A DNA stretch of 55,332 bases from Candidatus Omnitrophota bacterium (GTDB lineage Bacteria > Omnitrophota > Gorgyraeia > 2-01-FULL-45-10): contig JAPLME010000007.1 of NCBI GenBank assembly GCA_026387175.1, positions 192,487 to 247,818 on the forward strand, given 5' to 3'. The notes beneath the pieces are model-generated. The model did no database searches. It was not told where the DNA came from and was given only the letters and a program-made list of their open reading frames with translations. The first letter of the stretch is position 1. Each line of letters opens with the position of its first letter. Shown in pieces: positions 1 through 55,332 of the stretch. A program made the translations under genes and the position numbers.

Positions 1-1742
1 GCAAAGTTCCGGCCCAGCTCAAACCTGGATTCCGACAAATATACATCCTGGCCCTGCGCGGTTATCGATATTATGCTGAAGCGCAGCGCATCCGTGCCGT
101 ATTTTTGGATCATATCGAGCGGATCGATGGTATTACCGAGCGACTTCGACATCTTCGTTCCGGTCATATCGCGCACCGTCCCGTGAATATAGACGTTCCT
201 GAACGGTATGTCACCCCTGAACTCGAGGCCCGCCATTATCATCCTCGCCACCCAGAAGAATATTATCTCCTGAGCGGTGACGAGCGAATCCGTAGGGTAA
301 AAGTATTTCAGATCCGGCGTCTCTTTGGGCCAGCCGAATGTCGAAAACGGCCATAGCCATGAAGAGAACCATGTGTCGAGCACATCCGGATCCTGTTCTA
401 TCTCTGTCGAGCCGCAGGACGGGCACTTCTCAGGCCTTACTTTGGACACAATAACGGCTTTTTCGCCCCGGCACTTTTTGCAATAGTAAGCAGGGATGCG
501 ATGCCCCCACCATATCTGGCGCGATATGCACCAGTCGCGTATATTCTCCATCCAGTCGAGATAGACCTTAGTCCATCGTGCCGGGTAGAATTTTATGCTC
601 CCGTTCTTTACCGCTTCTATAGCGGGCGCGGCGAGCGGCTTCATCCTGACAAACCACTGAAGAGAGAGCCTCGGCTCCACCATAGTGTGGCATCTGTAGC
701 AATGCCCTACGGCATGCCTGTGCGGCTCGGACTTTATGAATAGCCCCCGCGCTTTCAGATCCTCGACGATGGCCTCCCTGGCCTCAAATCGGTCCATTCC
801 CTCATAATCGCCGCCGATAGAATTGATAGTGGCATCATCGTTCATGATGTTTATCTGTTCGAGGCCGTATTTTAAGCCAAGCCCAAAATCCACCGGGTCA
901 TGCGCAGGAGTTACCTTGAGAGCGCCGGTGCCGAACTTCATATCGACCAGAGCGTCATAGACTATCTTTAATTCTCTGCCTAAAATCGGAAGCACCAGGG
1001 TCTTGCCCTTAAGATCTTTATATCTCTTGTCTTTCGGATTAACAGCTATGGCGACATCCCCAAGCATAGTCTCGGGCCTCGTCGTCGCTATCACAATGTG
1101 CTCCTCTTCTTTGCCGGCGGTACCTTTTACCGGATACTTTACATAATAGAGCATGCCGTCCACATCTTTATGCTGCGACTCCTCATCCGAAAGCGCTGTA
1201 TGGCATCGAGGGCACCAGTTTATTATGTAATTTCCTTTATAGATCAGACCTTTCTCGTGAAGCCGCACGAATACGTCAAGGACCGCCTCGGAAAGCCCTT
1301 CGTCCATCGTAAAACGCGTGCGCTCCCAATCGCAGGAGCATCCTAACTTCTTAAGCTGTTTTATGATAGTCGATCCGTACTCGTCGCGCCACTTCCATAC
1401 TTTTTCGATGAATTTTTCGCGCCCTAAATCATGGCGCTTTAATCCCTCTTTTGCAAGGGCCCTCTCCACGACGTTTTGGGTAGCTATGCCGGCGTGGTCC
1501 GTCCCGGGCATCCATTCGGCTTCAAAGGCCTGCATTCTTTTAAACCGGATCAGGATATCCTGTATAGTATTATTCAATGCATGGCCCATATGAAGGATTC
1601 CTGTGATATTCGGGGGCGGGATCACTATTGAGTAGGGCTTCTTCTTTGAGTTGGAGTCGGCGTGAAAATACCCTTTCGACTCCCAATCAGAATAGATCCT
1701 CTCCTCAACCTCGTGAGGGTTATATGTTTTCGATAGTTCCAC
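1..1742 (-). CDS. valS: Valyl-tRNA synthetase, N-terminal 580 residues (3' end outside window)
   Basis: Charges tRNA-Val with valine in the cytoplasm. I translated the minus strand from a GTG at 1742. The class I signature HMGH is at residues 51-54 and the KMSKS loop near residue 531, inside the usual [10 protein letters not shown] context. Between them lies the large CP1 editing insertion, with the WCP and TTRPET motifs typical of ValRS/IleRS and two Cys-pair zinc-like motifs. The gene is cut by the window edge shortly after KMSKS, so the anticodon-binding and coiled-coil parts are not seen. The GTG start is chosen because the stop codon of the ACT gene ends 2 nt before it, AAAGAG sits about 6 nt upstream as ribosome binding site, and no ATG lies in a sensible place. 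It is the last visible gene of the threonine/isoleucine operon. Confidence 0.95.
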
Positions 1743-1744
1743 GA

Positions 1745-2173
1745 TCACTCTTTCGGATTAACGTATTTTGACAGAAGTGCCATTGCCTCTTCATTGTCGC
1801 TTGTCTGAACAACCATCCTGGACCCTTCTACAGGAGATGAAGATGAGGTAATATAGAGATACCTGATGTCTATCCCGGCATTCTTAAGCTCGGTAGTCAC
1901 CACCTTGAGCGCACCGGGCTTATTGTCCAGCTCTACTAGCACGACCTCAGACTCTTTGATAGACTTATATTTTTTCTTTTTGAGCTCATTGACGATAGTA
2001 AGGTTCGCGCTGGTGACTATCATAAGTTTTGCGGTCTTGCCCGATTCATAACCCAGTGCGGATTCAATATTTATACCTCTGTCCGCAAGCATCTTAGAGA
2101 TATCGGCAAGCAGCCCTACCTTATTTTTTGTTGATATCGTCAGTTCCTCTCCCAACATTACACTCTTTATCAT
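1745..2173 (-). CDS. Tandem ACT-domain protein, probable amino-acid sensor
   Basis: A 142-residue protein made of two ACT domains (about 8-68 and 76-140) and nothing else. Both show the ACT opening pattern, for example [20 protein letters not shown] and [23 protein letters not shown] pairs bind small ligands, usually amino acids, and act as regulators; no catalytic domain is attached. GGAGGCGGGT precedes the ATG, so the start is secure. It lies 39 nt after cimA and 2 nt before valS. The position between citramalate synthase and valyl-tRNA synthetase suggests it senses a branched-chain amino acid or threonine and adjusts an enzyme of this operon, but that is inference. It could also resemble stand-alone ACT proteins found next to phenylacetate or aspartate-family genes. 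Confidence 0.8.
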
Positions 2174-2212
2174 ACCCGCCTCCGCAAAGGATACCCATGA
2201 AGACCGAAAGAT

Positions 2213-3781
2213 CTATTTTTTCGAATCTTTCAACAGCTTATATTCCACTGAATCAACAAGCGCAAGCCATGAGGCATCGATTATATTCTCGGATACGCCC
2301 ATCGTCCACCATGAATCCTGCTTGTCCTGTGATTGTATGAGCACTCTGACCCTGGCCGCAGTCCCTTCCTTCTCATCCAGGACACGGACTTTGTAGTCCG
2401 TAAGATGCATCTCGTCGAGCTTGGGATAAAACTTCTTCAATGCTTTTCTGAGCGCGCTATCGAGCGCGTTAACAGGGCCGTCCCCCAGAGACGCTGTATG
2501 CTCGGACTCCTTGCCCACCTTAAGCTTTATAGTCGCTTCCGAAGACATCTTGCCGTTTTTCCGTTTCTCGATTATGACCCTGAAATCCTCAAGCTCGAAG
2601 AAATCTTTAAACTTCTTCATGATGCGCTTTATCAATAACTCAAGAGATGCCTCTGCGGTCTCAAAATGATATCCCTTATGTTCGAGGCTCTGCAGTGTAT
2701 TCAGTATGCTTCTGGACTTTTCGGTATCTTTGCCCAGGTCCAGGTTCATCTCCTGGGCCTTCTTAAAGATAGTCGATTTTCCGGAGAGCTCCGATATCAG
2801 AAGGCGCCTGTGATTTCCAACCATACCGGGATCGGCATGCTCGTACGTTATCGGGTTCTTCAGGATAGCGTTTATGTGAACGCCCGCTTTATGGGCGAAC
2901 GCGCTATTGCCGACATACGGCTGCCGGTCCTCAAGCTTCATATTACAGATTTCCGCGACGAACCTCGCGATTTCGGTTAATTCTTTTAATTGCATATCGG
3001 AGACGCAAGCGATATCGAGCTTAAGCCTAAGGTTCGCTATGATCGAGATCAGGTTAGCATTGCCGCACCTTTCGCCGTACCCGTTGATCGTGCCCTGGAC
3101 CTGAATGCATCCCGCCTGTATGGCAGCCACGGAATTCGCCACCGCCATATCGCAATCGTTATGAGCGTGGATCCCTATAGGCGTGGAAATGGCCGCCTTC
3201 ACCTCTTCCACTATCTCGAATACCTGAGATGTTATGGTACCGCCGTTTGTGTCGCAAAGCACTATCCTGTCCGCACCGGATGAAGAAGCTGACTTTATGC
3301 ACCTGATCGCGTACTCTTTGTTGCCCTTGAACCCGTCGAAAAAGTGCTCTGCATCGAAAAAGACAGTCCTTCCTTTGGACTTCAGGTACTTCACCGAGTC
3401 CTCTATCATCAATAGGTTTTCGCCCGGATCGCATTTAAAGACATCCCTGACATGCAGGTCCCACGATTTCCCGAATATCGTTATGACCTTTGTATCGGCA
3501 TCGAGAAGGGCACTGAGCACCTTATCCTGAGAAGCCTTAACACCGGCGCGCCTGGTGCTGCCGAACGCGACGAGCTTTGACTTTTTGAGGCCGAGCGATT
3601 TGGCCTTCTTAAAGAACTCCATATCTTTAGGATTCGCTCCGGGCCATCCGCCCTCAATGAAGTCGACGCCCAGCTCGTCCAGCTTTTCACAGATCTTGAG
3701 CTTGTCCGCTACGGTGAAAGATATGCCTTCCGACTGCGCGCCGTCTCTCAGGGTCGTATCATAAAGCTCTATCTTATTCAT
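2213..3781 (-). CDS. cimA: (R)-citramalate synthase
   Basis: Condenses pyruvate and acetyl-CoA to (R)-citramalate, the first step of the threonine-independent route to 2-oxobutyrate and isoleucine. The 522-residue protein has the DRE-TIM signature DTTLRDGAQSEG near the N-terminus, the metal-binding HAHND motif near residue 207, and a C-terminal LeuA-type dimer regulatory domain (roughly 395-510). Length and the reading GISFTVADKLKI favour the CimA/2-isopropylmalate-like group rather than LeuA or homocitrate synthase. Its start overlaps the lysC stop by 4 nt, so the two are translationally coupled. The later steps would need a LeuCD/LeuB-type set; a candidate set is at 35364-38225. LeuA activity cannot be fully excluded from sequence reading alone. 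Confidence 0.88.
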   Translation of the reverse strand: MNKIELYDTTLRDGAQSEGISFTVADKLKICEKLDELGVDFIEGGWPGANPKDMEFFKKAKSLGLKKSKLVAFGSTRRAGVKASQDKVLSALLDADTKVITIFGKSWDLHVRDVFKCDPGENLLMIEDSVKYLKSKGRTVFFDAEHFFDGFKGNKEYAIRCIKSASSSGADRIVLCDTNGGTITSQVFEIVEEVKAAISTPIGIHAHNDCDMAVANSVAAIQAGCIQVQGTINGYGERCGNANLISIIANLRLKLDIACVSDMQLKELTEIARFVAEICNMKLEDRQPYVGNSAFAHKAGVHINAILKNPITYEHADPGMVGNHRRLLISELSGKSTIFKKAQEMNLDLGKDTEKSRSILNTLQSLEHKGYHFETAEASLELLIKRIMKKFKDFFELEDFRVIIEKRKNGKMSSEATIKLKVGKESEHTASLGDGPVNALDSALRKALKKFYPKLDEMHLTDYKVRVLDEKEGTAARVRVLIQSQDKQDSWWTMGVSENIIDASWLALVDSVEYKLLKDSKK

Positions 3782-5010
3782 CTCTTCCCCTTTTTCCCCA
3801 GGCCGAACTTCGTGTGTATGGCCCGGACCGCGTTATGGCCGGACTTCTTGTTCACTACGCACGATATCTTTATCTCGCTCGTCGATATCATTTCGATGTT
3901 TATGTTATTTTCGGCCAGCGCTTCAAACATCTTCGCCGCGATGCCGGAGTGGCTTCTCATTCCTATGCCCACGATCGAGACTTTGGCGATATCTTTATCG
4001 AACGTGACATCCCCCGCGCCGATCTTTTTCGATATATCCTTGGATGCCTTTATGGTCCTGGATAGATCTATCGACGGCACGGTAAATGAAACATCGGTGG
4101 CGCCCGTGCGCGAAACGTTCTGCACTATCATGTCTACGTTTATATCCTGCTTAGCGATCTCCCTGAATATCTTTGCCGCTATTCCCGGCTTATCAGGCAC
4201 ATCGCATATGGTCACCTTCGCCTCATCGCTGTTCATAGCAACTCCGGAAACGACCGTATCTTCCATCGCCCTCACCTCCTTGGAGATTATTGTACCCTGC
4301 TTGTTGGAAAAACTTGATCTCACATGTATCGGAACCCCAAACTTCATAGCGACTTCTATTGAACGCGGCTGCAGCACCTGCGCTCCGAGAGATGCCAGCT
4401 CGAACATCTCCTCGTAGCTTATACGGTCGATCTTCCTCGCGTCCTTGACTATCCTGGGGTCAGCGGTGAAGACGCCTTCGACATCCGTATGCATCTCACA
4501 GACCTTCGCGTTCAGCACCTTGGCAAGCGCTACGGCGGTCAGATTTGAGCCTCCGCGGCCAAGAGTGGTGATATTATAGTTAAGGTCCACGCCCTGGAAG
4601 CCCGCCACTATGACTATCCTCTTTTTCTTCAATGCCTCCTCTATCCGTTTTGCGTTAATATCGATGATACGGGCCCTGGTGAAAGAGTTATCGGTTATTA
4701 TGCCGACCTGCGCGCCTGTGAAAGATATAGCGTCTCCGCCCAGCTCATGTATCGCCATGGCGAGGAGCGCGCATGATACCTGCTCGCCCGTGGATATCAA
4801 CATATCCAGTTCGCGTTCGGCCGGATTATTTGTGATCTGGAGCGCGAGAGCTATAAGATTATCCGTAGTATCTCCGAGTGCCGAGACGACCACCACCACA
4901 TCATAACCTTCCGCTTTGGCTTTTATAACCCTCTTCGCCACATTCTGGATCTTTTCGACATCGGCAACGCTTGAGCCGCCATATTTCTGGACTATGATTC
5001 CTTTTCCCAT
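3778..5010 (-). CDS. lysC: Aspartate kinase
   Basis: Phosphorylates L-aspartate, committing it to lysine, methionine and threonine synthesis. The 410-residue protein opens with the kinase signature KYGGSSV (about 9-15) and has the amino-acid kinase fold to about residue 240, with GRGGSNLTAVALA near 152-164. Two C-terminal ACT domains (about 265-405) are the usual seat of feedback inhibition by lysine and/or threonine. The length fits a monofunctional class (about 400-410). It follows apgM by 13 nt and overlaps cimA by 4 nt. Co-transcription with hom and thrC suggests threonine-directed supply; no second aspartate kinase is visible in the window. Confidence 0.95.
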   Translation of the reverse strand: MGKGIIVQKYGGSSVADVEKIQNVAKRVIKAKAEGYDVVVVVSALGDTTDNLIALALQITNNPAERELDMLISTGEQVSCALLAMAIHELGGDAISFTGAQVGIITDNSFTRARIIDINAKRIEEALKKKRIVIVAGFQGVDLNYNITTLGRGGSNLTAVALAKVLNAKVCEMHTDVEGVFTADPRIVKDARKIDRISYEEMFELASLGAQVLQPRSIEVAMKFGVPIHVRSSFSNKQGTIISKEVRAMEDTVVSGVAMNSDEAKVTICDVPDKPGIAAKIFREIAKQDINVDMIVQNVSRTGATDVSFTVPSIDLSRTIKASKDISKKIGAGDVTFDKDIAKVSIVGIGMRSHSGIAAKMFEALAENNINIEMISTSEIKISCVVNKKSGHNAVRAIHTKFGLGKKGKR

Positions 5011-5023
5011 ATCATCATCCCTG

Positions 5024-6232
5024 TTATTTATTCTTTATCAGCATTTCGGTGAGCCGGGCGCCTGACTTAAATTTCACCTTGGCGGCCATGGCGTTTGTTT
5101 CATTATAAGCGCTGAATCCGTTATGCTTGACTCCCGTGCCTGCCATTACAAAAGGCGCCGGATCTGAAACATGAGTCTTGATCGCAAGTGGCGTAGCATG
5201 ATCGGCCAAAACCATTATTCTGTAATCGCCGACGCTCTGAAGGTACTTCCATACGGCGCCGACAACATATTTATCAAAATTCTCTATAGCCCTTATCTTC
5301 TCTCTGACTTCGCCGTTATGGCCGGCTTCATCCGGCGCCTCGACATGGACGAAGACGAAATCCTTATTCTTGAGGCATTCGACCGCGTAGGCGCCCTTTC
5401 CCTGATAGTTCGTGTCATAATACCCGGTAGCCCCCGGCACATTTATCAGCTCGAGCCCGATGAGCTTCCCTATGCCGTTCACGAGATCGACCGCTGAGAT
5501 GACCGCGCCGTCTATCCCGAAGAGCCCCTTAAAACTCGGCATGTTCGGATTTGTGCCCTGGCCCCAGAGCCAGATCATATTGGCCGGATTTTCCTTAAGA
5601 TCGATACGCACTTTATTTATTTCCTGGCCGTTTAAAAGGCCCCTGGACTCCTCCATAAGTTTTATAAGCGCTTCAGCGCCTCTTCCCCGCGGCAAGTGCT
5701 TCGATATTGACTTACCGCTGATGTCATGGGGCGGAGTGCATGCGATCTTCATAAGTTCCGTGACCCCGTCCGGAGATCTGGTCTTGAATACGACCAGATT
5801 GCGGTAGCTCTTTCCATGATAAAATTTAACTCTATCGGAACCGAGCTTCTCGTCCAGGAATTTTATCAGGATGCTCGACTCCCGTTCCGATATGTGGCCC
5901 GCACTATAGTCGGCCAGCGTGTCGTTATTAGCGGTTATCAGATTGCATCTGAAAGCTATCTCATCCTCAGCCAGCTCCACTCCGATGTTCGCCGCCTCAA
6001 GCGGCCCTCTGCCGGTATAATAGGTCTTCGGGTCATAGCCCATTATCGAAAGGTTCGCTATGTCGCTGGCAGGCTTCATCCCTGTCGGCACAGTCTTGAC
6101 CAGCCCGATCATACCATTTTTAACGATATCGTTTATGTTGGGTATCTTTGCTACATCAAGCGGCGTCTTGTCGCCAAGTTCCGGCACCGGGTAATCGCTC
6201 ATTCCGTCGCCGACCAGTATGGCGTATTTCAT
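5024..6232 (-). CDS. apgM: ApgM-family phosphomutase, probable homoserine kinase of the threonine operon
   Basis: A 402-residue member of the alkaline-phosphatase superfamily, archaeal-type cofactor-independent phosphoglycerate mutase group. Visible are the N-terminal metal site VGDGMSD, the conserved [13 protein letters not shown] stretch around residues 56-68, [11 protein letters not shown], and C-terminal LADHATPL and HVSDPAPF metal ligands. Its ATG overlaps the thrC stop (ATGA), and it sits exactly between thrC and lysC where a homoserine kinase would be expected; no ThrB is in the window. Protein-family annotation already recognises a branch of this group as a proposed homoserine kinase on the same contextual grounds. 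I therefore favour homoserine phosphorylation, with phosphoglycerate mutase as the alternative. Substrate is inferred, the family is clear. Confidence 0.82.
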
Positions 6233-7287
6233 AAGCCTATCTCCTTCAGGATCAATTCGACCTTAGGCTCCAGCGTTATGGGCCTGGCAACGCTGGCTAT
6301 CGCCCTGTCGGGATCTTTTAACCCGTGCCCTGTCAGGATACATACGATCCTCGCTTTTTGACCCTTAAAAAATCCTTTTTTAGCGAGCTTTAATATTCCG
6401 GCGACGCTTGCGGCGCTGGCCGGTTCGACAAAGACGCCTTCCCTGGAAGCCAATAGTTTGTACGCGGCAAGTATCTCTTCGTCGGAAACCATATCTATGA
6501 GCCCGCCGGATTCGTCACGCGCTGCCACAGCCTGTTTCCAGCTCGCGGGGTTTCCGATCTTGATAGCTGTAGCGATAGTGTGCGGTTCTTTGACGGGATG
6601 TCCGAGAACGATAGGGGCCGCGCCCTCCGCCTGGAACCCCAACATCTTCGGCAGCTTTGAACTTATGCCCGCCGCTTTATATTCTTTATAGCCCTTCCAG
6701 TAAGCGGTGATATTCCCGGCGTTGCCCACCGGGATCGCATGAAATTCAGGCGCATCGCCCAGCGAGTCGCATATCTCGAAGGCTCCGGTCTTTTGCCCTT
6801 CGATCCTGTAAGGATTAAGCGAATTGACAAGCGTTATCGGATACTTGCCGGATATCTCCTTTACCAGCTCCAGGGCATCGTCGAAATTTCCTTTTATGGC
6901 TATCACCTTCGCGCCGTGAATGAGCGCCTGCGAAAGCTTGCCAAGGGCTATATTGCCGTCAGGGATGAGGACAATGGATTTAAGCCCGGCCCTGGCGGAA
7001 TATGCCGCCGCCGACGCGGACGTGTTGCCTGTCGACGCGCAGATCACGACCTTCGACCCCTCCTCAAGCGCTTTTGATATCGCCATCGTCATCCCTCGGT
7101 CTTTAAAAGAACCTGTGGGGTTAAGACCTTCATATTTCAGATATACTTCGATGCCCTCGCCGATAAGCGATGATATCCGCGAAGCGCATACAAGAGGAGT
7201 ATTGCCCTCATTCAGGCTTACCACAGGAGTCTTTTCGGTAACCGGTAGGAATTTCCCGTATTTTTCTATTAACCCTTTATAAAACAT
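6229..7287 (-). CDS. thrC: Threonine synthase
   Basis: Converts O-phosphohomoserine to L-threonine using pyridoxal phosphate. The 352-residue protein is the short type, with the PLP lysine in GSFKDRG (about 61-67), the substrate motif [14 protein letters not shown] (about 84-97) and the glycine-rich phosphate loop PVGNAGN near 187-193. The start is taken at ATG 7287 rather than the TTG one codon earlier: the ATG overlaps the hom TGA stop (TGATG), with GGAG just upstream. It also overlaps the downstream apgM start. The order hom-thrC-kinase-lysC is a complete aspartate-to-threonine set apart from aspartate semialdehyde dehydrogenase, which is not seen here. Confidence 0.95.
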
Positions 7288-8591
7288 CAATTCTCCACTC
7301 TTATCCTGACCAGCTTTTTGCCTATTACATTGAGAGCTCTTATTTCACTCAAAGCTTTCGACATATCTTTCTCTAATGAATCGTGAGTCATCATCACTAT
7401 CGGCACCGCGCCGACAGCGCGCCTTTCTTTCTGTGTAACGCTTGCGATACTTATATTATGTTTCGCGAGGATCCCCGATATCTTTGCTAAAACACCCGGC
7501 TTATCCAACGCGAGGAATTTTATATAATACCGGGTCCGGACCTCATCCATCTTCTTTATGCGCGCCACATCCTTCCTGATTGGCACATGCTTCTGAGATG
7601 TATTTCGGCCTCCACAGCAGGAGATCTTGCTATTCCCAGCTATTGAGATAATATCGCTTATGACAGCGCTTGAAGTCGGAAGAGCCCCTGCTCCCTGCCC
7701 ATAGAAAAGATTTTCTCCTACAAGATCCCCCTTAACGAAGATTGCGTTGTAGACGCCGTTAACATTAGCCAGCAAATGCGTTTTTTCAATTAATGTCGGA
7801 TGGACGCGAAGCTCGAGTTCATCTCCGGACCTTTTTGCGATCGCAAGCGGCTTTACAGCATACCCCATATCGAGTGCGTACTCTATATCGTCCCTATCGA
7901 TATCCGTAATGCCTTCTGTGAATATGTCTGAACCCTTAGCGGTGATACCGAACCCTAAACTAGCAAGGACGGAAAGCTTATGCGCCGAATCGCCGCCGCT
8001 GATATCCAGGCGCGGGTCCCGCTCGGCATATCCCTTATCTTGCGCTATCTCGAGCGCCTCGTTAAACGAGACCTTCTCCTCGGCCATCTTCGATAAGATA
8101 AAATTACTGGTCCCGTTAATAATACCGTAGACAAGGCTGAATCTGTTAGCGATGAAACCCTCCTTCATCGCCCGTATTATCGGGATGCCGCCGCCCACGC
8201 TTGCCTCAAAACCCACCGAAAGGCCAAGTTCGTCAGCCAGGGCGAATATCTCAGGTCCGGAATCGGATAATAGCGCTTTATTGGCGGTGACCACGCTCTT
8301 GCCGGCCCTGAGCGCCTCCATCACGATAGACTTTGCGGGTTCGACGCCTCCGACGAGCTCCACTACGATATCCACCTTTGGGTCGTAAATAACCTTGCCG
8401 ATAGACGTTGTCAGCAATTTTTTATTTACCGTAACAGGCCTCCTGGCCTTCAGGTCTTTATCGCATATCCAGGCGATATTGACATCTACACCGCTCTTAT
8501 CCCGCAGGTATCTGCTCTTCGATTTAAGCGCTTTGACCACACCTGCGCCGATCGTGCCGAATCCGATTATTCCGACATTTATCTTCTTCAT
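7287..8591 (-). CDS. hom: Homoserine dehydrogenase with ACT domain
   Basis: Reduces aspartate semialdehyde to homoserine. The 434-residue protein has an N-terminal Rossmann motif GFGTIGAG, the catalytic-domain signature [11 protein letters not shown] (about 140-150) with the following IINGTSN, and a C-terminal ACT domain (about 350-430) typical of threonine-feedback-regulated forms. The start is set at ATG 8591 because GAGGGAG lies 3-4 nt upstream; a TTG four codons earlier would place that ribosome binding site inside the gene. It begins 31 nt after the 3' end of tRNA-Pro, with no promoter or terminator visible between them, so it is probably co-transcribed with the tRNA. Confidence 0.95.
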
Positions 8592-8622
8592 GTTCTCCCT
8601 CAAATGTAAACTACTATTAAAA

Positions 8623-8700
8623 TGGTCGGGGGGACCAGATTTGAACTGGCGACCCCTTGCACCCCAAGCAAGTGCTCTAGCCGGGCTGAGCCACCCCCCG
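8623..8700 (-). tRNA. tRNA-Pro, anticodon GGG, CCA encoded
   Basis: Read on the minus strand this 78-nt stretch folds as a full cloverleaf. The acceptor stem is CGGGGGG against CCCCCCG, followed by discriminator A and an encoded CCA. The D arm is GCTC/GAGC and the anticodon stem CTTGC/GCAAG encloses loop TTGGGGT, giving anticodon GGG (reads CCC and CCU). The T arm GCCAG/CTGGT encloses TTCAAAT. A promoter lies 40 nt upstream, and hom begins 31 nt downstream, so the tRNA probably heads the threonine operon transcript and must be cut out of it. Confidence 0.96.
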
Positions 8701-8739
8701 AAAACGTATATATCATTATATTACTATATATGAAGCAAT

Positions 8740-8769
8740 ATTATATCAAACTTGACCGATCGCAGGCAA
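8740..8769 (-). promoter_or_regulatory. Predicted sigma-70 promoter for tRNA-Pro and the hom operon
   Basis: On the minus strand TTGCCT (8769-8764) and a consensus TATAAT (8745-8740) are separated by 18 nt. Transcription would start near 8733, about 33 nt before the mature tRNA. It lies just after the gpsA terminator and two hairpins. The -35 is weak, the -10 perfect. Confidence 0.6.
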
Positions 8770-8772
8770 CAA

Positions 8773-8843
8773 GAAAATCGCCTTCGGTGATGACTTTCGC
8801 GATTTTCAGTGGTATGGGAAGGTGTTTTATACTTTCCTATACC
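8773..8843 (-). other. Two consecutive hairpins in the gpsA/tRNA-Pro spacer
   Basis: Between the gpsA terminator and the tRNA promoter there are two more inverted repeats. One has perfect 9-bp arms (GAAAATCGC at 8773-8781 and its complement at 8799-8807). The other spans 8811-8843 with arms GGTATAGGAA/TTCCCATACC and one mismatch. Neither has a following T-run on the minus strand. I see no open reading frame with a ribosome binding site here. The function is unknown. Confidence 0.5.
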
Positions 8844-8871
8844 ATAAAAAAGAGGCTCTCGATAGCCTCTT
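8844..8871 (-). terminator. Intrinsic terminator after gpsA
   Basis: On the minus strand AAGAGGCT, a 6-nt loop and AGCCTCTT form a perfect 8-bp stem (8871-8850) followed directly by a run of Ts. It lies 38 nt after the gpsA stop. Confidence 0.85.
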
Positions 8872-8908
8872 AATTAATGGGATCAAAACGGACATGGCTC
8901 CTACCCGC

Positions 8909-9916
8909 TCAATATTCCCCCTCGATTTTAGGCGAGCGTGTCATCAGGTCATGAACCGCTTTCTTCGGATCCTTATTCTCATATAAGACTTTATATATTT
9001 CACAGGTGATGGGCATATCTACCTTATATTTACTCGCAAGATCGAAGGCGGATCTGGCCGTCACCACACCCTCGACAACCATATCGGTCTCTTTCAATAT
9101 CGCTTTAAGTGACTTTCCTTTGCCGATCTCCTCGCCGAGCCATCTATTTCTTGAATACTGGCTTATGCATGTCGTCATGAGATCTCCAAGTCCGCTAAGG
9201 CCGTAGAATGTCTCAGCCCTGCCCCCCATCGCTACCCCAAGCCGGACCATCTCTACCAGGCCCCTGGTCAGAAGCGCCGCTTTCGCGTTCGTTCCGAACC
9301 CAAGCGCATCTATGGATCCCGCGGCTATCGCTATGATATTCTTTAAGGACCCTCCGACTTCGACACCGGCAACATCATCGGTAGCATATATCCTGAAACG
9401 TTCCGTCATGAATATTTCCTGGACGAGGACAGCGAAGTCGATATCACTGGATGCGGCCACGGCAGTGCTCGGTGAGAGGTTGGCAACCTCAAGAGCTATC
9501 GTAGGACCCGATAATACCGCGAGCTTATGTTCTCCCAGCACCTCACATATCACTTCGGACATTCGTTTCAGTGTGCTGTTCTCTATGCCCTTGGTGACGC
9601 TTACAAAAAGCTTGTCCGAAAGGTCTTCCATCTTCAGCATGGTCAATACGCCTCTCATGAACTGGGACGGCACAGCAAGCACAATAAGCTCTCTGCCTTT
9701 AAGCGCATCTCCGAGTGAAGCGGTGAACTTAACGCTATCGGGTATCTTGACTCCGGGCAGGAATTTAATATTCTCCCGCGTAGATTTCAATACCTCTATG
9801 TATTCGGGAAATGCGCCCCATATGGTGACATTATAACCTTTTTTAGCGAGAAGTACCGCAAGAGTGGTGCCCCAGCCTCCATCGCCTATAATGCAGATAT
9901 TTTTTATTTTTGGCAT
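8909..9916 (-). CDS. gpsA: Glycerol-3-phosphate dehydrogenase [NAD(P)+]
   Basis: Reduces dihydroxyacetone phosphate to sn-glycerol 3-phosphate for phospholipid synthesis. The 335-residue protein has the nucleotide-binding GDGGWGTTLA at 11-20, the VTKGIE motif carrying the catalytic lysine region near 108-113, and the C-terminal substrate domain with NAKAALLTRGLVEM near 206-219. The family normally starts within a few residues of the Rossmann strand, which fixes the ATG at 9916. No ribosome binding site precedes this ATG, and a good promoter ends only 6 nt before it, so the mRNA is probably leaderless. It is a single-gene unit with its own terminator. Confidence 0.95.
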   Translation of the reverse strand: MPKIKNICIIGDGGWGTTLAVLLAKKGYNVTIWGAFPEYIEVLKSTRENIKFLPGVKIPDSVKFTASLGDALKGRELIVLAVPSQFMRGVLTMLKMEDLSDKLFVSVTKGIENSTLKRMSEVICEVLGEHKLAVLSGPTIALEVANLSPSTAVAASSDIDFAVLVQEIFMTERFRIYATDDVAGVEVGGSLKNIIAIAAGSIDALGFGTNAKAALLTRGLVEMVRLGVAMGGRAETFYGLSGLGDLMTTCISQYSRNRWLGEEIGKGKSLKAILKETDMVVEGVVTARSAFDLASKYKVDMPITCEIYKVLYENKDPKKAVHDLMTRSPKIEGEY

Positions 9917-9922
9917 AGGTTT

Positions 9923-9952
9923 CTTATATCACAGCGCATTCAGGGATGTCAA
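9923..9952 (-). promoter_or_regulatory. Promoter giving a predicted leaderless gpsA mRNA
   Basis: On the minus strand a consensus TTGACA (9952-9947), an 18-nt spacer and TATAAG (9928-9923) are followed by only AAACCT and then the gpsA ATG. The expected start point coincides with the A of the start codon. Confidence 0.72.
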
Positions 9953-9990
9953 CGAAAAGATGCTCTCCCTGGGTCGGAAAATCATGCTTA

Positions 9991-10026
9991 TAATAAAACC
10001 CCGGGGGTTATTGTCCGCCCGGGGTT
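9991..10026 (-). terminator. Intrinsic terminator of the 26-aa gene
   Basis: On the minus strand AACCCCGGG and CCCGGGGTT form a perfect 9-bp stem (10026-9997, 12-nt loop) followed by TTTTATTA. It lies 25 nt after the small gene's stop codon and upstream of the gpsA promoter. Confidence 0.85.
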
Positions 10027-10050
10027 AATTTAAAGACTTATATGTGAATA

Positions 10051-10131
10051 TTATCTTTTTCTCTTCTTCGCCTTCTTGGTTGTTTTCTTTTTCCTTGCTT
10101 TCTTATGGGCTGCGCATGACATGCATGACAT
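10051..10131 (-). CDS. 26-residue Cys-pair and Lys/Arg-rich peptide, unknown function
   Basis: A free-standing gene too short for normal gene calling. The peptide begins MSCMSCAAHKKA and continues as an almost unbroken run of Lys, Arg, Thr and Ala to the C-terminus, ending KKRKR. It therefore has a repeated M-S-C pair followed by a strongly cationic tail of about 18 residues. AAAGGGGG lies 9 nt before the ATG, a promoter (TTGTCA-17-TATACT) lies 32 nt upstream, and a strong terminator follows 25 nt after the stop, so all the signals of a real monocistronic gene are present. The tail resembles histone H1-like or nucleic-acid-binding tails, and the Cys residues plus His could bind metal. The size recalls tiny ribosomal proteins such as Thx, but the sequence does not match that. 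Function is not known; a small RNA is the alternative. Confidence 0.68.
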   Translation of the reverse strand: MSCMSCAAHKKARKKKTTKKAKKRKR

Positions 10132-10162
10132 ATTTATCAACCCCCTTTCGTTATGTGCATTA

Positions 10163-10191
10163 AGTATACCTTACAATGCCGCTATTGACAA
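10163..10191 (-). promoter_or_regulatory. Promoter of the 26-aa gene
   Basis: On the minus strand TTGTCA (10191-10186), 17 nt and TATACT (10168-10163). Transcription should start near 10156, 25 nt before the start codon, giving a transcript of about 165 nt that ends at the terminator near 9991. The -35 lies 15 nt after the pgi stop codon. Confidence 0.65.
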
Positions 10192-10205
10192 ATTTATCTT
10201 TTTTT

Positions 10206-11678
10206 CTATCGAATAATATATTTAGTTTTCTTTAGCAGCGGATGGCTCCTTATATCGTCAGATACCGCTTTGGACATCCCGGGCTTGCCCAGCTTATAAT
10301 ACATATAATTCTTGTATCCCTCAACTCCCGGCTGGTCAAAAGCATTCACTCCGAGGAGCTCTCCTTCAAAAGCCGTCGCTATCTCGAAAAAGAATAGAAC
10401 AGCCCCCCAGTAAAACGGCGAGATCTCGGGTAGTGTTATCGTGCAATTCGGACGCTCCTCTCTGACCAGTGCCCATTCGGTAGCCTCCTCGGCTATTGAG
10501 ATAAGTTTTGAATACGGCCTTCCTTCCAGAAAATCGCCGGTGCCTGAAACTTTAATATCATCCTTGAAACGTTCCACCTTTATGAATGTAACCGTTTTAT
10601 TATTTTCGCCTTCAATGTTATTCTGCTGTATCGAATGAAGGTCGTTTGTGCCGCGCGCGGGTATCGGAGTCCTGCCGGTATTGACTATATTACCGCTATC
10701 CTGCCCCCAGATCTCCCTGCCGTCGTCCTGCCTGATCTTCCTGGCGTATTTTTTCCCCAAGCTCTCAGCCAAAAGCTGCACATACCAATCCGCGGTGGAT
10801 TTTAGCCTCTCAGAGAATGGCATTACGATAGCGATGGACTTGTTCTTCTTTCGATACATGATCGTTTGAAGAACGGCATACAGATATGCCGGGTTTTTCG
10901 CAAGGTTCGCTTCCCCGCATTGCCTGGCCATTGCCTTCGCGCCATCGAGAACTTTCTGTATGTCAATACCTGCTATAGCTAAATGCAGTAGCCCTATATT
11001 TAATTCCGAGAACCGACCTCCAACGCCTTTCATCACGCTCAAGTTTCGAAAACTGAGCGGATCTTTTGCCTGCTCAAAGTCTACTTTTTTTCTGAGCGTA
11101 CCGCTACCGGGATCAGTTATAGCTATAATCTGCCTGCCATAACGCGCTCCCACCGATCTTTTAAGCCATTTCTCGATTACGGAAAACGCCGCCTTGGTTT
11201 CGGTCGTTTCGCCTGATTTCGAAATAACGACAATGAAAGTTTTTTTTGGGTCAATATTCTTCAATAATACGCTAAGCGTGTCAGGGTCCATATTATTTCC
11301 GTCAAAATAAATTTTCGGCCTGCCGCGCCGTAAAGAGCTGAATTCATTATAATACGCAGGGCACAATGCATCCTGCGCGGCTTTCAGTCCTAAGTACGAT
11401 CCGCCTATACCAAGCGATACGACGTTTTCATATGATGAAGCTATTTCGTCGCCCAGTCTCTGAATGGCCTTTACGGTATCTTTGGCCTGATACGGCAGCT
11501 TAGCCCACTCGAGCCCCAGGATTATCCTGTTGTCGCGGTTGGCGAGTACATCCTTAAGATGTTTGTGAGCGGAGCTTGCGCTTTTTCTTATCTGCCTGAT
11601 ATCCTCTTCTGTTGCTCCATGGCGCTTGCCTACGCTATGGCTGAACATGTTATTGAAATCGAACTTTATTTTTTCCAT
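10206..11678 (-). CDS. pgi: Glucose-6-phosphate isomerase
   Basis: Interconverts glucose 6-phosphate and fructose 6-phosphate. The 490-residue protein has the phosphate-binding VISKSGETTETKAAF (about 173-187) and GGRFSELN (about 225-232), the catalytic region QQNNIEGENNKT, and a C-terminal domain with NAFDQPGVEGYKNYMY. The start is set at ATG 11678, with AGAGGGAAGG 7 nt upstream; the longer open frame to 11771 overlaps maf and its extra 31 residues match nothing in the family. It follows maf by 22 nt and ends the hsp20-efp-flavoprotein-maf-pgi unit. Confidence 0.94.
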   Translation of the reverse strand: MEKIKFDFNNMFSHSVGKRHGATEEDIRQIRKSASSAHKHLKDVLANRDNRIILGLEWAKLPYQAKDTVKAIQRLGDEIASSYENVVSLGIGGSYLGLKAAQDALCPAYYNEFSSLRRGRPKIYFDGNNMDPDTLSVLLKNIDPKKTFIVVISKSGETTETKAAFSVIEKWLKRSVGARYGRQIIAITDPGSGTLRKKVDFEQAKDPLSFRNLSVMKGVGGRFSELNIGLLHLAIAGIDIQKVLDGAKAMARQCGEANLAKNPAYLYAVLQTIMYRKKNKSIAIVMPFSERLKSTADWYVQLLAESLGKKYARKIRQDDGREIWGQDSGNIVNTGRTPIPARGTNDLHSIQQNNIEGENNKTVTFIKVERFKDDIKVSGTGDFLEGRPYSKLISIAEEATEWALVREERPNCTITLPEISPFYWGAVLFFFEIATAFEGELLGVNAFDQPGVEGYKNYMYYKLGKPGMSKAVSDDIRSHPLLKKTKYIIR

Positions 11679-11700
11679 AAAAAAGCCTTCCCTCTTTCTA

Positions 11701-12282
11701 TTATTTTTCGAAAAAATCAATCCCTGTCCGGCGGAGCATCCCTGCCAGTTTTGCGATCGGTAGCCCCACAACGTTATAAAAACAGCCCTCGATACGATCG
11801 ATGAATATGCCGCCCAGACCCTGGATATCGAACGATCCGGCCTTATCGAGAGGAGAGACTTTTTTAAAATAGTTCATTATCTGCTTATCGCTCAGTTTAT
11901 ACATATAGATCTTAGTTTTTTCGTAATCGAGATATCTTTTACCATTATCAATATCTATTACCGCCACGCCGCTATATACCCATTGCGGCTTGTTCGAAAG
12001 GAGTTTCAGCGTCCGGCGAGCATCCTTCAGATCTCTTGGTTTACCGATCATCTTTTTTCCTACAAGGACTACGGTATCCGCGCCTATCACAACCCCGGAG
12101 CGATAACGGCGCGCTACATCAAGAGCTTTTTCCATTGCATTATTCATCACGATCCGGCTTGCCTTGCCCCGTAAAATATGGCATTCTCTTGTCCTTGATA
12201 AGGCGACGGTGAACTTAAGGCCCATCTGCCTTAAGAGTTTCTGCCTTGCTTTCGATCCCGATGCAAGTATTATTTTACGCAA
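11701..12282 (-). CDS. maf: Maf-family nucleotide pyrophosphatase
   Basis: House-cleaning nucleoside triphosphate pyrophosphatase that hydrolyses non-canonical or excess dTTP/UTP-type nucleotides. Family motifs are clear: LASGSKARQKLL at the N-terminus, GADTVV near 70, and DKAGSFDIQG near 148-157. The usual length is about 190; the 193-residue form chosen here begins at TTG 12282, which follows GGGAGG by 7 nt and overlaps the end of the flavoprotein gene. The open frame runs 13 codons further upstream, but that part duplicates flavoprotein sequence. It is coupled to its upstream neighbour by a 13-nt overlap. Confidence 0.9.
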   Translation of the reverse strand: MRKIILASGSKARQKLLRQMGLKFTVALSRTRECHILRGKASRIVMNNAMEKALDVARRYRSGVVIGADTVVLVGKKMIGKPRDLKDARRTLKLLSNKPQWVYSGVAVIDIDNGKRYLDYEKTKIYMYKLSDKQIMNYFKKVSPLDKAGSFDIQGLGGIFIDRIEGCFYNVVGLPIAKLAGMLRRTGIDFFEK

Positions 12283-13478
12283 TCTGCCGCCTCCCTTCCC
12301 GCGATATAACCGGAGGCCCACGCCCAGGCAAGATTATATCCGCCCCTCTTGCCGTTAACATCCAGTATTTCGCCCGCGAAATACAGACCCTTTTTTACAA
12401 CCGATCCCAGGCTCATCGCATCGACTTCTTTCACATCTACGCCGCCCGCGGTAAAGTCCGCTTCATTCCATCCTCTGGTCCCTATGACTTTAAATCGCCT
12501 GTCTTTCAAGTTCCTCGTGATCAATTTAGGCTCTTTAGTTTTTAGTATCTCTTTTAATGCGGCGCCGAACTTGTTGGGCAATATCCCGGTGGTAAGATCT
12601 TCTGCCAGAAGGCCACCTTGAATCCTTTTTAACAGCTCGTTCGATAGCTCAACCTCGTCCATAAACGGTACCATATCTATAGAAAGGACTGCATCGCCCG
12701 ACCTATTACGATTGATCGCGATAGAGACCTCTTCGCTGATGTCCAGGATCGCGCTGCCGGATAACCCGTATTTTGTGAATAAGAGGTCGCCCGATGATTC
12801 GTTTACAGCCTTCCCGTCGATCAGGCTCTTTATCCGCGCAAATATCTTTTGTCCCTGCAAGATATGGCATAACTCATCTTTAATGATCAATGGAACCGCA
12901 ACAGGCACCGGATCGATTATGGTATGGCCTAAATGTTCAGCGATATTGTAGGCGCTCCCGTCCGATCCGAGGGCGGGATAAGACCTGCCGCCGCAGGCCA
13001 GGATGACGGCGGGCCCGGTGACCTTCTTACCCGAATCGGATAATACGGTAAAGCCGTTTTTACTGTCCGTTATTCTCGATACCTTAAAATCGAACTCCAC
13101 CGGAATGGACAACCTGCTTAGCTCCATGTCGAGAATTTTTAGAACGGTCGCGGATTGGTTTGTCTCGGGGAATATCCTGCCTTCTTCGGAATAAACCTTC
13201 AACCCCAGGTTTTCAAAAAAGCTTTTGATATCATTTTTACCAAATTTTGAAAATACGGAATCTACAAGATGTCTCGCGGCAGGATTATAGAATGAGTTAT
13301 CAAGCGTGTCGTTCAGAAGATTGCAGCGGCCGTTGCCTGAGGCGAGGATCTTTCTGCCGAGCCGGTTCATCCGCTCGCATATCACAACCGGAATACCCCG
13401 GCGTTTTACGCTGATCGCGGCAAGGATCCCCGAAGCGCCGCCGCCTATGATTATTACCGGATTACTACGCCCTTCCAA
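12270..13478 (-). CDS. HI0933/BaiN-family flavoprotein (NAD(P)/FAD-dependent oxidoreductase)
   Basis: FAD protein of the widespread HI0933 group, whose substrate is mostly unknown. The N-terminal dinucleotide fold IIIGGGASGILAA is followed by the family signature GRKILASGNGRCNLLN (about 42-57), the ATPALGSDGSAYN-like region (here SYPALGSDGSAYNIA), and the C-terminal AGGVDVKEVDAMSL and FAGEILDVNGKRGGYNLAWAW motifs. I place the start at TTG 13478, giving 402 residues and a first residue 8 codons before the FAD strand; AGGCGA is upstream. The open frame continues to 13550 only inside efp. No ATG fits, so the exact start is uncertain. Confidence 0.85.
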   Translation of the reverse strand: MEGRSNPVIIIGGGASGILAAISVKRRGIPVVICERMNRLGRKILASGNGRCNLLNDTLDNSFYNPAARHLVDSVFSKFGKNDIKSFFENLGLKVYSEEGRIFPETNQSATVLKILDMELSRLSIPVEFDFKVSRITDSKNGFTVLSDSGKKVTGPAVILACGGRSYPALGSDGSAYNIAEHLGHTIIDPVPVAVPLIIKDELCHILQGQKIFARIKSLIDGKAVNESSGDLLFTKYGLSGSAILDISEEVSIAINRNRSGDAVLSIDMVPFMDEVELSNELLKRIQGGLLAEDLTTGILPNKFGAALKEILKTKEPKLITRNLKDRRFKVIGTRGWNEADFTAGGVDVKEVDAMSLGSVVKKGLYFAGEILDVNGKRGGYNLAWAWASGYIAGREAADCVK

Positions 13479-14019
13479 GATATTCGCCTGTGCGGCTGTC
13501 GACCAGTATGGTCTCGCCTTCTTCGATAAATAACGGGACCTGGACCACAAGCCCCGTCTCCATCGTTGCCGGTTTCATGGCTCTGCCGGACGTATCGCCT
13601 TTGGCTCCGGGCGCCGATTCGACTATCTTCAGTGACACGCTGACCGGAATTTCAATGGTAACGGGCGCATGTTCGAAATATAGTATCTCTACGGGGAGGT
13701 TCTCTTTCAGATAATCCTTGGACTTACCCACTAACTCCGTTGGCAGGGATAGGCTCTCGTAATTCTCCATATCCATGAAGTGAACTCCGGAATGGTCGCT
13801 ATATAGATACTGCGCTTTCTTCGATTCTAGATCGGCCTTCTCTACCGAGTCGGCCGGGCTAAAGCGCTTATTGACCAATTTTTCGCCAACTACGCTCTTT
13901 AGCGTCATCTGGTATATCGCGCGCAGGTTTCCGGGGGTCCTGTGCTCAACGTCAATTACAACAAAAAGCTCTCCCCCGTCCTTTATTATCATCCCTCTCT
14001 TCAACTCCGAAGCTTTCAC
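13465..14019 (-). CDS. efp: Elongation factor P with Asn at the modification site
   Basis: Relieves ribosome stalling at proline runs. The 184-residue protein has the three EF-P domains: KOW-like N-domain (1-63), OB domain II (65-127) and domain III (128-184), with the C-terminal signature ending in VDSRTGEYLGRA. The domain I loop reads EHRTPGNLRAIYQ at residues 25-37, so the position normally held by the modified Lys or Arg (after PG) is Asn31, with Arg33 two residues on. The usual lysyl or rhamnosyl modification is therefore not possible at the standard position. I recall similar loops in planctomycete-type EF-P, which supports a PVC origin. GGAGGTAATTTC precedes the ATG. It follows hsp20 by 32 nt. 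Confidence 0.93.
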   Translation of the reverse strand: MKASELKRGMIIKDGGELFVVIDVEHRTPGNLRAIYQMTLKSVVGEKLVNKRFSPADSVEKADLESKKAQYLYSDHSGVHFMDMENYESLSLPTELVGKSKDYLKENLPVEILYFEHAPVTIEIPVSVSLKIVESAPGAKGDTSGRAMKPATMETGLVVQVPLFIEEGETILVDSRTGEYLGRA

Positions 14020-14051
14020 TGAAATTACCTCCGATTTTAAAATTTAAATAA

Positions 14052-14618
14052 TTACTGGACCTTAACCTTTACAGTTTCGACACTTATAGGCGCTTTCTTA
14101 GGTATCGTTATCTCGAGGACGCCGTTTTTATATGAAGCGCTTATGCCATCGCTTTTGCATTCAGCCGGAAGCTCTAGCACGCGTTCGAATTTTCCTTCCA
14201 TACGCTCCTGCCTTATGACCCCCGTGGGAGACGTCTCCTTCTTCTCCACATGGCGCATCCCGGATATCTTCAGGATCCTGGCATTCTCCAGAGTGACGTC
14301 TATCTTGTCCTTGTCCATGCCGGGTAGGTCCGCCGTTACCGTGAAACCATTATCGTTTTCGGCCACATCCACCTTCACGTCACCGCCGAATGTCGCCGTC
14401 GCCGGGTCTTGCGTACTCGTATAGGTAGCGGTCATATCCTTCACGAACTTATCCATCTCTTTCTTCATGCGAACCAGTTTCTTGCTCAATATCTCGAGAT
14501 TCTTCTCTTCCTGTGCCTGTTGTGCCTGATCATCGACAGAAGTGTTATTATAGGTTTGAGCGAAAGCAAAGCTCGCGCCTAGAATCGATACGATAATCGC
14601 TATAGTTAGTTTTTTCAT
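14052..14618 (-). CDS. Exported small heat-shock protein (Hsp20/alpha-crystallin)
   Basis: The first 21 residues form a signal peptide: MKK, a hydrophobic core (LTIAIIVSILGASFAFA) and an AFA-Q cleavage site. A Gln-rich coiled segment (about 25-65) follows, then an alpha-crystallin domain (about 82-175) with the LPGM motif (ADLPGMDKDKI) and the YKNGVLEITIPK end strand. Small heat-shock proteins are holdases that bind unfolding proteins and are nearly always cytoplasmic; this one should act in the periplasm or at the outer membrane. The start is the second ATG of ATGATG at 14618, 5 nt after GGGAGG. A promoter at 14643-14671 gives it a short leader and makes it first gene of the efp-maf-pgi unit. 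Confidence 0.88.
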   Translation of the reverse strand: MKKLTIAIIVSILGASFAFAQTYNNTSVDDQAQQAQEEKNLEILSKKLVRMKKEMDKFVKDMTATYTSTQDPATATFGGDVKVDVAENDNGFTVTADLPGMDKDKIDVTLENARILKISGMRHVEKKETSPTGVIRQERMEGKFERVLELPAECKSDGISASYKNGVLEITIPKKAPISVETVKVKVQ

Positions 14619-14642
14619 CATAGCCTCCCTGTTAGCATTAAT

Positions 14643-14671
14643 AGAATAGAACACTTCGCCAAAAATCACAA
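14643..14671 (-). promoter_or_regulatory. Promoter of hsp20-efp-flavoprotein-maf-pgi, with shared 19-bp element
   Basis: On the minus strand TTGTGA (14671-14666), 17 nt and TATTCT (14648-14643). The -35 is embedded in a 19-bp sequence (14663-14681) that is repeated exactly at 39425-39443, around the -35 of the aspartate aminotransferase promoter. Start point is expected near 14636, 18 nt before the ATG. Confidence 0.6.
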
Positions 14672-14691
14672 GCGGAATTTTTTGTCCGAAA

Positions 14692-17600
14692 TTATGCGGA
14701 TTGTAAGGCGTGTAGAGAGCGCCGATATTCTTCGTACTGAGCTTGTAATTCTTTAGTGAAGGTTCTTAGCGGAGGTAAGATGATCAGCCAGCCGCCGGAG
14801 CCGTTTTTGATCTTTATATCGATTGCCATCGCTATCGCTTGAGCAAATGAATACAACGCTTTCTCTGCCCCTATAACTATCACGGGGACTTCCGTTTCCT
14901 TGGAGCAGGATGCTAGCGATTCAGGCTCGACTGTCGGGCCTTTTATGAGAGCTAATATATTAGCCGCGCCTCTGGCTTTCGCAAGCTCTACGAGCCCTTT
15001 TACTTCCCTCGCCTCACTTCCATTAGTATGTTTGCTCTCCTCGAGCTCGCCGCTCGTTATAGTAGTTACTTCCAAGCTCGGATCCGCGCGTTTCAGCATT
15101 CGCTCTAGAATAGAAGCATTAACTGAATTTCTTGCGAATAATATTATCTTGCCGCCGCTTAATATATTATGCTTCGATAGGATATTCTTAATCGTGTTCT
15201 CAAGGTCGACCACAATTGCATTTTCCAGTATATCGTCGGCATAGAGTATCAGGCTCTGACCATTCTTTTCATAAAAAGCGCTCTTATTGTCCGCTTCGAT
15301 GGCTCTGTCGCTAAATTCTTGCAGCGAAGTCTCCACGAGCGCCTTCACCGAGGTGATAAATTCAATCTCTTCCGGTGAAGCGCCAGGCAGGGTGGTCCCA
15401 AGCCGTAGCAGATCATTAACGAATTTTGTTAAATCTATCCTCTCCGGAACATCCCGTGATTGCACAATGAATAGGCCGTTATCATCGAAGCCGCCTTCGA
15501 TATCCTGTCCACTGCCGAGAACCCTCTCGATCTCCAGGCATTCCCGCACAACAGTTTCCGCCTCGCTCTGCGTCAGGACCTTATCGTAAATTCCTTCTTC
15601 AGAAAATATGCGGACTTTTCCCTCATTTTTTACAGCCACTGCTATTTTGATCTTACGGGAAGGCGATTTATTCTTCAGCTCGCCGGTTACCCTGTCATAG
15701 ATCCAAAGGGCTCCTTCGCCCGGATACGATTCTTTATCTGTTAACGTCCTTCCCAACCCATAAGATGCCCATATCCTTATCTTGCCATCATTCTTCCCTG
15801 TCTCCGGGTGATGGGTAAAGACTACAAACGATTTCCGGCTCATTCGTCCATTCTGCAACAATACCGCCGGATAGACCTTCCCATGATCTATGTTCCACCT
15901 TTCCCTTTCATCAAAAGCTCTTAAATTCCATATGGAGGCCCATACCATCTGTATGTGCTCCAATATCTCATCATCTCCCGAGATAAATTCGTAACTGTCA
16001 TGCAATCCTGCCCCGGAAAAATTTTTTAAATCCTCGCAGTTAGTGGATGATCTCACGAAAAGGATGGGGTCCTTACCGAAGACTTTGTGAATCTCATCCA
16101 GTATCTCTCGGCGCAATCCGCCCGGAATAGAGGTACTGGCTATCATATTTCGGATTCGTACCAGCCGCCTCTCTTTCTCGCCCGTTAATTCCTTGCAGAT
16201 TACGACAAGCTCCTCTATCTCTCTTTTGATCTGTGGATTTGTTTCCAAAAACTGCTGATATGCCTTAAATGATATAGCCAGGCCATCGGGAATATTATCC
16301 ATGCCGTTCTTCTTTAACTCTCCAAGCCTCGCGGCCTTTGCGCCGAAAACATTTTTATCTTTCTGTCTCAGTGTATCTAACGTTGAGAATAATCTCGGAT
16401 CATTTAAGTCTGCCTCCGGTATATCAACTTTTATCTGGTCCCGAATTTCTTCTATGTTTAATGAGTAACGCCGAGATTCAGAATCATCTATTATTCTCAT
16501 GAGAGCGCCTTCGCCGGTGGACGCGAACAATACCTGTTTCCCGTCCCAGAGTTTCATAAAAACATCCGCCCTGGGGAGTATGGCATGCGGAATAACCCAC
16601 ATGCTGGCTAATACGCTTGAATGATCGGGACTGCCTTCTCTCTCGGAGACACCGGACAATATTCCTTCATTCGGATTCATTAGCACGTATTCTGTAGGGA
16701 AATACCTTGCCACCGCTATATCATCTTTACCCACCTGCTGAACTCTTCTGACAAGTTCATGCATATTATCGGTATGGTCGATGCAATGAAGCCTACCCAC
16801 GGAGACGCCAATCCTCGCAACTGTCGATATTTTTATCTCAGTAGCCTCAGCGATAAGTTTCTGAAACGCTTTGTCAAGATGTGCAATGCTCTGCCGACAA
16901 TTCTTTAGCGCTTCATCCAGAACAAAAGCTTCTTTACCTCTGGCTCTTTCTTCAAAAATATCGATGTCTCTTAAAATCTTTTCGGATAAAAATGCCCATT
17001 CGTGCAAAGCCTGGCTCAGGTCCCCACCTGCAAACAGTGTGCCTATTTTTTCCAGCACATCTCCGCAACGGTCATAGGTATAAAACTTTTGTTCTTTTTC
17101 ACTGAAGTAAACAATCCCATCCTCTTCTGACATAGCACGACCCACCGATACGACGGCTATCCTTGCTTTTGTTAAAGCTTCTTCGAATGTCAGCTCTTTT
17201 TCTTCCGTTTCTATTTCTGGCGCATACTTCTCAGAAATGCTTTCGAGCCATTCCCTCTCCGACTCAGTTAATTCGACCCATAAATCCATCCTGGCGACCG
17301 CGATATCATAGATGATAGATATAATAAGGCTTTCCGTGCCGACTCCCATCATCCTTTGGCAAAAAAGTATCATGCGTTTTAAGTCGGAGGTGTTAATAAA
17401 CGTCGCGAAATGCGGCACTTTTCCTGAGAAATACATTAATAAAAAAGACGTGTCGTAAGGATTATCTGATTTGGCATAAAATTTCCTAAACTCTTCTTCA
17501 GTTAGTGCTGACCAATCAGGAATCACATCTATGCAAAACCTGCTCAATCTGGTCCTGCCTTCGGGGCGAGATTGCATAATGTTCTTGAACATATCTATAA

Positions 17601-19599
17601 TATAAGCATGTCCGTTGCTTGGCGTTCCCCTGATTACAAGCGCCGCTGTCTCCCGACCTAGGTATAATAGATCCAAAAACGCATCCCAGCAGCCCTCCAT
17701 CTCCCAACCATACAGATCGCGGAAGTTTTGATAGGCTCCCGCCGCCAGTTTGTTATTCAGCATAACAGCCGTATTCTGTTTATCGAATGACAGATCATGG
17801 TATGCGGTCTGGCTCAATAGGATATCTTTATATAACCTGACCCTGATGATAAGAAGCTTTGCGCGCTCAAGCCTCTCTCCTTTCGGGGCCTCCCAGTCGG
17901 GGTGCCAATACGATGGTGGAGCCGCCTCATCTACGCTCAATATGTCTTTCAGAAGCTCGCTGTGACCGACATCTATCATTCCGGATCGAGCCATCCTCCT
18001 GAGCAAGTTCAGAGTTAAAACAATCTCTCCCTTCAAGCTTTCATTCCTTGGGTACGAAACATTTCCTAAATCTCTCAACCCGGTATTTGGCTCCCTGATA
18101 TATGAATGCGAAAATAAAAATTTGAGCTCATCCTCCATGTATGCTATAAGCGTGTCTTCAGGTAATTTTGATAATATCTGAATAAAGTATTCTTCTTTTT
18201 TCGTATCTTCTACGCCCATATACGCGAACGATAATAAAGACGACATGAGTAATGGAAGCGATTCATTATTAACAAGAAATGATGTCTGTTTGCCATCGCG
18301 CGAAACCAGCACCCTCTTGTGGGTTGTTATAAGGCTTTCTGCCTCCAGGGAGCTACGGCTAACCGGTTTCCATCTTTCCTTGAATTCTTCGGTTAATTCT
18401 ATGGCTTGTCCATTTTGTTGAAAGAGATGGTTAAGGCGCAGGACATCCGCTATAATTGCAGGATCGGCTTGAAGGAAATCCCCTGAATTAATGTAGTATT
18501 CGTTATCTCGCTTATGGCTTGTAAAATGATGTTGGTCAAACCCTGCGAATAACATCGCGGCATACTGCGGCTCTCTTTCATGCAGGGCAGAAAGCGCGTC
18601 CGCGCAGGTAAAATTAACTCGCCCAGCCTCTTCTTGTTCTTCAAAGGTTATGTGATCGCCACGTGTTACATCGCAATATGAATAGAATACCCCTATCTCT
18701 TGCAAGGCGCGCGCGAACGCTTGATAAAATTGATAAGCTTCCCACTCCTCTTTTTTTAAGAGGGCATTCTTGATAAAATCGTCGACAAAAAGCCTGGCCT
18801 CTTCCGGTGTCTCATGTTTCAGAGTTTCGGAATCATCTTTCTTATTATTATCAGCCGCCTGATAAAAGTTATTGCCATTGGCCAGGGCGACTCTTATCTT
18901 CATATGGCGCGCATTCCAATCCCAGAAGACACCCGTGAAGTAGTTATGCTTATTCGCCATTACTATAGGAGCCACCTCACTTAAAAACGCTTTCTCTTCG
19001 GCGGTAATTTCATTATCATAGATCAGGCGCTCCTCTTTGAGGATTAATAGCTCAAACGCTTTCGCCATAATATCGTTGAGCAGCAAATCCGCGGGTAAAT
19101 CGGGTTTTCTATCGGCGGAAAATAGATCGTAGTATGTACTTAATATTTTACGTTGCGGTAGTATCAATTCTTTTAAGCCCGAATATTTATATCTATCTTC
19201 CCGGGCCATTATCTGCATAGTGGCCTCTATCTCTTCATGAATAATAGCTCTAAGCAGGCTCAAATTGCCTTGAGAGGCTTTTTCGGATAGGATGATCTTG
19301 CCATGCGATAATAAGAGAGCATCTGCATTATTGGCTTCCAGGAGACGCCTCGCTTCCTGATCTTGCCGGGCATCTATTATTTCAGCCCTTTCCAGATAGG
19401 CTCGCAGCATTTCCCGTCTAGTGGATATTACTTCCGTCCCTGCATATGGCGCTAATGCCTTAGCTTCATCGACAAATAAGAAGCTCTCTATCGACAATAG
19501 AAATGTTATAGCTATCGCTATTGCATTAAATATGATGGGATGTTTTATTTTGGCTATATACATACATAGAAGAATAACATAGAGAGCCGAGGCAGGCAA
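14692..19599 (-). CDS. 1635-codon exported protein with PPDK/glucan-dikinase-type ATP-grasp domain
   Basis: A hydrophobic segment at about 22-45 followed by charged sequence indicates an N-terminal signal or anchor. A conserved-looking HEEIEATMQ lies at 121-129, then about 950 residues of mostly helical, acidic sequence that I do not recognise. Residues 1083-1386 are a PEP/pyruvate-binding ATP-grasp domain: FGAKAARLGEL, then VRSSTNCEDLKNFSGAGLHD and, at its end, FIVQSRDVPE. The VRSS-x-NCED reading is closer to plant glucan, water dikinase than to PPDK. The swivelling phosphohistidine domain and PEP domain that normally follow are absent; instead there is a 250-residue C-terminal region with two Rossmann-like strands (GKIILFARNS, VPVIVIGAEKA). 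The TTG at 19599 lies 9 nt after tonB; ATG at residue 13 is an alternative start. Function unknown. As the last gene of the B12 operon it may simply be read through. Confidence 0.75.
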   Translation of the reverse strand: MPASALYVILLCMYIAKIKHPIIFNAIAIAITFLLSIESFLFVDEAKALAPYAGTEVISTRREMLRAYLERAEIIDARQDQEARRLLEANNADALLLSHGKIILSEKASQGNLSLLRAIIHEEIEATMQIMAREDRYKYSGLKELILPQRKILSTYYDLFSADRKPDLPADLLLNDIMAKAFELLILKEERLIYDNEITAEEKAFLSEVAPIVMANKHNYFTGVFWDWNARHMKIRVALANGNNFYQAADNNKKDDSETLKHETPEEARLFVDDFIKNALLKKEEWEAYQFYQAFARALQEIGVFYSYCDVTRGDHITFEEQEEAGRVNFTCADALSALHEREPQYAAMLFAGFDQHHFTSHKRDNEYYINSGDFLQADPAIIADVLRLNHLFQQNGQAIELTEEFKERWKPVSRSSLEAESLITTHKRVLVSRDGKQTSFLVNNESLPLLMSSLLSFAYMGVEDTKKEEYFIQILSKLPEDTLIAYMEDELKFLFSHSYIREPNTGLRDLGNVSYPRNESLKGEIVLTLNLLRRMARSGMIDVGHSELLKDILSVDEAAPPSYWHPDWEAPKGERLERAKLLIIRVRLYKDILLSQTAYHDLSFDKQNTAVMLNNKLAAGAYQNFRDLYGWEMEGCWDAFLDLLYLGRETAALVIRGTPSNGHAYIIDMFKNIMQSRPEGRTRLSRFCIDVIPDWSALTEEEFRKFYAKSDNPYDTSFLLMYFSGKVPHFATFINTSDLKRMILFCQRMMGVGTESLIISIIYDIAVARMDLWVELTESEREWLESISEKYAPEIETEEKELTFEEALTKARIAVVSVGRAMSEEDGIVYFSEKEQKFYTYDRCGDVLEKIGTLFAGGDLSQALHEWAFLSEKILRDIDIFEERARGKEAFVLDEALKNCRQSIAHLDKAFQKLIAEATEIKISTVARIGVSVGRLHCIDHTDNMHELVRRVQQVGKDDIAVARYFPTEYVLMNPNEGILSGVSEREGSPDHSSVLASMWVIPHAILPRADVFMKLWDGKQVLFASTGEGALMRIIDDSESRRYSLNIEEIRDQIKVDIPEADLNDPRLFSTLDTLRQKDKNVFGAKAARLGELKKNGMDNIPDGLAISFKAYQQFLETNPQIKREIEELVVICKELTGEKERRLVRIRNMIASTSIPGGLRREILDEIHKVFGKDPILFVRSSTNCEDLKNFSGAGLHDSYEFISGDDEILEHIQMVWASIWNLRAFDERERWNIDHGKVYPAVLLQNGRMSRKSFVVFTHHPETGKNDGKIRIWASYGLGRTLTDKESYPGEGALWIYDRVTGELKNKSPSRKIKIAVAVKNEGKVRIFSEEGIYDKVLTQSEAETVVRECLEIERVLGSGQDIEGGFDDNGLFIVQSRDVPERIDLTKFVNDLLRLGTTLPGASPEEIEFITSVKALVETSLQEFSDRAIEADNKSAFYEKNGQSLILYADDILENAIVVDLENTIKNILSKHNILSGGKIILFARNSVNASILERMLKRADPSLEVTTITSGELEESKHTNGSEAREVKGLVELAKARGAANILALIKGPTVEPESLASCSKETEVPVIVIGAEKALYSFAQAIAMAIDIKIKNGSGGWLIILPPLRTFTKELQAQYEEYRRSLHALQSA

Positions 19600-19608
19600 A
19601 TACCTTTT

Positions 19609-20211
19609 TTATAACTTAACCGATTTTTTGAATGAAACGGTAAGGGTGAAGGACATCTGGGGAAGCGTGAGAGCTTTGGGGAACGGCGTAAACGGTGCGG
19701 CCTCTTTGAGGCTTTGGATAGCAGTATCGATGAGCGTCCGATCGCGCGTCGATATCTCGGGGCTTGCAGCAGCACTGATAAGCACACCATCGGAACGCAG
19801 CACAAAGACGAGACAGACATCCCCTTCATTGTAATAACCGCGGTACCTCTCCTTCAACTTCCGCCGGATCTTCTCGCGTATCAGCTGGTAATAATTCACA
19901 TAGTCTTTTGTGGACATGATCTTAGCCTGTTTGGCGGCAAGCGCATCCGTATTGTTTTTCTCGGTCTTTGCGGGTGCCTTATCGGCCGGTGCGTTGATGG
20001 ACTGTTTCATCTCCACCTTCGGAGTGACTTCTATCTTAGGAGTCTCGGGTATTTTAGCCTCCGGCTCTTTGTATTTTATATAATCGACTATGATGCTGTC
20101 CTTTTTATGCACGACATGCGTTGGCGGGATATTCTTGCCAGATAGCGGCAGAAATATCGCTGAATGAATAAAGATAGAAATTACGATGGCTTCTTTAAGC
20201 GTAATATGCAT
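19609..20211 (-). CDS. tonB: TonB-family energy transducer
   Basis: A 200-residue protein with a short cytoplasmic N-terminus, one membrane helix (about 8-24), a periplasmic Pro/Lys/Glu-rich spacer (about 45-90, with repeated P-K-I-E and P-K-V-E units) and a C-terminal TonB domain (about 105-195) containing GDVCLVFVLRSDGVL and the closing FTLTVSFKK strand. It couples ExbBD proton-motive energy to outer-membrane receptors; ExbB and ExbD are not in the window. Its place in the same operon as btuB indicates it is dedicated to cobalamin uptake. It follows the DUF71 gene with no gap and is followed after 9 nt by the ATP-grasp giant. Confidence 0.85.
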   Translation of the reverse strand: MHITLKEAIVISIFIHSAIFLPLSGKNIPPTHVVHKKDSIIVDYIKYKEPEAKIPETPKIEVTPKVEMKQSINAPADKAPAKTEKNNTDALAAKQAKIMSTKDYVNYYQLIREKIRRKLKERYRGYYNEGDVCLVFVLRSDGVLISAAASPEISTRDRTLIDTAIQSLKEAAPFTPFPKALTLPQMSFTLTVSFKKSVKL

Positions 20212-20886
20212 TTATTCATATCTTTTAATATCGAGAAACCAGTGCTTCCAGAAACCTTCTTTAAATATGGTTTCGCTTTCCAATATCTTTATCGGTTCTT
20301 TGAATATCGGCCCATCTACGACAAGGGTGTGAAATTCTCCGTTCTCTCCGCAGGGGCAAACGCCTCTGTCTTCAAACTCCTTGATCATGCTTTTTTCGAG
20401 GCACCGGCCAATAAATTCCTTGCCCAGCTTCTCCGCCTGGCAGCTCACTATGATCGCCTTGAACCCCAGGTCCAAAAACTCTTCGAGAATCCGCGCGGCG
20501 GGGAGGTTCCATAACGGTTCAACCGGAGTTATCGCTAGATCTTTACATACACGATCCACCCAACTCGCATGTTCCAGGAGGTAGATATCTCCGAAGACCA
20601 TTGCGCCTATACCATTGATTTTCAATTCCGATACGGCCTCTTTAAATTCTTCTTCATATTTCCGCATATCGGGGCTTACCTCCCTCTGGACCAGAGGGAC
20701 TCCCAACAAACTCGCCTGCCTGCGCATCAGCCTGCCCTCGATCCCATGAAAACATCCGCGGCCGGTGCCCCTAGTGGTAAAGTTCAGCAGATATTTAACT
20801 TCACAACCTGCTTTTATCGCTTTAAAATACGCATAGCAGCTGTCTTTTCCGCCGCTCCACGATGATATCGCCGCCAGCTTGTTCAA
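20212..20886 (-). CDS. DUF71/COG2102 PP-loop ATP pyrophosphatase, B12-associated type
   Basis: A 224-residue member of the diphthine-ammonia-ligase-like family. The PP-loop SSWSGGKDSC is at 8-17, and the family motif PLWNLPAARILEEFLDLGF (about 135-153) and the closing CGENGEFHTLVVDGP (about 177-191) are clear. Bacteria do not make diphthamide, so the archaeal/eukaryal role is excluded. Published comparative genomics split this family into a diphthamide group and a bacterial group tied to B12 salvage; this gene, in a riboswitch-controlled cobalamin operon directly beside cobS, fits the second. It is expected to activate a carboxylate or amide with ATP, perhaps in handling incomplete corrinoids; the reaction is not established. 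Overlaps the end of cobS by 4 nt. Confidence 0.85.
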   Translation of the reverse strand: MNKLAAISSWSGGKDSCYAYFKAIKAGCEVKYLLNFTTRGTGRGCFHGIEGRLMRRQASLLGVPLVQREVSPDMRKYEEEFKEAVSELKINGIGAMVFGDIYLLEHASWVDRVCKDLAITPVEPLWNLPAARILEEFLDLGFKAIIVSCQAEKLGKEFIGRCLEKSMIKEFEDRGVCPCGENGEFHTLVVDGPIFKEPIKILESETIFKEGFWKHWFLDIKRYE

Positions 20887-21629
20887 AGCGCACCTCCGTT
20901 AATTACACATATCAAAAAGAGCGTGACCACTTCCATCAATTCGCACACCGCCCCCAGTGTATCGCCTGTTATACCGCCGATCTTCCTGGCGACGGATCCC
21001 GCAAACAGATATGAAGCCGATCCGATCAATACGAAAAGCACGATCCCTTGAAATTTGGCTACCATGACCACTGTTATAATCGTAATAAGCGTAGCAATAG
21101 CCACTATCCTTGGATTAATGCCTTCAATAAATGTCTTTGCTTTTCCTCTGTCGCGAGCATAAGGAAAAATCGACATTACCATCACCATCGACCATCTGCT
21201 CAAAACACACATCAGAATAATTGAAATAATTTTACCGTTTCCGGACATGCAGAATAAGAATGACAGCTTTAAAAGAAGCGCTGAGAGTAACGCCAGCACT
21301 CCCATGGTGCCTATATGGGGATCCCGCATTATCTTCAGCATTTCATCCTTCGGTTTGCCGCTCGCTATCGCGTCAAAAGTATCGGCCAATCCGTCCAGAT
21401 GCAAGCCACCCGTTATAAGCACAAGAAGCACGACGATGATACTGTTTATCGCGATATCGTTCAGGCCAAAAAACATCGCTATCCCAATAGCCATGATAAG
21501 GATCAGCCCTATCAAGAGTCCCACCAAAGGAAAATAGACCATGGATAGCGGCAAATCGCTTTCACTGGCTTGCCTTGTCCTTATAGGGACGATCGTAAGA
21601 AATTGTAAGGCCGCTAAGAAGCTTCGCAT
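20883..21629 (-). CDS. cobS: Adenosylcobinamide-GDP ribazoletransferase (cobalamin synthase)
   Basis: Joins adenosylcobinamide-GDP to alpha-ribazole (phosphate) to form adenosylcobalamin (phosphate), the last step of nucleotide-loop assembly, in the inner membrane. The 248-residue protein has an N-terminal FLTIVPIRT, the hallmark GGLHLDGLADTFDAIASG (about 77-94) with metal-binding Asp residues, and six or seven hydrophobic segments. The stop of cobT is immediately adjacent and the downstream DUF71 start overlaps by 4 nt, so it is tightly coupled on both sides. Confidence 0.95.
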   Translation of the reverse strand: MRSFLAALQFLTIVPIRTRQASESDLPLSMVYFPLVGLLIGLILIMAIGIAMFFGLNDIAINSIIVVLLVLITGGLHLDGLADTFDAIASGKPKDEMLKIMRDPHIGTMGVLALLSALLLKLSFLFCMSGNGKIISIILMCVLSRWSMVMVMSIFPYARDRGKAKTFIEGINPRIVAIATLITIITVVMVAKFQGIVLFVLIGSASYLFAGSVARKIGGITGDTLGAVCELMEVVTLFLICVINGGAL

Positions 21630-22715
21630 CTACTCTCCCTTTTGAGAAACGCCGGCGCTTTTAAATGTTGCCATCCGGGTCAGTATCTTTATGCTTGCAT
21701 CGACGAGACCGATCCCGAGCGCGGCTCCTGTGCCCTCCCCCAATCGCAGATCGAGATTTAAGAGAGGCTTTAACCCGATGTGGTCGAGTATTACGCCATG
21801 GCCTCTTTCGACAGAACAATGTGAGGCGATCAGATAGTCCTTCACTTTCGGCGAGATGTGAAATGCTACGAGTGCCGCGGCGCCTGAAATAAAACCGTCT
21901 ATCACTACAGGTACTCGCCTGGATGCCGCACAGAGAATAACGCCTGCTAGACCACCTATCTCAAAACCACCTACCTTCGCAAGTACATCGATAGCATCGG
22001 AAGCGTCGGGCGCGTTCAAAGCTATAGCTTTTTCTATAATCGCTATCTTATTTCTTAACCCTTTATCGTCGACGCCGGTGCCCCGACCGGTTATCTCCTC
22101 GACCCGCTTCTTCGTAAAGACAGCCGTGATAGCGCTCGATGCCGTCGTGTTCCCGATCCCCATATCGCCCGTGCCGGCTATATCGATACCTTTTTTATAT
22201 TCCTCCTCAAATACTTCGATCCCCGTCTCTATGGACCGTACCGCGTCTTCGCGAGACATTGCCGGGCCCTTAGCCATATTCATTGTGCTGTAGCCGATCT
22301 TTTTTATGATAAGACCTTTCTTATTTTCAAGATCTGAGGCCACGCCCATATCCACGACAACTACCCTGGCGCCAACGTGGCTAGCAAGGACATTTATACC
22401 TGCGCCGCCGCGTATGAAATTATAGACCATCTGGGCGGTCACATCTTTCGGATAGGCGCTCACCCCTTCTTCCGTAACACCGTGGTCCGCCGCAAGCGTA
22501 AAGATCACTTTATCGCTGAGTACCGGGTCCGCCTTACCCGTAATGCCTGTTATCAGTTTTGCAAGGTGTTCTAATTTACCAAGGCTGCCCTGAGGCTTAG
22601 TAAGAAAGTCGAGCCTCTCCTGTGTCTTCTGTATGAGCTTATCATCGAGAGTGCCTATATTATTTACAACAGCTTCTATCTTCTTTGAACTTAAATTTGC
22701 TTGTTTCGCTATCAT
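21630..22715 (-). CDS. cobT: Nicotinate-nucleotide:dimethylbenzimidazole phosphoribosyltransferase
   Basis: Makes alpha-ribazole phosphate, the lower ligand nucleotide of cobalamin, from nicotinate mononucleotide and a benzimidazole-type base. The 361-residue protein has the family markers KPQGSLGKLE (about 37-46), TLAADHGVTEEGVSAYP (about 70-86), GDMGIGNTTASSA and the catalytic-glutamate region LGEGTGAAL near the C-terminus. Length matches the standard CobT. The gene gives no information on which base is used; no bza or bluB gene for dimethylbenzimidazole synthesis is in the window. Confidence 0.95.
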   Translation of the reverse strand: MIAKQANLSSKKIEAVVNNIGTLDDKLIQKTQERLDFLTKPQGSLGKLEHLAKLITGITGKADPVLSDKVIFTLAADHGVTEEGVSAYPKDVTAQMVYNFIRGGAGINVLASHVGARVVVVDMGVASDLENKKGLIIKKIGYSTMNMAKGPAMSREDAVRSIETGIEVFEEEYKKGIDIAGTGDMGIGNTTASSAITAVFTKKRVEEITGRGTGVDDKGLRNKIAIIEKAIALNAPDASDAIDVLAKVGGFEIGGLAGVILCAASRRVPVVIDGFISGAAALVAFHISPKVKDYLIASHCSVERGHGVILDHIGLKPLLNLDLRLGEGTGAALGIGLVDASIKILTRMATFKSAGVSQKGE

Positions 22716-22735
22716 TCGATCTTCCCCTTTTTTCC

Positions 22736-23254
22736 TTACTTAATTTTTACCGGCAGCCCTGAGACGAGAAAGTATACCTCATTTGCCTCTTTGGCCACTA
22801 TCTGGTTCACTCTTCCGCCTATATCCCTGAAATCTCTAGCAAGGTTATTCTCCGGGACTATCCCTAATCCTACCTCATTAGATACGATTATAGAATCGGA
22901 TTTCATATTCTTAAGCTCTTTGATGATACCGGTTATTTTCTTTTCAATGGCCGCTCCCTCCACACCTTTGAGAAGAAGGTTGGAGACTAAAAGCGTCAGG
23001 CAATCTATCAATATCGCATCGAACCCGGATCTCGCATTTTTTAGCGCCTTACGGATATCCAGAGGCTCCTCGAACGTCTTCCATGATGAAGGCCGTTGTT
23101 TCCGATGAGAGGTTATCCGCATTCTCATCTCCTCGTCAAGCCCTTGACAAGTGGCAATAAAAGCAACCTTTTTTCCGGACTTGCCTGCAAGCGCTGTGGC
23201 GTAATTGCTCTTACCGCTCCGCGCGCCGCCCAGTATGAAAATTATCTTGCCCAC
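22736..23254 (-). CDS. cobU: Adenosylcobinamide kinase/adenosylcobinamide-phosphate guanylyltransferase
   Basis: Phosphorylates adenosylcobinamide and then attaches GMP, the bifunctional activation step of nucleotide-loop assembly. The 172-residue protein has P-loop GGARSGKSNYA (8-18), the guanylylated-histidine region TSHRKQRPSSWKTFEEP (about 49-65), the Walker-B-like ILIDCLTLLVSNLL (about 79-92), and the closing SNEVGLGIVPENNLARDFRD-type motif. Lengths and motifs match CobU of salvage organisms. It sits between cobC and cobT with short gaps (9 and 20 nt). Confidence 0.95.
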   Translation of the reverse strand: MGKIIFILGGARSGKSNYATALAGKSGKKVAFIATCQGLDEEMRMRITSHRKQRPSSWKTFEEPLDIRKALKNARSGFDAILIDCLTLLVSNLLLKGVEGAAIEKKITGIIKELKNMKSDSIIVSNEVGLGIVPENNLARDFRDIGGRVNQIVAKEANEVYFLVSGLPVKIK

Positions 23255-23263
23255 ACATTCCTC

Positions 23264-23857
23264 CTATAGGTGCGAAGTATCGTTAATCAATACAACCTTC
23301 GGCATTTTATCCGCAAATTCGATCACACTGACACTTGCCGAATCAGGCATCACATCCCAGAAATTTACAGAGCGCGTAATATCGTTCACTATCACTCTGA
23401 TGGGGCCTGCATGCGTCACTATCGCCAAAATCTTGCCCCTATTGGCCGATGTTATTTTATTGAACGCTCCCAGCACCCTCTCCTTCATGCTCTGCATGGA
23501 TTCGCCTTCAGGTATATTGGCAGAATGAATGTCACTCAGCCATTCATCGTATACCTTAGGATATTTCCTAAGGATCTCTTCATATGTCATACCTTCCAGC
23601 ACGCCAAAATTCATCTCCCGAAGCTCCCGCATCTTTACAATGGGTTTTCGATCGAAAATTATCGAAGCGAAATTAAGCGCCCTGCAACTGTCGCTTGCGT
23701 ATACCTTATCTATCTCCTCCAGAGATAATCTCTTCTTTAATTTTTCCGCTTGAGCGAGCCCTGTATCATCGAGATCTATATCGGTAACGCCCATATAACG
23801 CCTCTCAGCGTTCCATCTGGTGCGGCCATGCCGTACCAAAATCACCTTTTTCGGCAT
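23264..23857 (-). CDS. cobC: Histidine-phosphatase family protein, probable alpha-ribazole phosphatase
   Basis: Removes phosphate from alpha-ribazole 5'-phosphate or adenosylcobalamin 5'-phosphate. The 197-residue protein has the phosphoglycerate-mutase-like catalytic RHG motif (LVRHGRTRWN, 7-16), the acid region MNFGVLEGMTYEEI (about 85-98) and the second histidine in IVTHAGPIRV (about 147-156). The fold is shared by many phosphatases, so the specific role rests on the position between btuD and cobU. The start overlaps the 3' end of btuD by 16 nt. Confidence 0.85.
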   Translation of the reverse strand: MPKKVILVRHGRTRWNAERRYMGVTDIDLDDTGLAQAEKLKKRLSLEEIDKVYASDSCRALNFASIIFDRKPIVKMRELREMNFGVLEGMTYEEILRKYPKVYDEWLSDIHSANIPEGESMQSMKERVLGAFNKITSANRGKILAIVTHAGPIRVIVNDITRSVNFWDVMPDSASVSVIEFADKMPKVVLINDTSHL

Positions 23858-24648
23858 ATCGACTCTCCCGAGACCAGGACTATGTAGGGTTTGTGCGATA
23901 TCGGATTCTCATTTACTACTACAACCGTCTTATAGACAGCTTCTATATTCTGGTATGTAAGGATATCCTTGGGTGCGGCATCTTTGAAGATCCTGCCGTC
24001 TTCCAACAGCATGATCCGGCTGCAGTATTCGCTGGCCAGATTCAGGTCATGCAGGACGATGATGATCGTCAGTCCGTTTTCGCGGTTTAATTTTTTTAGT
24101 AGGTCCAGTATCTGTATCTGATGGCTTATGTCGAGATGTGAAGTAGGCTCGTCCAGGAAAAGCAGGATAGGCTCCTGCGCGAGAGCTTTTGCGATAACGA
24201 CCCTCTGCCTCTCTCCGGCGCTCAATTCGGTAATATACTTATCCTTCAAGTGCAGCGCGTCCGTGAGGGATAGGCTATCGCAGGCTATGGAATGATCTTT
24301 TTTCGTCTCGAATTGAAGCCTTCCCATATGCGGTATTCTTCCCATAAGCGCGATCTCGCCGGAGGTGAAAGGAAAATTGATCGTCACATCCTGAGAGACG
24401 AAAGCCACTTTTTTACAGAATTCTTTTATATGTATCTTTTTCGTATCCTTCGATTCAAGCTCGATATCGCCCCCTTTAAGCGGGAGAGCGCGGCTGAGAA
24501 GCCGGAGAAGCGTCGATTTACCGGACCCGTTCGGCCCGATGATACCCAGAAATTCTCCATTCTTCACGTCAAAAGAGATATCTTTTATTACATCCTGGGC
24601 GCCATACCCTCCCTTAAGACCCCGTACTTTTAAAAGAAGATCGGGCAT
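23842..24648 (-). CDS. btuD: Cobalamin ABC transporter ATP-binding protein
   Basis: Drives cobalamin or cobinamide through the BtuC pore. The 268-residue protein has Walker A GPNGSGKSTLLR near 38-49, the ABC signature LSAGERQRV near 142-150, Walker B ILLFLDEPTSHLD and the H-loop VLHDLNLA. The start is ATG 24648, which overlaps the btuC stop (TAATG) and follows AAGGTGAG; the longer open frame (32 more codons) only re-reads btuC. Family relatives import iron-siderophores or cobalamin; the operon decides for cobalamin. Confidence 0.92.
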   Translation of the reverse strand: MPDLLLKVRGLKGGYGAQDVIKDISFDVKNGEFLGIIGPNGSGKSTLLRLLSRALPLKGGDIELESKDTKKIHIKEFCKKVAFVSQDVTINFPFTSGEIALMGRIPHMGRLQFETKKDHSIACDSLSLTDALHLKDKYITELSAGERQRVVIAKALAQEPILLFLDEPTSHLDISHQIQILDLLKKLNRENGLTIIIVLHDLNLASEYCSRIMLLEDGRIFKDAAPKDILTYQNIEAVYKTVVVVNENPISHKPYIVLVSGESICRKR

Positions 24649-25610
24649 TAGCTCACCTTCTGAGTACGCTTCGACAATATTATGAATATCGGCGCTCCAA
24701 TCACCGCGGTGATGACTCCAATGGGTATCTCTACGGGCGGGCATGCCGTGCGCGAGATCGTATCACAGATGACCATAAACGCCGCGCCTCCGATGCAGGA
24801 AGCCGGGATAAGCGCTCTGTGATTCGGCCCGACTACATGCCTCATAATGTGAGGAACTATCAGCCCTACGAAGCCGATCATTCCGCACACGCAAATAAGG
24901 CTTGCGGTTATGAACGATGTGATAATAAACGTCATCTTCTTTATCATTTCGGTCTTTATTCCCAGATGGACCGCTTCCTCTTCTCCAATACTTATGGCAT
25001 TCAGGTCCTGAGAAAGCATGAAGATCGCGACTACGGAAATGGACACTGCCAGGCCGACTACTGAAAGAAGATTGATATCGAAGACTTCGAAGCTGCCCCA
25101 GAGCCACCAGATCATGCTATGAAGCGTCTCTTTCCCCGATGCGGATATCAAGAAGACTATCACTCCGGAGAGCGCCGTTGAAACTATTACGCCTGACAGC
25201 ACAAGCGACTGGGCCGGAAGCCTATTATTCTGTCTGGCGATGCTGTATACCAGTACCATGCTTAAGAGCGCGCCGACAAACGCTGTGAGAGGCACAAAGA
25301 TGCCGGTTATGCCTGTCATGATCGCCAGGACGGCGCCTAGTCCTGCGCCGCTAGATGTTCCCAATAGATATGGCTCCGCGAGAGAATTGCGCAATATCGC
25401 CTGAAGTGCCGCGCCCGAGACGGCCAGGCCGCTGCCGGTTACGACTGCCAGCATGATACGGGCCAGCCTCATATCGAGTATTTGCCGGTTCTCTTTAAGG
25501 AATAGAGATTGCCATGAAATATCGACAGAGCCTTTTAAGATCGCCCACACTATCGATGCGAAGAATATAGCGACGAGCGCGATTATATTTCTTTTTGCTC
25601 TGTAGTTCAT
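24648..25610 (-). CDS. btuC: Cobalamin ABC transporter permease (FecCD family)
   Basis: Inner-membrane permease of 320 residues with about ten hydrophobic segments. Family motifs include GSGLAVSGAALQAILRNSLA followed by EPYLLGTSSGAGLGA (about 59-93), and VGLIVPHIMRHVVGPNHR near 248-265, which is the BtuD-coupling region. It works with BtuD and the periplasmic BtuF. Its start overlaps the btuF stop by 4 nt and its stop overlaps the btuD start, so the three transporter genes are translationally coupled. Confidence 0.93.
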   Translation of the reverse strand: MNYRAKRNIIALVAIFFASIVWAILKGSVDISWQSLFLKENRQILDMRLARIMLAVVTGSGLAVSGAALQAILRNSLAEPYLLGTSSGAGLGAVLAIMTGITGIFVPLTAFVGALLSMVLVYSIARQNNRLPAQSLVLSGVIVSTALSGVIVFLISASGKETLHSMIWWLWGSFEVFDINLLSVVGLAVSISVVAIFMLSQDLNAISIGEEEAVHLGIKTEMIKKMTFIITSFITASLICVCGMIGFVGLIVPHIMRHVVGPNHRALIPASCIGGAAFMVICDTISRTACPPVEIPIGVITAVIGAPIFIILSKRTQKVS

Positions 25611-26458
25611 TGGGGATAGAACCTCTTATGCATTTCGACCAATCCATCCACTATTCGTGGGCCCGGCCTCAATATTGTATCCGGATCTACATCATTATAC
25701 ACCCGCCCATTTCTTACGGCGGATATATCTCTCCAGCCGAACCTGCTCTTTATCGTATCAAGGGCATTCTTTTTCTGCATATAGCACAATATGATCACAT
25801 CCGGATTCTGTTTAATGACATCCTCCGCGCTGAAATAACTGTAATTCTTCTTAGCGTTCGACGCGATATTTATGCCGCCGGAGGCAGCGATAAGCTCGTC
25901 GATCAAAGAGCCGGAGCCTGCCGTCATTATCGGGTTGCCCCAAAATTCAACGTATGCTTTAGGTCTCTGTGATTCCGGAACGGATGCGACCATATCGGTA
26001 ACGCTCTTTATCCCGGTCTTCATCTTATCGATCAGGCTATTGGCGGCATATTCTTTATTAACGAGCTGTCCCATTTCCTTAATAGAAGCGAACAGTTCTT
26101 TCAGATTGGAGGGGTCGCTTACACAGACTTTAAATCCTAATTGTCTTAATTTTGCGACAGCCGGTGCCTGTTCAAGTGAAGTACAGAATATGATATCCGG
26201 TTTCAGTGAAATGATCTTCTCGATATCGGGCTGACTGAACGTTCCTATCCTCTCCTTGCCATGAACGCTCTTCGGATAATTGCAGTATTGGCTCACCCCG
26301 ACGATCTCCTGATCCAGTCCAAGGGCAAACAATATCTCCGTAGATGATGGGGCAAGCGAAATAACGCGCAATAACTTGTTTTCCGTACCGAAAGAAATGC
26401 CGGACAGGAACAAGGATAGGACCAGCGATATGGCGCATACCTTTAAACATTTTTTCAT
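25607..26458 (-). CDS. btuF: Periplasmic cobalamin-binding protein
   Basis: Substrate-binding protein of 283 residues with an N-terminal signal peptide (MKKCLKVCAISLVLSLFLSG, cleavage near residue 25). No lipobox cysteine is seen at the cleavage point, so it should be soluble in the periplasm. The class III binding-protein features are present: RVISLAPSSTEILFALGLDQEIVGVSQYC-type opening strand (about 32-60) and the C-terminal WRDISAVRNGRVY (about 247-259), with a long central helix between lobes. Haem or siderophore binding is the alternative for the family, set aside because of the cob neighbours. Confidence 0.9.
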   Translation of the reverse strand: MKKCLKVCAISLVLSLFLSGISFGTENKLLRVISLAPSSTEILFALGLDQEIVGVSQYCNYPKSVHGKERIGTFSQPDIEKIISLKPDIIFCTSLEQAPAVAKLRQLGFKVCVSDPSNLKELFASIKEMGQLVNKEYAANSLIDKMKTGIKSVTDMVASVPESQRPKAYVEFWGNPIMTAGSGSLIDELIAASGGINIASNAKKNYSYFSAEDVIKQNPDVIILCYMQKKNALDTIKSRFGWRDISAVRNGRVYNDVDPDTILRPGPRIVDGLVEMHKRFYPQ

Positions 26459-26507
26459 GTTTCTTACCTATCTTACCGTAGGCAGCTATAAAAGTAAAAT
26501 ATTTATC

Positions 26508-28493
26508 CTAGAACTTCGTTTTCACGCCCCCGTAAGCTGAAAATCCAGGAGTACCATACCCGCGCACCTCTTCATAGTATTCATTGAATAGGTTTTCCAG
26601 CCTGGTATAGATGCTTACCTCTTTGGTAACGGCATATTCCGCCGTCAGACCGACCACAGTATGCGCCTTCATCTTATCGGTCCCTATGTTAAGACGCATT
26701 CCCGTATGCTCGATATTGGTATTGATGCTCAACTTCGGAACAGGTTTTATATTCACGTTGATATTGAATTGGTCTACAGGGACGCGCGCAAGCTGCCTAT
26801 CGGTCGAGTAATCTTTCGTGCCGAGGCTGGTCAGGTTCGCCGCCACTTTCAGTTTTTCATCGAACAGGTTAACCTCAGCCCCGTATTCCACGCCGAGCGA
26901 CTTCGCCTTTGATGCGTTCATGTAAGTGCTCTGGAACGTGGTGGGATCCGTAAAATACTGTATAAGATCGCCAAATCTGGTATAAAAATATGTGACGCTC
27001 ACTTTGAGGGCGTTATTGAAAGCATATTGGTCGATGCCTATTTCAAAAGATCGCGCCTTCTCGGGATTGAGATTAGGATTGCCGCCCAGGAAGAACCAGG
27101 ATGGGTTGGCGGGGGCATGCAGCTGATAGAGTGACGGCGCCTTGAACGATGTCGCGTATGAGCCTCTGGCCCTGGTTCCGGTCGGCGCACGGTAAAAACC
27201 GTCTATCTTGTAAGTCAGGTTTGTGCCGAACTGCGAGTGGTGATCTACGCGCATGCTTTGCGCGGAACCGATAAGATCCTGATAGAATGCCTTGTTCTGC
27301 AAGTAGAGCGCCGAGTTTCTCGCGAAAACTTTTGGGTCATTGCTTTCGCCGTTGGCGGTATTATAATAATAGGCGTCCGACTGTTCGTAGGCATAGTCGT
27401 ATCCTACGGTAACTATATCGAAATCTTTTATATGAAAATTATTCTGAAAATCAAACCTGTTCGCCTTTCCGCAATACCAGTCCCTGAGGCCCGCGGGAGG
27501 ATCGAAGTCGCGCCTCAAGTTATCCATGTATGAATACCTGATCGAATAGTCATAACACTCCAGCGGTTTATGTTCTACATATAGTGAATAAAGGAACATG
27601 TTGGATGTACCCGTGAGCTGGTCATTGTCCTGTAATGCCCACGTCACGGGATTCGAGTCGTCATATTTGTTGCGCGCGTATACGTTCCTGATAGTGGTTC
27701 CTACGGTAAGGTCTGGGGTGATTTCGTAATCTAACCGTCCCGCGACGCTGGTCCTTCTATATGGATCTGTTTCCTGTATATTCGGAATAGTCCGCTGATC
27801 GGCAGACGAGATCCCCTGAGTATTGAATTGCGAAAAAGCGAACGAATAATGCAGCCCTTTTTCGTATCCCCCCAGATTTACATACTCAGTCAGTGTCTGA
27901 AATGACCCTGATTCGATGCCGGTCTCCAGGAACGGCGCGTCAGGCTTTTTGCTCTCGATGCTTATGACTCCCCCTATTGCGTCGGAACCATACAGCGAGC
28001 TCTGCGCCCCCCTTAAAACCTCGATCTGCTTTATGTTATCGAAAGGCAGGTTGGCAAAATCGAAGGCACCGTTCACGGATGCCGGGTCGTATACCTTCAC
28101 GCCGTCTATGAGCACAAGCGTATGGTTTGGATTGGCGCCGCGTATGCGTATCTCCGTCTGCCCGCCGAAGGCGCCCGACGAAGTCTTGGTCACTCCCGCC
28201 TGATCGACCAGTATATCTTTTACAAAATTATCTTTTTTTTCGTCGATCTCCGTCTGTCCTATGACCGTCACATCGCTGGCCGTCATAGTCGATGATTCCC
28301 TGATCCTGTCGGGGGACACGACTATCTTCTCAAGGCCGACCACACTGCCCAGTATCTCCTTTATTGGCTGGCTTACTGTCCCGGCAATGCTTTCAATGGT
28401 ACTCTTATCGTTTTCATTATGTTCATTTTCTACGGCAAATGCTGTTTGCCATGATAAACCAAAAACAATGACAAGAACTATTATCTTTCGCAT
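26508..28493 (-). CDS. btuB: TonB-dependent outer-membrane receptor for cobalamin (BtuB-like)
   Basis: First gene of the riboswitch operon; 661 residues. A signal peptide (MRKIIVLVIVFGLSWQTAFA) is followed by an extra acidic segment, then the plug domain (about 60-180) with IRIRGANPNHTLVLIDGVKV and VLRGAQSSLYGSDAIGGVI, then a beta-barrel of about 22 strands that ends in an aromatic residue (KTKF). EKIVVSPDRI just before the plug may serve as the TonB box. The start is ATG 28493, preceded by AGGAG at 10 nt; the longer frame (15 codons up) would start inside the terminator hairpin. The riboswitch indicates transport of cobalamin or cobinamide. Confidence 0.92.
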   Translation of the reverse strand: MRKIIVLVIVFGLSWQTAFAVENEHNENDKSTIESIAGTVSQPIKEILGSVVGLEKIVVSPDRIRESSTMTASDVTVIGQTEIDEKKDNFVKDILVDQAGVTKTSSGAFGGQTEIRIRGANPNHTLVLIDGVKVYDPASVNGAFDFANLPFDNIKQIEVLRGAQSSLYGSDAIGGVISIESKKPDAPFLETGIESGSFQTLTEYVNLGGYEKGLHYSFAFSQFNTQGISSADQRTIPNIQETDPYRRTSVAGRLDYEITPDLTVGTTIRNVYARNKYDDSNPVTWALQDNDQLTGTSNMFLYSLYVEHKPLECYDYSIRYSYMDNLRRDFDPPAGLRDWYCGKANRFDFQNNFHIKDFDIVTVGYDYAYEQSDAYYYNTANGESNDPKVFARNSALYLQNKAFYQDLIGSAQSMRVDHHSQFGTNLTYKIDGFYRAPTGTRARGSYATSFKAPSLYQLHAPANPSWFFLGGNPNLNPEKARSFEIGIDQYAFNNALKVSVTYFYTRFGDLIQYFTDPTTFQSTYMNASKAKSLGVEYGAEVNLFDEKLKVAANLTSLGTKDYSTDRQLARVPVDQFNINVNIKPVPKLSINTNIEHTGMRLNIGTDKMKAHTVVGLTAEYAVTKEVSIYTRLENLFNEYYEEVRGYGTPGFSAYGGVKTKF

Positions 28494-28510
28494 TTCGTTG
28501 ACACTCCTAA

Positions 28511-28543
28511 ATAAAAAAGCCCTCGGCAAAAATGCCAAGGGCT
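28511..28543 (-). terminator. Riboswitch-associated intrinsic terminator
   Basis: On the minus strand AGCCCTTGGC, a 6-nt loop and GCCGAGGGCT form a 10-bp stem (one G-T pair) followed by six Ts. It lies between the aptamer and the btuB start and overlaps the sequence just upstream of the ribosome binding site, so the switch probably acts by premature termination. Confidence 0.88.
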
Positions 28544-28610
28544 AGTTCCCTGTTCTACTAAACCCGTATATGCTGGTATTTCACGTACCAGTCCGCATCG
28601 GCGGAATCAT

Positions 28611-28781
28611 TATATAGGTAGGTCTTCTGACTGGGGAATCATCCTACTCTTCTATGCCTTCTCATCCCGATACAAAAGGACAATGGCCTCTTTAGAATTT
28701 CGTCATCCCCTACAGCGGCGGGACCGTTTCCGTTTAACTTCACTCGGAATTCCCTTTTAAGCCCTCCCGGGCGCCTATATA
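28611..28781 (-). promoter_or_regulatory. Cobalamin riboswitch (AdoCbl aptamer)
   Basis: P1 is formed by TATATAGG (28781-28774) and CCTATATA (28618-28611). The 5' part carries the expected GGGAATTCCGAGTGAA segment and the core GGTCCCGCCGCTGTAG (about 28726-28711). The 3' part carries the B12 box CAGTCAGAAGACCTACC (28633-28617). Downstream of the aptamer a hairpin CTGGTA-7 nt-TACCAG (28592-28574) and the terminator at 28511-28543 make up the expression platform. When cobalamin is bound, transcription of btuB and the genes behind it should stop. The match to the consensus is strong at all conserved blocks. Confidence 0.95.
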
Positions 28782-28804
28782 GCTATATTTCAAAGACAGC
28801 TGCG

Positions 28805-28833
28805 ATTATAATATTACCGCGGTATTATGTCAA
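28805..28833 (-). promoter_or_regulatory. Perfect consensus sigma-70 promoter of the B12 operon
   Basis: On the minus strand TTGACA (28833-28828), exactly 17 nt and TATAAT (28810-28805), all twelve bases consensus. The spacer contains the palindrome TACCGCGGTA. Start point expected near 28798, about 17 nt before the riboswitch P1. The -35 begins 6 nt after the cobO stop codon. Confidence 0.9.
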
Positions 28834-28838
28834 GGATA

Positions 28839-29366
28839 TTAATATTCAATGCCTTTTCGCGCCATCACACCTTTATCGAACGGATGTTTTATCTTCCTCA
28901 TCTCGGTTACAACGTCCGCATACCTGAAGAGGCTCTTCGGACAGCATCTGCCCGTCATGACAAGCTCCACAAAAACGGGCTTTTGCCTTATAAGGACTAA
29001 CATATCGGAGGTCTTTATCAAACCTATCTTCAGGGCGACGTTCACTTCGTCAAGGATCACGAGATCGTAAAGACCTGAATCGATGATGCGGCAGACTTTT
29101 TTAAATCCTCTCGAGGCGCACTCGATGTCTTTCGGAGTGGGCTTCGTTCTTATGAACGGGCCTCTCCCGCACTGCTCGATCTTTATCTTTCCGATATTGC
29201 CGAATATTTTATTTTCGTTAAAGCCGGGACCCTTTATAAATTGATATATACAGACTTTTAACCCCGCGCCCGCAGCCCTGAGGGCCAGACCGAAAGCCGC
29301 GGTCGTCTTACCCTTTCCGTCTCCTGTATATATGTGTACGAGCCCTTTTTTCAACTTCTTCGGCAT
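28839..29366 (-). CDS. cobO: Corrinoid adenosyltransferase (CobO/BtuR type)
   Basis: Transfers the 5'-deoxyadenosyl group of ATP to cob(I)alamin or cobinamide. The 175-residue protein has the variant P-loop YTGDGKGKTTAAFGLALRAAG (13-20 core), the VCIYQFIKG strand, LVILDEVNVALKIGL (about 98-112) and PVFVELVMTGRCCP. It follows the glycosyltransferase by 4 nt and ends the aminotransferase-to-cobO unit. It lies upstream of the B12 promoter and riboswitch, so unlike the rest of the corrinoid genes it should not be switched off by cobalamin. Confidence 0.94.
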   Translation of the reverse strand: MPKKLKKGLVHIYTGDGKGKTTAAFGLALRAAGAGLKVCIYQFIKGPGFNENKIFGNIGKIKIEQCGRGPFIRTKPTPKDIECASRGFKKVCRIIDSGLYDLVILDEVNVALKIGLIKTSDMLVLIRQKPVFVELVMTGRCCPKSLFRYADVVTEMRKIKHPFDKGVMARKGIEY

Positions 29367-29370
29367 AACG

Positions 29371-30042
29371 TCACTTTGTAAATATTATCTTTGCGACAAA
29401 AGCGATGAATCTCAGTGTATCAACCAGAGGATTTACTTTACTCTTCTCGTTATTATATACGGTCTTTATAGGCACCGACTCTATCTTAAATCCGGCTCTG
29501 GCCGATCTTATTATCATTTCGGATTCTATCTCAAAATTCGATGATCTAAGGTTGACCTTCTCCAGGACCTCCCTTTTTATAAGGCGGTAACCGGACTGGC
29601 TATCGGGTATACGCTGACCGGAGAGGAATGATATAAAACTGGACATAAAACGGTTGGTATGTTTCCTCTCTTCGGGCATCGACGACACATCCAGCATACG
29701 GTTGCCTATCACCATGTCCGCGCCCGTCGCTTCCATCCTCTCGATAAAATTTCCTATATCGGCGACCAGATGCTGTCCGTCACCATCCATAACTATGACC
29801 GCGTCGAATCCTTTTTTTATTATATGCTTGAACCCCTCGCGCAAAGACGCGCCCTTGCCCATATTCTTTTTATGCTTGACGACTACCGCGCCTTGAGCAT
29901 GCGCTATTCCGGCCGTGTCGTCGGTAGAGCCGTCATCCACCACATAAACGATAAATCCTTTCTGGACCAGATCAGCGACAATATGCCCGATCGTCCTGGC
30001 TTCGTTATATGATGGTATCAGGACGCAGAGATTCTTTATCAT
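29371..30042 (-). CDS. Family 2 glycosyltransferase
   Basis: A 223-residue GT-A enzyme of the dolichyl/polyprenyl-phosphate mannose or glucose synthase type. It has the opening VLIPSYNEARTIG (about 6-18), VVDDGSTDDTAG (about 36-47), the metal-binding VMDGDGQH (DxD-like, about 86-93) and DSQSGYRL (about 148-155). It lacks the membrane helices and GtrA part that some homologues carry, so it is probably a soluble or peripheral enzyme that loads a lipid carrier. Start ATG 30042 follows GGAA; it overlaps the end of the acyltransferase gene by 38 nt. The acceptor and sugar cannot be read from sequence. Confidence 0.8.
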   Translation of the reverse strand: MIKNLCVLIPSYNEARTIGHIVADLVQKGFIVYVVDDGSTDDTAGIAHAQGAVVVKHKKNMGKGASLREGFKHIIKKGFDAVIVMDGDGQHLVADIGNFIERMEATGADMVIGNRMLDVSSMPEERKHTNRFMSSFISFLSGQRIPDSQSGYRLIKREVLEKVNLRSSNFEIESEMIIRSARAGFKIESVPIKTVYNNEKSKVNPLVDTLRFIAFVAKIIFTK

Positions 30043-30901
30043 CGTTATTCCACATGTTTCGAAATACAAACCACTGCGTTGGATATTTTTTAACGCACGC
30101 CTCTATGGCGCTGGAGCATCTGGCGGTCAGCTCCCTGACAGCTGTTTCCTCGTCAAGACCGGGAGCCGAGATGATAGGCTTTTCCATGAAATATCTGAAA
30201 GTGTTATCCGGCTCCCTCACCAGAAAAGCGGGAACGATAGGAGAACCCAGCCTGTAGCTGAATGTAGCGGGCCCCTTGGGCATCATAGTCCTCTTTCCGA
30301 AAAAGTCCACAGAGATGCCGTTCTTCGTGAAATCCCTATCGCCTAAAAGCGCCAAGAGCTCGTTATTTCTGAGCGCCCTGTAGCAGGACTTTAACGAAGC
30401 GCCCAGTTCTATGGGCTTCATATTGCCCATAAGCCTCTGACTGGTAAAAAAATCATTTATACGTTTATTTTTATGCGTAAGAACTACGGCATTTATCGGA
30501 TAACCAATCATGGAAGTCACAAAGGCTCCCAGCTCCCAATTTCCTATATGGCCGGAAAGCATGATCACTCCCTTGCCCATGGCCAGCGCATCATCTATAT
30601 TGCCGGAACCCTCCACCTTCACATTCTGTTTCAGATAATCCTTGTCTATCTTTTGAGACCTGAAGAAATCAATAAGATATTTTGCGAAATTTCTAAAGAC
30701 ATCTTTTGCCATCATGGCTATGGCTCTATCACCGGCGGAGGGTCCGAGGACCATGGTAAGATTATTTATTACTGCCCTTCTGTCCCTTCGAGAGATATAG
30801 TAAAATATATCCGCTAAAACACATGCCAGGGCATACGATACGCGTATTGGCAATGTAAGCGCCAGAAAGAGCCCTATTCTATATAAGATATACAATATCA
30901 T
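30005..30901 (-). CDS. LpxL/HtrB-family lysophospholipid acyltransferase
   Basis: A 298-residue acyltransferase of the lipid A late-acylation group. An N-terminal membrane-associated helix (about 1-30) precedes the catalytic HX4E motif SGHIGNWE (about 117-124), then GDRDFTKNGISVDFFGK (about 190-206) and a C-terminal WFVFRNMW. These enzymes add secondary fatty acids to Kdo2-lipid A or related glycolipids at the inner membrane. It is evidence for an LPS-type outer membrane. It sits between two glycosyltransferases: 4-nt overlap with the upstream MGDG-type enzyme and 38-nt overlap with the downstream GT2 gene. Confidence 0.85.
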   Translation of the reverse strand: MILYILYRIGLFLALTLPIRVSYALACVLADIFYYISRRDRRAVINNLTMVLGPSAGDRAIAMMAKDVFRNFAKYLIDFFRSQKIDKDYLKQNVKVEGSGNIDDALAMGKGVIMLSGHIGNWELGAFVTSMIGYPINAVVLTHKNKRINDFFTSQRLMGNMKPIELGASLKSCYRALRNNELLALLGDRDFTKNGISVDFFGKRTMMPKGPATFSYRLGSPIVPAFLVREPDNTFRYFMEKPIISAPGLDEETAVRELTARCSSAIEACVKKYPTQWFVFRNMWNNDDKESLRPDTII

Positions 30902-32010
30902 CCGGCCAACACCATTGTGAGCCTGGCTATGTTGATCGCGCTGTCAGGCTTAGAAAGCGCGCGGGCTTTCTGGCCCATCACCTTTAACTTGCTTGTGTTA
31001 TATAGCAATTCCTCTAATACCACCACGACATCTTCGGGGCTTTCAGCTTTTACCGCTACACCCTCCTTAAGCAGGAACCTGGTGTTCATAGCTTCCTGTC
31101 CGGGAAGAGGATTCAGTATGAGCATAGGAACGCCCGCAGTGAGCGCCTCAGCTGTCGTTATGCCTCCGGGTTTCGTTATAATAATGGTGGCCACCCGCAT
31201 CAACTCATTTACATTTTCGGCAAAAGGCAGAATAATGAACTTCTTTTTGAAATGCCTCTTCTTAAGCCATTTATAAACTTTCTTATTCGTTCCGGCCGCT
31301 ACTATCACCTGCAGATTGAGTCCGGAAGCATCCAGCAGCCTGGCCACACTCTTTATCGGGCCTAAACCCTGGGTCCCTCCCATTATAAGCACACACGACA
31401 TGCGGCGGTCGATCCCCATCTCATCGCAGAGCTCTTCTCTTGTGCAACAATCGCGGAATTTAGGATCTATGGGGATTCCGAACTCCTCGACTTTGGCCGG
31501 GTCAATTCCGTTATCTATCAATTTTTTTCCGGTATCTACGGACGGTACTATATATTTATCAACTTCGTTGAATACCCAATAAGAATGCGGCGCATAATCG
31601 GTCAGCACGCCTATAAGCGGTATCTTTATATTAAGGCTCTTTTTATAATCCGCTATCATGCCGCAAGGGAATGCCTGTGTACATATGATAACATCCGGTT
31701 TAAACTCATCCAGAAGAGACTTTAATTTGCCGGTATTAAAGCGGTGGATCATGGCCCTGAGCTTCTGCGTATTCTTAAGGACTTTGGGATTGTCATACAG
31801 ATATTCCCATACCTCAGGGGTCTTCATAACGACGCCCATATATGCCCTATTGATAACTTTTTCCAGGATGGGATTAGTGTAATTAAAGGAGTTTATATTA
31901 AGCGTCTCGACGGTCGGATCGATTATTCGCAGGGCCTTTTCAATGGCACGGCTGGCGCAATGATGGCCCGAATGTTCGGATATGAATAACAGCAGTATCT
32001 TTTTCGACAT
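30898..32010 (-). CDS. MGDG-synthase/UgtP-type glycosyltransferase
   Basis: A 370-residue GT-B enzyme. The N-terminal MGDG-synthase-like domain has the family opening ILLLFISEHSGHHCASRAIE (about 5-24) and DVIICTQAFPCGM; the C-terminal GT28 domain has LIMGGTQGLGPIKSV (about 209-223) and the nucleotide-sugar site TKPGGITTAEALTAGVPMLI (about 281-300) with the following PLPGQEAMN. Relatives transfer galactose or glucose to diacylglycerol, sometimes processively, making membrane glycolipids. With the acyltransferase and GT2 it forms a three-gene envelope-lipid block. MurG is excluded by the MGDG domain. Confidence 0.83.
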   Translation of the reverse strand: MSKKILLLFISEHSGHHCASRAIEKALRIIDPTVETLNINSFNYTNPILEKVINRAYMGVVMKTPEVWEYLYDNPKVLKNTQKLRAMIHRFNTGKLKSLLDEFKPDVIICTQAFPCGMIADYKKSLNIKIPLIGVLTDYAPHSYWVFNEVDKYIVPSVDTGKKLIDNGIDPAKVEEFGIPIDPKFRDCCTREELCDEMGIDRRMSCVLIMGGTQGLGPIKSVARLLDASGLNLQVIVAAGTNKKVYKWLKKRHFKKKFIILPFAENVNELMRVATIIITKPGGITTAEALTAGVPMLILNPLPGQEAMNTRFLLKEGVAVKAESPEDVVVVLEELLYNTSKLKVMGQKARALSKPDSAINIARLTMVLAG

Positions 32011-32020
32011 CGCGAAAGCT

Positions 32021-32251
32021 CTATTCTATTCTTGCCACAATCTGGCCCACTTTGACCTGATCACCTTCACTCACAAGTATTTCTTTTAAAACTCCCGATG
32101 CCGGCGACGGCATGTTGAAAGTGGCCTTATCCGTAACTAATTCGATAAGGTCGTCTCCCTCCTTAACATGCTCTCCTGCGCCCTTATGGCAGTAAGTCAC
32201 GGTGGCGCTGTCAACGCCCTCAGCAAGTGACGGCAATTTAATATCGATCAA
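32021..32251 (-). CDS. Free-standing lipoyl domain
   Basis: A 76-residue protein consisting of one lipoyl/biotinyl attachment domain and nothing else. The lipoylated lysine lies in VTDKATFNMPSP (about 38-49), in the DKA context typical of E2 acyltransferase lipoyl domains (not the MKM of biotin carriers nor GcvH). The start is TTG 32251, overlapping the lipB stop (TCTTGATC) with GAGGTG upstream; family proteins begin IDIKLPSLAEGV, which fits. It is presumably lipoylated by the adjacent LipB (plus LipA elsewhere) and reduced by LpdA. No E2 catalytic domain is attached or nearby, so its partner enzyme is unknown. Confidence 0.85.
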   Translation of the reverse strand: MIDIKLPSLAEGVDSATVTYCHKGAGEHVKEGDDLIELVTDKATFNMPSPASGVLKEILVSEGDQVKVGQIVARIE

Positions 32252-32916
32252 GATTTCACCTCGTCGGTGCAAGCAGGGATAAAGTATATTCTTCCGGAAT
32301 TAAAGACACTGTCGAAATCCGAAATAACAGCATTTTTTGCTTCTCCAACCGTGATGTCTTTCCCGCAGAGGCTCTTCAATGAAGCTATCTTAATACCTTT
32401 TAAACCACATGGGTATATCATGTTAAAAAATTCAAGATCGGGGTTGATATTAATACTCATGCCGTGATACGTCACCCAATTGCTGACGCCTATACCAATT
32501 GACGCCACTTTCTTCCCTGACGCCCAAACACCCGTTCTGCCCGGCTCCCTGCCGGACCGTACCGAGTATCTTTTCAGAAATTTTATTACTACATCTTCGA
32601 GGTTCCGCATATATTTGTGCAGATCCCGCCACTTCTCTTTAAGCTCTATAATAGGATAGACAACGAGCTGCCCCGGGCCATGAAATGTGATGTCGCCGCC
32701 CCTATCAACATCCAGGACCTTTATGCCTTTTTGCCGCAGATACGCCGCATCCGCAAGAAGGTTCTCTTTACCCCCCGTCCGGCCGATCGTAAAGACATTG
32801 CTGTGCTCAGTAAGTATAAGAGTGTCGCCTATCTCGCCCAGTTTTCTTCTGGCGACCATCTCTCTCTGCGTCCTATAACATTCTTCGTAATCTGTCAAAC
32901 CCAGATCCAATATCAC
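32248..32916 (-). CDS. lipB: Octanoyl-[acyl-carrier-protein]:protein octanoyltransferase
   Basis: Transfers octanoate from acyl carrier protein to lipoyl domains, first step of lipoate assembly. The 222-residue protein has GRTGGKENLL (about 49-58), the RGGDITFHGPGQLVVYP signature (about 73-89), the catalytic lysine in SGKKVASIGIG (about 131-141) and the catalytic cysteine in YPCGLKG (about 169-175). It starts at GTG 32916 with AAGGA 5 nt upstream. The following lipoyl-domain gene overlaps its stop. LipA, needed to insert sulfur, is not in the window. Confidence 0.95.
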   Translation of the reverse strand: MILDLGLTDYEECYRTQREMVARRKLGEIGDTLILTEHSNVFTIGRTGGKENLLADAAYLRQKGIKVLDVDRGGDITFHGPGQLVVYPIIELKEKWRDLHKYMRNLEDVVIKFLKRYSVRSGREPGRTGVWASGKKVASIGIGVSNWVTYHGMSININPDLEFFNMIYPCGLKGIKIASLKSLCGKDITVGEAKNAVISDFDSVFNSGRIYFIPACTDEVKS

Positions 32917-32950
32917 TTTAGTCCTTAAACGCTATGTATAGGAGTACCCT

Positions 32951-33050
32951 GAAATATATATTCTCACTCAGGATTTCATCCCGCCAGCATAACTGGGGAC
33001 GAAATATATTGCCTCACTCAGGATTTCGTCCTGCCGGTATGAGTGGGGAC
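32951..33050. repeat. Two tandem copies of a 50-bp repeat between lpdA and lipB
   Basis: Copies at 32951-33000 and 33001-33050 share 41 of 50 positions by my count; the first bases of a third copy follow at 33052-33060. Each copy contains GGGGAC at one end and, in the middle, a small inverted repeat (arms CAGGA/TCCTG around CGAAA in copy 2). Copy 2 overlaps the 3' end of lpdA and supplies its last codons and stop. Possibly a decayed mobile repeat. Confidence 0.85.
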
Positions 33051-34393
33051 AGAAATACATAACAGGACTCCTGAAATATCTCGGACAGCGTAGGATGGCC
33101 GTGCACAACACGGCCCCAGTCTTCGATCTTTACGCCTCTGGTCTTTGCGAGCGTCGCTTCACCTATAAGATTGCACGCATCCTTGCCGAATATCTCGACG
33201 CCGATTATCTCTCCCGTGGAAGGCACCCCGACTATCTTTACAAAGCCTTCAGTTTCGCCTTCAAGGTAAGCCTTACCTGAAGCAAGATATGTAAATTTAG
33301 CCACTTTTATATCCTGATGCATAACCTTGGCGGCCTCTTCAGGCAATCCCACGCTGGCGATCTCCGGTTCCGTCCATATGCAGTTCGGTATATTTGAATA
33401 ATCTACTTTTCGGCTTTTGCCGAGAATATTATCGCACGCAAGTATCCCGTCGTATGAGGCTTTGTGCGCAAGCTGCGGACCCGGTACGCAATCTCCGACT
33501 GCGTAAATATTCGGAATATCGGTCGCCAAGAATTCGTTCACGCATATTTTATCGTTATACGTTTTAATCCCGACACCTTCCAGGGCCAATCCTTTTATAT
33601 TTGACACACGCCCGATCGAAACGAGCGCCTTCTCCGCTTCGATAATTTTGCCGCCCGATACCCTTACTGTAACGCTGCCCGCGGCACTTAAGCTCTCGAC
33701 CATAGAAGACGTCAGGACATCGATACCGCTTCGTTTGAAATTATATTCCAGCTTCTTTGAAGCTTCACGAGACTGGCCCGGGATCAGGCGGTCCGTCATC
33801 TCCACGATTGTAACTTTAGAGGCAAGATTCGCGAATAGGCTCGCGAATTCGCACCCTATCACGCCGCCGCCTATTATAACAAGGCTGCGCGGCACACGTT
33901 TTATATTTAATATACTTTCACTTGAAAGCACATTATCATTATCTATATTTATATTTGGCAGATGGGCCACACTGGAACCGGTTGCTATTATAATATTTTT
34001 GGCCTTTATCTCTTCTCGGCCATCGATGGCGATAGTGTCGGCTGAAGCAAGCCGCGCCTCTCCCTTTATAAGCTCGATCTTATTGGCCTTAAGCAGAGAC
34101 TCGACGCCGGCGCGAAGGCGGCTCACAACCTCATCTTTTCTGGACATTACCTTTTCAAAGTCTACCCTGTAAGCATCTATGGTAATACCGAAATCCGGCG
34201 CATGTTTCAGCTTTGATATTATCGAAACGGAATTTAATAACGATTTGGTAGGTATACAGCCTTTATTAAGACAGGTCCCACCGACGAGATCCTTCTCTAT
34301 GAGGCAGGTTATCAGGCCATGGCGTGCGGCGTATATGCCGGTCACATAACCGCCGGGGCCGGAACCTATTATAGCCAGGTCATAGCTCCTCAC
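33014..34393 (-). CDS. lpdA: Dihydrolipoamide dehydrogenase
   Basis: Flavoprotein that reoxidises dihydrolipoyl groups with NAD+. The 459-residue protein has FAD fold AIIGSGPGGYVTGIYA (about 7-22), the redox disulfide GGTCLNKGCIPTK (about 38-50), NAD fold IIGGGVIGCEFASLFANL (about 172-189) and the C-terminal active-site HGHPTLSE (about 432-439). After the family's normal end the last 16 residues (from CYVFL to NPE) are encoded by the adjoining 50-bp repeat, so the native C-terminus seems to have been replaced or extended. Overlaps mdh by 4 nt. With the lipoyl domain and lipB it forms a lipoyl module; no 2-oxoacid dehydrogenase E1 or E2 is in the window. Confidence 0.93.
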   Translation of the reverse strand: MRSYDLAIIGSGPGGYVTGIYAARHGLITCLIEKDLVGGTCLNKGCIPTKSLLNSVSIISKLKHAPDFGITIDAYRVDFEKVMSRKDEVVSRLRAGVESLLKANKIELIKGEARLASADTIAIDGREEIKAKNIIIATGSSVAHLPNINIDNDNVLSSESILNIKRVPRSLVIIGGGVIGCEFASLFANLASKVTIVEMTDRLIPGQSREASKKLEYNFKRSGIDVLTSSMVESLSAAGSVTVRVSGGKIIEAEKALVSIGRVSNIKGLALEGVGIKTYNDKICVNEFLATDIPNIYAVGDCVPGPQLAHKASYDGILACDNILGKSRKVDYSNIPNCIWTEPEIASVGLPEEAAKVMHQDIKVAKFTYLASGKAYLEGETEGFVKIVGVPSTGEIIGVEIFGKDACNLIGEATLAKTRGVKIEDWGRVVHGHPTLSEIFQESCYVFLSPLIPAGRNPE

Positions 34394-35367
34394 CCCGCAC
34401 CAGCTTCCTCTGCCGGCTGACGGAGAATGCTCGAAGTCCGTAAGAGCTCAATCGAACCCCCTACAGCTTTCGCTGAGGCTGAGAAAGCAGACCTCTCCTG
34501 CTCCGACAGATCAAGTTCGACTACCTCTACGATACCCCGGCTGTCTAATCTGCAGGGCACGCCCATACATATATCTTTCAGGCCATATTCCCCTTCAAGA
34601 TAAGCTGACGCCGTAATGACCTCGCCGCGGTCATCCATAATAGCCCTGATCATTCTCAGGGCCGCCGCGCTTGGCGAATAGTATGCGCTGCCGGTGCCGA
34701 GGAGCGACACTATCTCCGCGCCGCGGTCACATGTCCTCTTCACTATACTGTCGATCTTATCCCTGGATAACACGCTTGATAGAGGCTTCCCATTCACAGA
34801 TGTCTTTGAGATAACGGGCACCATCGTGTCGCCGTGACTGCCCATCACACACGTCTTTACCGACGAACGGTGGATCTTAAGCTCATCGGCTATAAGCGCG
34901 ATGAACCGCGAACCGTCGAGCACGCCTGCCATACCAAGCACTTTTGTTTTATCGAAACCTGTAGCTTTATAGGTAAGGTATGTCATCGTGTCCAGCGGAT
35001 TCGTTATGACCATCACTATAGACCTGGGAGCATGCGTCTTAATTTTGGCCGCCACATCTTTTACAATTGCCGCATTCCTGGAGATGAGATCCTCCCGTGT
35101 CATGCCCGGTTTTCTGGGAAGGCCCGCGGTAATAACCACAATATCCGAGCCCCGAATTTCCTGATAGTCATCGGTGCCGATGATCGACTTTTCGGTTCCC
35201 GTGACCGGCGAAGCGTCCAATAGATCGAGAGCTTTGCCGCATGCTATATTTTTAAGAATATCTACCAGCACCACATCGGCCAGGCCGGATTCAAATAGCC
35301 TTTGAGCAAGGGTCGCGCCTACCGCTCCGGCACCGATTACGGATATCTTGTATGAAAACGGTTTCAT
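34390..35367 (-). CDS. mdh: Malate dehydrogenase
   Basis: Interconverts malate and oxaloacetate with NAD. The 325-residue protein is of the lactate-dehydrogenase-like type: Rossmann motif [12 protein letters not shown] (about 10-21), substrate loop [14 protein letters not shown] (about 81-94) where the PRKPG-M-TR reading marks malate rather than lactate, [12 protein letters not shown], and the catalytic histidine in [10 protein letters not shown] (about 174-183). The C-terminal tail is about 10 residues longer than usual and Ala/Glu-rich. It overlaps both icd and lpdA by 4 nt, inside a compact TCA-type block. Confidence 0.93.
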
Positions 35368-36458
35368 TTTGCCTTCTTTATCTTTTCGATTATAGCGTCG
35401 GCCATCTGACTGGTCCCGACAGCGGCCGGGTCATTTTTGTCTTCCTTCATATCATAAGTGACAAATTTGCCCTCTTCGATAACCGAGGCGCACGCATTCT
35501 CCAGTCTTACGGCATGACGCTCCTCGCCGAGATGTTTCAGCATTAAGACCGCGGAGAGTATCAGGGCAGAGGGGTTTACTTTATTCAGGCCTTTATATTT
35601 CGGGGCGCTTCCATGCGTAGGCTCAAATACCGCTACGTCTTTTCCGATATTGGCTCCGGGCGCTACGCCCAATCCCCCTATGAGACCGGCTGCCAGATCG
35701 GAGAGTATATCGCCGTAAAGATTAGGCAATACCAGCACATCGTAGTCTTCCGGCTTCTGCACCAGCTGCATGCACATATTATCAACAATCCTGTCTTCAA
35801 ACTTTATCCTGCCTTCATAGGACTTCGCCACTTCTCTGGCGACCTCAAGAAAAAGGCCGTCTGTGTATTTCATGATATTCGCTTTGTGGACCGCCGTTAC
35901 TTTTTTCCTGTTATTCTTGACGGCATAATCGAAGGCGAACTTCGCTATGCGCCTGGAGCCTTCGACAGAGATCGGTTTTATGCTTATGGCCGAACCGTCC
36001 CTTATCTTCTTATTACCCAACGTCTCAATGCAGGCTATCAGATCCTTTACCTCTTTAGTGCCTTTAGCGAACTCGATACCGGCATAAAGGTCCTCTGTAT
36101 TCTCGCGCACTATCACAAGATCAATATCCTGATACCTGGAGCGCACACCCTTATAGCTTCTGCATGGCCTCAGACACGCATATAGATCAAGCCTCTTTCT
36201 CAGCTCGACATTGACACTTCTGAATCCTGTGCCTATCGGAGTCGTGATGGGCCCTTTGAGCGCCACTTTGTTCTTCTTAATGGATTCCAATGTGCAATCC
36301 GGCAGCGGCGTCTTGTATTTTTCAATCGCGCATTCACCGGCATCGGCCAGCTCCCATTCTATGTCGACGCCTAAGGCGTCGACGCACCTCCTGGCGGCCA
36401 ACGCAAGTTCCGGTCCGGTGCCGTCGCCGGGAATAAGCGTAACCCTGTATTTACTCAA
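35364..36458 (-). CDS. icd: Isocitrate/isopropylmalate-family dehydrogenase, probably isocitrate dehydrogenase
   Basis: A 364-residue beta-decarboxylating dehydrogenase. The N-terminus [11 protein letters not shown] is common to the family. The substrate loop [23 protein letters not shown] (begins about 77) has the Ser-x-Asn of isocitrate dehydrogenases rather than the isopropylmalate pattern, and [14 protein letters not shown] (about 115-128) is that of NAD-type isocitrate dehydrogenases. The metal-binding [13 protein letters not shown] and the EPTHGSAP nucleotide loop follow. Neighbouring hydro-lyase and malate dehydrogenase favour isocitrate. Isopropylmalate, methylmalate (for the cimA route) or homoisocitrate activity cannot be excluded. 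Overlaps leuD by 8 nt and mdh by 4 nt. Confidence 0.85.
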
Positions 36459-36951
36459 ATTTGAATCCCCCGTATTTTCTAAAATGCTCGATGACGCCGC
36501 CGTCTTCCAGTAACTTTTTCATGACCGGAGGGACGGGCTTTATGTCAAGCAATAGCCCTTTACCCTTATTCCGCAGTTTGCCGTTTTCTGTGTCGATCTC
36601 CAGCTCGTCGCCATCATCGATAAAGTCAGTGTTGCACTCTATGAGCAGGAGGCCGATATTGAACGCGTTTCTATAGAAGATCCTTGCGAAATTCTTGGCG
36701 ACTATAGCGGAAAAACCGGCCGTCTTAAGGGCCTGCGGCGCCTGTTCCCTCGATGAGCCGCATCCGAAATTATTGCCCGCGACAAGCATATCGCCCGTTT
36801 TGACCCTTGCCGCGAAGTCGGGATCTATATCCTCAAATATGTGTTTTGCAAGCTCCTTGGGATCCTGGATCTTGAATTTATACCTTCCGGATATCACATA
36901 ATCGGTATTGATGTTGTCATTTACTTTTAAGCGTCTTGCGAAATGTTTCAT
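36451..36951 (-). CDS. leuD: LeuD-type hydro-lyase small subunit
   Basis: Swivel-domain subunit (166 residues) of a two-subunit aconitase-superfamily enzyme. The substrate-side motif [20 protein letters not shown] (about 60-79) is clear. The loop that sets substrate choice in this family (usually YLVY-like for isopropylmalate and YLRT for homoaconitate, after GR) reads GRYKFK here (about 23-28), with two lysines that could bind an extra carboxylate. That would suit aconitate or homoaconitate better than isopropylmalate, but the reading is inference. Lies 2 nt after leuC and overlaps the dehydrogenase gene. Confidence 0.85.
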
Positions 36952-36953
36952 CT

Positions 36954-38225
36954 TTATAACCTCTTCCTGAATTCTCTTGGATCGGCTATCCTGCCGGTAA
37001 TAGCGGACGCTGTCACAGTCGCCGGGCTTGCGAGATATATGAATGAGTTCGGATTGCCCATCCTCCCCTTGAAATTTCTATTGGCGGTCGATATCGCAAT
37101 CTCTCCGTCGGCAAGAACGCCGTTGTGCGTGCCGACACACGGCCCGCATCCCGGAGCCACTACAATGCATCCGGACTTCACAAACGTTTCTATTATACCT
37201 TTCTTCAGAGCCTCGAGGTATATCTCCCTGGAAGCAGGCGCTATTACAAATTTCAAGCCGGGATATATAGAGTGCCCTTTTAATATCCTTGCGGCGACTT
37301 CCAGGTCTTCAAGCCTTCCGTTGGTGCAGGTGCCGAGGAACGCCTGATCGATCTTTACATCCAAAAGCTCCGTAATATCCGCGCCGTTATCGACGGCATG
37401 GGGTTTGGCCACCTGGGGCACGAGATTCGACACATCATACGTCTTAACTGCGACATATTTCGCGTCAATATCCGCTTTAACGGGCTTGGGGTCTTTCGCG
37501 CCGGCCTTCGCGACCCATTTTAACACCTTGGAGTCAGCCTCCATCAAGCCGACCTTTGCGCCTATTTCGACGGCCATGTTAGATATGGTCAGGCGAGCAT
37601 CCACGCTTAATGCCGTTATGGCCTCACCGTAAAACTCCACAGCCTTATAAGTCGCGCCATTAGAGCCTATATCTTTGGCTATATGCAAGATGATATCTTT
37701 TGAGTAAACGCCCTTCGGAAGCTTCCCGTTCACTATGACCTTTATCGTCTCCGGCACCCTGAACCAGTTCTTGCCGCTGGCAAGGGTGATGGCCAGATCG
37801 GTCGAGCCGACCCCGGTCGAAAATACATTTATCGCGCCATACGTGCAGGTATGTGAATCCGCGCCCAAGACCAGGTCACCGCATGTGACAAGGCCGTTCT
37901 GCGGCACCAGCTGATGGCACACGCCACAGCCGATATCGTACATCCCGACATTCAGATGCTTCGCGAAATCGCGCATCTTCTTATGTATCGCCGAGACGCC
38001 GATATTGGGGCTTGGCGCGGAATGATCGATGATCATGCGAAATTTAGATTTATCGAACGCTTTATCGACCCCCAGCTTCTTGAAGCTGTCTATTATAATA
38101 GAGCTGGTACCGTCCTGGCCAAAGCAGAAATCGACATCACAGACCGCGACGTCTCCCGCCCTCAAGTCCTTACCTGAATGATTTGATAATATCTTCTCCG
38201 AGATCGTCTTACCCATGTTTGGCAA
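36954..38225 (-). CDS. leuC: LeuC/homoaconitase-type hydro-lyase large subunit
   Basis: Iron-sulfur large subunit, 423 residues. Cluster cysteines lie in LGTCTNGR (about 302-309) and in APGCGPCVG (about 363-371). VLGADSHTCTYGAINVFSTG (about 119-138) is the substrate region. The length (about 420) is that of the archaeal-type LeuC/HacA group. The frame begins at TTG 38225, 4 nt after GGAG; ATG 38216 (MGKTISEKIL) is a good alternative but lacks a spaced ribosome binding site. The gene overlaps the aminotransferase end. It may act as isopropylmalate/citramalate isomerase, or as aconitase given the isocitrate and malate dehydrogenases beside it. Confidence 0.9.
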   Translation of the reverse strand: MPNMGKTISEKILSNHSGKDLRAGDVAVCDVDFCFGQDGTSSIIIDSFKKLGVDKAFDKSKFRMIIDHSAPSPNIGVSAIHKKMRDFAKHLNVGMYDIGCGVCHQLVPQNGLVTCGDLVLGADSHTCTYGAINVFSTGVGSTDLAITLASGKNWFRVPETIKVIVNGKLPKGVYSKDIILHIAKDIGSNGATYKAVEFYGEAITALSVDARLTISNMAVEIGAKVGLMEADSKVLKWVAKAGAKDPKPVKADIDAKYVAVKTYDVSNLVPQVAKPHAVDNGADITELLDVKIDQAFLGTCTNGRLEDLEVAARILKGHSIYPGLKFVIAPASREIYLEALKKGIIETFVKSGCIVVAPGCGPCVGTHNGVLADGEIAISTANRNFKGRMGNPNSFIYLASPATVTASAITGRIADPREFRKRL

Positions 38226-39375
38226 AATACTCCTCCATCCTGTCCATACCCTTCTTTATAGTTTCCATCTTGGTGGCAAAACTCAAACGAATAAAATTCC
38301 TGGCGCCGAAAGGCTCGCCGGGTATAACCGCTACATTCACAGCTTCAAGGAGCGCGTTGGCTATAGCCACGGAATCTTTTTTCATCTTAGATATATCGCA
38401 GAATAAATAGAAAGCGCCTTCTGGCCTTATGCATGATATATTTTTCATCGAGCTCACCCTCGATATCATGTAGTCGCGCCTCTTTTCGTACTCCGCTTTC
38501 ATATCATCGATAAAAGCCTGATCCTGGGTAATAGCTTCAAGCGCCGCCTTTTGGCTTATGGACGATGGATTTGATGTGGCGTGACTCTGCAGATTTCCTA
38601 TCGCCTTCATGATATCCTGCGGTCCCGCGGCGTAGCCTATGCGCCATCCGGTCATCGAATAGCTTTTCGACACGCCGTTTACAGTGATCGTCCAGTCATA
38701 TATATCTTTTCCGAGCGACGCTATCGAGACATGCTTCTTGCCGTCATATATCAGCTTCTCATATATTTCATCGCTCACAACGAAGAACTTATGCTTAATC
38801 GCGAGCCTGGCTATCGTCTCAAGTTCATGCCGATCGTAAACACACCCCGTAGGGTTTGAAGGACTGTTCAGCACGAGGCATTTTGTCCTCGAAGTTATCT
38901 TTGAGATTATATCCTTCTCCGTAGCCTTAAAATTATTCGCGGGACTCGTCTCTATAAATACGGGCTTCGCCTCCGCCATTAATATCATAGCGGGATAGCT
39001 CAGCCAATAAGGAGCCGGTATGAGCGCCTCATCGCCCGGGCCGCAAATGGACTGGAAAATATTGTACAGTGAATGCTTGGCTCCGTTGGAAACCACTATC
39101 TGCCCAGGCGAATAGTCAATGTTATTATCCTTCTTAAATTTTCGGGATATAGCATCTCTGAGCTCAGGCATTCCGCTTGAAGGCGTATATTTGGTAAAAC
39201 CGTCATTTATGGCCTTAATGGCGGCGGCCTTTATATGCGCGGGCGTGTCAAAGTCAGGCTCTCCGGCGGCAAAACTGACGACATCTATGCCTTCCCTGGC
39301 CATCTTCCTGGCCTTAGAAGTTATCCCAAGGGTTACCGATTCACTGATTTCCGATACTCTTTTAGTAAGCCTCAT
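38209..39375 (-). CDS. aspC: Class I aminotransferase, probable aspartate aminotransferase
   Basis: PLP enzyme of 388 residues in the Igamma aspartate aminotransferase group. It has FAAGEPDFDTP (about 35-45), NSPSNPTGCVYD (about 169-180), the D and Y of VVSDEIYEKLIY (about 199-210) and the PLP-lysine motif VSKSYSMTGWRIGY (about 234-247), plus the carboxylate-binding Arg in FIRLSFA near the C-terminus. It would link oxaloacetate from malate dehydrogenase with aspartate for the threonine branch. It is first in its unit, preceded by a promoter with a perfect -10. Other aromatic or alanine substrates are possible. Confidence 0.88.
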   Translation of the reverse strand: MRLTKRVSEISESVTLGITSKARKMAREGIDVVSFAAGEPDFDTPAHIKAAAIKAINDGFTKYTPSSGMPELRDAISRKFKKDNNIDYSPGQIVVSNGAKHSLYNIFQSICGPGDEALIPAPYWLSYPAMILMAEAKPVFIETSPANNFKATEKDIISKITSRTKCLVLNSPSNPTGCVYDRHELETIARLAIKHKFFVVSDEIYEKLIYDGKKHVSIASLGKDIYDWTITVNGVSKSYSMTGWRIGYAAGPQDIMKAIGNLQSHATSNPSSISQKAALEAITQDQAFIDDMKAEYEKRRDYMISRVSSMKNISCIRPEGAFYLFCDISKMKKDSVAIANALLEAVNVAVIPGEPFGARNFIRLSFATKMETIKKGMDRMEEYFAKHG

Positions 39376-39405
39376 GCAGAGCCTTTATTTGAATTAATTT
39401 CATAT

Positions 39406-39433
39406 ATTATAGTATAAATACAGTAAATCACAA
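39406..39433 (-). promoter_or_regulatory. Promoter of the aminotransferase-TCA-lipoyl-cobO unit
   Basis: On the minus strand TTGTGA (39433-39428), 16 nt and consensus TATAAT (39411-39406). Start expected near 39399, about 24 nt before the aminotransferase ATG, with AAAGG as ribosome binding site. The -35 lies inside a 19-bp element (39425-39443) identical to that at the hsp20 promoter. Confidence 0.7.
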
Positions 39434-39443
39434 GCGGAATTTT

Positions 39444-39620
39444 ACCTTCGCTCCGGCGAAAATATTCTTCGATTCCGAACGCGGCTCAAATAGATTTTTA
39501 CGGGTCCTGCCATTGGCCATCGAAATTTTTCCACAGCAGATGTGCATGCCTAATGCACATCTGCGACAAGCGAAAGCAAGTGCCCGAAGGCTCAGACTGG
39601 TTATTGGGCCGAAAAATCTT
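39444..39620. other. Spacer with a perfect 12-bp hairpin, no gene recognised
   Basis: Between the rplQ terminator and the next promoter lie about 180 nt. The centre holds GCAGATGTGCAT (39536-39547), a 5-nt loop and its exact complement (39553-39564). Other short complementary pieces lie on both sides. I found no open frame with a ribosome binding site on either strand and no match to RNase P, SRP, tmRNA or 6S cores. It could encode a structured RNA or be a remnant of a mobile repeat. Confidence 0.5.
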
Positions 39621-39623
39621 ATC

Positions 39624-39667
39624 TTAAAATAAAGAGCCCCCTAATCTTCGCTAGAAAATTAGGGAGC
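39624..39667 (-). terminator. Intrinsic terminator after rplQ
   Basis: On the minus strand GCTCCCTAAT and ATTAGGGGGC form a 10-bp stem (one T-G pair, 12-nt loop), followed by TCTTTATTTT. It lies 25 nt after the rplQ stop and closes the ribosomal-protein operon. Confidence 0.88.
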
Positions 39668-39691
39668 GTGAGTATGCTATTATACCTAAAA

Positions 39692-40330
39692 CTACCTGTC
39701 GCCTCGTTTACGAAAGAGTCCTCTAAGGTTCTTCATGAAACCCTTCTGCCCGGCGATCTTTCGCTCTTCGCTCTTCGCCTTCTCGTTCCTTTTCTCGTCT
39801 TCGAAACTGGGCTTGGATTTCGGTATATGCTTTATGTTTTGTTCATCCTTCTTAACTTCCTTCTTTTCCTCCGCCGGTTTTTTGACCTCTTCCGGGGCAG
39901 TTTGTTTAGCGGTCTTCTTAGGCTCGCTCGCCGCTGCCTCCTTCCCTTTCTTCTTGGGAAGTTTTTCGACGATCTTTTTATCCGTGAGTTCCAGAATAGC
40001 CATTTTAGCCCCATCGCCCCGCCTGAAACCAAGCTGTATGATCCTGGTATATCCGCTCGTCCTGTTCTTATGACGCGGCGCTATCTCCGTAAAAAGCTTC
40101 CCCACCAGGTCTCTATCATTCAATATCTGGTAGGCTCTTCTTCTTGCGGCAACCGTGTCCTTTTTGCCAATTGTTATAAGTTTTTCAGCAAGCCTTCTCG
40201 CCACTTTAGCCCGGGCAAGTATGGTCTCTACCTTCTGATGAATAAACAGGCTCGATACCATATTTATCATCGTCGCCTTCCTGCGGGCGGTCATCATGCT
40301 GAGTCTTGAACGTTGTTTTCTATGTCTCAT
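39692..40330 (-). CDS. rplQ: Ribosomal protein L17 with long charged C-terminal extension
   Basis: Large-subunit protein at the exit-tunnel side. Residues 1-118 are canonical L17 (MRHRKQRSRLSM opening; TKVKR-region equivalents; GYTRIIQLGFRRGDGAKMAI near 92-111). Typical bacterial L17 ends at about 120-130, but this one continues to 212 residues with a Lys/Glu/Ala-rich, low-complexity tail (about 122-212) that ends in a Lys/Arg cluster. Its start overlaps the rpoA stop by 1 nt. The tail may be disordered and surface-exposed; I know of no assigned function. Confidence 0.94.
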   Translation of the reverse strand: MRHRKQRSRLSMMTARRKATMINMVSSLFIHQKVETILARAKVARRLAEKLITIGKKDTVAARRRAYQILNDRDLVGKLFTEIAPRHKNRTSGYTRIIQLGFRRGDGAKMAILELTDKKIVEKLPKKKGKEAAASEPKKTAKQTAPEEVKKPAEEKKEVKKDEQNIKHIPKSKPSFEDEKRNEKAKSEERKIAGQKGFMKNLRGLFRKRGDR

Positions 40331-41322
40331 TATTCCGACTCTTTCTTAGATTTATCCTCTTCTATCTTAGTCCCAAGATTTATACCCATGTCCCCCAGTA
40401 TCTTATTTATCTCAGCCAGTGACTTCTTGCCGAAATTTCTGTATTTCAGCATTTCGAGCTCTGACTTCTTGACAAGGTCGCCTATCGTCTTTATTTTGGC
40501 TTCCCTGAGACAATTCGAGCTCCTCACAGACAGTTCCAGCTCTGAAATCGGTATTTTTAGTTTCTCCTTAAGCTGCCTCTCCGCTTCCGTCTCCTCCGGC
40601 ACCTCTTCCTCTTCAGGCAGTTTTCCGAACCCTACGAATATATCGAGATGCCTCTGCAGTATATTAGATGCGTAAAGAAGCGCTTCTTTCGGGTCTATGG
40701 CGCCGTTGGTCCATGCCTCTACTGTCAATTTATCATAATCTGTTATCTGTCCCACCCGAGTATTCTCGACGAAGAAATTCACTTTCTTAACAGGCGTAAA
40801 TATGGAATCTACCGCTATCACTCCTATAGACTGGCCTTCTTTCTTATTGCGCTCCGCAGGGACATAACCTCTTCCGCGCGCGATCTCCATCTCGATCCTC
40901 AGCTTAACGTTTTTTGTGAGCGTCGCTATATGCAGGCCAGGATTTACTATCTCTACCGTCTCGTCAGTCTTTATATCTTTGGCGGTCACTTCCCCCTTCT
41001 TTTCGACATCGATGATCATCGGTTTTGGGATCTTGAAGTGGGACTTCAGCACCAATTTCTTTATATTCATTATGATCTGCGGCACATCTTCGAGAACACC
41101 GTTTATGGCTGAAAATTCATGATGTACGCCGTCTATCTTTATGCTGGTTACGGCAGTTCCCTCTATGGAAGATATCAGCACTCTGCGCAGGCCGTTACCG
41201 ATCGTCATGCCATAGCCTCTCTCGAACGGCTCTGCCACAAACTTCCCGTATGTAGGAGTGTGGGTCGATTCATCCAATACGAGCTTTTTAGGCATTTCGA
41301 AACTCTTCATGCTTATACCCAT
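40330..41322 (-). CDS. rpoA: RNA polymerase alpha subunit
   Basis: Assembles the polymerase and contacts promoter UP elements. The 330-residue protein has the dimerisation N-domain with the RGYGMTIGNGLRRVLISSIEG-type core (about 33-52) and the EGVHHEFS-like stretch (DGVHHEFSAI), and a C-terminal domain (about 245-320) with LELSVRSSNCLREAKIKTIGDLV, the DNA-binding helix-hairpin-helix. Length is normal. AAGGAG precedes the ATG at 9 nt; 58 nt separate it from rpsD with nothing recognisable in between. Confidence 0.97.
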   Translation of the reverse strand: MGISMKSFEMPKKLVLDESTHTPTYGKFVAEPFERGYGMTIGNGLRRVLISSIEGTAVTSIKIDGVHHEFSAINGVLEDVPQIIMNIKKLVLKSHFKIPKPMIIDVEKKGEVTAKDIKTDETVEIVNPGLHIATLTKNVKLRIEMEIARGRGYVPAERNKKEGQSIGVIAVDSIFTPVKKVNFFVENTRVGQITDYDKLTVEAWTNGAIDPKEALLYASNILQRHLDIFVGFGKLPEEEEVPEETEAERQLKEKLKIPISELELSVRSSNCLREAKIKTIGDLVKKSELEMLKYRNFGKKSLAEINKILGDMGINLGTKIEEDKSKKESE

Positions 41323-41380
41323 ATCACATATCTCCTTAAATTTACCCCGTTTAAAAGCCCGTCCCGTTACAAGATTTATT

Positions 41381-42007
41381 TTACTTGGAGTATAACTCGA
41401 CTATCAACTGTTCCTGTATCGGGAACCCTACATCCTCTTTCGTCGGTATAGCTGTAACCTTAGCTTTCAGGGCCTTGTCGTCGACTTCCAGCCATTTAGC
41501 TGTAGGCCTATCCTTAAGAATTTCCACTCTCTCATTGAGAGCTTTTGTAAGCTTTTCTGAGACTTTTACGGAGATCTCCTCTCCGAGCTTGACTGTATAA
41601 GCCGGTATATCGACTCTCTTCCCGTTTACATACACTCTGCCATGCTGAACGAGTTGCCTTGCCTCTGCCCTTGAATTACCGAGGTTCATCCTGTAGATCA
41701 CATTATCGAGCCTTCTCTCAAGCAGTTGAAGCAGCATAATACCCGTTACTTCCTTGGATCTTTCCGCAATCTGGAAATAATGCCTGAACTGGCGCTCTAA
41801 AACGCCATATATCCTTTTGACCTTCTGCTTCTCTCTCATCTGAAGGCCATAGTTAGACTCTTTCTTTCTGATCTGGCCGTGTTGGCCGGGGGCGTACTCT
41901 CGTCGCGATATTGCGCACTTATCAGTGACGCACCTTGAACCTTTTAAGAACAGCTTAGCGCCTTCTCTCCTGCAAAGCCTGCACGATGGACCGGTATTCC
42001 TCGCCAT
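41381..42007 (-). CDS. rpsD: Ribosomal protein S4, zinc-binding form
   Basis: Primary 16S rRNA-binding protein of the small subunit. The 208-residue protein has an N-terminal zinc knuckle (Cys9, Cys12, Cys26 and Cys31 in the C+ pattern) and an S4 RNA-binding domain (about 98-160, [22 protein letters not shown]). The start is ATG 42007, 4 nt after GGAGAG and overlapping the rpsK stop (TAATG); the frame extends 10 codons further into rpsK without meaning. Confidence 0.96.
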
Positions 42008-42402
42008 TACACTCTCCTTCGCTTCGGTGGACGGCATCCGTTATGCGGTATCGGAGTGACGTCCTTAATCGATCTGATCGCAACACCGGCTGCCTGAATT
42101 GACCTTATAGCGGACTCCCTGCCGGCGCCGGGGCCTTTCACTACCACATCGACCTCTTTAAGGCCTCTCTCAACCGCTTTCTTGGCCGCGCTCTCGGCCG
42201 CTATACCGGCGGCAAAGGGGGTCGACTTTTTGGAGCCTTTGAAACCGGCGCTGCCGGTCGACGCCCATGTCAGCGCGTTGCCTTCTTTATCGGTGATCGT
42301 GACGATCGTATTATTGAACGACGCCAATATATGGACAACGCCGCTCGAAACGGCCCGTACTATCTTTTTGCTTTTTTTTGCCTTAGGTTTTTTCTGTTCC
42401 AC
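42007..42402 (-). CDS. rpsK: Ribosomal protein S11
   Basis: Small-subunit platform protein, 131 residues. [18 protein letters not shown] (about 21-38) and the closing [17 protein letters not shown] are canonical. The first 14 residues are Lys-rich. The stop overlaps the rpsD start by 1 nt, and the gene follows rpsM by 17 nt, the usual alpha-operon order. Confidence 0.97.
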
Positions 42403-42419
42403 TTTGCACCCTTCTTATT

Positions 42420-42830
42420 TTACTTTTTCCCTGCTGTTGGCTTCAAGGCGGGCTTTTCCGCTTTTATTCTCTTGATACCGACTGTCTTCCTGGGCCCTTT
42501 TCTGGTCCTGGCGTTAGTCTTTGTCCGCTGGCCCCTTACGGGAAGGCCTCTCCTGTGCCTGAAACCCCTATAAGTTCCCGCGTCTATGAGCCTCTTGATA
42601 TTGGACGAAATCTCTCTTCGCAAATCTCCCTCGACCTTATAATCCCTCTGAATGATCGTAGCGAGCCTGGCGACCTCCTCTTCAGTGAGATCCTTGGCCC
42701 GTTTATCGGGGCTTATGTTCGCTACCTTTAATATCTTATTGGACAGAGACCTGCCTATTCCGTAAATATACATCAAGGCTATCTCGGTCCTCTTCTCCTT
42801 TGGAATATCAACACCCAGTAATCTCGGCAC
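42420..42830 (-). CDS. rpsM: Ribosomal protein S13
   Basis: Small-subunit head protein contacting the P-site tRNA and the 50S subunit. The 136 residues include the opening [13 protein letters not shown], the helix-two-turn-helix TYIYGIGRS-like [15 protein letters not shown] (about 21-35) and the C-terminal [20 protein letters not shown] (about 95-114). The C-terminus is about 10 residues longer than usual and Lys-rich. Start follows rpmJ after 25 nt. Confidence 0.97.
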
Positions 42831-42855
42831 TTATTCCTCCTGTCGACTTAAAAAA

Positions 42856-42969
42856 CTATCCCTGCCTCTGCTTATGTTTGGGATTCGCGCATATCACTTT
42901 TAGCGTTCCTTTACGGCGCACTATCTTGCACTTGGGGCATATCTTGCCTATACTCGATCTTACTTTCAT
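42856..42969 (-). CDS. rpmJ: Ribosomal protein L36, zinc-binding form
   Basis: A 37-residue protein too short for most open-frame lists, which I translated from the minus strand: it opens [20 protein letters not shown] and ends KHKQRQG. Cys11, Cys14, Cys27 and His32 form the zinc site of the C+ form. It sits between infA and rpsM, its usual place. Confidence 0.96.
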
Positions 42970-42979
42970 ATATTTTTTC

Positions 42980-43201
42980 CTATTTCTCTCTGCGGACTAT
43001 TCTTCCCCTCGACAGATCGTAAGGAGAAAGCTCCAATGTCACGCTGTCGCCGGGCAATATCCTGATAAAATGCATCCGCATCTTCCCTGAAATATGCGCC
43101 AGCACTCTATGGCCGTTCGCAAGATCAACCCTGAACATCGCGTTCGGCAGTGTCTCTACTACTTTACCTTCAACAACTATCGCTTCTTCTTTAGGGCACA
43201 T
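42980..43201 (-). CDS. infA: Translation initiation factor IF-1
   Basis: A 73-residue OB-fold protein that occupies the ribosomal A site during initiation. It shows [17 protein letters not shown] (about 11-27), the [17 protein letters not shown] core (about 36-52) and the C-terminal [10 protein letters not shown]. The N-terminus (MCPKEEAIV) is normal in length. It lies 5 nt after map and 10 nt before rpmJ. Confidence 0.97.
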
Positions 43202-43206
43202 AATAT

Positions 43207-43962
43207 TTACGCTGTTAATATCTCAGCTTCGCCCTCCCTTATGACTATCGTATGCTCGAAATGAGCTGAAAGCTTCCTATCGCACGTAACGACCGCCCAG
43301 CCGTCCTCCAGGGTCTCAACTTCATAAGTCCCCGCGTTCACCATGGGCTCTATCGCCAGCGCCATTCCGGCTTGAAGCCGCGGGCCCGTACCGGGCCTTC
43401 CGTAATTAGGGACCTGCGGATCTTCCCAAAGTGCGCTTCCTATGCCATGGCCGACTAGATCTCTTACGACGCTGAAGCCGTGCCTCTCGACATATTCCTG
43501 GATGCTGGCCGAGACATCGCCGAGGCGCGAGCCGGCTATCGCATTCCCGATCCCCCTGGAAAGCGATTCCTTCGTAACCGATATCAGCTTCTCAGCGGCC
43601 TCGCTTATTCTTCCTACGCCGACGGTGATCGCGGCGTCGGCATAGTACTCTTTGAATTTCACGCCGATATCGATCGAAACTATATCGCCTTCTTCAAGCA
43701 TTCTTCCGGACGGTATGCCATGCACGACGACCTCATTGACCGAAGCGCATATATTAGCCGGATACTCCCTGCCAGCGACCTTAATTCCTTTGAAGGCCGG
43801 AACTCCGCCGCGCCTGACAATCTCTTTTCTCGCGATAGCATCCAGCTCGACCGTACGCGCACCCGGCTTCACGTTTTTACGCAGAATCTCAAACGTTGCC
43901 TTGATTATCTGCCCGGCGCTGCGTATCGACGAGATTTCGTCTTCGCTACGCAGGACGATCAT
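43207..43962 (-). CDS. map: Methionine aminopeptidase, type I
   Basis: Removes the initiator methionine from nascent proteins. The 251-residue enzyme has the pita-bread fold with metal ligands in [19 protein letters not shown] (Asp about 96 and 107), the histidine in [18 protein letters not shown] (about 167-184), and glutamates in AIEPMVNAG and the C-terminal [10 protein letters not shown]. No N-terminal extension (class Ia). It overlaps adk by 4 nt. Confidence 0.96.
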
Positions 43963-44615
43963 GCAAGTTTTGCGTCTTCAAACAACTTAGAAAGAACTTT
44001 GAACAATTCGTCTACCCCCATATCGCCGGAAACCTTTTCCAGAATTCCCTGCTTGCTGTAATAATCGATCAGGGGTTTAGTCTGGTCTTCGTAAACTTTC
44101 AGCCTGTTTCGCACAGTCGCTTCATTGTCATCCGCCCTGTGGTAAAGCTGCCCTCCGCATTTATCGCAAATGCCCTCTTTTTTTGGCGGAATGTTCTTTA
44201 TATGATAATTGAAACCGCAGGACTTACATACCCTCCTGCCGGTCAGCCGCTCTATGGCCACATTCGTAGAGGTCTCAAAATATATGACAGCGTCGATCTC
44301 TGTGCCCATATCCTTCAGCGCGGAACCGAGGTCCTCCGCTTGTTTGATAGTTCTCGGAAAGCCGTCCAGAATGAAACCTTTTTTAGTGTCGGGTCTCTTA
44401 AGCCTCTCCGCAACTATACCCGTCACTATCTCATCCGGAACGAGAGCGCCTTTATCCATATATTCTTTAGCCTTAAGCCCGAGAGGCTGGCCGCTCTTCA
44501 CGGACTCTCTAAGTATATCCCCTGTTGAAATATGAGGAAGGTTATACTTTTTGGCAAGCACCACACTCTGCGTTCCCTTGCCTGCCCCCGGAGGCCCCAA
44601 TAGAATCAATTTCAC
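43959..44615 (-). CDS. adk: Adenylate kinase with zinc-binding lid
   Basis: Interconverts ATP, ADP and AMP. The 218-residue long-type enzyme has P-loop GPPGAGKGTQ (7-16), AMP site STGDILR (about 30-36), GFPRTIKQ, and a lid (about 126-163) with four cysteines in two CxxC pairs (CKSC and CDKC), a structural zinc site. Sits between secY and map, as in many genomes. Confidence 0.97.
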   Translation of the reverse strand: MKLILLGPPGAGKGTQSVVLAKKYNLPHISTGDILRESVKSGQPLGLKAKEYMDKGALVPDEIVTGIVAERLKRPDTKKGFILDGFPRTIKQAEDLGSALKDMGTEIDAVIYFETSTNVAIERLTGRRVCKSCGFNYHIKNIPPKKEGICDKCGGQLYHRADDNEATVRNRLKVYEDQTKPLIDYYSKQGILEKVSGDMGVDELFKVLSKLFEDAKLA

Positions 44616-44625
44616 CTTAAATCCT

Positions 44626-45978
44626 TTACGATGATATACGGCCTTTGAGCTTACCCTTCTTCATAAAGCCCTCGTAATGCCTCATCAGCAGATGCGACTC
44701 GATCTGTTTCATGGTGTCGAGCATAACACCGACGATGATAAGGAGTCCCGTACCGCCGAAAAAGCTGGCGACAAGATACGGTATCTTGAGCCAGCCCGAT
44801 ATAAGACTGGGCAGTACCGCTATTATCGCAAGGAATATCGCTCCCGGAAACGTTATCCTCGTCATTATGAAATCCAGATATTCTGCGGTCTGTCTCCCCG
44901 GCCTTATGCCGGGAACGAATCCGCCGTATTTCTTCATGTTGTCGGCAATGTCGATCGGATTGAAAGTTATAGCAGTGTAAAAATACGCAAAGAACATTAT
45001 TAAGAGCGCATAGATCGAATTATATACCCATTCGCCCCGCGTCAACATAGCGGCGAACTTCTGGAAACCCTGATTCGGCACAAAGCCGGCTATGGTCGCG
45101 GGAAAGAGTATTATGCTCTGCGCGAATATAATCGGTATTACGCCGGCCTGGTTTACCCTGAGCGGCAAGAACGTCGCCTGGCCTCCGTATATCTTACGCC
45201 CTACAACGCGCTTCGCATATTGCACCGGGATCTTTCGCTGGCCCTGCGTTACCACTATCACCGAAATGACGACTCCCACAAGAAGCACTATCATGATCAC
45301 TAAAGTGAAAGGATCCAGCTGCGCTTTCTCCGGCGCGAACGGGCTGAAGAGCGACCATAACTGATACAGCGCGGTCGGTATTCTTGAAACTATACCGGCC
45401 GTGATGATAAGCGACATGCCGTTACCGATCCCGTATTCCTGTATCTGCTCACCGAGCCACATTATGAAAGCCGTACCGCTGGTAAGCGTTATCACAGTAA
45501 GTATCCTGAAGGACCAGCCCGGAAACTGCGCTATCTGCAGGCCCTGAAAATGCGCCGGATTCTCGAGCCATAACGCGATAAAGTAAGATTGGACGACGGA
45601 TAGCGCTATGGTGCCGTATCTGGTATACTGAACTATCTTCTTATGTCCCGCCTCGCCTTCCTTCGCGAGCCTCTCGAGGGCCGGTATCACGGCTGTCAGG
45701 AGCTGTATTATGATCGAAGACGAGATATATGGCATGATACCGAGGGCAAATATGGTCATCCTCGATATGGCGCCGCCTGAGAACATATTCATTATGCCAA
45801 AGAGCTGCCCGCCCTGGCTCTGAGCGACATGAGCGAAAAACTGCGCTAATTTTGCGCCGTCAATACCGGGCGTCGGTATATAGGTGCCTATTCTGTATAC
45901 CGCTATAAGGCCAAGTGTGAGCATCACCTTCTTGCGCAGATCCGGTATTTTTAATATATTCGCAAAAGCCTCTATCAT
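44626..45978 (-). CDS. secY: Preprotein translocase subunit SecY
   Basis: Channel of the Sec export pathway, 450 residues with ten membrane helices. It shows the plug-region FSGGAISRMTIFALGIMPYISSSII (about 66-90), the conserved cytoplasmic loops KGQRKIPVQYAKR-type (QGQRKIPVQYAKRVVG, about 225-240) and the C-terminal SHLLMRHYEGF. Lies 10 nt upstream of adk and 1 nt after rplO. Confidence 0.97.
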   Translation of the reverse strand: MIEAFANILKIPDLRKKVMLTLGLIAVYRIGTYIPTPGIDGAKLAQFFAHVAQSQGGQLFGIMNMFSGGAISRMTIFALGIMPYISSSIIIQLLTAVIPALERLAKEGEAGHKKIVQYTRYGTIALSVVQSYFIALWLENPAHFQGLQIAQFPGWSFRILTVITLTSGTAFIMWLGEQIQEYGIGNGMSLIITAGIVSRIPTALYQLWSLFSPFAPEKAQLDPFTLVIMIVLLVGVVISVIVVTQGQRKIPVQYAKRVVGRKIYGGQATFLPLRVNQAGVIPIIFAQSIILFPATIAGFVPNQGFQKFAAMLTRGEWVYNSIYALLIMFFAYFYTAITFNPIDIADNMKKYGGFVPGIRPGRQTAEYLDFIMTRITFPGAIFLAIIAVLPSLISGWLKIPYLVASFFGGTGLLIIVGVMLDTMKQIESHLLMRHYEGFMKKGKLKGRISS

Positions 45979-45979
45979 C

Positions 45980-46426
45980 TTATCGCCCTAAGTATTCGAT
46001 TTTGGCACCGGCGGCAGTAAGCAGCTTTTTTGCGCTTTCCGAGAATTTATGCGCCTTGACGGTCAAGGCTTTTTCGAGCTTTCCGTGGCCCAATACCTTT
46101 ACCGGCTCCTTAACGCTGCCTATTAAACCCGCTTTCTTAAATTCATCCGGCCCCACAGTGCTATTTGCGCTAAATCTATTCAGAGATTCCGTGTTAACCA
46201 CCTGATTGTATACCTTGAACATGATGCCGAAGCCCCTCTTAGGGATCCGCCTTATAAACTGCATCTGTCCGCCCTCAAAACCGGGACGAGTGGTCCTCCC
46301 TGAGCGCTTCTTCGCGCCTTTACGGCCGCGGCATGATGTCTTTCCATGTCCTGAGCCGGAACCTTTCCCTCGTCTTTTAGTCTTCCTGTTAGCACCCTTA
46401 GGTGCGCCTATTTCATTTATTTTCAC
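45980..46426 (-). CDS. rplO: Ribosomal protein L15
   Basis: Large-subunit assembly protein, 148 residues. The N-terminal Gly/Arg/Lys-rich loop ([20 protein letters not shown], about 19-38) and the C-terminal globular part with [22 protein letters not shown] are typical. It overlaps the 3' end of rpsE by 14 nt, leaving no room for rpmD, which normally lies here. Confidence 0.96.
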
Positions 46427-47102
46427 CGGTCACTACCTCTTCTTCGATAATTCTTTGTAATCTCAAATGTTTCAAGCCGTCAATTGCCGCCTTTAAGACG
46501 TTCAAAGCGGAATCGGAGCCCAGGCTCTTGGTAAGAATATCCTTTATGCCGCCCGCTTCGCATATAGCGCGCACAGCGCCTCCGGCAATTACTCCAGTGC
46601 CTTCTCTTGCAGGTTTCAATAGCACCCTGGCAGCCTTAAAACGCCCGATCATCTCGTGAGGTATCGAGGTCCCTTTAAGGGGTATCTTAAACAAGTTTTT
46701 CTTCGCATCGGTCATGCCCTTGCGTATGGCTTCGGCGACTTCATTGCCTTTTCCAAATCCAAGCCCGACATTACCTTTACCGTCGCCCGCGACTACTAGC
46801 GCGTTAAAAGAGAACCTGCGTCCGCCTTTAACTACCTTGGCTACCCTCTTTATACTTACGACCTTCTCTATCAGGCCGTCTTCATCGCCGCGACCGCGGG
46901 ACTGCCTCTGCGGCCTTCCTCCGCCTGCGCGCCGGGGCCGCCTTTCGCTCTGCCCGGGAGCCTTAACGGACAGCGTTTGAGCGGCAGCTTCCGCTTTTAC
47001 ATCGGCCGCTTTTTGCCCGCCTGCATCCGTCTTCTCGGCCGCGTCGGCCTGGCTTTTCGCCGTATCTTTTATTTCATTTTCATTCTTACTGTTGTCTGCC
47101 AA
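46413..47102 (-). CDS. rpsE: Ribosomal protein S5 with N-terminal extension
   Basis: Decoding-fidelity protein of the small subunit. The S5 core runs from about residue 70 ([25 protein letters not shown]) through [20 protein letters not shown] and the C-terminal domain with [19 protein letters not shown]. The 229-residue length exceeds the usual 165-175 because of a roughly 60-residue Ala/Asp/Lys- then Arg/Gly-rich N-terminal tail. The tail's start ATG 47102 follows AAGAGGAG, so translation from there is likely. Confidence 0.95.
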
Positions 47103-47119
47103 TTTACGCTCCTCTTGCT

Positions 47120-47488
47120 TTAGAACTGTAAACCGCCCTTACGAGCGGCCTCTGCCAGCGCCTTAACACGCCCATGGTATAGATAACCGGCCCTGTCGAA
47201 TACCACCTTCGTCACTCCGGCCTTTTTGCTTCGTTCAGCTATAGCCGCGCCGAGAAGCGAGGCACCCTTGATATTACCGCTATCTTTTCCAGACTTTTCC
47301 CTTACTTCAGGTGAAAGCGTCGACAGCGAGACAAGCGTTCGACCGGCTGCATCGTCTATTATCTGCGCATACATATGGCTCAAGCTTCTTCGAACGCTCA
47401 GCCGGGGCCGCTCAATAGTCCCGATGACTTTTTTACGGATTATCTTGCGCCTTCTCTCACGTCCCTCGATCTTTATCCATTTCTTCAT
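47120..47488 (-). CDS. rplR: Ribosomal protein L18
   Basis: 5S rRNA-binding protein, 122 residues, with the Arg-rich N-terminus ([23 protein letters not shown]), MYAQIIDD and the C-terminal [26 protein letters not shown]. Normal length and position between rplF and rpsE. Confidence 0.97.
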
Positions 47489-47515
47489 TTTTTATCCGCT
47501 TTGCTTTTTGATATT

Positions 47516-48073
47516 TTATGCCGCACCGGCGGCACCGGCGACAGCTTTGCCGGACTTGCGTCTCACATATTCGCCTGAATACTTTATACCTTTTCCTTTA
47601 TAAGGTTCCGGCCTGTAATAGTCCCTTATCTCAGCCGCAACTTCACCGACCTTCGCTTTATCTATCCCTGTGATAACGATTATGTTAGGTTTCGGCGTTA
47701 CTATAGTAATGCCGTCCGGTATAGCGTAATTTATAGGGTGAGTGTAACTCAATTGAATATTCAATACCTTGCCCTGTACCGCGGCCTTAAAACCTACGCC
47801 GGTGATTTCAAGCTCTTTCTTGTAGCCCGCGGTGACGCCTATGATCATATTGTTAACCAAACTGCGTATCAATCCGTGTGTGGACTTGTCCTGCTTCATG
47901 TCGGAAGGCCTGGAAACAGAGAACGTATTGTCCTTAACCTCTACTTTGAAGCGGGGAAGTGCCTTATAAGATAGTTTTCCGCCCTTCCCTTCAACGGTTA
48001 TTGCATTATCCGCCGAAATGGTTATCTTCACGCCAGCCGGTATTGCTATTGCTTTTTTACCTATTCTTGACAT
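47516..48073 (-). CDS. rplF: Ribosomal protein L6
   Basis: Large-subunit protein near the sarcin-ricin loop, 185 residues. The opening SRIGKKAIAIPAGV, the central IGVTAGYKKELEITGVGFKA, and the C-terminal signature PEPYKGKGIKYSGEYVRRKSGK are canonical; an Ala/Gly tail of about 10 residues follows. Sixteen nt separate it from rpsH. Confidence 0.97.
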   Translation of the reverse strand: MSRIGKKAIAIPAGVKITISADNAITVEGKGGKLSYKALPRFKVEVKDNTFSVSRPSDMKQDKSTHGLIRSLVNNMIIGVTAGYKKELEITGVGFKAAVQGKVLNIQLSYTHPINYAIPDGITIVTPKPNIIVITGIDKAKVGEVAAEIRDYYRPEPYKGKGIKYSGEYVRRKSGKAVAGAAGAA

Positions 48074-48088
48074 CGCGACATCTCCGCA

Positions 48089-48487
48089 TTACCACGCATA
48101 ACAGATAACCTCTCCGCCCACCTTTTGGTCTCTGGCCTCATTATCGGTTAAAAGCCCTTTTGAAGTGGATATTATGGCAACTCCCAAACCGCCGTATACC
48201 TTAGGTACTCTATCGGATTTTTTATAGACTCTAAGCCCCGGGGTCGAAATCCGTTTTAACCCCAGGATAGAAGGCGTTCCATTCTTCAGATATTTAAGAT
48301 ATATCCTAAGAATACCCTGCTTGTTATCCTTTATAACCTTGTAATTGGCTATAAAGCCCTCTTTCTTCAGAATCTTTAATATGTTTTCCGATACAACGGA
48401 ATTCCTTGCCTCGGCCACATCTTTCCCGGCTCGGCTCGCGTTCCTTATAATAGTCAACATATCTGCTATCGGATCTGTTAATGACAT
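48089..48487 (-). CDS. rpsH: Ribosomal protein S8
   Basis: 16S central-domain binding protein, 132 residues, with DPIADMLTIIRNASRAGK at the N-terminus and the C-terminal STSKGLLTDNEARDQKVGGEVICYAW signature. In many bacteria S8 also regulates its own operon by binding the spc mRNA; I see no clear mimic here. Confidence 0.97.
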   Translation of the reverse strand: MSLTDPIADMLTIIRNASRAGKDVAEARNSVVSENILKILKKEGFIANYKVIKDNKQGILRIYLKYLKNGTPSILGLKRISTPGLRVYKKSDRVPKVYGGLGVAIISTSKGLLTDNEARDQKVGGEVICYAW

Positions 48488-48510
48488 ACAACTCTCTTTC
48501 CTTTAAATTA

Positions 48511-48696
48511 TTACCAACTTGCTTTGACCACGCCCGGAATCTCTCCGCGGGAGGCCAGCTCCCTGAAGCATATACGGCACATCTGGAACCTTCTCATATA
48601 TCCTCGCGGCCTGCCGCAAAGCTTGCACCTGTTATAGTTTCTCACTCCGAACTTCTGCGGCCTCCGCTGTTTTACAATAAGCGATGTCTTTGCCAT
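48511..48696 (-). CDS. rpsN: Ribosomal protein S14, zinc-binding (type Z)
   Basis: A 61-residue short S14 with two CxxC pairs ([17 protein letters not shown] and CRIC) binding zinc, and the [17 protein letters not shown] end. The long zinc-free form is not in the window. Lies between rplE and rpsH. Confidence 0.97.
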
Positions 48697-48702
48697 CTTA
48701 TA

Positions 48703-49260
48703 TTAATCCTTCTGCTTTTTTACGAACGGTATTCCGATAAGCCTTAAAAGCTCATATGTCTCTTTCTCGGTCTTAGCGGTCGTAACTATAGTGATATCCA
48801 TGCCATGCACTTTCGTTATCTTATCGGCGTCAACTTCCGGAAATATGCTCTGTTCATTCAGGCCGAATGAATAGTTTCCCGTCCCATCGAAAGATTTCAC
48901 GGACAACCCTCTGAAATCTCTTATCCTCGGTATTACCACAGAGATGAGGCGATCCAGGAACTCGTACATCATCGTTTTTCTGAGCGTGACCTTACAGCCT
49001 ATCGACGAGCCCTTCCTTATCTTAAAATTCGCTATCGCTTTTTTAGCTTTGGTGACGACCGGCTTCTGTCCCGTTATCATGGCAAGCTCATGCTGGGCGG
49101 CGTCCAGGAACTTTATGTCCTGCGCCGCCTCTCCGAGCCCTACATTTATCACGATCTTTTTGAGCCTGGGCACCGCAAGCTTGTTCTTATAGCCCAGCAA
49201 CTTCATCATCTCCGGCGATATTTCGTTATTATACCTTTCCAACAATCTCGGGGTTGCCAT
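48703..49260 (-). CDS. rplE: Ribosomal protein L5
   Basis: 5S rRNA-binding central-protuberance protein, 185 residues. [13 protein letters not shown] (about 33-45), [20 protein letters not shown] (about 67-86) and [21 protein letters not shown] near the C-terminus identify it. Length normal. Three nt after rplX. Confidence 0.97.
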
Positions 49261-49263
49261 ATG

Positions 49264-49575
49264 TTAGATCACCTCTTTACATCTTTTACAGTATCTTGAA
49301 TGCGTTCCATCGGCCAGGACGTTTATGCCTACGCGCGAAGCCTTATTGCAGTTCTTACAGAATAGGGCAATATTAGAAATATGTATAGCGCTCTCCATCT
49401 GCACTATCCCGCCTTGCTGATCGGCCTTAGTCTTACGGGAATGCTTTTTCACGTAATTTATACCTTCGACCAACGCTTTATCCTTGCTGGGCATCATCCT
49501 GAAAACTTTCCCGGTCTTGCCTTTGTCCTTCCCGGCCAAAACGTATACTATATCATTCTTTTTTATCTTATTCAT
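49264..49575 (-). CDS. rplX: Ribosomal protein L24 with a Cys-rich C-terminus
   Basis: Assembly initiator of the large subunit, 103 residues. The KOW motif (KNDIVYVLAGKDKGKTGKV) opens the protein. The C-terminal part has two CxxC pairs (CKNC and CKRC), a likely zinc site seen in some bacterial lineages. Two nt after rplN. Confidence 0.96.
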   Translation of the reverse strand: MNKIKKNDIVYVLAGKDKGKTGKVFRMMPSKDKALVEGINYVKKHSRKTKADQQGGIVQMESAIHISNIALFCKNCNKASRVGINVLADGTHSRYCKRCKEVI

Positions 49576-49577
49576 AT

Positions 49578-49946
49578 TTACAGCACCTCTGGCGCTAATG
49601 ATATTATCTTCATGAATTTCATCTCGCGAAGCTCTCTCGCTACAGGGCCGAATATTCTGGTACCCTTGGGATTCTTCTGGTCGTCTATTATTACGACCGC
49701 GTTCCTGTCAAATCTCAACTTTGTGCCGTCGGGCCTGGTTAACGGAAAGGCGGTGCGCACCACCACGGCTTTCACCACTTCATGGTCTTTCACGATGCCA
49801 TCAGGCGCGGCCTCTTTGATATTGCAGGTTATTATATCGCCCACATCGGCGAATTGCCTGTTGCCTCTACCGAGGACCCCTATCATGGATGCCCTCCTGG
49901 CACCGGTATTATCCGCCACATCCAGAATAGTTCTCATCATTATCAT
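49578..49946 (-). CDS. rplN: Ribosomal protein L14
   Basis: Large-subunit interface protein of 122 residues. [19 protein letters not shown] and the closing [20 protein letters not shown] are canonical. Starts 4 nt after rpsQ. Confidence 0.97.
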
Positions 49947-49950
49947 AATA

Positions 49951-50268
49951 TTATTCCTGACCCTTAGCGCTCAAAGCCTTTTCGGCTAAAACAGGTTCAT
50001 CGTTAGCGCCCGCCTTCTTAATGATCTCTACTAGCCGCCATCTCTTAGTCTTAGATGTGGGCCTAGTCTCCTGTATCCTCACCGTATCGCCTATCCTTGC
50101 GCTATTTTTTTCATCGTGTGCTTTGAACTTAGTGGCTTTTCTCATTATCTTCTTATAAACAGGGTGATGCGTAACCCAATCGACCCTGACCGAGATGGTC
50201 TTATCCATCTTATCGCTTACAACTACTCCGATCTTCTCTTTACGCTTACCTCTCGTGTTACTTGGCAT
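49951..50268 (-). CDS. rpsQ: Ribosomal protein S17
   Basis: 16S 5'-domain binding OB-fold protein, 105 residues. [35 protein letters not shown] and [19 protein letters not shown] identify it. A roughly 20-residue tail follows the usual end. It overlaps rpmC by 11 nt. Confidence 0.97.
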
Positions 50269-50455
50269 TCGCCTTCTCCTTTAAAACAGTCTCGCACCTC
50301 GCGATGTCTTTCCTGACTATTTTCAACATATGCGGCTTTTCAATCCTGCCAGCCTTAGCTTCGGTCCTCATATTGAACAGATCTTTTTTCAGCGCCTCGA
50401 CCTTCAGGGCTATCTCATCCGCTGTCATATTCCTTAGTTCATTGGCCTTTATCAT
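50258..50455 (-). CDS. rpmC: Ribosomal protein L29
   Basis: Exit-tunnel protein, 65 residues, two long helices: [20 protein letters not shown] at the N-terminus and [21 protein letters not shown] at the C-terminus. Overlaps rplP by 4 nt and rpsQ by 11 nt. Confidence 0.97.
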
Positions 50456-50871
50456 GCGTGCATATCCCTTGTGATAAATTTGGCCCTGAGCGGTATCTTA
50501 TGCGCGGCAACCCTGAAGCACTCTTTTGCTACCTCCATAGGAATACCTTCCATTTCGAATAGCACTTTACCCCTTCTTACGACCGCAACCCAGTGGCTCG
50601 GATCTCCCTTACCTTTACCCATCCTTGTTTCAGCCGGTTTCTTTGTAATCGGCTTATCCGGAAACACCCTTACCCAGACTTTGCCGCCGCCCTTAAGGTT
50701 TCTCATCAACGCCACTCTGGCCGCTTCGATCTGCCTGTCGGTAAAGTACCCGTTCTCCAGCGACTTGAGGCCGAATTCGCCGAAGGACATCGTGGCGCCC
50801 CTGGACGCGCTGCCGCGCATCTTACCGCGCTGCATCTTTCTGAATTTCACTCTTTTAGGCATCAAAGCCAT
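50452..50871 (-). CDS. rplP: Ribosomal protein L16
   Basis: Large-subunit A-site region protein, 139 residues. [16 protein letters not shown], the [25 protein letters not shown] stretch and [24 protein letters not shown] are canonical. Length normal. Confidence 0.97.
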
Positions 50872-50873
50872 AG

Positions 50874-51548
50874 CTACCTCGCTCCCGGATTTTTCGCTTC
50901 AGCTTCGTCTTTGGCTTTATCAAGGATCTTATCGCCTTTATATATCCATACCTTTATGCCGATCAGGCCGTATGTTGTGTGCGCCTCCGCGAATCCGTAA
51001 TCGATGTCTGCCCTCAGTGTCTGCGCCGGCACAGAACCGCTCCTGTAGCTCTCTTCTCTGGCGATTTCCGAGCCTCCCAGCCTTCCTGAGCAGATGATCT
51101 TGACTCCATAAGCGCCGCCATCCAACGCCGCCTGGACCGACTTCTTCATGGCCCTCTTATGTGAAATACGTTTTTCGATCTGAAACGCTATATTCTCGCA
51201 AACAAGCTGAGCGTCCGTATTGGCGTTCTTTATCTCTTTGATATCGATAAGGATCTCTTTGCCGGCCACAGACTGAATCCCCTCTTTCAGCTTCTCTATC
51301 TCTGAACCGCGGCGGCCTATAATGATTCCCGGACGGGCGGAGTATATCAATATCCTTACTTTCTCGCTGGTCCTCTCGATCTCTATCTTTGAAACAGCCG
51401 CCGTCGCAAGCGCTTTCTTGATATATTTCTTAATCTTCAGGTCTTCGTGAAGCAGCTTAGGAAACTCGGCCTTCGTCGCGAACCAACGCGATTTCCAGTC
51501 GTAAATGTACCCAACCCTGAAGCCATATGGATGTACTTTCTGGCCCAT
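50874..51548 (-). CDS. rpsC: Ribosomal protein S3
   Basis: Small-subunit mRNA-entry protein, 224 residues. [20 protein letters not shown] at the start, KH domain with [17 protein letters not shown] (about 72-88), and the C-terminal [20 protein letters not shown] and [14 protein letters not shown]. Length normal. Confidence 0.97.
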
Positions 51549-51549
51549 C

Positions 51550-52047
51550 TTACTCCTTACCCTTCTTACCGTGTTCAGTTTTTGTTGATTCTTTTGCCTT
51601 AGGCTTCTTAATTGCCTGGCCTTCCTTAGAATTTCCCTTAACTGAAACCCTGGTATTTTTTATTTTCTTGCTTCCGGCCGGAGCGGCCGCGCCCTGGAGC
51701 GCCGGCGCTTTTTCGATATTCGAGTCAAGCTCAACAGTAATGTGGCTTGTACGCTTGCGAATCGTGGTGGCCCGTCCCATGGAAGCCGCCCTGAATCTCT
51801 TGAGCTGCGGCCCGCCATTGGCGATCAAGCTGGAGATATAAAGGCTCGAAGCGTCCATTCCGGGTATGCGCTTGGCATTCGCTATCGCCGAATTAATAGC
51901 CTCTATAAGTATTCCCGACGCTTTCTTCTTCACGCTGTATAATATCGCGACCGCGTCTTCCGCCTTCTTTCCTTTTACAAGCGCTATTACCGGCCTCACC
52001 TTCCTTGGCGAAATTCTTATGTATCTTAAAGTGGCTTTCGATATCAT
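51550..52047 (-). CDS. rplV: Ribosomal protein L22 with C-terminal extension
   Basis: Tunnel-lining large-subunit protein. The core (about 1-115) has [20 protein letters not shown] and the tunnel-loop [27 protein letters not shown]. The 165-residue length exceeds the usual 110-120 because of a Lys/Ala/Glu-rich tail of about 45 residues. Confidence 0.96.
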
Positions 52048-52048
52048 A

Positions 52049-52333
52049 TTATGTCTTATCCATTGATATTTCGGTCGCGGCGCCGTGCTTCTTGAACGTC
52101 CTTGTCGGAGAGAATTCGCCGAGCTTATGGCCGACCATGCTCTCTGTCACATACACAGGGATAAACTTCCTGCCGTTATAAACAGCCATAGTGATTCCGA
52201 CAAAATCCGGGGTTATAGTGGATCTCCTGGACCATGTCTTTATCGGCTTCTTATCGCCTGCCATGGCGGCCTTTTGCACTTTAATCAGAAGCTTCTCCTC
52301 AACGTAAGGTCCCTTACTGGTCGATCTTGACAT
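52049..52333 (-). CDS. rpsS: Ribosomal protein S19
   Basis: Small-subunit head protein, 94 residues. [46 protein letters not shown] and [17 protein letters not shown] identify it. Its start overlaps the rplB stop by 1 nt. Confidence 0.97.
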
Positions 52334-53151
52334 TACTTTCTCCTCTTGACGATATATTTATCGGATGACTTACTCTTTCTAGTCTTAAGCCCTTTTGCAT
52401 ATTGCCCCCAAGGCGATCTGGGCTGTCCGCCGCTGGCTTTACCCTCGCCGCCGCCCATAGGATGGTCGTGCGGGTTCATGGCCACCCCTCTGGAATAAGG
52501 CCTTATCCCCAGCCATCTCGATCTTCCGGCTTTACCTACGGAGATCGTCTCATGTTCGGGGTTCCCTACGGTGCCTATCGTTGCCATGCAAGTAAGCGCG
52601 ATCATTCTGATCTCTCCGCTGGGAAGCTTCACCTGCGCGTAATCGCCTTCTTTTGCCATTATAGTGCAAGCGTTTCCGGCAGAACGGGCGATCGAAGCGC
52701 CGGATCCGGATTTAAGCTCAACGTTATGTATAGGTACGCCCGCAGGGATATTATTCAAAGGGGTGGAATTACCGACCTTTATTTCGGCGGTATTACTGGA
52801 TACGATCTCATCGTTCACTCCTAATCCCGCCGGAGCTATTATATAACGCTTCTCTCCGTCCTGATACTGCACCAGCGCTAATCGCGCCGATCTGTTCGGG
52901 TCGTATTCTATCGCGACCACCTTGGCCGGCATATCGAGCTTATCGCGCCTGAAATCTATGATCCGGATCATCCGTTTGTGGCCGCCGCCCCTGTGACGCG
53001 ACGTAATTCTTCCGCGGTTATTTCTACCGCCCGTTTTTTTCTGCGGCACGAGCAGGGCCTTCTCAGGCTTACCCTTTGTAAGTTCCGAGAAATCTGAGAT
53101 CTCGGTCCATCTCGTCCCAGGGCTCGTCGGTTTAAACTTTTTTAGTCCCAT
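52333..53151 (-). CDS. rplB: Ribosomal protein L2
   Basis: Core large-subunit protein needed for peptidyl transfer. The 272 residues include KPTSPGTRW, the [17 protein letters not shown]-like segment (about 44-60) and the C-terminal [22 protein letters not shown] (about 222-243) with the conserved histidine. Length normal. Confidence 0.97.
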
Positions 53152-53175
53152 TTATTTTCTCTCTTTGATGTTTCT

Positions 53176-53454
53176 TTAAGTAACGTCTATCTTGTTTCCG
53201 GCTTTAAGCGTAACGATCGCTTTTTTCCAATCGGGAGTCTTGCCGATGGCATACCTGACTCGCTTGAGCTTTCCGCGCATCGATACGGTATTGACGCTGT
53301 CTGCCTTCACCTTATATATATCTTCAACCGCTTTCTTGATCTCTATCTTATTAGAGCTTTTATCCACCCAGAAGAGATACTTATTAAGAGTCTGCAGTGT
53401 CGACCCTTTTTCGGTCCGTATCATACCTTTCACAACATCATGAGCATTCTTCAT
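53176..53454 (-). CDS. rplW: Ribosomal protein L23
   Basis: Exit-tunnel docking protein for trigger factor and SRP, 92 residues. MIRTEKGSTLQTLNKYLFWV and the helical-loop VNTVSMRGKLKRVRYAIGKTPDWKKAIVTL part are typical. Overlaps rplD by 1 nt. Confidence 0.96.
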   Translation of the reverse strand: MKNAHDVVKGMIRTEKGSTLQTLNKYLFWVDKSSNKIEIKKAVEDIYKVKADSVNTVSMRGKLKRVRYAIGKTPDWKKAIVTLKAGNKIDVT

Positions 53455-54146
53455 TAGTTGAGCCTCCCGGGCAATTTCTCAAGCGCCGGCTTCGAAATGA
53501 TCAGGTTATCGCAATGTAATACGTCCATCGTATTAAAATCTCTGTAATTCTTTACGGATACTTCCTGCATATTGCGCGAAGCCCTGATCACATTCTGATC
53601 TACGGCATCCACTACAAACAGGCTCTTACCGTCCAGTTTCAGCGCGTCGAGTAGTTCCCGGAATTTCTTCGTCTTCGGTTCCGATACGCTTACCTCTAAG
53701 ATGCCTATCATCCTGCTGTCGGCAAGCTTCGAATTAATACTTGAAAGAAAAGCCGCCCTTTTCAACTTCTTCGGCATATCATATCTATAATCCCGCGTCT
53801 GCGGCCCGAATACAATGCCTCCGTGTCTCCATAGGGGCGATCGGGTGGAGCCTGCGCGCGCCCTGCCTGTGCCTTTCTGCCTGAACGGCTTTTTGCCGCC
53901 GCCTGACACATCGCCGCGGGTCTTGGTAGCGGCGTTCCCCTGCCTGGCGCAGGCGTTATACATAAGCACCGCCTGATAGAGCACAGCCTTATTTACTTTA
54001 CCGGTAAAAAGTTCTTTATCGAGCTGGAACTTCTCAACCTCTTTACCCTTCACATCGAATACGGGTATAGAGGAGCTGAATTCAGGTTTCGAAGCCGTTT
54101 TCTTAGCCGTTATCTTTTTTTTGTTAACAGTTTTTACTTTAGCCAT
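53454..54146 (-). CDS. rplD: Ribosomal protein L4 with N-terminal extension
   Basis: Tunnel protein, 230 residues. The core includes ARQGNAATKTRGDVSGGGKKPFRQKGTGRARAGSTRSPLWRHGG (about 67-110), the extended tunnel loop, and VVDAVDQNVIRASRN. A Lys/Thr-rich leader of about 25 residues precedes the normal start; GAATACG-type upstream sequence gives no strong ribosome binding site. Confidence 0.96.
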   Translation of the reverse strand: MAKVKTVNKKKITAKKTASKPEFSSSIPVFDVKGKEVEKFQLDKELFTGKVNKAVLYQAVLMYNACARQGNAATKTRGDVSGGGKKPFRQKGTGRARAGSTRSPLWRHGGIVFGPQTRDYRYDMPKKLKRAAFLSSINSKLADSRMIGILEVSVSEPKTKKFRELLDALKLDGKSLFVVDAVDQNVIRASRNMQEVSVKNYRDFNTMDVLHCDNLIISKPALEKLPGRLN

Positions 54147-54155
54147 TCGTATTCT

Positions 54156-54857
54156 CTATTTCTTTACCGTTGCTTTAACACTCTTCTTCGCGCCGGCCGT
54201 CTGAACAAACACCTTTTTCACGTATCCCTTCGGCCTCTTCCTTGCTTCCTTCAGGATTAAATAGTTGTTCTTATGCCCCGGGACAGAACCTCTTACTATA
54301 ATCAAATTTTTGTCATTGTCAACGTCTATCACCTCAAGGTTCTGGATCGATATGCGATCGGTTCCCATATGTCCGGGAAGGTGATGCCCTTTTGTAACAC
54401 GACCGAGACGGGCGCCCGACTGAATAGAGCCGACAACGCGGCCGAACATAGAGCCGTGCCCCGTGTCTCCGCCTCTCCATCCCCACCTCTTAACACCGCC
54501 TTGAAAACCCTTTCCTATTGAGGTTCCGACTATATCCAGATAATCGCCTTTAGCAAATACCTCCGTGCCTATCTTCTGGCCAAGCTTGTAGATCGAGGGA
54601 TCCTTGACCCTTAACTCGCGCACGAACCTTAGCGGCGGTACCTGCGCTTTTTTAAATCTGCCGAGATCCGGTTTGGTCGTCACCTTCTCGCGCTTCTCGC
54701 TGAAACCTATCTGTATCGCATCGTAGCCGTCATTGGCTTTTGTCTTGACCTGAAGCACGTAACACGGCCCGGCCTCGATCACCGTGATAGGGACATTCTT
54801 CCCGGCCTCGTTAAATATGTTTGTCATTCCGATCTTTTTACCTAATATACCTAGCAT
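54156..54857 (-). CDS. rplC: Ribosomal protein L3
   Basis: Early-assembly large-subunit protein, 233 residues. GILGKKIGMTNIFNEAGK at the start, the FQGGVKRWGWRGGDTGHGSMF-type core and LPGHMGTDRISIQNLEVIDVD. A Lys/Ala tail of about 15 residues ends it. Nine nt before rplD. Confidence 0.97.
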   Translation of the reverse strand: MLGILGKKIGMTNIFNEAGKNVPITVIEAGPCYVLQVKTKANDGYDAIQIGFSEKREKVTTKPDLGRFKKAQVPPLRFVRELRVKDPSIYKLGQKIGTEVFAKGDYLDIVGTSIGKGFQGGVKRWGWRGGDTGHGSMFGRVVGSIQSGARLGRVTKGHHLPGHMGTDRISIQNLEVIDVDNDKNLIIVRGSVPGHKNNYLILKEARKRPKGYVKKVFVQTAGAKKSVKATVKK

Positions 54858-54874
54858 AGTTATGAATGTTAACC

Positions 54875-55189
54875 TTATTTTATTTCCACGTAAACGCCGG
54901 CAGGCAGGTCCAGCTTCTTCAGCGCATCTATCGTCTTGGAAGTCGGATTCACTATGTCCAGTATGCGCTTGTGCGTCTTTATCTGGAACTGTTCTCTTGA
55001 CTTCTTGTCAACGTGCGGAGACCTCAACACCGTAAATATCTCCCTCTTCGTCGGAAGAGGTATCGGTCCTACGACGCTTGCGCCTGTGCGCTTGGCCGTA
55101 TCGACTATCTCTTCCGTAGAGACATCGAGCAACCGGTGGTCATACGCCATCAATTTTATCCGTATTTTTTGAAGAGCCTGTTGTGTCAT
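54875..55189 (-). CDS. rpsJ: Ribosomal protein S10
   Basis: Small-subunit protein and transcription antitermination factor NusE, 104 residues. [30 protein letters not shown] and [35 protein letters not shown] are canonical. It follows tuf by 3 nt, so the S10 operon is joined to the tuf transcript. Confidence 0.97.
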
Positions 55190-55192
55190 CTT

Positions 55193-55332
55193 TTACTCTA
55201 TAACTTCGGTTACCACGCCCGCGCCTACGGTATGGCCGCCTTCGCGTATGGCGAAGCGCAGCTCTTTTTCCATGGCGATGGGAGTGATCAGCGCTACTTC
55301 AAAGGTCACATTGTCTCCGGGCATCACCATCT
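55193..55332 (-). CDS. tuf: Elongation factor Tu, C-terminal 45 residues
   Basis: Carries aminoacyl-tRNA to the ribosome. Only the end of domain 3 is inside the window: [20 protein letters not shown], then [20 protein letters not shown] and a TAA stop at 55195-55193. The reading matches EF-Tu closely. EF-G and rpsG/rpsL would be expected upstream, outside the window. Confidence 0.96.

Follow-up and report, generated by a model that had tools for sequence, protein, structure and literature searches.

The window, by which we mean the whole 55,332-nucleotide stretch of DNA that was analysed, carries on its minus strand, between pgi (PF00342) and gpsA (PF01210/PF07479), a gene for a peptide of 26 residues, MSCMSCAAHKKARKKKTTKKAKKRKR (10051-10131; ATG at 10131, TAA at 10053-10051), the frame of which is attested by homologues and by conservation at the codon level. 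A sigma-70-type promoter with 10 of 12 consensus matches (10163-10191) is located upstream, its -35 box TTGTCA (10191-10186) and -10 box TATACT (10168-10163) being separated by a 17-nt spacer, and the Shine-Dalgarno sequence AAAGGGGG (10141-10148) is placed 9 nt 5' of the ATG. Downstream of the frame lies an intrinsic terminator (9988-10026), composed of a perfect 9-bp GC-rich stem, AACCCCGGG/CCCGGGGTT, with a 12-nt loop (10026-9997) and a T-rich tail; the span from promoter to terminator is about 165 nt. All these elements, described in an earlier note on the same DNA, are indeed present, and the interval assigned there to the gene (10051-10191) encloses the promoter, the Shine-Dalgarno site and the frame, but not the terminator. 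Within the peptide, a C-x2-C-x2-H motif (Cys3, Cys6, His9; 10105-10125) precedes a basic tail of 17 residues (10054-10104), 13 of which are Lys or Arg and the rest Ala and Thr. The doubled Met-Ser-Cys start, to which the earlier note had drawn attention, is real and originates from an exact 9-nt tandem repeat, two copies of ATGTCATGC (10114-10131), but it occurs only in the window copy, other members of the family described below starting with M-C-x2-C. Elsewhere on the minus strand of the window are a tRNA-Pro (GGG) gene (8623-8700), situated between a homoserine dehydrogenase-like gene and gpsA, and a cobalamin riboswitch (RF00174, 100 bits; 28600-28793).

The first relative of the peptide, a distant one, came from a direct protein search (L005, MIMCNVCAAHKKKKPKKKSKKK behind AAAGGAGGGG). 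The DNA pattern C-x2-C-[AG]-x-H-K-K yielded three more members, and a profile built from five members gave seven further ones in the class, with the same short frame and a strong Shine-Dalgarno site. When a 13-row profile was run against 384 genomes of the class, 12 members were recovered at E values from 1.6e-6 to 1.6e-4, while all else lay at E of at least 0.039, leaving a clean gap; those of the weak matches beyond these 12 members that were inspected proved to be chance frames. Family f4, when searched, contributed G475 (MCKSCPAHKKKKKK, 14 aa), G488 and G503, and the total stands at 15 species, i.e., the window and 14 further ones, distributed over six families (f1, f4, f9, f20, f26 and f53) of a single class of Omnitrophota. 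The proteins are 14-26 residues long as a whole (14-22 codons in the 14 further species), carry a Lys/Arg-rich tail and are nearly always preceded by a strong Shine-Dalgarno site. The shortest of them, that of G475 (L133, 14 residues), has GGGGGG ahead of its frame. In the 13-row alignment both Cys and the His are invariant, the consensus reads M-C-[KT]-[TS]-C-[AP]-A-H-[KR]-K-K followed by a Lys-rich stretch, and the window protein displays C-x2-C-[APGS]-[AS]-H-[KR] within its first nine residues.

A scan of an 84,980-species collection with a strict form of the pattern returned eight matches, five of which are Omnitrophota records with genuine members, and it is from these five records that the name of the host phylum was taken. 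None of the three matches outside Omnitrophota is a member, each being devoid of a Lys tail, a Shine-Dalgarno site or a short frame, although variants looser than the strict pattern could escape such a scan. Carriage by phages was considered and rejected, as the sole pattern match on a viral contig is a chance frame with neither Lys tail nor Shine-Dalgarno site. We propose that these genes constitute a previously uncatalogued and undescribed family with the signature M-C-x2-C-x2-H-Lys(n). A search of whole related genomes for short Lys-rich frames, as advised in the earlier note, was productive, with members in 14 further species, but under the M-C-x2-C start and not under the doubled M-S-C. 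Individual sequences may already be held, without a family or a name, in catalogues such as GMSC, which accepts frames from 30 nt (PMC11364881). No paper on small Lys-rich proteins of Omnitrophota was found in the literature.

The pattern of nucleotide divergence is that of a coding frame. Over the nine core codons the mean pairwise identity amounts to 0.83, 0.79 and 0.39 at codon positions 1, 2 and 3, respectively, and at the Cys/His motif TGT interchanges with TGC and CAT with CAC, while the residues stay constant. In G278 and G488, which belong to one genus and carry the gene at the same place with alignable flanks, the 18-residue peptides are identical and 9 of 57 bases differ, all of them synonymously; the chance of such a pattern is 1.7e-7 under uniform mutation and 5.1e-5 if transitions only are counted, and, while this is a single within-genus pair and a small sample, it agrees with the codon pattern of the whole family. 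The comparison of synonymous and nonsynonymous changes proposed in the earlier note thus gave nine against none. Since third codon positions vary freely and no amino-acid change accompanies the nine synonymous ones, it is the protein that is under purifying selection, rather than an RNA or a chance frame. These codon comparisons demonstrate purifying selection on the frame, the start region and the C-x2-C-x2-H motif in the 15 species, and the window gene almost certainly encodes a translated, selected protein. The distance between promoter and terminator would also suit a small RNA with an incidental frame; however, across genera only the frame is conserved, with variable third positions, the close pair differs at no amino acid, and the window locus has no match in Rfam, so that we consider a small RNA exceedingly improbable.

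Signals for expression were found in the other members as well. An AAGGAGG-type site comparable to that of the window stands a few bases ahead of the ATG in nearly every one of them, and a promoter of the form TTGnnA-17-TATA(C/T)T is common to G000, G012 and G016, which belong to one family, and G144, which belongs to another (-35 TTGCAA or TTGCCA, 17-nt spacer and -10 TATACT or TATATT at the matching upstream place in G012, G016 and G144). Several other members exhibit no clear promoter and are located 14-84 nt behind a gene of the same strand, so that the peptide gene does not form a transcription unit of its own in every case. A hairpin resembling a terminator lies behind the frame in the window copy and in several, though not all, of the other members. 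That the window locus is a gene complete in itself, with a very small and basic product, as the earlier note had it, is borne out by the 14 further species, the conserved frame and the synonymous-only divergence.

The earlier note had expected the gene at the same spot, after pgi and before gpsA, in related genomes, which turned out not to be the case. The genus-mates G001 (99% complete) and G002 (96%) yielded no member even in a relaxed motif search, the matches being due to chance; in G001 the gene order at the pgi-gpsA site is different, and nothing is kept there but the start of gpsA. To reject the gene on the ground that relatives keep nothing at this spot, as the note had envisaged, would have been an error. 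Neighbouring genes differ between members, and a shared neighbourhood occurs only in close relatives (G303 and G312; G278 and G488). In the former pair (L087 and L092; family f4) the peptide gene adjoins a MazG-domain gene and is close to DAHP-synthase-like and FKBP-like genes. Around some members, pgi or glycogen genes are found: pgi is upstream in the window and, at a distance of 4 kb, in G016, a transaldolase-PGI fusion (L076, 4267-7983) lies 0.8 kb upstream in G503, and glgB and glgC adjoin the peptide gene in G016 and G012, respectively. This link was noticed post hoc among some 1,500 gene families, is not significant by itself and is not counted as evidence.

The neighbouring genes bear on two of the explanations. 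Were the frame a leader peptide, with ribosomes stalling at its Lys or Cys codons and the hairpin controlling the gene downstream, this would account for the Lys-codon runs of the window copy and for the hairpin, similar to a terminator, between them and gpsA; but the genes found downstream vary from member to member (among them gpsA, MazG, and rubrerythrin-like and PAP2-like genes), the one that follows in G278 is encoded on the other strand, and the Cys and His are conserved as residues while their codons vary. The differing downstream genes bring this explanation close to refutation, and we regard it as very improbable. A secreted or host-directed cationic peptide (antimicrobial or signalling), or a small toxin, would be in keeping with the small size, strong positive charge, free-standing position and patchy occurrence, yet the proteins contain neither a hydrophobic or amphipathic stretch nor a signal or leader sequence, and no exporter, immunity or antitoxin gene adjoins them; such a role appears improbable. 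No neighbouring gene hints at a pathway, and the absence of fixed neighbours points to a free-standing accessory factor rather than to a part of an operon-encoded machine.

With 12 of the 384 genomes of the class (about 3%) carrying a member, the family is patchy, a distribution that would fit vertical inheritance followed by frequent loss, and equally an occasional transfer. Where the function of a very small basic protein is known, it is often a ribosomal one, and a ribosomal protein confined to one lineage and buried in rRNA, in the manner of bS22, eL41 or bTHX, would resemble the family in size and basicity. In Borrelia, bS22 is a small rRNA-binding protein with 61% Lys/Arg that remained unannotated until it was seen in a ribosome structure; together with eL41 and mS38 it shares with the family a very short length, a Lys/Arg content of about half or more and a free-standing gene of the kind that annotation regularly overlooks (PMC10618245). 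Unlike the family, however, bS22 has no Cys/His motif, and no Pfam or NCBIfam match to any curated family of such proteins was obtained. Moreover, the patchy presence within one class and the absence from two genus-mates that are 96-99% complete argue against a core ribosomal protein, and no ribosomal genes lie near the peptide gene in the window or in the other members. Of the known ribosomal proteins, bL36 (PF00444) is likewise small and basic with Cys/His metal ligands, but it has four ligands and 37-38 residues, and it was found separately in 16 of the 17 genomes tested, that of the window included; identity with bL36, or its replacement, was accordingly rejected. On balance, we hold the ribosomal explanation to be unlikely.

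Comparison with protein libraries, performed with members of at least 20 residues, agrees with the statement of the earlier note that no family can be recognized. In Pfam there was no match, and the only one in NCBIfam, to VhuU (NF041786), scored 16.4 bits where the cut-off is 70; none of the other long members that were scanned produced it. VhuU, a hydrogenase selenoprotein peptide, carries the nickel ligands C-x2-C-x2-H, and its very small size and C-x2-C/U-x2-H pattern recall the family, so that a detached C-terminus of the large subunit of a [NiFe] hydrogenase, encoded by a gene of its own, was considered. The match is far below the cut-off, though, and both the Cys-Pro context and the N-terminal part are missing. 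In addition, the two hydrogenase-like large subunits above the Pfam cut-off in the genome of the window have their own DPCxxCxxR motif (DPCYCCTER and DPCFSCTDR); a third, NuoD-like one, below the cut-off, is devoid of DPCxxC. As the two hydrogenases above the cut-off keep their own nickel motif, a split subunit of the VhuU type was rejected, its probability being negligible.

In the Protein Data Bank the family profile matched only the metal loop of the N-terminal domain of mercuric reductase (MerA), MTCDSCAAHV, with a non-significant E value of 2.1. The loop, of the HMA type (MxCxxC), resembles the window copy closely (MTCDSCAAH versus MSCMSCAAH), but it is part of a folded 69-residue domain, and most members do not have the M-x-C spacing. 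Membership in the HMA domain, a fold of about 65 residues around MxCxxC, was rejected, the window protein being 26 residues in all and unmatched in Pfam.

What is solidly established about the family, as regards its function, is confined to size, charge and three potential metal ligands. Considering that sites for zinc or another soft metal commonly open with C-x2-C-x2-H, and that Lys tails of this kind bind polyanions, we suggest a small protein with a metal-knuckle head and a polycationic tail that binds nucleic acid, a role for which the earlier note had already cited the tail. In the head, a knuckle around Zn2+ or some other soft metal would be formed by the two Cys and the His, the fourth ligand presumably coming from water, from the N-terminus or, in a dimer, from another copy of the protein. 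The motif probably binds metal, although three candidate ligands within seven residues fall short of a complete classical zinc site, which counts against this reading. The Lys/Arg tail, supposedly unstructured, would bind a polyanion, and its main partner is somewhat more probably nucleic acid than anything else; the target might be an rRNA site, such as other ribosome-bound proteins of tiny size and basic character occupy, or else DNA, the peptide serving as a nucleoid counter-ion. The high Lys/Arg content, similar to that of bS22 of Borrelia, speaks in favour of the proposal. Taken as a whole, this proposal of an undescribed family with such a head and such a tail may well be correct, but we would not press it further.

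The main rival is a soft-metal buffer or chaperone, in which Cu+, Zn2+ or Hg2+ would be stored or delivered while bound to the Cys pair and the His, the poly-Lys tail serving just for solubility or attachment to polyanions. It draws upon the likeness of the M-x-C-x2-C of the window copy to the HMA metal loop and upon the MerA match; but that match is not significant, most members, with M-C-x2-C, have no residue between Met and Cys, no metal-transport gene adjoins any member, and a tail of 10 Lys residues is left without explanation. We therefore find metal buffering rather unlikely. Because patchiness disfavors a core ribosomal role, the metal-headed nucleic-acid binder is retained as the working explanation. 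More tentatively, the family, with members as short as 14 residues, could rank with the smallest conserved metalloproteins known, as a zinc-capped poly-lysine peptide, restricted to its lineage and stable in the ribosome or nucleoid of the ultra-small Omnitrophota.

Standard annotation for the most part leaves out proteins of fewer than 30 residues, and to our knowledge there are few families of that size for which selection is in evidence. The signature proposed here is simple and testable, and, found in a phylum that is uncultured and has ultra-small cells, it offers a concrete target for metaproteomics; if metal and nucleic acid are both bound, the family would come close to the minimum size of a protein with these two abilities.

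A further short frame of the same class, in G036 (L003, 1486-1554), encodes 22 residues, MAKKKAAKKKTTKKKTAKKKKK, behind a perfect Shine-Dalgarno sequence, AAGGAGGTGAG, with a hairpin downstream. Among 57 genomes searched, such Cys-less Lys-rich frames gave just weak matches elsewhere. The frame is short and Lys-rich like those of the family, but has no Cys/His motif, and it may represent another type of tiny Lys-rich protein within the class.
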